Assembly (NCBI GenBank): GCA_017743475.1 | Contig: JAGHYV010000043.1 | Coordinates: 1-38,763, forward strand | Origin: Roseiflexus sp. | GTDB taxonomy: Bacteria; Chloroflexota; Chloroflexia; Chloroflexales; Roseiflexaceae | DNA: 38,763 nt | Direction of reading: 5' to 3' | The notes under the pieces: model-generated | Told to the model about the DNA's origin: nothing | The model's input: the letters and a program-made list of their open reading frames with translations, nothing else | The model's database searches: none | Position numbers and translations under genes: made by a program | Shown here: piece by piece, positions 1 through 38,763 of the stretch | Position numbering within the stretch: the first letter of the stretch is position 1 | Layout of the letters: each line of letters starts with the position of its first letter

Positions 1-47
1 CTCCGCGTCTCCGCGTGAGCCGGTCCGATGCACGCGGAGACGCGGAG
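1..47. repeat. Perfect inverted repeat at left edge
   Basis: Bases 1-17 (CTCCGCGTCTCCGCGTG) are the exact reverse complement of bases 31-47, separated by a 13-base loop. A further partial CACGCGGAG copy follows at 48-56. The structure lies upstream of the dnaX promoter and has no U-tract, so it looks like a dispersed palindromic repeat rather than a terminator. It may extend beyond the left edge. Confidence 0.7.
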
Positions 48-151
48 CACGCGGAGAGATGGCGCACAAGGCGTCTGCTTTCGATGGCGTGTGCAACCCT
101 GTCCAACAAGACCAATCTTTGTGAGAACTGCTATAAATGCTCAATCCCCAT

Positions 152-187
152 GATGCCCTGCTCCCAGGAGCAATACGAACACGTACC
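152..187 (+). repeat. Dispersed repeat segment, copy 1 (second copy near 11869)
   Basis: The stretch GATGCCCTGCTCCCAGGAGC and the bases after it resemble 11869-11905 at most positions. Both copies lie just upstream of a promoter, here that of dnaX and there that of the glycine riboswitch. No coding content was seen. Confidence 0.5.
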
Positions 188-200
188 CGGCGCCACAGGT

Positions 201-229
201 TTGCCCCTCAGGAGCGCCTCAGGTATAAT
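201..229 (+). promoter_or_regulatory. Promoter of dnaX
   Basis: A -35 hexamer TTGCCC (201-206) and a perfect -10 hexamer TATAAT (224-229) are separated by 17 bases. Transcription would begin near 236, about 25 bases before the ATG at 261. This placement excludes the longer upstream reading-frame extension. Confidence 0.75.
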
Positions 230-260
230 GCCCAGGAGATCAAACGCGGAGCAGACAGGC

Positions 261-2060
261 ATGACCGTACAGGCACTCTACCGTCGCTACCGATCACAGA
301 CGTTCGATGAGTTGATCGGGCAGGAACACGTTGTCCGCACACTCCGGAACGCGATTACGGAGGGCCGGGTCGCGCATGCCTACCTGTTCACCGGTCCGCG
401 CGGCGTCGGCAAGACGACCGTTGCGCGCCTGCTGGCGAAGGCGGTCAACTGTACCGCACCGCCAGCGGAACGTCCGTGCGGCGTGTGCGAGTCGTGCCGC
501 GCTATTGCCGAAGGACGCGCCGTTGACGTGATCGAAATGGACGCCGCATCGCACACGAGCGTCGAAGATGCGCGCGAGATCATCGAGCGTGTGCAGTTCC
601 GCCCGGCAGTTGCGCGCACCAAGGTCTACATCATCGACGAAGTGCATATGCTCTCGACGGCGGCGTTCAATGCGCTATTGAAGACGCTCGAAGAGCCGCC
701 GCCGCATGCACTCTTCATCCTGGCGACGACTGAGGTTCACAAGGTGCCAGCGACGATCCTGTCGCGCTGTCAGCGTTTCGTCTTCAACCGTCATACCGTC
801 GCCTCGATTGCGGCGCACCTGCGATCGATCGCAGCTCAGGAAGGCGTCACCCTGGAACCGGGCGTTGCCGAAGCGATTGCCCGTGCCGCCACCGGCAGTA
901 TGCGCGATGCGCTCAGCATGCTCGACCAGTTGATGGCATATGGCGGCGGAACTGTGTCGCTCGAACAAGTGCGGAACCTGCTTGGAACCAGCGAAATGCA
1001 GGATGTGACGGCGTTGGCAGACGCACTGATTGCCGGTGATCTGCCGGGTGCGCTGCGGGTGATTGCCAATGTCGCTGCTGCGGGCGCCGACCTGCGCCAG
1101 TTTACGCGCGATCTGGTCGAACGGTTGCGCGCATTGATGCTGATCCGCGCTGGTGTTGATCGTTCGCTTCTTGATGTTGCCGAAGAAGAGGTAGAACAGA
1201 TCGAGCGTCAGGCGCACAGCACCGATCTCGGCGCGCTTATGCGTTGGGTCAAACTGTTCAGCGAACTGGATTACCAGTTGCGCATCAGTTCCTATGGTCA
1301 GCTCCCGCTCGAACTGGCGGTTATCGAGGCCGTGATCACACCGGCGCCGGTAACTGCAACGGCAGGCGCTCCGGCTGGTACATCGCGCCCTGTTGTTCGT
1401 CCCGAACGCAAAGCGCCGCCGTCTCCTCCAGCAGTGCAGCCGACCACTGGAACATCCGGCAAACCCTCCATCATCGAGACCACGTCCCCTTCCGGCGCTT
1501 CACCTGTTACCGAACTGGCGCCCCAACCTGGCATTCCGGCAGACGTGGCAACCCACCAGACGTCGCCATCCCAGCCAGTTGCACCAGATGATCCATTCAT
1601 CCAGTATCAGGCGCAAACCCGACGAACGTCCGAACCGCCTGTCGAGACCAGCGAAGGCGTGGCCACTGCGAATGCCGATGCCGCTGCACTCGAACGGATC
1701 GAGGGTCTCTGGCCCGCAATCGTGCGCGATGTGGGCGTTTACGACAAAATGGTCCAGGCGCTGCTTAAAAGCGACGTCCGCCCGGTCGATGTCAGAGATG
1801 GCACACTGATCCTGGAAGTGCTGAGTGAGTGGTTTGTCGCCAGGCTGGAGAGTCCGGCAGTACGCCAGATCGTCGAGCAGGTGATCAGCAAGCACATGGG
1901 TGCGACGTTTTCCATTCGCTGCGTTGTTAGAGCGCAGCGGCGCGAGAACCCCAGCGCCCTGCGCGAGCAGATCCGCGCAATGCGCAAAGATCCGCTCGTT
2001 CGAGCAGCGCTCAACATTTTCGATGCTGACATTATCGCTGTGGAAGATCTGAATTCATAA
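261..2060 (+). CDS. dnaX: DNA polymerase III subunit gamma/tau
   Basis: This is the ATPase of the replicative clamp loader, which loads the beta clamp and tethers polymerase III. The 599-residue product shows the Walker A motif GPRGVGKT (residues 45-52), a zinc-binding set of cysteines (64, 73, 76, 79, with CGVC-ESC), Walker B around IIDEVH (124-129) and the SRC sensor motif (168-170). Domain III follows, then a Pro/Thr/Ser-rich linker (about 365-470) and a C-terminal tau-like domain. The frame is open upstream to position 15, but the promoter at 201-229 and the start of family similarity at MTVQALYRRYRS support the ATG at 261. The order dnaX-ybaB-recR is conserved in many bacteria. No frameshift signal for a separate gamma form was identified. 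Confidence 0.97.
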   Translation: MTVQALYRRYRSQTFDELIGQEHVVRTLRNAITEGRVAHAYLFTGPRGVGKTTVARLLAKAVNCTAPPAERPCGVCESCRAIAEGRAVDVIEMDAASHTSVEDAREIIERVQFRPAVARTKVYIIDEVHMLSTAAFNALLKTLEEPPPHALFILATTEVHKVPATILSRCQRFVFNRHTVASIAAHLRSIAAQEGVTLEPGVAEAIARAATGSMRDALSMLDQLMAYGGGTVSLEQVRNLLGTSEMQDVTALADALIAGDLPGALRVIANVAAAGADLRQFTRDLVERLRALMLIRAGVDRSLLDVAEEEVEQIERQAHSTDLGALMRWVKLFSELDYQLRISSYGQLPLELAVIEAVITPAPVTATAGAPAGTSRPVVRPERKAPPSPPAVQPTTGTSGKPSIIETTSPSGASPVTELAPQPGIPADVATHQTSPSQPVAPDDPFIQYQAQTRRTSEPPVETSEGVATANADAAALERIEGLWPAIVRDVGVYDKMVQALLKSDVRPVDVRDGTLILEVLSEWFVARLESPAVRQIVEQVISKHMGATFSIRCVVRAQRRENPSALREQIRAMRKDPLVRAALNIFDADIIAVEDLNS

Positions 2061-2079
2061 TCAATCAAGGAGCACCTGC

Positions 2080-2382
2080 ATGAACCCGCGACAACTGGAA
2101 CAAATGGCTCGCCAGATGCAGAAGGAGATGATGCGCATCCAGGAGGAACTGGCAAATACGACAGTGGAAGGAACAGCAGGCAGTTATGTGACCGTCACCA
2201 TGAATGGTCATCGCGAGGTCAAATCGATCAAAATCGCGCCAGAAGTGGTTGATCCCGACGATATTGAAACGTTGCAGGATCTGATCGTTGCCGCCATCTC
2301 CGATGCCAGCAAAAAAGCGCAGGAACTGGCAGAACAGCGTCTCGGACCGCTGGCCAGCGGCATGAAGTTGCCAGGTTTCTAG
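2080..2382 (+). CDS. YbaB/EbfC family nucleoid-associated protein
   Basis: A 100-residue DNA-binding protein of the YbaB/EbfC family, which acts as a dimer on the nucleoid. The N-terminal helix (MNPRQLEQMARQMQKEMMRI) and the core with VTVTMNGHREVKSIKI and PEVVDPDDIETLQDLIVAA are typical of the family. A good ribosome site, AAGGAG, precedes the ATG. It starts 19 bases after dnaX and is followed 30 bases later by recR, so the three are probably one operon. The family is genetically linked to recombination and repair through this neighbourhood, but the exact role is not settled. Confidence 0.93.
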   Translation: MNPRQLEQMARQMQKEMMRIQEELANTTVEGTAGSYVTVTMNGHREVKSIKIAPEVVDPDDIETLQDLIVAAISDASKKAQELAEQRLGPLASGMKLPGF

Positions 2383-2412
2383 AGCGTTGCCCGGAAGCGC
2401 ACACCTGTCCGT

Positions 2413-3030
2413 ATGCACCAGACGCACGACATCCAGATCCTGCCCGCGCCGGTCATTCGTCTGATCGAGGAACTCAACCGGTTGCCCGGCGTGGGTCCCA
2501 AAACAGCAGCGCGCCTGACCTTCTTCCTGCTGCGTGCGCCCGACGACCTGCCGCGCACTCTGGCGCATGCCCTGATAGCGTTGAAGGAACAGGTGCAACT
2601 GTGTTCGCGCTGCTATTTCATCACCCAGCATGATCTGTGCGCCATTTGCGCTAACTCTGCGCGCGACCAGCGCGTTATTTGCGTGGTTGAAGAACCGCTC
2701 GATGTGGTGGCGATCGAACGCACTGGCGTATACCGCGGGTTGTATCACGTGCTGCATGGGCGCATTGCGCCACTCGAAGGGATGAACCGCGAAGATATCT
2801 ACTTTGATGAACTTCTCGACCGGGTGCGCGCCGAGCCGGTCGAGGAGGTGATTATTGCCACCAACCCGAACCTGGAAGGCGAAGCGACCGCATTTCACCT
2901 GCAACGCGCCCTGGCGCCGCTCGGCGTGCGCGTGACCCGCCTGGCACGCGGATTGCCGACTGGAGGCGATCTGGAGTGGGCCGACCCCGGGACGCTAAGT
3001 TCGGCGCTCGAGGGACGGCGCGAGATGTAG
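2413..3030 (+). CDS. recR: Recombination mediator protein RecR
   Basis: RecR works with RecO, and sometimes RecF, to load RecA on gapped single-stranded DNA. The 205-residue product has a helix-hairpin-helix (LPGVGPKTAARL, about residues 25-36), a C4 zinc finger (CSRC and CAIC, about 72-88) and a Toprim domain starting at VICVVEEPLDV. Length and domain order are normal for RecR. No strong Shine-Dalgarno sequence precedes the ATG, so translation may be coupled to ybaB. The gene ends four bases from the end of the convergent lipoprotein gene, with no visible terminator between them. Confidence 0.96.
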   Translation: MHQTHDIQILPAPVIRLIEELNRLPGVGPKTAARLTFFLLRAPDDLPRTLAHALIALKEQVQLCSRCYFITQHDLCAICANSARDQRVICVVEEPLDVVAIERTGVYRGLYHVLHGRIAPLEGMNREDIYFDELLDRVRAEPVEEVIIATNPNLEGEATAFHLQRALAPLGVRVTRLARGLPTGGDLEWADPGTLSSALEGRREM

Positions 3031-3034
3031 GGCG

Positions 3035-4252
3035 CTACGAAATGGTCAGATTTTCGAGCGATGGGAGTGCCACGATCCAGATCTGACCGGCATTGAAGGC
3101 AATCTCATTCCCGGAAGCGTCAAGGAAGAGCAGGCGATCCTCCGGCGCACGCTTTTGCCAAGTCACCTCACGCTCGACGCCGTCCATAAAGACGCGCGCC
3201 TTGCCACTGCCGATCACCATTTGCTCGATCCGTCCTTTGTCATCGCCGGGGATGGGCTTCTCTGGAACTTCCATCACAACCACATTCTTCACCCGCAGTT
3301 GCTGTCCGGTCACCGCATCGATTGCCGGGCGCCCGCGGCGCAACCGCAGATAACTGTTGGTCGCCGGGTCATACGTCCATCCTGCCGGGTCTTCCCGATA
3401 GATAAAAAAGTACTCAATCCGTCGGGCAGGCGGGCGCGCATCGGGTGGGGCGTCCGGCTTGAAGAGAAAGCCGATCTCCGGATCGCCGAACGGCTCCGGC
3501 GCAAGATCACGCAACGCCCGTTCGAGTGCAGCGCTGTTGGTGTACAGATTGTGCGGCGCAGAACGTTGCGCGATGCGCGTGAAGTAGACGCTCCTGTCAC
3601 GGAACAGCGCATCGACATCCACCAGGCTCATCGTGTTCTGCAGGGTTTCCAGCGCCTGCGGCGCACCGCCTGCATGCACGTACAGACCGCGAAACTCCAT
3701 TGCCCACTGCACAAAGTAGAGCCGTGCGCTGCGCACCGGTCCGATCGATGAAGCCTCCGGCGTAATACCCGGGGCATAAACCGCCATAAAGCGGGTCAAT
3801 CCAAACTCTGCCAGCGCCTCGAACACCACTGCCGCCTTGTCGAGACCTGACTGCGGATACGAATTCGGATGATTGTCGATCATCACCACAATCGGGCGTT
3901 GCCGGAGAGCGCCACGCGCCAGCGCTGGCGCGCCAGTCATCGGATCGAGCGTCACAACCGTCGGCACAGCAGTCGGCGCAGACGTTGGCACGCTGGTCGG
4001 CACAGCGGTTGGCGCAGACGTTGGCGCACTGGTCGGCGCTAAAGTCGGTGCAGGATTAGGAGCAGCGGTCAACGCGCTGGTTGGCGAGACAGTGGCCAGC
4101 GGAGCAGCAGTCGGTGCAGACGACGTAACCGGAGCGGGCAAGCCGCACGCACTCGTTATCAGGGCGACCATGAGAGCCATGAGCGCAGGGGTGCCAGAGC
4201 GACGAAGTATAGCCGCCCTTCTGAACGATCTGGCGAATATGTTCACACGCAT
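3035..4252 (-). CDS. DUF3048 domain lipoprotein (YerB-like)
   Basis: A 405-residue predicted surface lipoprotein. The N-terminus is basic, followed by a hydrophobic stretch (LMALMVALITSAC) with a lipobox-like site at Cys36; the -3 residue is Thr, which is less usual. Residues 45-100 are a low-complexity linker of APT/VPT repeats. The remainder matches the DUF3048 (YerB) family, recognisable from VVMIDNHPNSYPQSGL, the segment from VFEALAEFG through MAVYAP, and IGPVRSARLYF. The family has no established biochemical function. An AAGGA ribosome site lies seven bases before the ATG. It follows the glycosyltransferase gene on the same strand after about 80 bases of repeat. Confidence 0.88.
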   Translation of the reverse strand: MRVNIFARSFRRAAILRRSGTPALMALMVALITSACGLPAPVTSSAPTAAPLATVSPTSALTAAPNPAPTLAPTSAPTSAPTAVPTSVPTSAPTAVPTVVTLDPMTGAPALARGALRQRPIVVMIDNHPNSYPQSGLDKAAVVFEALAEFGLTRFMAVYAPGITPEASSIGPVRSARLYFVQWAMEFRGLYVHAGGAPQALETLQNTMSLVDVDALFRDRSVYFTRIAQRSAPHNLYTNSAALERALRDLAPEPFGDPEIGFLFKPDAPPDARPPARRIEYFFIYREDPAGWTYDPATNSYLRLRRGRPAIDAVTGQQLRVKNVVVMEVPEKPIPGDDKGRIEQMVIGSGKARVFMDGVEREVTWQKRAPEDRLLFLDASGNEIAFNAGQIWIVALPSLENLTIS

Positions 4253-4269
4253 CGATAATCCTTAAATAA

Positions 4270-4323
4270 GGTTGAACGTTGGAATGTTGAAGGTTGGAAC
4301 GTTGGTACATCGAACGTTCAACC
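4270..4323. repeat. 15-base tandem repeat with inverted ends
   Basis: From 4271 the sequence reads GTTGAACGTTGGAAT, then GTTGAAGGTTGGAAC, then GTTGG, a 15-base period with small changes. The outer arms GGTTGAACGTT (4270-4280) and AACGTTCAACC (4313-4323) are perfect reverse complements. It fills the gap between two minus-strand genes. There is no U-tract, so a terminator is not claimed. Confidence 0.7.
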
Positions 4324-4334
4324 AACATCTGGCA

Positions 4335-5480
4335 TTACCGACACTGATTGGTGCCAGATATTGTACCATAGCTGCGCGTGGTGACGACATCGGCAAATGC
4401 GGCATCATAGAGCGTTGCCATATACGACCAGTCATACCTGGCGACAATAGCGCGAAAGTCGATGCGCTTCAGTACCGGCAGCATGGCGATCATCTCACAT
4501 AGACGATCCGCCAGATGTCCATCATCATCATAGAGACAGGTGGAGTGGAGATGAGGAGGAATGAGTTCTGGGTAACTCAGGCGGTTTGGCAGCAGCGGCA
4601 CGCACCCGCAATAGATTGCTTCCACCACTGCAATGCCGAAGAATTCCTGGATGGCAGTGCTGACAACAATATCTGCCTGATGGATCAACCGGCGATAAGT
4701 TTCCAGATCGGGCGCGTATCCCCAAGCCAGCACATGATCCGCCAGTTCGTCGCGCGCTGCCAGAAATGTCGGATGGCGTGGATTGATATGCTCACCAAGC
4801 ACGATAACGCGGAAATCGATGGCGCGCCGCTTCAACTCCCGCAGCGCCGCAAAGAAGGTTTCGGGTCCTTTATCGTACTCCCAGCGACTGTTCCACAATA
4901 GCGTCGGTGTTTGATGAACCGATAATCGCTCCGATGCGTCCGGCATATCCAGGCGGGCAAGATCAATTCCGGGCGGCAGAACGCGCGCACGCGCCGCGAG
5001 TGCATCAAGCAGGTCGAGTTCCTGATAATCATGGTACCGCCCCGGCAAATCTGGCAACGCAGCAAAGAAGGAGTCGCGGTGGAAGGCGGAGTTGAAAAAG
5101 ATCGCATCGACTGCCAGGGCGGATGTGTAGTTGATCCAGGGAAACGCCAGATCGCGCGTGCGACCCGGCGGCAGGGGATACGTCAACTGATTTTCGTGCA
5201 TGTAGAGGGCAACGGGAATGTTCGCCAGCCGATCGCGCGTCAGTCCGAGGAAGGTCGCCACATCAAGCATATCGGTGGCAACAATAAGATCGACAGGCGG
5301 CAGGGAGCGACGATGCACCTCACGCGCGAAGGTAATCGCCGCTCCCCGCATGCGCCAGCGCCATCCGCCAGCTGGCGACAGCGTCAGAAGCGTCACCACA
5401 TGCTGGCTATGACACGCAAACCCCTGTGAGACAGCCGCGTGCGAACCGCCGTGAAAGGCATCGAGCCAGAGTATATGCAT
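4335..5480 (-). CDS. DUF3524-type glycosyltransferase, probable tRNA-queuosine mannosyltransferase
   Basis: A 381-residue GT-B glycosyltransferase of the family that includes vertebrate GTDC1/QTMAN, which adds mannose to the queuosine base of tRNA-Asp. Family-typical segments are the N-terminal MHILWLDAFHGGSH, the HENQLTYP motif, NYTSALAVDAIFFNSAFHRD, and in the second half WEYDKGPETFFAALREL and the nucleotide-sugar binding region STAIQEFFGIAVVEAIYCGC. The assignment to the tRNA-modifying subfamily comes from these motifs; substrate is inferred. The gene begins 18 bases after the kinase gene on the same strand, so the two are probably co-transcribed. No queuosine biosynthesis gene is present in this window. 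Confidence 0.8.
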   Translation of the reverse strand: MHILWLDAFHGGSHAAVSQGFACHSQHVVTLLTLSPAGGWRWRMRGAAITFAREVHRRSLPPVDLIVATDMLDVATFLGLTRDRLANIPVALYMHENQLTYPLPPGRTRDLAFPWINYTSALAVDAIFFNSAFHRDSFFAALPDLPGRYHDYQELDLLDALAARARVLPPGIDLARLDMPDASERLSVHQTPTLLWNSRWEYDKGPETFFAALRELKRRAIDFRVIVLGEHINPRHPTFLAARDELADHVLAWGYAPDLETYRRLIHQADIVVSTAIQEFFGIAVVEAIYCGCVPLLPNRLSYPELIPPHLHSTCLYDDDGHLADRLCEMIAMLPVLKRIDFRAIVARYDWSYMATLYDAAFADVVTTRSYGTISGTNQCR

Positions 5481-5498
5481 CCCGCCGGATGTTCAACG

Positions 5499-7829
5499 TC
5501 ACTTGCGTGCATTCCAGGTCGCATTCGCGCATGGTACGCCGTCGAGTTGCGCTGTTAGCACACCATTCGCCAGCGATACCGATACAAACGTACCGCTGAC
5601 ACTGACAAAATGGTTCGGGTTACCACCGGTAATCGGATGGAAGACGCTGCCACTTATCGCAAATGCATTGCCGCTGATACGGATGCCATTCGGGAAATTC
5701 GGGTACGTCTCGAACGGGCACGACGGACCATCAACCGAGATGCGGTAGATAGCGCCGTTGCGCACCTCGATCTCGAAACGTCCTGGTGGATAGGGACCGG
5801 TTGTTGTAGTACCGGAATTCGTGCCGCGCCATGTCCCATCGTAGGGACTGGCTTCCGGGGTTGGCGTCGGCGGCTCCGGCGTCGACGTTGGAACCTCGGT
5901 TGGCACCACCAGGTCCTGACGTGCTGTGAAGTCAACATAGAAAATCTCGCCGGGCTGTCCACTCAAACGGATCCGTACCTGATGACCGGCCTGCTCAACA
6001 GGGGTTGTCGGCTTATTGTTGACCGCATACACCGCAACACCCCACTCTCCTTCGCCGAGCCCACAGATCCGATAGTTGCCGGTATCGTAGAAATGCTTCG
6101 CCGGGATCGTTCGTCCCCGGTTATCCACCTGCACATAGAAACTCTGGAACAGACCTCCATTCGCCTGGACTACGCGCCCCTGGATGCAGGAGCCGCCATC
6201 ACCCTCTGCCGGATTGATCGTGCCGCGCCGGGCGGTACCACGGAATAGATCGCCACTCCCGCCAATGCCGAGCACGACACCCGTCGGACCAGCAGGGGCA
6301 GTCGTTGGACCGGTTGGCAATTGCGTCGGCGTCTGCGTTGGCAGATTCGGATCGGGCGTATTGGTGGGACCCGGTGTATTGGTCGGACGCAGCGTATTCG
6401 TCGGACGCGGCGTATTCGTGGGTGCAGGCGTATTGGTCGGCGCCGGAGTCTCGGTCGGCGCGGGTGTATCGGTAGGCGGCAGCGCTGTTGGTGACGGTTG
6501 CAGCGCAATCGCCGTCTGCGTATTGGCACTATCGACCTGATTGACAATCGCGCGCGCAGTGGCAACCTCCGCCGTGCGCCGTTCGGCTTCCGCAGTTTGC
6601 AGCACAACGGCGGTTTGCAGCAACTGTTCGTTATCAAGCGGCGCAGCGGTTGGCAGGAGGGTCATGGTAGGCGGCGTCCCAATCACGCCTACTGCTCCGC
6701 CCGGCGTCAGCTGCGTTGGAGGTTGGTAGCTGCTGCTTCCAAACACGAAGAATCCGCCGATCACCGCTAGCGCCACGACGATCACCCCCACTCCTGCCAG
6801 GGGCAGCAACCATCCAGGGCGTGCAGCTGGCGCAGGTGCTGCCAGAGCTGGCTGATTCTGGGTGGTGCTGGTAAATGCGCGTGTGCCAGCGCCTGATGGA
6901 ACGGCGCCAGCGCCGACATATGCCGCCTGTCGCTGCACCTCATCAGCAACCCGCACAACAGTTGGCGGCGGTTCCTCGAGAAGCATCGTAGCTGCCGCGC
7001 CACTGCGCGCCGCATCGCGCAGCGCAGTGCGCATCAGCGCCGCCGACTGGTAGCGCTGGTCGGGGCGTTGCGCCATTGCCCGCATCAGGACTGCCGCAAC
7101 CGCCGGATTGACGGCAGGATTCTGCAGATTGGCAGGAACAAGTGGATCCGGCTCGCCATTGATGATTGCTGCAGCGCGGGTCAGGGCATCAGGCGGCAGC
7201 GCACCGGTCAGCAAATGGTACAGCGTGGCGCCGAGCGAATAGAGATCGCTGCGTGGATCAGTTCCAGTTCCCTTGATCTGTTCAAGCGACGCATAGTGCA
7301 GCGTATACCCGAAGACGCTGGCAGTCGACGCCATGCGGGTCATTGCGGCGGCACCCTTTGCCAGCCCAAAGTCAAGCAGGATAATCTCGCCGCGGTCGGT
7401 GAGCTTCAGATTCTGCGGTTTAATGTCGCGGTGAATGATTGGCGGCGTATGCCCGTGGAGATATTCCAGTGCATCGAGCAGCACATCTGCCCAGCGGAGT
7501 ACATCGGCAACCGGAAAAGGACCCTCGCGCTTGCTCAGGAGCGTCCCCAGATCATCGCCGGAGATGAATTCCATCACTAGAAATTGACCATCTTCCTCGA
7601 CAAAGTGATCGCTCACTTTGGGTAATGCTGGATGCCGCAACCCGGCAAGCAACTGCGCTTCGCGTTCGAACGCTCGCCGTGGCGCCTCGCCCGATACGAG
7701 CGTTTGCTTGAGCGCAACGACGGCGTGCAGACGAGTGTCTATCGCTTTGTACACGGCGCCCATCCCGCCGCGTCCAATAGACTCGATGATCTTGTACCGT
7801 CCCTGCAAAATCTGATTGGGTTCAAGCAT
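5499..7829 (-). CDS. Transmembrane serine/threonine protein kinase (PknB type)
   Basis: A 776-residue Hanks-type kinase. The cytoplasmic kinase domain (residues 10-275) has the glycine loop GRGGMG (19-24), the ATP-binding Lys41, the catalytic loop HRDIKPQN (133-140) and DFG (153-155), so it should be active; the usual APE is replaced by ASLEQ. A single membrane helix spans about 340-364. The outer part has a long PTNTP-type repeat linker and a C-terminal beta-rich region of unknown fold containing the segment starting [13 protein letters not shown]. The ATG at 7829 is chosen because AAAGGG lies nine bases upstream; an in-frame ATG exists ten codons earlier. The glycosyltransferase follows directly. 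Substrates are unknown. Confidence 0.92.
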
Positions 7830-7910
7830 AGCGGATACCCTTTCAGGCATGCGCCGCAATGTACGATGATAGACACATGAAACCAGCAGAGTCGCTCTTC
7901 CGCCTGACCA

Positions 7911-7919
7911 AGTATAGCA
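7911..7919 (-). promoter_or_regulatory. Possible extended -10 promoter of the kinase gene
   Basis: On the minus strand the sequence reads TGCTATACT, a TGN extension followed by a strong -10 hexamer. Transcription would start about 75 bases before the kinase ATG. No good -35 was seen. The same nine bases occur upstream of galE. Confidence 0.45.
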
Positions 7920-8074
7920 CGGTGATTGAACCAGTACGTCGCCAGATTGATGACATTCCAGTTAAGGTGTCGAAGACCTTATCCGTGAACTGAATGTAAT
8001 GTTCTGTGGCTTCTCGTAATCGTCAGAATAGCATATAACCAGATCAGAAAACGATAGCACCAAACAGTGTTTCC

Positions 8075-11029
8075 ATGATCACGATTGATCTGCTACGCTG
8101 GTTGAAACCCCGACGTACCACGACTGTGGCGCCGCACCACGACGATGATCTCGTTAGTATTGCGCACAACATCGGGCTAACAGGTCGCTGGGAGATGCTC
8201 GACAACCTTCCCGCGCCGGATCGCGATGCAGTCGCAGTTCGACTGGCGGTTCAGGCTGATGATCCGCTTCCACTATTCCGATGGTTATGGCAGCAGGCAA
8301 CGATTAATCCCGATCATCTGCTGACGCTTGCGCGCTGCCTCAGAGCGGTGAATGATGGCGGTATGCTCTGGCCTGTCCGGGTTGGAACAGCGCTGGCGGA
8401 AGGTTGCGCAGGCGATATTGCAACCGGTCCGGTTCTTCAAGCGCTTCTCGACTGTCTCCCTGCACTCGATGCTGCGCTTGATCGAATCGCGCAGCGCAAA
8501 CGATTACCGGTACGTATGTTACAGCGTTTGTTTCGTGCGCTGCCGCTCGACCTGGCAGTGCCGCGCCTGAGCCGTCTGGCATTCGACGAGGCGACCCCCG
8601 CAACACTGGCATGGACTGCCGCAGACTGGTTGGTGGAACGGCTCTCAGCAACGGATCCGCTCGATGACCCTCCTGCAACACCCGCATCCCGTCTCCGCTG
8701 GATCTATGTCGAGGCGCTGCGTGGCGGCACCGGACTACAGACGCTGGAAGTGTCTGAGGTGTGTGCTTCGCTGGCGGGGTTTGCCAATTCCGCTGGTGCC
8801 ATGCGATGTGAGCGGTTGGGATGCGCGTTGCTGACCAACACAGCGCTCGCGCCAGCCATTCGCCTTGCAGCGCTTGACCTGGTCGTACAGCAGGAGTCGC
8901 CGCCCTGGACACAGATTGCAGCAGTGTGCACCGATGAGGATAAGACAGTACGACGGGGTGCGCTGGCTCGAATCGGCGCCTGTTTGGGACGCGAGGCGAT
9001 TGCAACGCTGGTGCGGCTGGCATTAAATGTTGGCGCTCCGGATGATGTGCGCTTTGAGGCAGTTATGCGCCTCAGCATCGAAGCGAGGTGGGACGTCGCG
9101 CCGGTTTTGCAGCGGTGCGCTATTGACGGGTCATTGCCACTGGCGGCGCAACTGCGCGCGGCGGCGGCGCTGGGGCGACGTTCCGTTAATCTTCCGCGTG
9201 TGCTGGCAATCATCCGCGATCCGCAGGTGCGCGCCGCCGCCGCGCGCGCGGCAGCGTTTCCGGCGATGGTGCCACATTTTTTCCGCCTTATGCTGGATCC
9301 CGCAACACCTCCACTAGTGCTCATCGGCGTGTGCCAGGCGCTGGCAACCCCTGCTTGTCGCACGGCAGCTCAGCGTGGGTGTCCGATTCTCGTTCGTCTG
9401 CTCAACACCGCACGCGCCGACGTGTCATTGACGCTGACGATTATCAGAACCCTGGGGGCAATCGGCGGCGATGAGGCAGTGTCGGCGCTAGCGCCGCTGG
9501 CAGGCAGGAGCGCGATTGAGCGCTTGCAGAGCGTTGTCCCGCCCGATGCGCTCGACCTGCCGGTTGGGGTTTGCCTGGAACGAGCACTCATTCCGCCGCC
9601 AATGATCACCCGCCTGCACTACGCTCTAGCATGTGCGCCAACCGTTGCGGAGCAACCGACGACACTGGCGCAGTTTCTGGCAAATGAGGCGAATCTGGTG
9701 CGGTGCGCTGCGATTGAAGCGCTGACCGTTTGCAGCGGTCATCGGGCGCATGAGGCGATCCTGATCGCGCTACGTCATCCGGCTGCACCGGCAGTCGCCG
9801 CAGCGCTGGCTGCGTCGCTCGACACGTCCGGCAGTTCTCACGATCTGCTGAAGGTGTTCGCTGATGCTAGCATTGACCCAAATGTACGCTGGCATATCGT
9901 TGATCGACTGGCACAGCGTGCTGACGGACTGGCGCTCTTACGCGATGCCTGGACTCAGCATGACATCGATGCATATGGACGTGAACTGATCATCGATGCA
10001 CTGGCGCGTTACGACGCCTGGGCTTCCGTGTCGTTCCTGGTGCGACTTGCAAGTGATGCCGATCTTTCCCCCATGTTGCGCGAACGGGCGCTGGCAGCAC
10101 TTGAAGGAGTGACCGACGCGGCATGTGAAGAAGCGCTTGTACAACTGATTGGCGATGAGCATCTTGATCCTGAACTGCGCGGCAAAGCAGCGGCGAGTCT
10201 GCCGGTTTCGCTTACCCCCACAACATGCGTGATCCTCCGCGATCTGGTGCGTGCTGATCCTCCGCCAGCACCACTGCTCATCGGCATCCTGCGGGCGCTT
10301 GGTCGCTGCAGGGACGCGGCTGCGCTTCCCATTTTCCTGCGCTACATCTACGATGAGCGCACAGAAGTGGCGCAAGCAGCTATCGAAGCGCTTGCCGCCT
10401 GTGGTGATTCCATCATTACTCCGGTGCTCGTGCGCATTGCGCTGAGTCCGCAGACTGGCGCCGCAACAAAGTTGAGCGCTATCGAGGCGCTGGTACGACT
10501 CGGCGATCAGGACGCAGTTCGCCTGCTGCGTCCCTATCTGTCACATCGCTCAATCATACTGCAAATGCGCGCATTCTGCTTACTGGCAGAGACGGCACAG
10601 ATCGGCATCGAAGCGGAACGCCTGGCGTGCGACCGACTCTGTCCTGCGCCATTGCGTCTGGCAGCGTTGAACTATCTGTCCGCCGGATCGTCGTCCGAGT
10701 TGGCAGCGCTGGCCGACGATCCCGGCGAGGACCCGACTATCCGCGCGGCAGCAGCAAGCCGACTGGATGCACACGAGCATGTTTCGACACTGGTCAGGGT
10801 GGCGCTTGATGCAACTGCACCGATGATAGTGCGATCGGCATGCATAGCCAGTCTGGGAGTCTGCAATGCGACCGATGCCTGGTTGGCGCTCAGTACGCTG
10901 GCCAGTCGTGCGGAAGAACCTGCTATACGCGAATTGGCGTTGCACAAACTAGACCATCTAACGACACAGCCGTTGAGCGATAGAGTCAACCATGGAGAAC
11001 AAAAGCGCTACGATCATGATCGTCGATGA
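8075..11029 (+). CDS. Large HEAT-repeat protein
   Basis: A 984-residue protein made almost entirely of helical HEAT/armadillo-like repeats of about 30-35 residues. They are seen as recurrent patterns such as VRRGALARIGACLG, VAQAAIEALAACG, LRERALAALEGVTD and IRAAAASRLDAHE. There is no signal peptide or membrane helix, so it is probably a cytoplasmic protein-binding scaffold. Some repeats resemble those of phycobilisome-lyase-like HEAT proteins, but no catalytic motif was found and no specific function is claimed. No convincing ribosome site precedes the ATG at 8075. The last 38 bases overlap the next gene in another frame, which implies coupled translation of the two products. Confidence 0.85.
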   Translation: MITIDLLRWLKPRRTTTVAPHHDDDLVSIAHNIGLTGRWEMLDNLPAPDRDAVAVRLAVQADDPLPLFRWLWQQATINPDHLLTLARCLRAVNDGGMLWPVRVGTALAEGCAGDIATGPVLQALLDCLPALDAALDRIAQRKRLPVRMLQRLFRALPLDLAVPRLSRLAFDEATPATLAWTAADWLVERLSATDPLDDPPATPASRLRWIYVEALRGGTGLQTLEVSEVCASLAGFANSAGAMRCERLGCALLTNTALAPAIRLAALDLVVQQESPPWTQIAAVCTDEDKTVRRGALARIGACLGREAIATLVRLALNVGAPDDVRFEAVMRLSIEARWDVAPVLQRCAIDGSLPLAAQLRAAAALGRRSVNLPRVLAIIRDPQVRAAAARAAAFPAMVPHFFRLMLDPATPPLVLIGVCQALATPACRTAAQRGCPILVRLLNTARADVSLTLTIIRTLGAIGGDEAVSALAPLAGRSAIERLQSVVPPDALDLPVGVCLERALIPPPMITRLHYALACAPTVAEQPTTLAQFLANEANLVRCAAIEALTVCSGHRAHEAILIALRHPAAPAVAAALAASLDTSGSSHDLLKVFADASIDPNVRWHIVDRLAQRADGLALLRDAWTQHDIDAYGRELIIDALARYDAWASVSFLVRLASDADLSPMLRERALAALEGVTDAACEEALVQLIGDEHLDPELRGKAAASLPVSLTPTTCVILRDLVRADPPPAPLLIGILRALGRCRDAAALPIFLRYIYDERTEVAQAAIEALAACGDSIITPVLVRIALSPQTGAATKLSAIEALVRLGDQDAVRLLRPYLSHRSIILQMRAFCLLAETAQIGIEAERLACDRLCPAPLRLAALNYLSAGSSSELAALADDPGEDPTIRAAAASRLDAHEHVSTLVRVALDATAPMIVRSACIASLGVCNATDAWLALSTLASRAEEPAIRELALHKLDHLTTQPLSDRVNHGEQKRYDHDRR

Positions 11030-11765
11030 CGATACTGCGATCAGCAGCCTGATCAGCCACCAGCTTCGCAGCCTGGGATATCGCACCGTGTGTCTCCAGG
11101 ACGGTTTTCAGGCGCTCCAGCACCTTGCCGTCGTTCAGCCCGACCTGGTGCTGCTCGACGTTATGATGCCGCGTATGAGCGGTTGGGATGTCTGCCGCCA
11201 GATCCGCACATGTTCTAGTGCACCGATCATTCTTCTGACAGCCAAGGATGCTGACGTCGACCTGATGACTGGTTTGAATGCAGGGGCAGATGACTATATT
11301 GTCAAACCATACCGGATTGCGCAGTTGCACGCACGTATCGAGGCGGCACTACGAAGGTCGGCACAACGTTCACAATTACGTTCTACCACACACGCAGGCA
11401 CGCCTTCGCCTGCACTGGCGGCAACGCCAGCGCGGGCATCTTCGAATGCGGCAACGGCATCTGTGACGCCGCCACGTCCCAGACTCGGCGCGACACTGCG
11501 TGAGGAGCGCCGCCAGCGAGGGGTATCGCTCTACCAGGCGGAGCAGGTCTGTCGCGTGCGATGGGACTATCTTCAGGCGATTGAACAGGAACAATGGGAG
11601 TATGTGCCGCGCGCGCATCGACAGGCAGCAGTACGGGCGTATGCCGCATATCTGGGCGTTCCCCTGCGCTATCCCCGCCCTTCCCGCACATCGCTCACGT
11701 CAGTGGTGGCGTCGGCGATTGCAGTTATGGTCATGCTAGTAGTTGTAGTCATTTACTTCCTCTAA
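10992..11765 (+). CDS. Receiver domain-RodZ-type HTH-membrane anchor fusion
   Basis: A 257-residue protein with an unusual domain order. Residues 6-122 are a response-regulator receiver with the acidic pocket (Asp12-14), the phospho-acceptor Asp56 in LVLLDVMMP, Thr83 and Lys105, all intact. After an Ala/Thr/Pro-rich linker comes a helix-turn-helix of the HTH_25 type found in RodZ (about 163-225, starting LGATLREERRQRGVSL). The protein ends in a hydrophobic segment (about 236-257), suggesting a tail-anchored protein with its domains in the cytoplasm. No histidine kinase is nearby. It overlaps the HEAT-repeat gene by 38 bases. A role linking phosphorelay input to a membrane or cytoskeletal target is inference. 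Confidence 0.85.
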   Translation: MENKSATIMIVDDDTAISSLISHQLRSLGYRTVCLQDGFQALQHLAVVQPDLVLLDVMMPRMSGWDVCRQIRTCSSAPIILLTAKDADVDLMTGLNAGADDYIVKPYRIAQLHARIEAALRRSAQRSQLRSTTHAGTPSPALAATPARASSNAATASVTPPRPRLGATLREERRQRGVSLYQAEQVCRVRWDYLQAIEQEQWEYVPRAHRQAAVRAYAAYLGVPLRYPRPSRTSLTSVVASAIAVMVMLVVVVIYFL

Positions 11766-11833
11766 TGCCAGCACGCCTGCAAAGGAGTGGGTGTAACTGT
11801 TCACAGCCGGGGGAACACATCCGCTTTGAAGCG

Positions 11834-11905
11834 AGGGCGTCCCGCCCTTGTTGCGTCTACAAGAGCAAGATGCCCTTGCTCCCAGGAGAAATGTGAACAC
11901 TTACC
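11834..11905. repeat. Palindromic intergenic repeats and dispersed segment, copy 2
   Basis: Two small hairpins follow one another: AGGGCG (11834-11839) with CGCCCT (11843-11848), and GAGCAAG (11863-11869) with CTTGCTC (11875-11881). The segment 11869-11905 closely resembles 152-187 upstream of dnaX. There is no run of T after either hairpin, so they are treated as repeats. Confidence 0.5.
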
Positions 11906-11913
11906 AGCGGGTG

Positions 11914-11922
11914 TGGTATACT
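11914..11922 (+). promoter_or_regulatory. Extended -10 promoter of the glycine riboswitch operon
   Basis: TGGTATACT gives a TGN extension and a strong -10 hexamer, TATACT (11917-11922). A weak -35-like TGAACA lies 17 bases upstream (11894-11899). Transcription would start near 11929, about 20 bases before the first glycine aptamer. Confidence 0.6.
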
Positions 11923-11949
11923 GAAAAAAAGAAAATTCTATAGCAGCGG

Positions 11950-12170
11950 ATGACGGGCGTGGGAGAGAACCGCGCAAGCGGTCGCCGAAGGAGCAAGCCA
12001 GGGTTGCCGAACCCTGCGTGAATCTCTCAGGCTAAAGGACTGCGCCCTGACGACCCTCTGGAGAGCTCGTTCACACGGGCGCCGACGGAGCAACCCGTCA
12101 TGCGGGGCATCTCTCAGGTCAGCGGACAGAGGTCAGGCGCGAAGTCTGACCCTGTCTCTTTTTATTTGAC
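11950..12170 (+). ncRNA. Tandem glycine riboswitch
   Basis: Two glycine aptamers lie in series ahead of gcvT. Aptamer I is closed by GGGCG (11955-11959) and CGCCC (12043-12047) and holds the conserved GGGAGAG (11961-11967) and TCTCTCAGG elements. Aptamer II is closed by CCTCTG (12055-12060) and CAGAGG (12127-12132) and holds GGAGAG and a second TCTCTCAGG (12111-12118 region). The expression platform is a terminator whose 5' arm includes the 3' strand of the aptamer II closing stem. Glycine binding should hold that strand and let transcription continue, so this is predicted to be an ON switch for glycine cleavage. Confidence 0.93.
12125..12167 (+). terminator. Riboswitch-controlled intrinsic terminator
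   Basis: GACAG-A-GGTCAG (12125-12136) pairs with CTGACCCTGTC (12146-12156), giving eleven pairs with one bulged A, followed by TCTTTTTATTT. The 5' arm shares bases 12127-12132 with the aptamer II closing stem, so the two folds exclude each other. The gcvT ribosome site begins just after it at 12171. Confidence 0.88.
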
Positions 12171-12184
12171 GAGGAGGCCACCTG

Positions 12185-13300
12185 ATGAGTGAGACAGTTG
12201 GGTTGCGCCGCACACCGCTGTACGAACGTCATCTGGCGCTGGGAGCGCGGATGGTAGCATTTGGCGGCTGGGAGATGCCGGTTCAGTACAGCGGAATCAT
12301 TGAGGAACATCGTGCAGTGCGCGAAGCAGCTGGTCTGTTTGATATCAGCCATATGGGCGAGGTGGAAGTGCACGGACCGGACGCGCTGCCGTTCCTGCAG
12401 TATCTGGTAACGTATGATGTCTCCGCTATCTTGCCCGGTCGGGCAAATTATGCGCTGATGTGTCGCCCCGACGGTGGGATTATCGATGATACGTTCATCT
12501 ACAATCTCAACGATTATTACCTGATCGTCGTCAATGCTGCTAACACCAAAAAAGATGTAGCATGGATGCACGAATGCGCAAAGGGCTTCAACGTTACAGT
12601 GTCTGATGTTTCAGACCAGACCGGCATGCTGGCGCTCCAGGGTCCGCTGGCTGAGGCGCTGCTGGCGCAGGTCGCCGACGCAGATCTGGCAGCATTGCCA
12701 TTCCATGGTGTCATGCAGGGGCGCGTTGTGCACACGCCTGCGATTGTAGCACGCACTGGTTATACTGGCGAAGATGGGTTTGAAATTTTCGTTGCCGCCG
12801 AAGATGTCATGCGAGTATGGGACGAACTGCTCGATGCCGGGCGCACTATCGGGTTGAAGCCGTGTGGTTTGGGAGCGCGCGACAGTCTACGTTTCGAGGC
12901 CTGTCTGGCGCTCTATGGTCATGAGATTACGGAGGAGATCAATCCATACGAAGCACGGCTCGGATGGGTGGTGAAACTCGACAAAGGCGATTTTATCGGG
13001 CGTCAGGCGCTGCAGCGCATCAAGCAGGAAGGAGTCGCACGGCGTCTCACCGGCTTTGAGATGGTAGGGCGCGGCATTGCCCGCAGTGAATATGAAATCC
13101 GTGATCTCGAAGGCGCTCCGATTGGCAGGGTAACAAGCGGCATGCCCTCACCGACGCTGGGAAAAAATCTTGGCATGGGGTATGTGCCAGTCGCGTTCTC
13201 AACCGAAGGAAGCGAGTTTGATGTCGTGGTGCGCGACCGACCGGTGCGCGCCCGCGCGGTCAAAATGCCGTTTTACCGTCCGCGCTATAAGAAGAACTGA
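12185..13300 (+). CDS. gcvT: Glycine cleavage system T protein (aminomethyltransferase)
   Basis: GcvT takes the aminomethyl group from the lipoylated H protein, releases ammonia and passes the methylene group to tetrahydrofolate. The 371-residue product has normal length and the family-typical N-terminus (LRRTPLYERHLALGARMVAFGGWEMPVQY), the region DISHMGEVEVHGPDA, and the C-terminal GRVTSGMPSPTLGKNLGMGYV. A strong ribosome site, GAGGAGG, at 12171-12177 precedes the ATG. It is the first gene after the glycine riboswitch and opens an operon with gcvH, gcvPA, a phosphotransferase-like gene and gcvPB. Confidence 0.97.
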   Translation: MSETVGLRRTPLYERHLALGARMVAFGGWEMPVQYSGIIEEHRAVREAAGLFDISHMGEVEVHGPDALPFLQYLVTYDVSAILPGRANYALMCRPDGGIIDDTFIYNLNDYYLIVVNAANTKKDVAWMHECAKGFNVTVSDVSDQTGMLALQGPLAEALLAQVADADLAALPFHGVMQGRVVHTPAIVARTGYTGEDGFEIFVAAEDVMRVWDELLDAGRTIGLKPCGLGARDSLRFEACLALYGHEITEEINPYEARLGWVVKLDKGDFIGRQALQRIKQEGVARRLTGFEMVGRGIARSEYEIRDLEGAPIGRVTSGMPSPTLGKNLGMGYVPVAFSTEGSEFDVVVRDRPVRARAVKMPFYRPRYKKN

Positions 13301-13342
13301 ACGCTTGATATTTTGTATCGCTCTGTCTACAGGAGGATTCTT

Positions 13343-13732
13343 ATGGCTTTCAAGACGCCAACCGAACTACAGTACAGTAAGACGCATGAATGGATCCGGA
13401 TTGAAGGAGACGAGGCGACAGTCGGGATTACGGATTATGCGCAGGATGCCCTTGGTGATGTGGTGTATGTCGACCTGCCGGAAGTCGGTGCGCGTTTCGA
13501 GGCGAATGGCGTATTTGGCGCTGTCGAATCGGTCAAAGCAGCGTCCGATCTGTATCTGCCGGTTGCCGGTGAGATTATTGCTGTGAATGAGGCGCTGGTG
13601 AACAACCCTGAGTTGATCAACAAAGACCCATACGGTGAGGGGTGGATCGTGAAGATCAGGGTCGCTCCTGGCGTTGGTGCGTTGATGAGCGCAGATGCGT
13701 ATGCGGCATATGTGGATACGATCAAGCATTGA
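13343..13732 (+). CDS. gcvH: Glycine cleavage system H protein
   Basis: GcvH is the small lipoyl-carrying shuttle between the P, T and L proteins. The 129-residue product contains the lipoylation site FGAVESVKAASDLYLP, with the modified lysine at residue 65, and the usual start KTHEWIRIEGDEATVGITDY. The ATG at 13343 is chosen because AGGAGG (13331-13336) lies just upstream and the family similarity begins there; the frame is open ten codons further. Its stop codon merges into a heptamer repeat that separates it from gcvPA. Confidence 0.97.
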   Translation: MAFKTPTELQYSKTHEWIRIEGDEATVGITDYAQDALGDVVYVDLPEVGARFEANGVFGAVESVKAASDLYLPVAGEIIAVNEALVNNPELINKDPYGEGWIVKIRVAPGVGALMSADAYAAYVDTIKH

Positions 13733-13821
13733 GAACTGAGAACTAAGAACTGAGAACCAAGAACTGAGAATTAAGAGTTGAGAACCGGGGATCAGGAACC
13801 GGGAACGAGCAACCAGAAACA
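13731..13821. repeat. Degenerate heptamer tandem repeat
   Basis: About thirteen consecutive seven-base units follow the pattern RAGAACY: GAGAACT, GAGAACT, AAGAACT, GAGAACC, AAGAACT, GAGAATT, AAGAGTT, GAGAACC and progressively more diverged units. One strand is almost pure purine in places. The block fills the gcvH-gcvPA gap. A short relative occurs at 38540-38559. Confidence 0.75.
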
Positions 13822-13835
13822 GGATGGAGTTGCAA

Positions 13836-15173
13836 ATGACACACTATATTCCGATTACAGACGCAGATCGTATCGAGATGATGAAGACGATCGGCATCGA
13901 ACGTCTCGAGGATCTCTTTGAGGCAGTGCCAGCAGAGCATCGTTTTCCGCCGCTCCGATTACCAGAACCGCTCTCCGAGCCAGAACTGCGTCGGGAGTTG
14001 AGTCGGCTGGAACAGCTGAATGCACACGCAGGCAGTCATCTGATATTCCTTGGCGCAGGCGCATACAACCATTTCGTGCCAGCCGCGATCGATCAGATCC
14101 TGCGACGCGGCGAGTTCTACACGGCATATACCCCCTATCAGCCAGAGGTCAGCCAGGGCACGTTACAGGCAATTTTCGAGTATCAGAGCCTGATCTGTGC
14201 GCTGACCGGCATGGATGTGGCGAACGCATCGCACTACGATGGCGGTACGGCACTGGCAGAAGCGGCGATTATGGCGATCAACGTTGTACGCGGGCGGCGG
14301 AAAATCGTCGTTGCGCCAGGGATGAACCCACAGTACCGCGCGGTCATGCGCACGCTGTTGCAGGGTGTCGATGTCGAGATTGTCGGTGATGAAGATCCAG
14401 AGGCGTCACTTGCGGATGTCGCATCGCTGGTGGATCATACCACGGCAGCACTGATGGTGCAGAGTCCCGATTTCTTTGGCGTGCTGCATGATCTGCGACC
14501 GCTGACTGCTGCAGCGCACGCAGCTGGTGCATTAATGGTTGCGCACTTCGACCCGATTGCCCTTGGTCTGTTCCAGACGCCGGGCGAGGCAGGCGCTGAT
14601 ATTGCAACTGCCGAGGGGCAACCATTAGGCGTCGGTCTGTCGTTTGGCGGACCCTACCTGGGTATCTTTACCTGCCGTCAGCAGTACGTTCACAAAATTG
14701 CCGGTCGTCTAGTGGGCGTGACCCGCGATCTTGAGAATCGCCTGGCATATGTGCTGACATTGCGTGCACGGGAGCAGGATATCCGACGTGAGCGTGCGAC
14801 CAGCAACATCTGCACCAATCAGGGGTTGATGGCGCTGGCGGCTGCGGTGTACCTTAGCCTGCTTGGACGACAGGGGTTGCGACGTGTGGCGGAGCTGTGC
14901 TATCACCGGGCGCACTATGCCGCTGCGCAGATCGCGCAATTGCCGGGGTATCAGGTGCTTGATCGGGGTCCGTTCTTCAAGGAGTTCGTCGTTAAGACAC
15001 CACGCCCGGTTATCGAGATCAACGCGGCGTTGCGAGACCAGGGGATTATCGGCGGCTACGATCTTGCCAGCGATTACCCGCACCTTGGCAACGCAATGCT
15101 GCTCTGCGTGACTGAGATGAATACACGTGCCGATATTGATGCGCTGGTGACCGCGCTGCGGTCGGCTGCATGA
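13836..15173 (+). CDS. gcvPA: Glycine dehydrogenase (decarboxylating) subunit 1
   Basis: This is the N-terminal half of the split P protein, which with subunit 2 decarboxylates glycine on pyridoxal phosphate. The 445-residue product shows YIPITDADRIEMMKTIG at the start, then FLGAGAYNHFVP, FYTAYTPYQPEVSQGTLQ and FQSLICALTGMD-like sequence (here YQSLICALTGMD), all typical of GcvPA. It lacks the PLP lysine, as expected for this subunit. The ATG at 13836 has GGAG six bases before it; a second in-frame ATG lies four codons upstream. It belongs to the riboswitch-controlled gcv operon. Confidence 0.95.
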   Translation: MTHYIPITDADRIEMMKTIGIERLEDLFEAVPAEHRFPPLRLPEPLSEPELRRELSRLEQLNAHAGSHLIFLGAGAYNHFVPAAIDQILRRGEFYTAYTPYQPEVSQGTLQAIFEYQSLICALTGMDVANASHYDGGTALAEAAIMAINVVRGRRKIVVAPGMNPQYRAVMRTLLQGVDVEIVGDEDPEASLADVASLVDHTTAALMVQSPDFFGVLHDLRPLTAAAHAAGALMVAHFDPIALGLFQTPGEAGADIATAEGQPLGVGLSFGGPYLGIFTCRQQYVHKIAGRLVGVTRDLENRLAYVLTLRAREQDIRRERATSNICTNQGLMALAAAVYLSLLGRQGLRRVAELCYHRAHYAAAQIAQLPGYQVLDRGPFFKEFVVKTPRPVIEINAALRDQGIIGGYDLASDYPHLGNAMLLCVTEMNTRADIDALVTALRSAA

Positions 15174-15210
15174 GCGGCGCCGGGCGCACATCACCGGATT
15201 GAGGTTGACG

Positions 15211-16119
15211 ATGGACCTGCAACCCGAACTGATTGAGGCGGCGCTGGGCACTCGCATTCGTGAACTGGTCTCCATAGGGGGTGATCGCTGGATGCTGGCG
15301 CTCGCTGATGGTCAGCGGAGCGTGGCGCAACGATTTTCCAGCACCGATGCACTGACAACTGCTGAGGTGGCATTGAGCCGGTTGCGCGGCGAAATTGACC
15401 TGCCGATTCCACAGATCCGGCACCTGGATGTTGCCGATGCATCGTCAGAGGCGCCCTGGGCGCTCTTCATCGGGATCAACGGCGAGCCACTGGCACAGAA
15501 GTTGCCGCAGATTCCCGACGAGTCGCTCTATCAGATTGGGATGCGGTTGGGGCAGGTTATCTATCGCATTCATCGCGTTGCAGGCGGGCGTTATGGTGCG
15601 CTGATTGGCGATGATCCGTGCGCTGCCAATGACGAACGCCAGTATATTCAGGCGCGACTCGATCACGATCTTGCTCAGGCAATTGCCCTGGAAGCGTTGA
15701 GTGAAGAAGAAGCTGCCGAAGTGCGCGGGGTGTTGCAGCAGTTTTTGCCGCCTGGCCGTCAGGCAGTACTGTTGAATGGCGGATTATCGCCGGAGACGCT
15801 GCTAGTGGTGCACCGCGATGGGCGCTGGACTCTTGGCGGGGTGTTGGGATGGGAACACGCCCTTGGTTGGTGCCCGGCATGGGAGCATGTTACCTTTCTA
15901 GAGGCCTGCGAAGGAGAGTGCTACTTTAGTCTGCGCGTCGGGTACGGCAACGGGTATGATAGCGAAACCCAACGCGCCTACGAACAGGTGCGTGAACCGG
16001 CGATGCGTCCATATCGGTTACTCCTGGCGCTGCGGCGAATTGTCGAATATGCCCGGTACGGCGCCTTTGACGACGTCCGCCGAAACAGAACTATTCTGCT
16101 GAGACTTGTGCGTTCTTGA
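15211..16119 (+). CDS. Degenerate aminoglycoside-phosphotransferase-fold protein in gcv operon
   Basis: A 302-residue protein that follows the overall pattern of the APH/choline-kinase fold but seems to have lost the catalytic residues. The segment LLNGGLSPETLLV (187-199) aligns with the Brenner motif usually written L-H-G-D-L-H-P-x-N-x-L, giving Asn189 for His, Gly191 for the catalytic Asp and Thr196 for the metal-binding Asn. The next motif, GVLGWEHALGWCPAW, has Gly213 where the family has the second metal-binding Asp of IDWE. It is therefore a probable pseudokinase. The ATG at 15211 has GAGG six bases upstream. It sits 37 bases after gcvPA and 12 bases before gcvPB, clearly inside the operon. 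Function is unknown; a regulatory or substrate-binding role is speculation. Confidence 0.72.
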   Translation: MDLQPELIEAALGTRIRELVSIGGDRWMLALADGQRSVAQRFSSTDALTTAEVALSRLRGEIDLPIPQIRHLDVADASSEAPWALFIGINGEPLAQKLPQIPDESLYQIGMRLGQVIYRIHRVAGGRYGALIGDDPCAANDERQYIQARLDHDLAQAIALEALSEEEAAEVRGVLQQFLPPGRQAVLLNGGLSPETLLVVHRDGRWTLGGVLGWEHALGWCPAWEHVTFLEACEGECYFSLRVGYGNGYDSETQRAYEQVREPAMRPYRLLLALRRIVEYARYGAFDDVRRNRTILLRLVRS

Positions 16120-16131
16120 GGAGACGTAGCG

Positions 16132-17688
16132 ATGCATAACCACGAACCGCCGATCTTTGAATTGTCAGGACCCGGCAAAATTGGTGTCAATCTGCCGCAA
16201 ATCGATGTGCCGCAGAGCGAATTGCCCGCCGATCTGCTGCGCGCCGACGATCTCGCTGGTCTGCCGGAGTTGACCGAGCCTGAAGTTATCCGGCATTACA
16301 CGCGCATCAGTCAGCGCAATTTTGCCATTGACACGACCATGGTCAGCCTGGGATCGTGTACGATGAAGTACAATAGCAAGTTCCACGAGGAGGCTGCGCG
16401 CCTGCCCGGTTTTGCCGCCGCGCATCCACTCCAGGGCGATGAACTATCGCAGGGTGCGTTGCAGTTAATGTATGAACTGCAGGCGTACCTGGGTGAGATC
16501 TCTGGCTTTGATGCGGTTTCTCTGCAACCGGCAGCCGGGGCGCAGGGTGAGTTGACCGGTATTTTGGTGTTCCGTGCATACCACCGTGATCGCGGCGATC
16601 ATGAGCGAGTCGAGGTGCTGGTTCCCGACTCGGCGCACGGCACGAATCCGGCGACTGCGGCGATAGCAGGGTATCGCGTTGTGGAGGTGAAGAGTGATGC
16701 GCGCGGGAATGTCGATCTCGAAGACCTGCGGCGCAAACTGTCGCCGCGCACCGCTGCGCTGATGCTGACGAACCCGAATACCCTGGGGTTGTTCGAGGAG
16801 CACGTTACCGAAGTTGCGCGTCTGGTCCACGAGGCAGGCGGGCTGTTATACGGTGATGGTGCGAACTTCAACGCTATTCTCGGTATCGTAAAGCCGGGTG
16901 AGTTGGGGTTCGACTTCATGCACTATAACCTGCATAAAACGTTTACAACCCCGCACGGCGGCGGCGGTCCCGGATCAGGAGCAGTGGGATGCACTGCAGC
17001 GCTGGCACCATTCCTGCCGACGCCGCGTGTGCGCCGTGTCCCGCGCGAGGGTGAACCATTGCCGCTAACCGAACGCGGCGTCAGTCTGCGTCCTGCCGGT
17101 GCACCGGCGCTCCCAGAGGGCGCATATGAACTATTCGCACCAGAAAAGACAATTGGGCGGGTGAAAACATTTCACGGCAATTTCGGCATGCTTGTGCGGG
17201 CATGGACGTACATTCGCTCGATTGGCGCAGCCGGTCTGCGCAGGGTGAGCGAAACGGCAGTGCTGAATGCGAACTATGTGCAGGCGCGCCTGAAGCATGT
17301 TTACCCGGCTGCAATTGATCGCACCTGTATGCACGAAACGGTGCTGCAAGGGAAACTGGCTGCCGCGCCAGAGGTGCGCACGTTCGATATCGCCAAGCGG
17401 TTGATCGACTACGGGTTCCATCCGCCGACCGTCTATTTCCCACTGATCGTGCCTGAAGCATTGATGATCGAACCAACCGAAACTGAGTCGAAGCGCACAC
17501 TGGACGCATTCTGTGATGCGCTGCTGGCGATTGCGGAGGAAGCGGCGCGCGACCCGGAGATTCTGAAGCGCGCGCCGACCACAACGCCAGTGCGCCGGCT
17601 TGACGAGGTGCGTGCCGCGCGCCAGCCGATCCTGCGCTATGACCCGACTGTGTTTGCGCGGTTACGGGAGGAAGGCATCCGATTCTGA
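16132..17688 (+). CDS. gcvPB: Glycine dehydrogenase (decarboxylating) subunit 2
   Basis: The C-terminal half of the split P protein, carrying pyridoxal phosphate. The 518-residue product has the cofactor lysine Lys269 in HYNLHKTFTTPHGGGGPGSG, the glycine-rich loop after it, and PDSAHGTNPATAA, a conserved GcvP segment. The length is normal. GGAGA precedes the ATG, which follows the phosphotransferase-like gene by 12 bases. It is the last gene of the operon; no terminator was recognised after it, only a dispersed repeat at 17794-17884. The L protein (lipoamide dehydrogenase) must be encoded elsewhere. Confidence 0.96.
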   Translation: MHNHEPPIFELSGPGKIGVNLPQIDVPQSELPADLLRADDLAGLPELTEPEVIRHYTRISQRNFAIDTTMVSLGSCTMKYNSKFHEEAARLPGFAAAHPLQGDELSQGALQLMYELQAYLGEISGFDAVSLQPAAGAQGELTGILVFRAYHRDRGDHERVEVLVPDSAHGTNPATAAIAGYRVVEVKSDARGNVDLEDLRRKLSPRTAALMLTNPNTLGLFEEHVTEVARLVHEAGGLLYGDGANFNAILGIVKPGELGFDFMHYNLHKTFTTPHGGGGPGSGAVGCTAALAPFLPTPRVRRVPREGEPLPLTERGVSLRPAGAPALPEGAYELFAPEKTIGRVKTFHGNFGMLVRAWTYIRSIGAAGLRRVSETAVLNANYVQARLKHVYPAAIDRTCMHETVLQGKLAAAPEVRTFDIAKRLIDYGFHPPTVYFPLIVPEALMIEPTETESKRTLDAFCDALLAIAEEAARDPEILKRAPTTTPVRRLDEVRAARQPILRYDPTVFARLREEGIRF

Positions 17689-18005
17689 AGGGGATACCCG
17701 AGAGAATACTACAGGCGCCCTGGCTTCTCCCGGCACGAGTCAGCGCAGGCGTGGAGTGACCGGAAGTACTCGCCGAAGTTATGGTCTTTGAACAATTATT
17801 CCGCTCTAGCCCGCGTATGCGGGCTTCGTATTCCATAGCCAAGGGCTTTAGCCCAACGACAAGAGGCATATACCGGATTTACGATATCATTTTGGCAAAG
17901 GTCGGCGCAGGTGCGGGGGGCGTGTTTCCGACGAGCAGAGCCAGGAGCAGCGCATCTGGATTGGGAAGCTCCAGATGTCGGCATCGTCTGTGGTAGAGAG
18001 CAGGA
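17689..18005. other. Intergenic region between gcvPB and murI
   Basis: These 317 bases hold one dispersed palindromic repeat copy (17794-17884, listed separately) and otherwise nothing I can identify. The murI ribosome site, AGAGCAGGA, is at the right end. Confidence 0.6.
17794..17884 (+). repeat. Dispersed AATTATTC...CCGGATT repeat, copy 1
   Basis: It begins AATTATTCCGCTCTAGCCCG, contains two GC-rich palindromes (AGCCCGCGTATGCGGGCTT and GGGCTTTAGCCC) and ends near CATATACCGGATTTA. Copies occur at 29333-29440 on the same strand and 38665-38763 on the opposite strand. No coding capacity or target-site duplication was seen, so it resembles a REP/MITE-like element. Confidence 0.7.
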
Positions 18006-18824
18006 ATGTCAGATCAGGGTGCGCGACCTATCGGACTGTTCGACAGCGGTATTGGCGGAATGACCGTCCTGCGAGAGGTGCGTCGTCTCCTGCCAGCTGA
18101 AGACCTGATCTATCTTGCGGATCAGGCGCGCTGCCCATACGGATCGCGTTCGCCCGATGAACTGCGCGCAATTGCTGCCGCGTGCGCGGCATGGCTCATC
18201 GCGCGCGGCGCAAAACTCGTGGTGATCGCCTGCAACACTGCCAGCGCAGCGGCGCTCGCCGATCTGCGCTGCCGCTTCCCGGAGACCCCTTTTGTGGGAA
18301 TGGTGCCGCCGGTGAAGCCAGCTGCATCCCGTACCCGCAGCGGTGTCGTCGGTGTCCTGGCAACGCCAGCGACCCTGGCAGGCGACCTGCTGCGCGATGT
18401 GATCAGTCGTTGGGCAGAGGGGGTGCGTGTCATCGAGCAGGCATGTCCCGGTCTTGTAGAACAGATCGAGAAAGGCGCACTTGACACGCCGGAAACGAGA
18501 GCGTTGCTCCGCAGCTATGTTACACCACTGCTCGAGGCTGGTGCCGATACCATCGTTCTCGGCTGCACGCACTATCCCCTGCTTTTGCCGCAACTGCGTG
18601 CGATTGCTGGCGATGATACGCTGATCCTTGATGCGGCGCCTGCGGTGGCGCAGCGTGTGGTGCAGATCGTGAAGGAGCGCAGTCTGATGCGAGATGTGAA
18701 CCCCCTTTCAGGCATAATAACCTGCGCCACAACTGGCGATCCGGAGCATTTCGCCAATCTGATCCATCGCCTCGACCTGCCGTGTGATCGCGTGGAACAG
18801 GCGGTCATCACCATTGACGCATGA
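18006..18824 (+). CDS. murI: Glutamate racemase
   Basis: MurI converts L- to D-glutamate for peptidoglycan. The 272-residue product has GLFDSGIGGMTV (10-21), the first catalytic cysteine in ACNTASA (Cys76) and the second in GCTHYP (Cys187), the paired acid-base residues of the racemase. Length is normal. The ATG at 18006 is preceded by AGCAGGA. It stands alone, about 200 bases before the FHA-protease gene on the same strand. Confidence 0.96.
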   Translation: MSDQGARPIGLFDSGIGGMTVLREVRRLLPAEDLIYLADQARCPYGSRSPDELRAIAAACAAWLIARGAKLVVIACNTASAAALADLRCRFPETPFVGMVPPVKPAASRTRSGVVGVLATPATLAGDLLRDVISRWAEGVRVIEQACPGLVEQIEKGALDTPETRALLRSYVTPLLEAGADTIVLGCTHYPLLLPQLRAIAGDDTLILDAAPAVAQRVVQIVKERSLMRDVNPLSGIITCATTGDPEHFANLIHRLDLPCDRVEQAVITIDA

Positions 18825-19032
18825 GCCTCGCCATTCACCTGTGCGCTGCGTGTCGCGACCATCATTCGTTCTCGCATTGTCTTTCGTCCTCGCCATCACG
18901 AATTGCTCTCCGCCAGCGTTCTTGTTAGTGTGGGGCAGCGCGAGATCGCACTGCGCAACCTCGACAGATCGTTGTGCGTATGAGACAATCGAAACAAAGC
19001 TATGTTGGCAACATCACAAAAACGGAGGAGTC

Positions 19033-22000
19033 ATGCCAGCGTATCTTGTTGCGGTTAGCGGCGCGCAAGCTGGGAAGCAGTTTCCGCTTACCGACGCCCC
19101 ATGTTCACTTGGGCGCCACCCAGACAACGCGATTGTCGTTGCCAGTGCACGCGCATCGCGTCGCCACGCCGAGATCCGCCGCGAAGGAGAACATTTCATT
19201 CTCTACGATCTGGGGAGCGCAAACGGCACATTGGTCAATGGTCAACGCATCACTGCACCGCACCGACTCCGCAGTGGCGACCTGATCGAGATCGGCGATG
19301 AGACCTTTCGCTTTGAGCACCCGCAACCCGCGGTCGATGCAACGCTTGTCGCGTCACCCGGCGCCATTTCTGCTCTGCCAACCGCTCCGGTAACACCACC
19401 GCAACCGGGGCAGGGATTTCGGTTGCCTCCCTTGCAACCGCCACCCGCACCACCCCCTTCCCAGACGCCGCCTGCACCACCGCCGTACCAGCCACCCCCC
19501 GCGCAACCGCAGGGGTTTCAGATTCCACCCACACCATCATCGTACCAGCCATCCACCGCGCAACCTCCATCGGCAGCGCCGCCTGCGCGCAAAGGAGGCA
19601 TGCTACGATGGCTCATTCCAGTAGCGCTCATTGTCGTTGTGCTGGGAGTGGCGTGCATCGGCAGCGCCGTCGTTGTGACGCGCGGAATCGATGGGTTGAT
19701 CCGGAACATAACGCCGCAGAGCGGTGCGACGACCAGCGTTCCATCTTCGCCCACCCCGCAAAACACAGGTGGAAGCACCGCCGTGCCGCTGCCAACGACT
19801 CCAGTTGCACAGCCAACCGGCGACAGAGCTGCCTGGACAGTGCTTGTCTACCTGGACGGTGACAACAATCTGGAGAAAGATGCCGTCATTGATTTCAACG
19901 AAATGGAACTCGTCGGCTCGACCGATCAGGTCAATATCGTTGTGCAGTTCGACCGCATCGGCGCAGCTGCCCCCTGGGACGATACATCCAACGGCAACTG
20001 GGAGACAACCAAACGTTTCCTGGTCGAGCGCGACGACAACCCGAACAATATTCGCTCCCGTGAACTGGCGGACCTGGGTGAGTTGAATATGGGTGATCCG
20101 CAGACCCTGGTCGACTTTGCAGTCTGGGGGATGCAAACTTATCCCGCCGAGCGCTATGCGCTCATTCTGTGGGATCATGGCGCATCGTGGGCAGGGATTG
20201 CGTTCGACGACACCGACGGCAAGGATGGGATCAACATGCCGGAACTCGACGCGGCGTTGCGCACCATCCAGCAGCAGACGGGTCGGCGGATCGACCTGAT
20301 CGGCTTTGATGCCTGCCTGATGGCGCAGATCGATGTTGCGCTGGTTGTTGCTCCGTATGCCGATGTGTTTGTGGCATCCGCCGAACTCGAACCCAACACC
20401 GGCTGGGCATGGGACCTTCTGCTGCGCCGTCTGGTCGAAAATCCGCAGCAGGACGCGGCGACGTTTGGCAAAGGAATCGTAGAATCCTACCGTGAGTTCT
20501 ATGAGAAGCGCGACGATCCGACCGTGACGCTCTCGGCGTTCGACCTGACCCGCGCCAACGACCTGCGTCAGAAGTTGAACGCTCTCTCGGACGCGATGCT
20601 GAAGGGGCTTGGCGAGTCATATTCTGCGATTGCCGAGGCGCGATCATTCGTCGATGTGTACAGTCAGCCGTCACCCGAAGAGTTCAGCGCTGTCGATCTA
20701 GGGCATTTCGCCCGTCTGGTTGTTGATCGCGGAGCGCGTCCAGCAGTGGCGAATCCGGCGCGCGCGTTGTTCGAGGCAATCGATCAGGCGCGGATCGCCG
20801 AGTGGAACGGCGGATTTCACGCCAACTCGACCGGATTGTCAATCTTCTTCCCACAGTATCCCCACCTCTATCCGCCAATCTACGGGCAGGGATCGCCATT
20901 GCCACAACAGACGTCGTGGGGCGATTTCCTGAATGCATTCCACACTGCCAACACTGGTCTGCGAAGCGCTGCCGAGATCAGTTCTCTCTCTGTGTCGAAC
21001 ACGACTGTCAACATTGACAACCCGATCACCGTTGAGGGAGTTGTGACTGGCGACAACATTGCCTACGTGTTCTTCTTCGCAGGCATCCCCAACAATGATC
21101 GGAGCGGTGTATTGTTGACCAGCATCGACTTCATGTACCCGCCGGGAAGTGTGCCAGGCAGCAGTATTCCCCCCTGGACGGGTGGCAGCACACGTCTCAG
21201 GGTCAACTACAGCGGTGCACAGTGGGGATTGACCAATGGACGGGAAACTATCCCGGTGCTGTTGGGACCAGCAAAGTATGGCACTGCGCTCTATGGCGTT
21301 GAAGGGATCTATACCGTTCAACGCACGAAGGAGCGGATCGCCGCAGCGCTGGTGTTTACCGTTGAAAGCGGAGTGCCGGAGTTAATCACCATTTACGGAT
21401 TTCCAAGGAATCAGAAACAGGAAGCGCAGCCGTTCGAGATCGTGCCGACGCCGGGTGATACGTTTACCGCAGTGATCCGCACATATACGGTGAAGGGTGA
21501 TCGTCTGGAACCGGGATTTGTCGAAGGCGACACCCTGACGATCGGCAACCAACCGCTCGCTGTGCAGCGCATTCCGTTACCGGCTGGCGCATATGTTGCC
21601 GGTTTTCTGGTGCGCGATATTGCCGGGCGCTTCAGTTACCAGTATGCGGATATTAACGTCAGCTCTGCCAGTTCTGGCATCAGCGTGCCGCCACCAGTAC
21701 AGACGTCGCCTGGAACTCAAGCCGGGTATCAGTTGTACAACAATTCGCAACTCGGCTTCTCAATCGAATATCCCACAAACTGGGCAACGCTCGACACCGG
21801 CAACGACCATATCTACTTCTATGATCCGGTGGCAAACGGCAACGTCTTCGTCAGCGTCGATGTCTATCAGACTGGTCTGCCAATTGACGAAGCCAACCGG
21901 CGATTGCTGGAGTTCTTCCTGGATTCGCTCCAGACCCAGCAGAACTTCCAGCAAACGCCTGGCGATCCACTGCGGCTTGGCGGCGAGGTCGGACCATCAG

Positions 22001-22173
22001 CACGCTATCGGTATACCGATCAGAACGGCGTGACGTTCAGCGGGATTGTCATCGCAGTAACCAGTCCACGCACTGGCTTGAGTTATCTGGTATCGGTTCA
22101 GGCGCCGTCAGCCGATTTCAGTCGCTACGCTGATACACTGGCGGCGATTGTCGACTCGATGAAGATCAAATAG
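19033..22173 (+). CDS. FHA domain-membrane-clostripain (C11) family protease
   Basis: A 1046-residue multidomain protein. Residues 1-97 form an FHA phosphothreonine-binding domain with the SLGR, SRRHAEI and GSANGTLVNG motifs. A Pro/Gln-rich linker (120-185) leads to one membrane helix (about 191-216). The outer part is a clan CD cysteine protease of the clostripain C11 family (about 265-640), with the probable catalytic dyad His382 in LWDHGASWAG and Cys428 in GFDACLM. Beta-sandwich-like regions follow, and a C-terminal domain begins near NNSQLGFSIEYPTNW, a PsbP/DcrB-like pattern. The ATG at 19033 is fixed by GGAGGAG directly upstream and the start of the FHA domain; the frame stays open 83 codons further into murI. 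A kinase gene follows, suggesting the FHA domain reads its phosphorylation. That link is inference. Confidence 0.88.
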   Translation: MPAYLVAVSGAQAGKQFPLTDAPCSLGRHPDNAIVVASARASRRHAEIRREGEHFILYDLGSANGTLVNGQRITAPHRLRSGDLIEIGDETFRFEHPQPAVDATLVASPGAISALPTAPVTPPQPGQGFRLPPLQPPPAPPPSQTPPAPPPYQPPPAQPQGFQIPPTPSSYQPSTAQPPSAAPPARKGGMLRWLIPVALIVVVLGVACIGSAVVVTRGIDGLIRNITPQSGATTSVPSSPTPQNTGGSTAVPLPTTPVAQPTGDRAAWTVLVYLDGDNNLEKDAVIDFNEMELVGSTDQVNIVVQFDRIGAAAPWDDTSNGNWETTKRFLVERDDNPNNIRSRELADLGELNMGDPQTLVDFAVWGMQTYPAERYALILWDHGASWAGIAFDDTDGKDGINMPELDAALRTIQQQTGRRIDLIGFDACLMAQIDVALVVAPYADVFVASAELEPNTGWAWDLLLRRLVENPQQDAATFGKGIVESYREFYEKRDDPTVTLSAFDLTRANDLRQKLNALSDAMLKGLGESYSAIAEARSFVDVYSQPSPEEFSAVDLGHFARLVVDRGARPAVANPARALFEAIDQARIAEWNGGFHANSTGLSIFFPQYPHLYPPIYGQGSPLPQQTSWGDFLNAFHTANTGLRSAAEISSLSVSNTTVNIDNPITVEGVVTGDNIAYVFFFAGIPNNDRSGVLLTSIDFMYPPGSVPGSSIPPWTGGSTRLRVNYSGAQWGLTNGRETIPVLLGPAKYGTALYGVEGIYTVQRTKERIAAALVFTVESGVPELITIYGFPRNQKQEAQPFEIVPTPGDTFTAVIRTYTVKGDRLEPGFVEGDTLTIGNQPLAVQRIPLPAGAYVAGFLVRDIAGRFSYQYADINVSSASSGISVPPPVQTSPGTQAGYQLYNNSQLGFSIEYPTNWATLDTGNDHIYFYDPVANGNVFVSVDVYQTGLPIDEANRRLLEFFLDSLQTQQNFQQTPGDPLRLGGEVGPSARYRYTDQNGVTFSGIVIAVTSPRTGLSYLVSVQAPSADFSRYADTLAAIVDSMKIK

Positions 22174-22222
22174 CAGTTCACCCTGTGTTCAACCAGGGCA
22201 CGTCAGGTACCTGGAAAGGTAT

Positions 22223-22244
22223 GAGACGGGGCACACCCCGTCTC
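22223..22244. repeat. Perfect 9-base palindrome after the protease gene
   Basis: GAGACGGGG (22223-22231) and CCCCGTCTC (22236-22244) form a nine-pair hairpin with a CACA loop. No T-run follows, so it could be either a non-canonical terminator of the preceding gene or a dispersed palindrome. Confidence 0.5.
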
Positions 22245-22337
22245 TACGACCTTCCATCAGATTGTGTTTCGTGATGTCAGTACGTCGCATATGGTCTTGC
22301 CGTTTCTTCCACTTTCAGTAGAACGGTATTATAAGAT

Positions 22338-24656
22338 GTGAGTGCTGTTGAACCCGACACGTCTATGCCTGCGCCTGAAACAGTTTTGCAAGATCGCTAT
22401 CGGATCGTTCGTATCATTGGTAAAGGCGGCACAGGAGCAGTGTATGAGGCCATCGATCTGCGCCTCGGAAACCGTGTTGCGCTTAAGCAGACTATCATTC
22501 CCGTAGAACAGACGGTTAACCTGCTAGAGCGCGAAGCACGCCTGCTTGCCCAACTGCGGCATCCGGTGCTGCCACGAATCATCGACCACTTCGTCGATGG
22601 CGCCTATCAGTACCTGGTCATGGAGTTCATTGGTGGGGACGATCTGGGAGGCTTGCTGGTTCAGCAGGGCCGTCCGTTCAACCTGCAACGTGTTCTCAAG
22701 TGGGCCGATCAGCTTCTGGATGCGCTCGAATATCTTCACCACCAGAATCCGCCAGTTCTCCACCGCGACATTAAGCCCCAGAACCTGAAACTGACCGTCG
22801 ATGATGATATTGTGTTGCTCGACTTTGGGCTGGCAAAGGGCGGCGCGGGAAGTCAAAGCATTCATCGCACCAATGAGAGCGTCTTCGGGTATACGCCGCA
22901 CTATGCGCCCCTGGAACAGATCAACGGCGCTGGCACGGAGACGCGCAGCGATCTCTACAGCCTGGCAGCAACTCTGTACCATCTTCTGACCGGCGTCCAG
23001 CCACCGGATGCGCTGACCCGCGCGACAGCGGTGTTGCGTCGCCTGCCCGACCCGCTGATTGCGCCTGATCTGCTGAACGCAGTCGTCCCCAAAGAGATGA
23101 GCGCCCTCCTGATACAGGCGCTTGCGCTCAACCCCGACGAGCGTCCAGCGAGTGCTGCGGATATGCGCGCCTCACTGGCAAAGATTCGTGTCAGGCAGTA
23201 CACAGCCGACCCGGAGCGTATGTTCATCTATCCTGCTGACGCTGACACGCTTTCCGTCGCGCGGGCGCAAGAGTATTATTATGGCACCGGGAATGTGCAG
23301 AGTCTGATACCAACTACACGTCAATCAGATATGCAGGCAGTGCAGCATCCCATGCCCTCCGGCGCGCTGACACAGAAAGCGCCGGACACACAGCACAGTA
23401 ATTCCGGCAGCGTCAGTCGCTATGCTGCGCTGTGGCAGCGAATGCGTGCAAACGGTCTGCGCGGCTGGCGTGCGCTTCGCAGATATACCGACCGGCTGCC
23501 GTCTCCCTGGAACCGGTATGTGCTTCCAGCATCCAGCATTCTTGCACTACTGCTTATTACGCTCAGCGTATCGCTGATAATCAGTCCAGGGCGCCTCAAG
23601 CCGACGGCAATCTCTTCGCCTGAGATACGCTCTGCTATCTCAACTTCCACGCCAGCGGCGAATCCGGCACTACATACGCTGCCAACCACGCAGAAGCCAG
23701 TTCAGATATTCACACCAGACGCAACAATGGCGATCAAGGACGGTTCATCCTCTGCTGTTCAGCCGATTGCTCGACGGATGACACCAGATGAGGTGTATGC
23801 TATTACGCTTCCCATAACCCTGACTGTCGAAGGTGAGGCGCTTGATCAGGCGCGAGTGTTTAAACTGGAGTCGTCCGAAACCGGCTATCTGCTTCCTCTG
23901 GAAGTCAGCGGCGGCGACAGCACCCACGTCACACTGCTTTTGACGATGCTGCCGTCCGCTTTTCGCGGTGAAGCGACACTGACGCTCACCATTGATGGCA
24001 TACCGCAACCACAGGTCAGCGTGGTTGTGCGTGATTTTCTAGAGCAGCGAGCGGTAGCAGGGGTGCGCAGAGAATACCGCTACACCGGGCGCATTGGCGT
24101 GGATGAACTTGGCGCATACACCAGCATACACACCGCACCGGATGCCGCCAGCGACCGTTTTGCCGTGCTGCGCAACGGTGATATCGTTGAGATACTGCGC
24201 AATGATATAGACGGGTGGTATCAGGTTCGCATTCGACAGAGCGGGAATTTCTTCCATCTCGGCGCTGTCGGCTGGATCGAACGCTGGTTGATCGATAATC
24301 AACATGTGCCGCCGCTGGTCTTTGACGGCATTCTGGGAGAAACGCCTACTGATCGCGCTGTACGCTGTGGTACACAGTCCAACTCGAGCATCTATGGCAG
24401 CGTTGAGGACCAAAGGGGGCAGGGCATTGCAGGTGCGACACTGACCGTCACTAGCGCCGATGGGCGCAATCAATTCAGTGTACGCACCCGTGCCAACGGC
24501 ACCTATACGGTGCCCCGTCTGGGATGCACCACCTGGATCGTGCGCCTGACGTCGGTATCCGACTTCCCCGAATTCCGGGCAAATGAGGTGCGGGTGACGA
24601 ATCTCAACGGCGGCAAGTATACCGCAGCTGAGGTGCGTTTCCGCCAGCGACCCTGA
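22338..24656 (+). CDS. Transmembrane serine/threonine protein kinase with SH3-like outer domain
   Basis: A 772-residue Hanks-type kinase closely similar in its catalytic part to the one at 5499-7829. It has GKGGTG (28-33), Lys50 in [13 protein letters not shown] (142-149) and DFG (162-164), so it should be active. After a linker, a membrane helix lies near 395-417. The outer part contains a bacterial SH3-like stretch (from GAYTSIHTAPDAAS to GWIERWLIDN) and a C-terminal carboxypeptidase-regulatory-like beta domain starting SIYGSVEDQRGQGIAGATL. These suggest binding of cell-wall or extracellular ligands. The proposed start is GTG 22338, with an ATG ten codons later; neither has a Shine-Dalgarno sequence. 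A TATTAT box (22327-22332) lies immediately upstream, so leaderless expression from the ATG is possible. Confidence 0.9.
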   Translation: MSAVEPDTSMPAPETVLQDRYRIVRIIGKGGTGAVYEAIDLRLGNRVALKQTIIPVEQTVNLLEREARLLAQLRHPVLPRIIDHFVDGAYQYLVMEFIGGDDLGGLLVQQGRPFNLQRVLKWADQLLDALEYLHHQNPPVLHRDIKPQNLKLTVDDDIVLLDFGLAKGGAGSQSIHRTNESVFGYTPHYAPLEQINGAGTETRSDLYSLAATLYHLLTGVQPPDALTRATAVLRRLPDPLIAPDLLNAVVPKEMSALLIQALALNPDERPASAADMRASLAKIRVRQYTADPERMFIYPADADTLSVARAQEYYYGTGNVQSLIPTTRQSDMQAVQHPMPSGALTQKAPDTQHSNSGSVSRYAALWQRMRANGLRGWRALRRYTDRLPSPWNRYVLPASSILALLLITLSVSLIISPGRLKPTAISSPEIRSAISTSTPAANPALHTLPTTQKPVQIFTPDATMAIKDGSSSAVQPIARRMTPDEVYAITLPITLTVEGEALDQARVFKLESSETGYLLPLEVSGGDSTHVTLLLTMLPSAFRGEATLTLTIDGIPQPQVSVVVRDFLEQRAVAGVRREYRYTGRIGVDELGAYTSIHTAPDAASDRFAVLRNGDIVEILRNDIDGWYQVRIRQSGNFFHLGAVGWIERWLIDNQHVPPLVFDGILGETPTDRAVRCGTQSNSSIYGSVEDQRGQGIAGATLTVTSADGRNQFSVRTRANGTYTVPRLGCTTWIVRLTSVSDFPEFRANEVRVTNLNGGKYTAAEVRFRQRP

Positions 24657-24663
24657 ATCTGCC

Positions 24664-25278
24664 TTACGAGTCTAGTCCGACAAGCCGCCGCATCTCGCGC
24701 GAGTCAATCGGGGTGAGCGACGCGGCGACGTGCAGCAGGTCATCGCGCGCAATTCCCATACCAAACACGAATAGTGTCCCCGGCGCACCATCATCAATAA
24801 CAATCAGCGTCTGATCGTCCTGCGTGACGATCCGGGCATTGTATGTGCCAAGACTCGTCCGCTCGATTGTTCCGCTCAAATTGAATGGCTCGACTGCGCC
24901 GCCACCGATGACGATCTTGGCGCCGTTACCACTGAACGTCACCAGGTAGAAGCCGATATCGCCGTCACCGACTTCATCGTCGCGCGCAATCCGGGACTCG
25001 GCGGGGGATGGCTTCATACCATCAGGTATGAATGAGGGCCACTGATATTGGAAACGCGCCGGATTGCCGCGTTCGAGCAATGATAGTCTAGCGGGTGAAG
25101 GCCAGGCTACCGGAGGTAATGCCGGCGCCGGTTGAACCCCTGGCACAGACGGGATAGAGGGAGTCGGGCGCTGCACTGCAACCGTCGGCGCGGGAAGCGT
25201 TGGTGCAGGTGATGGCGGCGGAGCGTTACAACCGATCAGCACTCCTGCAATCAGCGCCAGGGCAAGCCGATGCCACAT
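24664..25278 (-). CDS. Hypothetical lipoprotein
   Basis: A 204-residue predicted lipoprotein with the signal MWHRLALALIAGVLIGC, a good lipobox ending at Cys17, then a Pro/Thr-rich spacer (about 18-60) and a folded domain of unknown family (about 65-204) containing FIPDGMKPSPAESRIARDD and GAKIVIGGGAVEPF. The start at 25278 fits the signal peptide; eight more codons are open upstream and no ribosome site is clear for either. It converges with the kinase gene, with seven bases between their ends. No function can be assigned. Confidence 0.7.
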   Translation of the reverse strand: MWHRLALALIAGVLIGCNAPPPSPAPTLPAPTVAVQRPTPSIPSVPGVQPAPALPPVAWPSPARLSLLERGNPARFQYQWPSFIPDGMKPSPAESRIARDDEVGDGDIGFYLVTFSGNGAKIVIGGGAVEPFNLSGTIERTSLGTYNARIVTQDDQTLIVIDDGAPGTLFVFGMGIARDDLLHVAASLTPIDSREMRRLVGLDS

Positions 25279-25320
25279 ATGTTTGTTCTGTGCAAAACAC
25301 ATTATTGTAGAAGCCCTATC

Positions 25321-25420
25321 GATTGCGATACGTTACCAGACACTCGACGGCTCAGGTGGCAGCAGAGTGGAACTCGACGCGCTGCCTACTGATCGCGATA
25401 CGTCACCAGACGCCCGACGG
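25321..25420. repeat. Diverged direct repeat at the end of the monooxygenase remnant
   Basis: Bases 25321-25350 and 25391-25420 match at 26 of 30 positions (GATYGCGATACGTYACCAGA and the bases after it). The second copy encodes the last residues of the broken luciferase-like gene, so the first looks like a duplicated piece of its 3' end. Confidence 0.7.
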
Positions 25421-26147
25421 CGGCGAAATTCCACGGTTCGCCAATTCCCAGAATGATATGTGTCGCACCGGCATCGACGAAGGCATCGAGGCGATCCGGA
25501 TCGCCAACGCCAATGGAGACAGTGTACTCCTGCCGGGTCACGTCCTATTTCGCAGCACCAGTTGTCGAGCGCCTGATTTTTGTGACAATAGGTTTCAGGC
25601 GGGCCAAAACCATTCCACATCGTCACGTGTTGCGCCGTCAGTTCAAGCGTGACCTTCTCACCACCGCCGCCAATTAGAATAGGCAATGGCTGACGCAGCG
25701 GCAGCGGACTCATAACGTTTCAGCCACTGTTTGATCTGCGGCAGCGCTCGCCCCAGGGCATGCAGGCGATCCAACGCCGTGCCGAATTCGTATCCATATT
25801 CGTCATGGTCGTGCTGGAACAACCCTGCACCAATGCCGAGGATCAAACGACCGCCGCTGATGCAATCATCGGTGCGCGCCGTATCGGCAGGCAGGTGCGG
25901 GTTGCGGTAACTGTTGCAGGTTACCAGGCACCCGATCTCAGCACGACTCGTCAGTGTCGCCGTGGCAGTCAGCAGCATCCATACCTTCGAAGAGAGCGCC
26001 ATTGGTGGGCCCATAGAGCAGAAAAAAGTGATCCCAGTTCCAGATCGAATCGATGCCAAGCGCCTCAACCTGACGCACAGCGTCGGCAAACGATTGGTAC
26101 GAGGCGTGCTGCGGATGCAACTGGACACCAAAGCGGATAGAAGGCAT
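25386..26147 (-). pseudogene. Frameshifted luciferase-like (LLM class) monooxygenase
   Basis: The remnant of an FMN/F420-dependent LLM-class oxidoreductase is spread over three frames. It begins at ATG 26147 with AGGAAAGGAA upstream, reading [20 protein letters not shown] and later [11 protein letters not shown]. It shifts frame near 25980 to [20 protein letters not shown] and [20 protein letters not shown]. It shifts again near 25700 to [20 protein letters not shown] and GFGPPETYCHKNQ, and once more near 25540 to TVSIGVGDPDRLDAFVDAGA, ending at TAG 25386-25388. At least three frameshifts make a functional product unlikely. The retained ribosome site and clear similarity suggest fairly recent decay. 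Confidence 0.85.
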
Positions 26148-26263
26148 GACGATTCCTTTCCTGGCAGGTCGTTGACGATCACTATCATACACGAAATTGC
26201 CCGACAATGACGCTAAGAATGATGATTCGGGCTGCGGTAAAGGCGCACCGCCGTGAATCGCTA

Positions 26264-26292
26264 TTGACAGACATGTGAGGAGGGTGTATTAT
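26264..26292 (+). promoter_or_regulatory. Promoter of the NADH dehydrogenase gene
   Basis: A consensus -35 TTGACA (26264-26269) and -10 TATTAT (26287-26292) are spaced by 17 bases. Transcription would start near 26299, which lies after the in-frame GTG at 26294 and therefore supports the ATG at 26324 as the start. Confidence 0.85.
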
Positions 26293-26323
26293 TGTGAATG
26301 ATTTCACGAAAAGGAATGGCACG

Positions 26324-27670
26324 ATGATCGACATTCAACCAGACGTTAAGGTGCGTAACACGCCAGTATTCGATAGAACTGTGACGGAGCGGCGCGCTCG
26401 CCCGCGCGTGGTGATCGTTGGCGCAGGTTTTGGCGGTCTGGCAGCAGCGCGCGAACTGGCGAACGCTGACGTTGATGTATTGGTAATCAACCGGACGAAC
26501 TATCACGGCTTCTGGCCCCTGCTCTACCAAGTAGCGACCGCTGGATTGGAGCCGGAGTCGATTGCGTACCCGGTGCGCGCAATCCTGCGCCGCTACCGTA
26601 ATGCCGATTTTCTTCTTGCTGAAGTGAATGGGGTAGACTTCGAACGACGCGCGGTGCTGACCGACGTTGGTCCGGTGATGTACGACTACCTGGTGCTGGC
26701 AGCCGGGAGCACGACCAATTTCTTTGGCAACGAGCGATTCGAGCGGTATACGCTTGGAATGAAAGACCTCGACGAGGCGCAGCGGTTGCGCAACCATATT
26801 CTGACATGCTTCGAGCATGCAGTGGCGGAAACCGATCCAGTGCGACGTGCAGCGCTGCTGACCTTCGTCGTGGTCGGAGGCGGTCCGACCGGCGTCGAAC
26901 TGGCGGGTGCGTTCATCGAGTTGATCCGCCACGTGATGCGAAAGGACTACCCCATGCTTGATGTACGTCAGGCGCATGTGGTGCTGGTCGAGGCGACCGA
27001 CCGGGTGCTGGCGACATTTCCAGAGTCGTTGCAGCGCGCAGCGCTGGATCGCTTGCGGCGCATGGGGGTGGATGTACGGTTGAATGCACCGGTTGCCGAT
27101 GCACGTCCGGGAGCACTGGTGTTTAGGGACGGCACAGTCCTGGCAGCGGAAACGATCGTCTGGGCTGCCGGGGTGCGCGCATCACCGCTGGCAGAGGCGC
27201 TCGGTGTGGCGCTGGGACGCGGAGCACGGGTGAAGGTCGAACCGACGCTCACGTTGCCTGGTCATCCTGAGGTGTTCGTCATCGGCGATATGGCGTATCT
27301 GGAAGGATACCGTCCCGGCGTACCCTATCCAATGGTTGCGCCAGTGGCGATCCAGATGGGGGAGCAGGCAGCGCGCAACATTATTGCGCGCACCAGGCGC
27401 AATCCGATGAAGCCGTTCCGCTACTTCGACAAGGGGCAGATGGCGACGATTGGGCGCAGCGCAGCGGTACTCGACGCCTTTGGCATCCAGTTGACCGGAT
27501 GGCCCGCCTGGGTTGGATGGCTGTTCGTCCATCTGATGGAACTAGTCGGTTTTCGTAATCGGGCGCTGGTGTTGCTGAACTGGGCGTACAGTTACTTCAC
27601 CTATGATCGTGGTGTGCGCCTGATCTTCGGGATTGGAGCGCGCGAAAAAAAGTTGGAAAGCGTCCTGTGA
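26324..27670 (+). CDS. Type II NADH:quinone oxidoreductase (NDH-2)
   Basis: A 448-residue FAD-dependent, non-proton-pumping NADH dehydrogenase of the membrane surface. It has the FAD-binding Rossmann motif VVIVGAGFGGLAAARELA (about 29-46), a second dinucleotide motif VVVGGGPTGVELAGAF for NADH, and the FAD-binding segment VFVIGDMAYLEG. The C-terminal region has amphipathic and aromatic segments (GWPAWVGWLFVHLMELVGF) typical of NDH-2 membrane attachment. An AAGGAA ribosome site precedes the ATG at 26324 by eight bases, and the promoter at 26264-26292 agrees with it. It would feed electrons from NADH into the quinone pool. Confidence 0.92.
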   Translation: MIDIQPDVKVRNTPVFDRTVTERRARPRVVIVGAGFGGLAAARELANADVDVLVINRTNYHGFWPLLYQVATAGLEPESIAYPVRAILRRYRNADFLLAEVNGVDFERRAVLTDVGPVMYDYLVLAAGSTTNFFGNERFERYTLGMKDLDEAQRLRNHILTCFEHAVAETDPVRRAALLTFVVVGGGPTGVELAGAFIELIRHVMRKDYPMLDVRQAHVVLVEATDRVLATFPESLQRAALDRLRRMGVDVRLNAPVADARPGALVFRDGTVLAAETIVWAAGVRASPLAEALGVALGRGARVKVEPTLTLPGHPEVFVIGDMAYLEGYRPGVPYPMVAPVAIQMGEQAARNIIARTRRNPMKPFRYFDKGQMATIGRSAAVLDAFGIQLTGWPAWVGWLFVHLMELVGFRNRALVLLNWAYSYFTYDRGVRLIFGIGAREKKLESVL

Positions 27671-27741
27671 GGGGAACAAAGTGAACCGCCTGCGCGTTAT
27701 GAGCAGTAGAAGAAACGTTGTGCGGCGTGCTGAGGGATGGT

Positions 27742-28341
27742 ATGCGTTTCATTCTTCTCTGTCTCTTGATCGCGCTGATTGTGGCGGGATGCGGTCGCGC
27801 CGGGACGTCGGCGCCTCCAACAGTTCCTTTGTTACCTGACGCGATCCAACCACCGGCAGCGACAGCCGCGCCTAGTCAACCGCTGCTGGTGATGGCGACT
27901 CCGTTGCCAGCGGCAACGCCCGTTGCTGAACCTGTTCTGCAACCAATGGAGACACCCGTGCCAGCACCAGATCAATTATCCGATACAGGTCGCCCTATAC
28001 CACCGTACAATGCGCAACCGCTGACCCCGCCCTACGGCGCGGCGATGGATGCGCAGATCGACGCAGCGAAGCAAGACCTGGCGCAGCGCCTGGGAATTGA
28101 TGCGTCTGCGGTCGAAGTTGTGGGGGTGGATGCGGTCACCTGGCCCGACACATCGCTCGGATGCCCGAGGCCGGGCATGATGTACCCGCAGGTGCTAGTT
28201 GAGGGTGTGTTGGTGCAACTCCGCGCAAACGGGCAGATCTACCGCTACCACGGCGATGGGCAGCGCCGGTTGTTCCTGTGCGACGCGCAGGCTGATCCTC
28301 CTGGTGGGCAAACCAGACGTATGCCAGAACGCGTGCTGTGA
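27742..28341 (+). CDS. Hypothetical lipoprotein
   Basis: A 199-residue predicted lipoprotein with signal MRFILLCLLIALIVAGC (Cys17 modified), a Pro/Ala/Thr-rich spacer, and a C-terminal domain from about 105 onward. That domain contains QRLGIDASAVEVVGVDAVTW and LGCPRPGMMYPQVLVEGVL, a pattern I have the impression recurs in Chloroflexota lipoproteins but cannot name. GAGG lies just before the ATG. It follows NDH-2 by 71 bases on the same strand and may be transcribed with it. Function unknown. Confidence 0.75.
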   Translation: MRFILLCLLIALIVAGCGRAGTSAPPTVPLLPDAIQPPAATAAPSQPLLVMATPLPAATPVAEPVLQPMETPVPAPDQLSDTGRPIPPYNAQPLTPPYGAAMDAQIDAAKQDLAQRLGIDASAVEVVGVDAVTWPDTSLGCPRPGMMYPQVLVEGVLVQLRANGQIYRYHGDGQRRLFLCDAQADPPGGQTRRMPERVL

Positions 28342-28404
28342 TCTATCGCGGTTCGGGTAGAATTTTGGATCAGCAGATCCATCGGTTGAAGCAGGTTTAC
28401 CGTT

Positions 28405-28655
28405 ATGAAGCGTATAATCTTCGTCGAGCGCACAGGTCGGAACGAGGATCTGATCGATCCTTCAATCTGACGTTCTGGCAATCTCTGGAACCGTGTGACC
28501 GGTTTGCAGCTGCCTGGGAGCTGGTCGTCTATGCGCAGCGGGTAAAGGGCGTCGATGTTCGTCAACTCCGACTTCAGCGATCTGTTGAGACATTTCAACG
28601 CAGGCAGCGTAAGGTATGTTGTCATCGGAGGTTACGCCGCTGTTCAATATGCTGA
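28405..28655 (+). pseudogene. Frameshifted small partner of a nucleotidyltransferase
   Basis: The frame begins at ATG 28405 (MKRIIFVERTGRNEDLIDPS) and meets TGA at 28468-28470. A one-base shift near 28460 restores SFNLTFWQSLEPCDRFAAAW and then RLQRSVETFQRRQ. The intact form would be a protein of about 70 residues directly upstream of a nucleotidyltransferase, a pairing seen in Chloroflexota and resembling two-gene toxin-antitoxin arrangements. That comparison is from memory and is not proven here. Confidence 0.6.
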
Positions 28656-28940
28656 ACCCCAGTTTATGGATCAGCATAGACCCGTTGAACGCCAGATCAG
28701 TATCAGGCGCTGCGGGCGTTCGGCGCACCTTTATCCGGCTTGACAGAACGTGATCTTATGGAAGTAAGGAACGTTCTACCAGATGGGAGTTCTGCTATTG
28801 CGCATCGACGTGCTCATCTCATGGGAATGCCAGAGGTTGAGTTTGAGTCGGCGTGGCAGCGGCGTTGACAGGATTTGATCGATGTTGATCTGCTGCTGCC
28901 GCTGGAGGAGAAGGGGTCAAAACGCCAGCGCAGACGATAC
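28555..28940 (+). pseudogene. Decayed nucleotidyltransferase (DUF6036/AbiEii-like)
   Basis: The start is recognisable as VNSDFSDLLRHFN and YVVIGGYAAVQYAEP, the N-terminal part of a small nucleotidyltransferase. The segment that should carry the metal-binding DLD motif is missing. Further pieces appear in other frames: YQALRAFGAPLSGLTERDLM, then FYQMGVLLLRIDVL, then EVEFESAWQRR followed by a stop. At least two frameshifts and a deletion mean it cannot be functional. Confidence 0.7.
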
Positions 28941-29332
28941 AGAGGCAAAAACAGGTGACGCTGCAACGTCCAGATGAGTTCCCTGTACGGGTTATTTTGG
29001 CGTATATCCGTTACCCTTTCTTCTTGCGGACGGGTGTTGCATCGCACTCGTCTCATCCCCCAACACCATACACCCAAAACCTGTCGGCGAGTCTTTCCCC
29101 CAACGACAGGTTCTTTACCTGCGGAGATTTTACGGTACCTCCGCCATGCGCTACAGGCTACGGCTGCACAATCTTACCGCTGAACAGAATCATATGGACG
29201 TTCCAAAGAACGCCGGGCTGGTCAGTTCCGCAAAGTTCATCCAGCGACCGACGCGCACACCCTGCGCACGGGAACCGATGGTGACGATCCGCCCCGAAGT
29301 GCCAGGGGTCGCAATGTAAGGGTTGCTGAGTA
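28941..29332. other. Unassigned degraded sequence
   Basis: No intact gene is supported here. On the minus strand, 29322 down to about 29200 has an open stretch with PYIATPGTSGRIVTIGSRAQ and VGRWMNFAELTSPAFFGTS, which looks like a real but unassigned protein fragment. The rest shows no clear similarity. Confidence 0.4.
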
Positions 29333-29440
29333 ATTATTCCGCGCTCGCCCGCGCGTGTGGGCTTCGTATTCTATAGCCGAGAGCTTTAGCCCCACGGCTA
29401 GTTCGGTACAGCGGATTTAATTCCCAATCTCCATTATTCC
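29333..29440 (+). repeat. Dispersed AATTATTC...CCGGATT repeat, copy 2
   Basis: It matches copy 1 (17794-17884) from AATTATTCCGCGCTCGCCCG through GAGCTTTAGCCCCACGGCTA to GCGGATTTAA, and it continues with TTCCCAATCTCCATTA, which matches the reverse complement of the tandem part of copy 3. It separates a subtilase fragment from another protein fragment, so it may have inserted into an ancestral gene. Confidence 0.7.
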
Positions 29441-29444
29441 AACG

Positions 29445-29636
29445 TCAAACAGCCAACGTGCTGAGGTACGACCGATCCGATGTACTGGCGCCAACAGTCA
29501 CAACCCAGGGTTCATCGTGGTTGACTGTATCGGTTGCCAGACCGGAGTTGCCCGTTGAGGCAGCGACCAAGATACCGGCATTATAGGCGTTAAGAAAGGC
29601 GAGTAAGACGATGTCGCTGACGCCAGTACCCGTGCC
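29445..29636 (-). pseudogene. Subtilase (S8) fragment
   Basis: One minus-strand frame reads GTGTGVSDIVLLAFLNAYNA, then GILVAASTGNSG and EPWVVTVGASTSDRSYLSTL before a stop. The ASTGNSG segment is the oxyanion-hole asparagine region of subtilisin-like proteases. The catalytic Asp, His and Ser regions are missing or scrambled, so this is only a remnant. It lies just downstream of the BTAD regulator. Confidence 0.7.
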
Positions 29637-29775
29637 GAAAGCCCGCCATGCAGGGCAGAGTGCACGCGACGCGGCGGCAGGTACACGCAGGCTGCACGTC
29701 CGTGCCCATATTCGCTAGTGAAGCGCACCGGAAGTATGCAATCGCACCTGCGCGAAGAGCAGCAAGCTGAGCAGA

Positions 29776-31467
29776 TCAATTCATACCCTCGACCACCCGC
29801 CGCACGAACGCTTCGAGTTCATCGGATGGACTCAAGCCGAACTGACTCTTGAGCGTCGCCACACAGATCTGGTACTGGCGCACTGCGAGATGGCGCAACC
29901 CCTGCGCCGCATAGCACCCGATCAGCACCCGGTGCGCATCTTCGTCGCAACTATCGACCGCCAGCGCGCGCTGGCTGAGCATGATCGCAGTCGGGTATTC
30001 GCCGCGTTCCTGATAAACGCGCGCCAGTTGATGCAACGCTTCGAGATAGGCAGCCTGGAGCGTTCTCCGGCGTTCCTCTGCCCAGTCTTCATACCGCTCC
30101 TCAGCCATATAGTCGCCCTGGTACAGATCAATCGCGCGACCATACGCTCGCAACGCGCTCTCAATGTCTCCCCGGCTCCACGCACTCCGCGCCGCAGTGA
30201 TCGACTCCTCGAACACATCCGCATCGACCCATAGCGGCAGATCCGACGCAAGCGCATAGCAGCCATTGACAAATAACACCACTGGCGTCTCGCCCATCAC
30301 GCGCTTGAACGTCTGTCGCAGGCAGTAGACTGCCTGATGTAAACTGCGACGCGCCAGGTCTGGCTCTGAGTCGGGCCAGAACAGGGCTGCCAGGCGCTCC
30401 TTCGAGACCGGCACACGACGATGGGCAATGAGAAAGCGGAACAATGAACGCGAACGCGACCCTTCCCACTGGTCGATAAGCGTGTCGTTGAAGTAAACGC
30501 GTAAACTGCCAAAAGTGTAGACGGTCAACCCTGCAATTCCCGACGTTGTCGAAGAGTTGTTCGCCGTATCAGCGGGAAATTGATCCTGTTCCTGCGTATC
30601 AGAAAGACAATCCTCTGTCGCCGCTACGCGCTCGTCCGCTATGTCTTTTTCATCAACAGTCTCCACCTTTGTAACCATCTCATCTCCGGCATACGTTTCT
30701 TCTGCGCTGATCGGCTCGATCACCACCGGGCGTTGAGGAGGGGAATGCAAAGCGAAGAGCGCCTTCCACCACGCCAGGAAGCGCTGCACCAGTGATCGCG
30801 GCGGCGCGGCAGTCAACATCGGCAGAGGCGGGGGAAGGAGTCCGGTATGCACCCACGCCCATGACTCAGAAAGTGCAAGATCACGCGATGTCAGCGCGCG
30901 ATGAACGTCGAGCAAACAGCGTATCAACCCGGCACGGGCTTCGTTAATGATTGCCTCACCCTCACCCACTGTCATGCGACCCTGGAGAATCACCTGCTGC
31001 CAGCGCGCAATCTCGGCGCAAATCTGCGCTGCAGATGCGAGTATCCCGCCCGTTGGCGCAGCGCCCGCCATATCCAGGCAGAACTGCGCACGCTGGAGAT
31101 AGGCGCTCCCCGTACGATAGTCGCCTTGATGGAGCGCAATCAGCGCAATGCGCCACGCCAGCAAACCGCACGTCTGCGGGTCGTCAAGGTGCTCGACAAT
31201 TGCCATCGCTGCCAGCGCACGCGCCATTGCCTGCGGCATCATCCCCTCGTGCATGTGAATTTCAGCCTGAGCCGCGAGCGCGCGCCACTGCCCATCCACG
31301 TCGTTCGTCGTGCGAAAGACAACCTCTGCCTCGGCAAGCAGATGAAGTGCGCTATTCCATTTCTGTTGCTGCAACAGGTTGATCGCCCGACGGTACAAAT
31401 GCCATCCAGGTTTCTCCCCTTTGCGGGACTTCATGGGATGAGCGCTCGAATGGTTGTGATGCATCAT
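29776..31467 (-). CDS. TPR and BTAD domain transcriptional regulator (SARP-like)
   Basis: A 563-residue predicted regulator. The N-terminal third (about 25-235) is rich in TPR-like helices. After an acidic, low-complexity section, a winged-helix DNA-binding domain (about 314-400) contains YTFGSLRVYFND and RLAALFWPDSEPDLARRSLH, typical of the OmpR/SARP type. The C-terminal bacterial transcriptional activator domain (about 411-563) includes ADVFEESITAARSAW and CYAAQGLRHLAVRQYQICVA. The start at 31467 is chosen from ATG-ATG with only a weak purine stretch upstream; the frame is open to 31605. Its targets are unknown, and a former neighbour was a subtilase. Confidence 0.87.
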   Translation of the reverse strand: MMHHNHSSAHPMKSRKGEKPGWHLYRRAINLLQQQKWNSALHLLAEAEVVFRTTNDVDGQWRALAAQAEIHMHEGMMPQAMARALAAMAIVEHLDDPQTCGLLAWRIALIALHQGDYRTGSAYLQRAQFCLDMAGAAPTGGILASAAQICAEIARWQQVILQGRMTVGEGEAIINEARAGLIRCLLDVHRALTSRDLALSESWAWVHTGLLPPPLPMLTAAPPRSLVQRFLAWWKALFALHSPPQRPVVIEPISAEETYAGDEMVTKVETVDEKDIADERVAATEDCLSDTQEQDQFPADTANNSSTTSGIAGLTVYTFGSLRVYFNDTLIDQWEGSRSRSLFRFLIAHRRVPVSKERLAALFWPDSEPDLARRSLHQAVYCLRQTFKRVMGETPVVLFVNGCYALASDLPLWVDADVFEESITAARSAWSRGDIESALRAYGRAIDLYQGDYMAEERYEDWAEERRRTLQAAYLEALHQLARVYQERGEYPTAIMLSQRALAVDSCDEDAHRVLIGCYAAQGLRHLAVRQYQICVATLKSQFGLSPSDELEAFVRRVVEGMN

Positions 31468-32244
31468 ACGTGCTCTTTTCACAATGCCTGAAAGCGAACG
31501 TCGTCTGTTATCAGACTGAACAATAACGCCATTCCTCGTTCGCCTGCGAGCCGGGTGCAGAGTGGTATCAAGAATTGGACAGAGAGGATCAAACCAGAGA
31601 TGCATACGGTCCGGTATGCACCCGGCTGCCAGAATGACGACACAGAGGTTTCGTGCAGGCAGTAAAGCGAGAGAGCGGGCGCAGCGACCTTCTGCATGTA
31701 GTATAACGCACGCCTTTGCAAAATCAACGTTGAGGTTTGGTTATAGAGGAGAATGCGGGAAATGAAATGGAATGCATGAGCGATGAAAACGCAGGTGATT
31801 ACTAAAGCCAACGAGATCAAGTGAACAAACACGGCACAATAACAAAACTGTTATCATTTCGTTCACATGTTGATCCTTGTCATCAGAAGAATGACATGAT
31901 ATGTCAATTGCAGGGTACGCATATCCACACAGCGCAACGCACCAACATCGCGAATCTCATTAATCGTCGCTACTACAAGTCTGATTGTGCTGCGCTCTTC
32001 GAGCGCCATATTTGGCTGCGGCACGACCGACGTTGTGCTACGAAAGATATTCCAGCTGATTGCATTGCTGAGACTACCGCAAGTAAAAATCTCCTCACCG
32101 CAGAAACCTAGCGGACGCAGAGAGCGATTGACAGAAAGCGCTGCGCACCTGAAGTCTCTCTGTAGTGTGCGTTTTTGTCGTGAATTTATTGCTTATCAAC
32201 AGACTGTCAGATATTGAACATCCGTACGACACAAGGAGGCCCCA
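31468..32244. other. Long intergenic region without a supported gene
   Basis: About 780 bases lie between the start of the BTAD regulator and the chemoreceptor. It is more AT-rich than its neighbours. I see no conserved protein, RNA gene or palindromic repeat. The right end holds the strong AAGGAGG ribosome site of the chemoreceptor (32233-32239). Confidence 0.5.
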
Positions 32245-34500
32245 ATGCTGGAAACGATCTCTCCCACTCGCTCGCTGAGCACCCGTCTGGCTCTGTTCAC
32301 GATTGCCACGGCGATTACGGCAATGCTGGGGCTGACTATGCTCACCAACGCAGCAGCAACGGAGCACACCATCGCCACAGCGCGTCACCAGATCGATACA
32401 TAGGCACTCAACGGGATCGAGCGCATAGAAATGTATCTTTAGGATCGACGCTCCGGTATTGCGTTGACTGCGCAACTCCCCCTCGTTCGTGCGATGCTCG
32501 AAAACCAGGAAAACCCCGAGGCGCGCGAGCGGGGTCAATTCGTCATCAATGCGGTACGGAACACCTTCAACTACGATACCATATCGTTACTGAATATATC
32601 GGGCAAAACAGTGCTGAGCACCAACCCTGGCAAGGTCGGGCAGGATCGCAGCCAGCGACCAGAGGTGATCAATGCACAACGCGGTGTGCCAGCAATGTCA
32701 GACGTCGCTACCGATCCGGACGAAGAGCAGGTGTTTCTCCATTTCACTGCTCCGGTCTACGGATTGAACAAACAACAGATGATCGGCATCGTTGATGGAC
32801 GAGTCGCACTCGACGAGATCCACCGATTGGTGGCATTAGACAAAAATCGCAGTGGTGCAGGCAGTTACAGCGTCATTGTTGATCGCCATGGTGTCCGCAT
32901 CTCTGTCCCGGATTTCCCGCAACTCCTGTTTCAGCCAGTGGCGCCGCTGGCGCCGACCGTGGCTCAGGAGATGATCGACACCCGTCGTTTTGGCAGCAAT
33001 ACCGCAGCGCTGATCCGGCAATCGTCCTCGATGCCTGAGGTCATGGAGAGCATCAATCTTCTCAATCAGCGCGCTGAAGAACGTCTTTTCTTCAAGGGAG
33101 CGCTTAACTCCGGCGAAGAAGGCGAATCGGTCATTCGCAGGCTGCGCTCGGCAGACTGGTACTACATCCATCGTGTGCCGATCGAGCAGTTCTACGGCGT
33201 GGTGCGCGCCCAGACAAACTACGCCATACTGGTGACGATCATTACTGCGGTAGTTGCCATCGTGGTCACCCTCTGGTTTGTGCAGCGGTCGTTGCGCCGA
33301 CCGCTGATCCAGCTGGTGGAGACGGCGAGTGCAATTGCCAGAGGCGACCTGAGCCGACGTTTACAGATGCAGCGGCGTGACGAGATCGGCATCCTCGCCA
33401 ACGGCTTCAATACAATGGCAGATGCTCTGGAAGCGCGCATCACCGAAGCTCAGGCAGCAAAAGAAGAAGCGCAGCGTTCGCAGCGTGCCGAAGCCGAAGG
33501 GCGCGCATCGCTCGAACGCAGCGTCGCAGAATATCTGACGTTTGTACAGCGGGTGGCGAATGGCGATCTTTCCCAAACCCTCGCCATTGATCGCAACGAT
33601 GCCCTGGGACAGTTAGGCATTGGTCTCAACAAGATGGTTGAAAGCCTGCGCGCTATGGGGCGCCAGTCTCAGGAAGCGGCCAATGCCATTGCCAAGGCTG
33701 CAGCGCAAATCCTGATCACCACCACCCAATAGGCATCGGCGGTCAACGAACAATCAACTGCTGTTGCTCAGACCATGGCAGCGCTTGACGAAGTACGCGC
33801 AATTGCACGACAGACTGCCGATCAGGCTGATCATACCGCGCGCGACGCACAGGCAGCGCTGACCGTTGCGCAGCAGGGGATTGCTATTGTGGAAGAGACA
33901 GTGCGGAGCATGACCGACATTCGTCAGCGCGTCGAAGGAATCGCGCAAACCATCCTGTCGCTTGCGGGGCAGGCGCAGGCGATCAACACAATTACCGGCA
34001 CAGTTTCCGAACTTGCCGATCAGTCGAACCTGCTCGCACTCAATGCCGCCATCGAAGCGGCACGCGCCGGTGAGCAGGGGAGAAGCTTCTCCGTTGTGGC
34101 GCAGCAGGTGCGCGACCTGGCAGAGCGCAGCAAACAGGCGACCGTTCAGGTTCGCTCGATCTTGGGAGACATCCAGAAATCAACCCAGGCAGCCGTGACG
34201 GTGACTGAAGAAGGCGCCCGGCGTGTTGACGCTTGCAGTCAACTGGTCAGTCAAGCAGGCGACGTTATCCACAGGATCGCTGGCGAAGTCGAAAACGGCG
34301 CGCAGATTAACGTGCAAATGGCAGCCAGTGCGCGTCAGGCAACCGTCGGGTTGGAGCAAATCGGGCAGGCGCTGCTTTCGATTCAGAAGGCAGCTTCAGA
34401 AACGCTCACCAGCACCCGTCAGGCAGAGCGTGCTGCGCAGAACCTGAATGCACTGGCGCAGTTGCTCCAGCAGATGGTTGCCGTCTACCGGCTAGCATAA
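32245..34500 (+). pseudogene. Methyl-accepting chemotaxis protein with three in-frame TAG codons
   Basis: A single reading frame of 752 codons encodes a complete chemoreceptor, interrupted by TAG at 32401, 32440 and 33730. It has a first membrane helix (about 16-38), an extracellular Cache-like sensor region, a second helix (about 326-348), a HAMP domain, a second HAMP-like segment, and a signalling domain whose hairpin tip reads [20 protein letters not shown]. There is no frameshift, and the ribosome site AAGGAGG is intact. Each TAG falls where glutamine (CAG) would fit, for example TTTQ-TAG-ASAVNEQ. TAG is used as an ordinary stop elsewhere in the window (ybaB, recR, the FHA protease), so this is treated as a pseudogene unless readthrough is shown. 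Confidence 0.8.
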
Positions 34501-34506
34501 GCATCA

Positions 34507-35487
34507 TCACCGATACCCATGCGGATGACGGCGATGCCATTCCCAGGCGCTTTCGATGATCTGTTCCAGACGCGGGAAGCGCGGCGACCAGCCGAGTTCG
34601 TTGCGGATCTTCTCCGACGAAGCGATCAGGATCGCCGGATCGCCAGGGCGCCGTGGACCAAACTCATACGGAATGGGGTGACCAGTTACCTTCCGTGCCG
34701 TTTCGACAACCTCCAGATTGGTGAAACCGTTGCCGTTGCCCAGGTTGTATGCACGACTGCCCAGGCGATCAAGGGCTTCGAGCGCCAGAATGTGCGCCTG
34801 AGCCAGATCGAGCACGTGGACATAGTCGCGCACGCATGTGCCATCCTTCGTCGGATAATCATTGCCGAAAATGATTACCTTCTCACGCTGACCAAGCGCA
34901 ACCTGGAGCACAATCGGGATCAGATGCAGTTCCGGCTCGTGATGCTCCCCGCGGTCGGGCGTGCCGCCAGCAGCGTTGAAATAGCGCAGACAGGCGTACT
35001 TCAACCCGTAGATCCGCTCGAACCAGTAAAGCATCCGTTCGATGAAATATTTCGACTCACCATACGGCGAACCCGGCACAATCCGTTCATCGGCATCGAT
35101 TGGGATGGTTGCCGGATCATCGAACAGATTGGCGGTGGACGAGAGAATGAAGCGCCCTACGCCATGCGCAACTGCCTGTTCCAGCAGGTTTGCTGCTGCG
35201 ACCAGATTGTCGCGCAGATATTTGAGCGGGAGTTGCATGCTCTCTCCCACCAGCGTAAATGACGCAAAGTGCATAATACCGTCGAACCCGCGGTGATCGC
35301 GAAACAGGCGTGCCACTGCGTCGAGATCGCGCAGATCGCCTTCAACAAAGGCAGCACCAGATGGCACGGCTTCGCGATGACCCTGATAGAGATTGTCGAA
35401 CACGACGACATCGTGACCGGCTGCAAGAAGTTCTGCGGCGCAGATGCTTCCGATATAACCAGCGCCTCCGGTAACAAGGATTTTCAA
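34507..35487 (-). CDS. galE: UDP-glucose 4-epimerase
   Basis: GalE interconverts UDP-glucose and UDP-galactose, using bound NAD. The product is an extended short-chain dehydrogenase with the NAD motif GGAGYIG (7-13), the catalytic Ser116/117 region in LSSTAN, and YGESK (Tyr142, Lys146). The start is taken as TTG 35487 because GGAGG lies six bases upstream and the NAD-binding strand begins at once, giving 326 residues, normal for the family; the frame is open 24 codons further. It ends six bases from the chemoreceptor frame on the opposite strand. Confidence 0.93.
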
Positions 35488-35520
35488 GGCGAACCTCCGT
35501 AGCAAGGACGAATCGGGCAC

Positions 35521-35529
35521 AGTATAGCA
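35521..35529 (-). promoter_or_regulatory. Possible extended -10 promoter of galE
   Basis: The minus strand reads TGCTATACT about 34 bases before the TTG start, identical to the sequence upstream of the kinase gene at 7911-7919. A clear -35 was not found. Confidence 0.5.
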
Positions 35530-35621
35530 CAGGCAGCCCACAATCGCGACTATGTACAACGTGCGCCTTTTATGCTATGCTACCAGAAAGGTATGACATT
35601 GCTTCGTTCAGGGACAGAGCT

Positions 35622-36053
35622 ATGGGAATAACCGATCGAATGCTCATCGGAGCGATTGCAAGCAACCCCGCCGATTTTCACGGCGCTGGCGAATACCGTT
35701 GCTGTCGCACGTGCATGGTGATCTACTTCACATCGGCCAGGAAACCTGATACTGCCCATGAAGGGCACAATACATTTTCCTTACCAGCGCTCAACCCTGA
35801 CGGGTCCGGCAAACTTGTGCGCGCCTTCCAGCGCTATATCGAGCGCTGGCCGCCTGAGCGGCGCGAGCAGATCGAACGCTTTGCGCAGCGCAAAGGGTGG
35901 GATATGGCGATGGAGTTGAAGTACGGCGGCGGGGCGCTTGAGGACCACGAGGCTGCCGAATGGCAGGAGATCATCAACGCGCGGCTTGAGCAATTAATGC
36001 GTCAGGCGCGCCAGCAGATTGAATCCAGCGCGCCGGTTCCACAATCAAAATAA
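35622..36053 (+). CDS. Hypothetical protein with a short cysteine cluster
   Basis: A 143-residue soluble protein I do not recognise. It has a cysteine cluster YRCCRTC (Cys27, 28, 31), which could bind a metal, and a charged helical C-terminal half (from GKLVRAFQRYIERW to LEQLMRQARQQ). The start at 35622 fits a weak GGGAC-type site; another ATG is open 15 codons upstream. It is divergent from galE, and its last nine bases overlap the end of the convergent CpXC gene. Confidence 0.6.
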   Translation: MGITDRMLIGAIASNPADFHGAGEYRCCRTCMVIYFTSARKPDTAHEGHNTFSLPALNPDGSGKLVRAFQRYIERWPPERREQIERFAQRKGWDMAMELKYGGGALEDHEAAEWQEIINARLEQLMRQARQQIESSAPVPQSK

Positions 36054-37379
36054 CATCACGCCCGCTTCACGCGCCAGTTGACGTAAACGCTCACTGGCAG
36101 GCTTACGCCCGCTCTTCTCCATCTGATCCGCCAGTTCGTTCAGATGCCTGACGAAGGCAGGTGTTATCATTGCCGGATTCTGGCGCAAAAGTTTCGTCGC
36201 TTCCTGCGACGTCTCCGCATGAAGCAATTGGCTGATGAAGCGATCTTCGGGCGAAAGGGATTCTTCGACGATCTGGGTTGCAAGTTGCTCAATTGCGCGC
36301 AACCGTTCTACCAGCTGATCCTGACCGCTGCGTTCAGCCGCTGCCAGGTTGGAGCGGAGCACCAGCATGAATGCATCGTTGATCTCATCGCGGCGCTCAC
36401 GCAGCACAGTCGCCGGGTCTGCCGCATCGAGCGCCGCACGCAACAGGTTCGTGCCAGCATCGAACAGTTCCTGCGCTTCCCGATCCATACGCTCGACGGT
36501 TGCGAGAATAATGCTCCGCCGCGCCGTCAGGCGTTCCGCCGTCGCCCGGTCGCCAGACTGCTCTGCCTGCTCGATGCGGGCAGTCCACTCCTCAAAGAAA
36601 CTGTAGTCGATTGCGGGGCGCAGTTCGGCGATCAACCCTTCCAGTTCATCATCGTTCGCCGCTATTAGGCGCTCAACCGCCTCCGTCGTTGCAATATCAG
36701 GCGCATCGAGCGCTGCCTTCTCGCCTGCGCTGGCAAAACCGACCATTTCTGCCAGCCGCCGACGCAGCGCCATCAGCACCTGTGCCGAGTCTTTGCGCCC
36801 CACCTGGCTGCTGGCAACGATAAACGCATCAAGGGTTGCAAAAAATGACTCGTCCAGCTGGTCACGCTGTTGTTCAACAAGCGCCTTGAGCGCCTCTTCG
36901 CCACGTTCGGCAGCTTCTGCCAGCCGCGCAATCAGATCAACACGCTGATGCTGGGCTTCGATCTTCTCACGCGACACGCCATCGGCTTCGAGAATGGCAT
37001 CAATCAGCGAGTTGATCGTCAGAAAGCGGCGTGGTGCCAGCAGATATGCACGTGGCGCATTTGGCGGCAGCGTACGCATCACCAGCGCTGCAGCATCGCC
37101 GATAAAACGCTCCTGTTCCTCCTGGCGAGCATTGAGTTGCTGCGGAATGTGCACGAGCGCCAGTTGTTTGGCAGCATCATGGTAGAACAACGGCGCGCTG
37201 ATCATAATCGCCATGCTGCAATTAGGGCAGATTGCAAGGTTTAACTGCCCGGCAATTAGACGCGCCTTCAATTCGGGATGCTGCGCCGCATCGACAATTG
37301 TGGCGATCGACGCACGAAGCAGTGTGCGGCAGGATGGACAGGTCAGCTGAATGACCTGTGCTGATGGACCCGTGGTCAC
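36045..37379 (-). CDS. CpXC domain protein
   Basis: A 444-residue protein. The N-terminal CpXC domain has two CxxC pairs, CPSC (Cys14, 17) and CPNC (Cys51, 54), expected to bind zinc. The remainder is a long, charged, alpha-helical region containing several repeated motifs such as QRDQLDESFFATLDAFIVAS and LRRRLAEMVGFASAGE, without a membrane helix. The GTG at 37379 is chosen because AAAGGG lies six bases upstream; the frame is open 20 codons further to another GTG at 37439, but that one sits within a few bases of the -10 box. No function is known for this family. Confidence 0.82.
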   Translation of the reverse strand: MTTGPSAQVIQLTCPSCRTLLRASIATIVDAAQHPELKARLIAGQLNLAICPNCSMAIMISAPLFYHDAAKQLALVHIPQQLNARQEEQERFIGDAAALVMRTLPPNAPRAYLLAPRRFLTINSLIDAILEADGVSREKIEAQHQRVDLIARLAEAAERGEEALKALVEQQRDQLDESFFATLDAFIVASSQVGRKDSAQVLMALRRRLAEMVGFASAGEKAALDAPDIATTEAVERLIAANDDELEGLIAELRPAIDYSFFEEWTARIEQAEQSGDRATAERLTARRSIILATVERMDREAQELFDAGTNLLRAALDAADPATVLRERRDEINDAFMLVLRSNLAAAERSGQDQLVERLRAIEQLATQIVEESLSPEDRFISQLLHAETSQEATKLLRQNPAMITPAFVRHLNELADQMEKSGRKPASERLRQLAREAGVMLF

Positions 37380-37443
37380 ACGATACCCTTTCAGAATCGC
37401 ACGCGCCGGACGCACCGGCGCAGACGGATAACCAGTCACGGGT

Positions 37444-37452
37444 ATTATATCA
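37444..37452 (-). promoter_or_regulatory. Extended -10 promoter of the CpXC gene
   Basis: The minus strand reads TGATATAAT, a TGN extension plus a perfect TATAAT. Transcription would start near 37437, leaving an untranslated leader of about 58 bases before the GTG at 37379. Confidence 0.65.
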
Positions 37453-37489
37453 CGGATCGCGCGTCTGCGATTCTGGCATAACTATCGAC

Positions 37490-37518
37490 TTGACGGGCAC
37501 AATCATGAGACGTATACT
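37490..37518 (+). promoter_or_regulatory. Promoter of cysK
   Basis: TTGACG (37490-37495) and TATACT (37513-37518) are spaced by exactly 17 bases, placing the start of transcription near 37525, about 36 bases before the cysK ATG. It is divergent from the CpXC promoter. Confidence 0.8.
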
Positions 37519-37560
37519 TCCAATGTTACGCAACAAAAACAACAAACGAAAGAGGAACCC

Positions 37561-38490
37561 ATGCGCATTTACGGAAGCATTACCGAACTCGTGGGCAATA
37601 CGCCGCTTGTGCGCCTGAACCGGGTGAACGATACCCACGCCACTGTCGTTGCCAAACTCGAATGGTTCAACCCCGCTGGCAGCGTCAAAGATCGCATTGG
37701 GCTGGCGATGATCGAAGCTGCCGAACGCGACGGCATCATCCGCCCTGGCGAGACGGTGATCGTCGAGCCGACGAGCGGAAACACCGGTATTGGGCTGGCG
37801 TTCGTGGCGGCGGCAAAAGGATATAAAGTCATTCTGACGATGCCAGAGACGATGAGCATCGAGCGACGCAAGCTGCTACGTGGTTTCGGCGCCGAACTGG
37901 TGCTGACGCCTGGCGCAGAAGGGATGCGTGGCGCTATCGCCCAGGCAGAGGCGATCGCCGCTGAACTGCCAAATGCATGGATTCCGCAGCAGTTCAAGAA
38001 TCCCGCCAACCCTGAGATTCACCGCCGCACGACCGCCGAAGAACTGTGGCGCGATACTGACGGTCAGATCGACATTCTGGTTTCTGGGGTCGGCACTGGT
38101 GGAACGCTGACCGGCGTGTCGGAAGTGATCAAGCCGCGCAAGCCATCGTTCTATGTCGTGGCAGTCGAACCGGAAGCATCGCCGGTTCTTTCGGGCGGGA
38201 AGCCTGGTCCGCACAAGATTCAAGGGATCGGTGCCGGTTTCATCCCTGACGTGCTCAACACAAAAGCGTATGATGAAGTGTTCCGTGTGTCAAATGAGCA
38301 GGCTTTCGAGATGGCGCGTCGTCTGGCGCGCGAAGAAGGTTTGATGGTTGGCATCAGTTCGGGTGCGGCAGCGTACGCGGCGCTGGAAATCGCGCGGCGC
38401 CCGGAGAATGCTGGTAAATTGATTGTGTTTATCTCCGCATCGAATGGCGAACGCTACCTGAGCACGCCGCTGTACGGTGATGATGTGTAA
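37561..38490 (+). CDS. cysK: Cysteine synthase A (O-acetylserine sulfhydrylase)
   Basis: CysK makes L-cysteine from O-acetylserine and sulfide, with pyridoxal phosphate. The 309-residue product has GNTPLVRL near the start, the PLP lysine Lys43 in NPAGSVKDR, the phosphate-binding and substrate loop PTSGNTGIG, and the second PLP-phosphate loop [10 protein letters not shown]. Length is standard. A GAGGAA ribosome site precedes the ATG. It appears to be a single-gene unit with its own promoter; no terminator was seen after it, only repeats. Confidence 0.96.
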
Positions 38491-38539
38491 ATGATGATCC
38501 GACACAACCGTTTCTGACTTCGGTACGTATGGTGGTATA

Positions 38540-38559
38540 GAGAACTGAGAACCGGGAAT
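38540..38559 (+). repeat. Short copy of the heptamer repeat
   Basis: GAGAACTGAGAACCGGGAAT repeats the RAGAACY heptamers seen at 13731-13821, here with only two to three units, directly before the dispersed repeat block. Confidence 0.55.
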
Positions 38560-38566
38560 ATTGCTG

Positions 38567-38711
38567 GAGATCGAGAATCTAACCCGGTATGTGACTCTTA
38601 CCGTCGGGCTAATGAAAGATTATCGATATGAACCGGTACCTTACCTCTTGCCGTGGGGCTAATGGAGATTAAGAATTTAATCCGGTATACGCCCTTGCCG
38701 TGGGGCTAAAG
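38567..38711 (+). repeat. Three tandem units of about 47-50 bases
   Basis: The units at about 38567-38614, 38615-38664 and 38665-38711 each run from an AGAT..AGAAT-like start, through AACCGGTA or ATCCGGTA, to CCGTGGGGCTAA. The third merges into copy 3 of the dispersed repeat. This suggests the element grew by local duplication. Confidence 0.65.
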
Positions 38712-38763
38712 CCCTCGGCTCTACGGGGCAAAGCCCGCCTGCGCGGGCTAAAGTAGAATAATT
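38665..38763 (-). repeat. Dispersed AATTATTC...CCGGATT repeat, copy 3
   Basis: Read on the minus strand from the right edge it begins AATTATTCTACTTTAGCCCG, continues with the palindrome AGCCCGCGCAGGCGGGCTTTG and GAGGGCTTTAGCCCCACGGC, and ends at TATACCGGATTAAATTCTTA. It matches copies 1 and 2 in the opposite orientation and may run past the window edge. Confidence 0.75.

Follow-up and report, generated by a model that had tools for sequence, protein, structure and literature searches.

The gene at positions 32245 to 34500 of the window (the whole stretch of DNA analysed here, 38,763 nucleotides from a Roseiflexus sp.) is very probably a recently inactivated orphan chemoreceptor gene, which we call mcp1, and the likeliest cause of its inactivation is disuse of one chemosensory pathway. 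The window corresponds to contig C26 of the source genome G000, a 4.97-Mb draft in 206 contigs and the one genome of the source species in the analysis. It was compared with its closest relative G002, a complete genome of 5.80 Mb that we take to be Roseiflexus sp. RS-1, and with two further Roseiflexus genomes, G003 and G004; G001 and G005 were included in the operon comparison. The gene-by-gene comparison of G000 with G002 covered 282 genes, and for it about 27% of the G000 sequence and about 16% of that of G002 were read. A dispersed element some 175 bp long was seen in G000 (C56, about 49040-49217), with about 45 or more matches in G002 at 71-87% identity.

The mcp1 frame and its three TAG codons

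The features of the locus are the following:
32234..32239, plus strand: Shine-Dalgarno motif AGGAGG, read directly, 5 bases 5' of the ATG at 32245
32245..34500, plus strand: mcp1, orphan methyl-accepting chemotaxis protein gene, probable pseudogene here; the intact G002 orthologue has 751 aa
32401..32403, plus strand: TAG at codon 53; CAG in G002, G003 and G004
32440..32442, plus strand: TAG at codon 66; CAG in G002, G003 and G004
33730..33732, plus strand: TAG at codon 496, inside the conserved TTTQQASA and directly 5' of the signalling domain; CAG in G002, G003 and G004
33847..34386, plus strand: MCPsignal domain (PF00015), sequence intact, 3' of all three TAGs
34507..35559, minus strand: intact neighbour, putative sugar epimerase-like gene (GalE-type, as read from its sequence), outside any chemotaxis operon

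Since this neighbour belongs to no chemotaxis operon, mcp1 is classed as an orphan receptor. A sequence-only reading had described a frame with no frameshift, an intact start and ribosome site, and TAG codons as its only lesions, and direct inspection agrees: the frame comprises 752 codons including the terminal TAA, codons 53, 66 and 496, each a TAG, are the only stops within it, and no indel is present. With three in-frame TAGs, the G000 copy is not the single intact frame of a methyl-accepting chemotaxis protein. Profile matching nevertheless scored the MCPsignal domain at 126 bits in the window frame versus 122 bits in the G002 orthologue, where a HAMP region (PF00672, residues 346-397, in two stretches) lies between the membrane part and the signalling part. 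As predicted from the frame, the product would now end after 52 residues, little beyond the first membrane helix, so that no receptor would be made. Internal starts could in principle yield separate useful fragments from the frames of 429 and 255 codons left open after the second and third TAG, for instance a soluble signalling domain from the ATG at 33775, but no ribosome site is evident by eye before 33775 or 32464, the third TAG cuts HAMP off from the signalling domain, and the relatives have no split gene of this kind; we give such a use of fragments a negligible probability. Elsewhere in the window, the stretch 25336-26188 (minus strand) is split over at least two frames and looks frameshifted, its G002 counterpart being a single frame of 297 aa; by eye its putative product is flavin-dependent oxidoreductase-like.

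Ancestral state of mcp1 and selection on the gene

The G002 orthologue (G002:C1:1835723-1838005) occupies the same locus, with 92% gap-free protein identity, and the DNA alignment extends without gaps over all 2256 bp at 90.1%; its frame is open, whereas the copy in the window is interrupted by the three TAGs. Intact orthologue frames count 766, 756 and 815 codons in G002, G003 and G004, respectively. In all three relatives codons 53, 66 and 496 read CAG, and the incomplete G005 copy encodes Q at sites 53 and 66. The lesions are thus absent from the orthologues, the glutamine proposed for each site is borne out by the alignment, and the comparison points to three CAG-to-TAG (C-to-T) transitions on the window lineage after its split from G002.

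The absence of indels and the restriction of stops to glutamine sites had been held to speak against random decay. The pattern itself stands, but the argument drawn from it is weak, because mcp1 has 53 CAG codons and its decay is too young for many indels. In G002 mcp1, 53 of the 76 single-transition routes to a stop (about 70%) are CAG-to-TAG, so that finding all three stops at CAG in a Gln-rich gene is unremarkable (P ~0.34), and the Gln/TAG specificity of the stops is mostly composition. Their clustering is real and beyond chance: three nonsense changes within mcp1 have a probability of about 6e-6 under a uniform genome rate, which means that the gene is decaying or that its stops are tolerated. 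A C-to-T hotspot at CAGG was looked for and not found, the changes at CAGG amounting to 2.4% against an average of 6.4%. A G follows all four verified CAG-to-TAG sites (32401, 32440 and 33730 in mcp1, and C171:4222); 39% of G002 CAG codons precede G, which gives a post hoc P of about 0.02 for four out of four. The base after a TGG-to-TAG site (C56:136729) is also G.

Against G002, mcp1 as a whole has a dN/dS of 0.107; the stretch from the second TAG to the third gives 0.122 and the part beyond codon 496 gives 0.052. The genome median, taken over 260 genes, is 0.115. These low values imply that the loss is young and give no proof that the gene works; a signal of relaxed selection is not expected, since a recent loss leaves too little time for it. 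When the outgroups G003 and G004 were used to polarise the changes, 22 nonsynonymous and 44 synonymous ones, together with the 3 nonsense changes, fell on the window lineage, and 24 nonsynonymous and 20 synonymous ones on the G002 lineage. Under a simple neutral model, in which the neutral share of the branch is roughly 7 to 18% and at most 26%, 0.35 to 0.92 stops are expected and at least two further stops have a probability of about 0.05 to 0.23; by this model the three stops would lie somewhat above the neutral expectation for so young a pseudogene, though within its reach. This, and the small number of additional amino-acid changes on the window lineage, weigh somewhat against the reading of mcp1 as a pseudogene. 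Base composition was also compared: GC3 is 0.644 in G000 and 0.692 in G002 over the 282 genes, their differences comprise 16,051 GC-to-AT versus 9,228 AT-to-GC, and in polarised mcp1 the GC-to-AT excess sits on the window lineage, which suggests an AT-ward drift in that lineage.

Lesions in the chemosensory pathway

Members of the Chloroflexales glide on surfaces, their genomes have led to the prediction of a chemotaxis system, and imaging of a relative showed chemoreceptor-like arrays (PMC7332563). Genomes of the genus hold at most three MCP genes. In G000, a second receptor gene, mcp2, belongs to an operon on contig C171 in the order cheW, mcp2, cheA, response regulator, small protein, cheW, cheB, cheR. 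Compared with the complete G002 orthologues, mcp2 has lost one base and gained one at a distance of 37 nt, the intervening stretch holding two TGA, and cheA has a 4-nt deletion and cheR a 1-nt deletion, while no stops or frame breaks were found in mcp2, cheA, cheB and cheR of G001, G003, G004 and G005 over the compared stretches. The CheW domain of the C171 CheA scores 32.8 bits in a frame of 307 codons; in the relatives the domain reaches 53-58 bits and the frame 857-885 codons. The third receptor gene, mcp3, lies in the Che cluster of C150, where both it and cheA are intact. The closest paralogue of mcp1 is mcp2, with 59% identity over 399 gap-free residues from the HAMP pair to the C-terminus; this far exceeds its similarity to mcp3 (35% identity over 268), and mcp1 therefore most likely signalled through the C171 CheA. 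Because mcp2, cheA and cheR of the sole operon with a matching receptor are broken as well, one chemosensory pathway appears, from these gene structures, to be eroding in G000. Disuse of that pathway would account for breaks in mcp1, mcp2, cheA and cheR next to a second Che cluster that stays whole.

By hand curation, about 10 of the 282 genes are really broken in G000 compared with G002: mcp1, mcp2, cheA, cheR, phoU, an ABC ATPase, one of two accA copies, an acyl-CoA dehydrogenase-like gene, a hybrid histidine kinase and one further gene. Lesions thus affect 4 of 9 pathway genes versus about 6 of 273 others (hypergeometric 9e-5, post hoc on the hand-curated set), a statistic that is indicative only, because C26 and C171 were picked on account of the finding. 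The phoU-family gene lies beside cheR (G000:C171:4057-4713) and has CAG changed to TAG at codon 56 (C171:4222), the rest being intact with 95% identity to G002. Internal TAGs were also noted in other coding-looking frames: a putative membrane gene (G000:C168:40268-41431, two TAG), a xylose-isomerase-like TIM barrel whose Pfam domain spans the stop, probably at a Trp (G000:C13:72813-73802), a putative clostripain/NHL gene that has a frame change too (G000:C56:244190-245962) and one further frame (G000:C149:2314-3381).

Published work has shown that a large share of assembly pseudogenes are erroneous calls in the sense of being many in number (PMC11017572), and the lesions in G000 could likewise be consensus errors or reflect a strain mixture in the bin, living cells carrying the intact gene. 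The fragmentation of the draft and the single-base deletions seen in several other G000 genes fit this explanation, and the false pseudogenes of Cooley and Wright 2024 (PMC11017572) similarly combine internal stops with deletions of a single base, again in draft sequence. Unlike in those cases, however, the lesions in G000 cluster by gene and by pathway, and uniform errors would not put three substitution-type nonsense changes into mcp1. The frameshifted accA on C56 had been considered as proof of assembly error; this was weakened by a second, intact accA on C73, which makes the break tolerable, so that it need not be an error. Overall we regard artefact as unlikely, and the lesions of mcp1 and C171 are presumably fixed in a living population. 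A real and recent loss is favoured because the lesions cluster by pathway and no suppressor was found. The very recent loss through C-to-T changes offered as one reading of the sequence is thus upheld by the CAG codons of the relatives, by a dN/dS in the normal range and by the breaks in the partner genes.

TAG decoding in G000 and the fate of mcp1

The other reading had been low-level amber suppression or read-through, giving truncated and full-length receptors. Low dN/dS downstream of each stop in mcp1 is compatible with it, as is the G after all four verified sites, and in-frame stops with low dN/dS have been reported as widespread in bacteria and interpreted as possible read-through (PMC7918605). 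The genes of Belinky et al. 2021 (PMC7918605) resemble mcp1 in their in-frame CAG-to-TAG changes and low dN/dS across the stop, but mcp1 has three stops, these are confined to a single lineage, and its presumed partner genes are broken in the same genome; for these reasons loss is favoured over read-through. Low dN/dS is, moreover, equally expected straight after a loss, and a full-length receptor would need three serial read-throughs, whose probabilities multiply. The decoding apparatus also argues against suppression. A suppressor tRNA had been proposed as a check: no CTA anticodon was found among 44 tRNA genes detected with the Rfam tRNA model and typed with ARAGORN in this draft genome, which could miss one. 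A tRNA-Ile-like gene (G000:C6:35925-36036) has an unusually long variable arm; its anticodon is TAT by ARAGORN and GAT by eye. RF1 is neither lost nor weakened: both RF1 and RF2 are open, contain GGQ and are nearly identical to those of G002. TAG is not rare as a terminator and, as had been noted for the window, serves as a normal stop: of 923 genes predicted in G000 it ends 233, and of 641 in G002 it ends 162, 25% in both. Nor are internal TAGs tied to one residue, since they replace Gln in mcp1 and phoU and Trp (TGG) in the ABC transporter ATPase at C56:136729. Genome-wide, internal stops in ABC domains include TGA as often as TAG (2 TAG and 2 TGA in G000; one TGA in G002). Expression of mcp1 through suppression or read-through is, on this evidence, very improbable.

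A genome-wide tolerance of TAG had been considered on account of several in-frame TAGs in real genes and, initially, no TAA. It was dropped in view of the intact RF1, the lack of a CTA tRNA, the TAG at Trp and the even count of TAG and TGA in ABC domains; the TAG share expected from transitions is already about 0.60. The coding-potential scan for stops inside genes mainly returned adjacent genes and provided leads only. A frame matching G002 703152-704549, in which C-to-T changes of mixed type had made four stops, is no parallel case but a false upstream extension of a downstream gene, and other short or antisense frames with internal stops were discounted as likewise spurious. That a general amber read-through near TAGG keeps a trace of full-length receptor, the nonsense mutations acting as reversible pathway switches, we likewise hold to be very improbable.

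With mcp1 read as a young pseudogene, the glutamine-only stops, the absence of indels and the low dN/dS call for caution, for together they are the look of young decay in a Gln-rich, GC-rich gene and not of suppression. As a pseudogene, mcp1 is ordinary. It has some value in that it would represent an early stage of pathway-level loss, in which one of two Che systems is disappearing from a Roseiflexus lineage, receptor and kinase going together while selection is still visible in their sequence.
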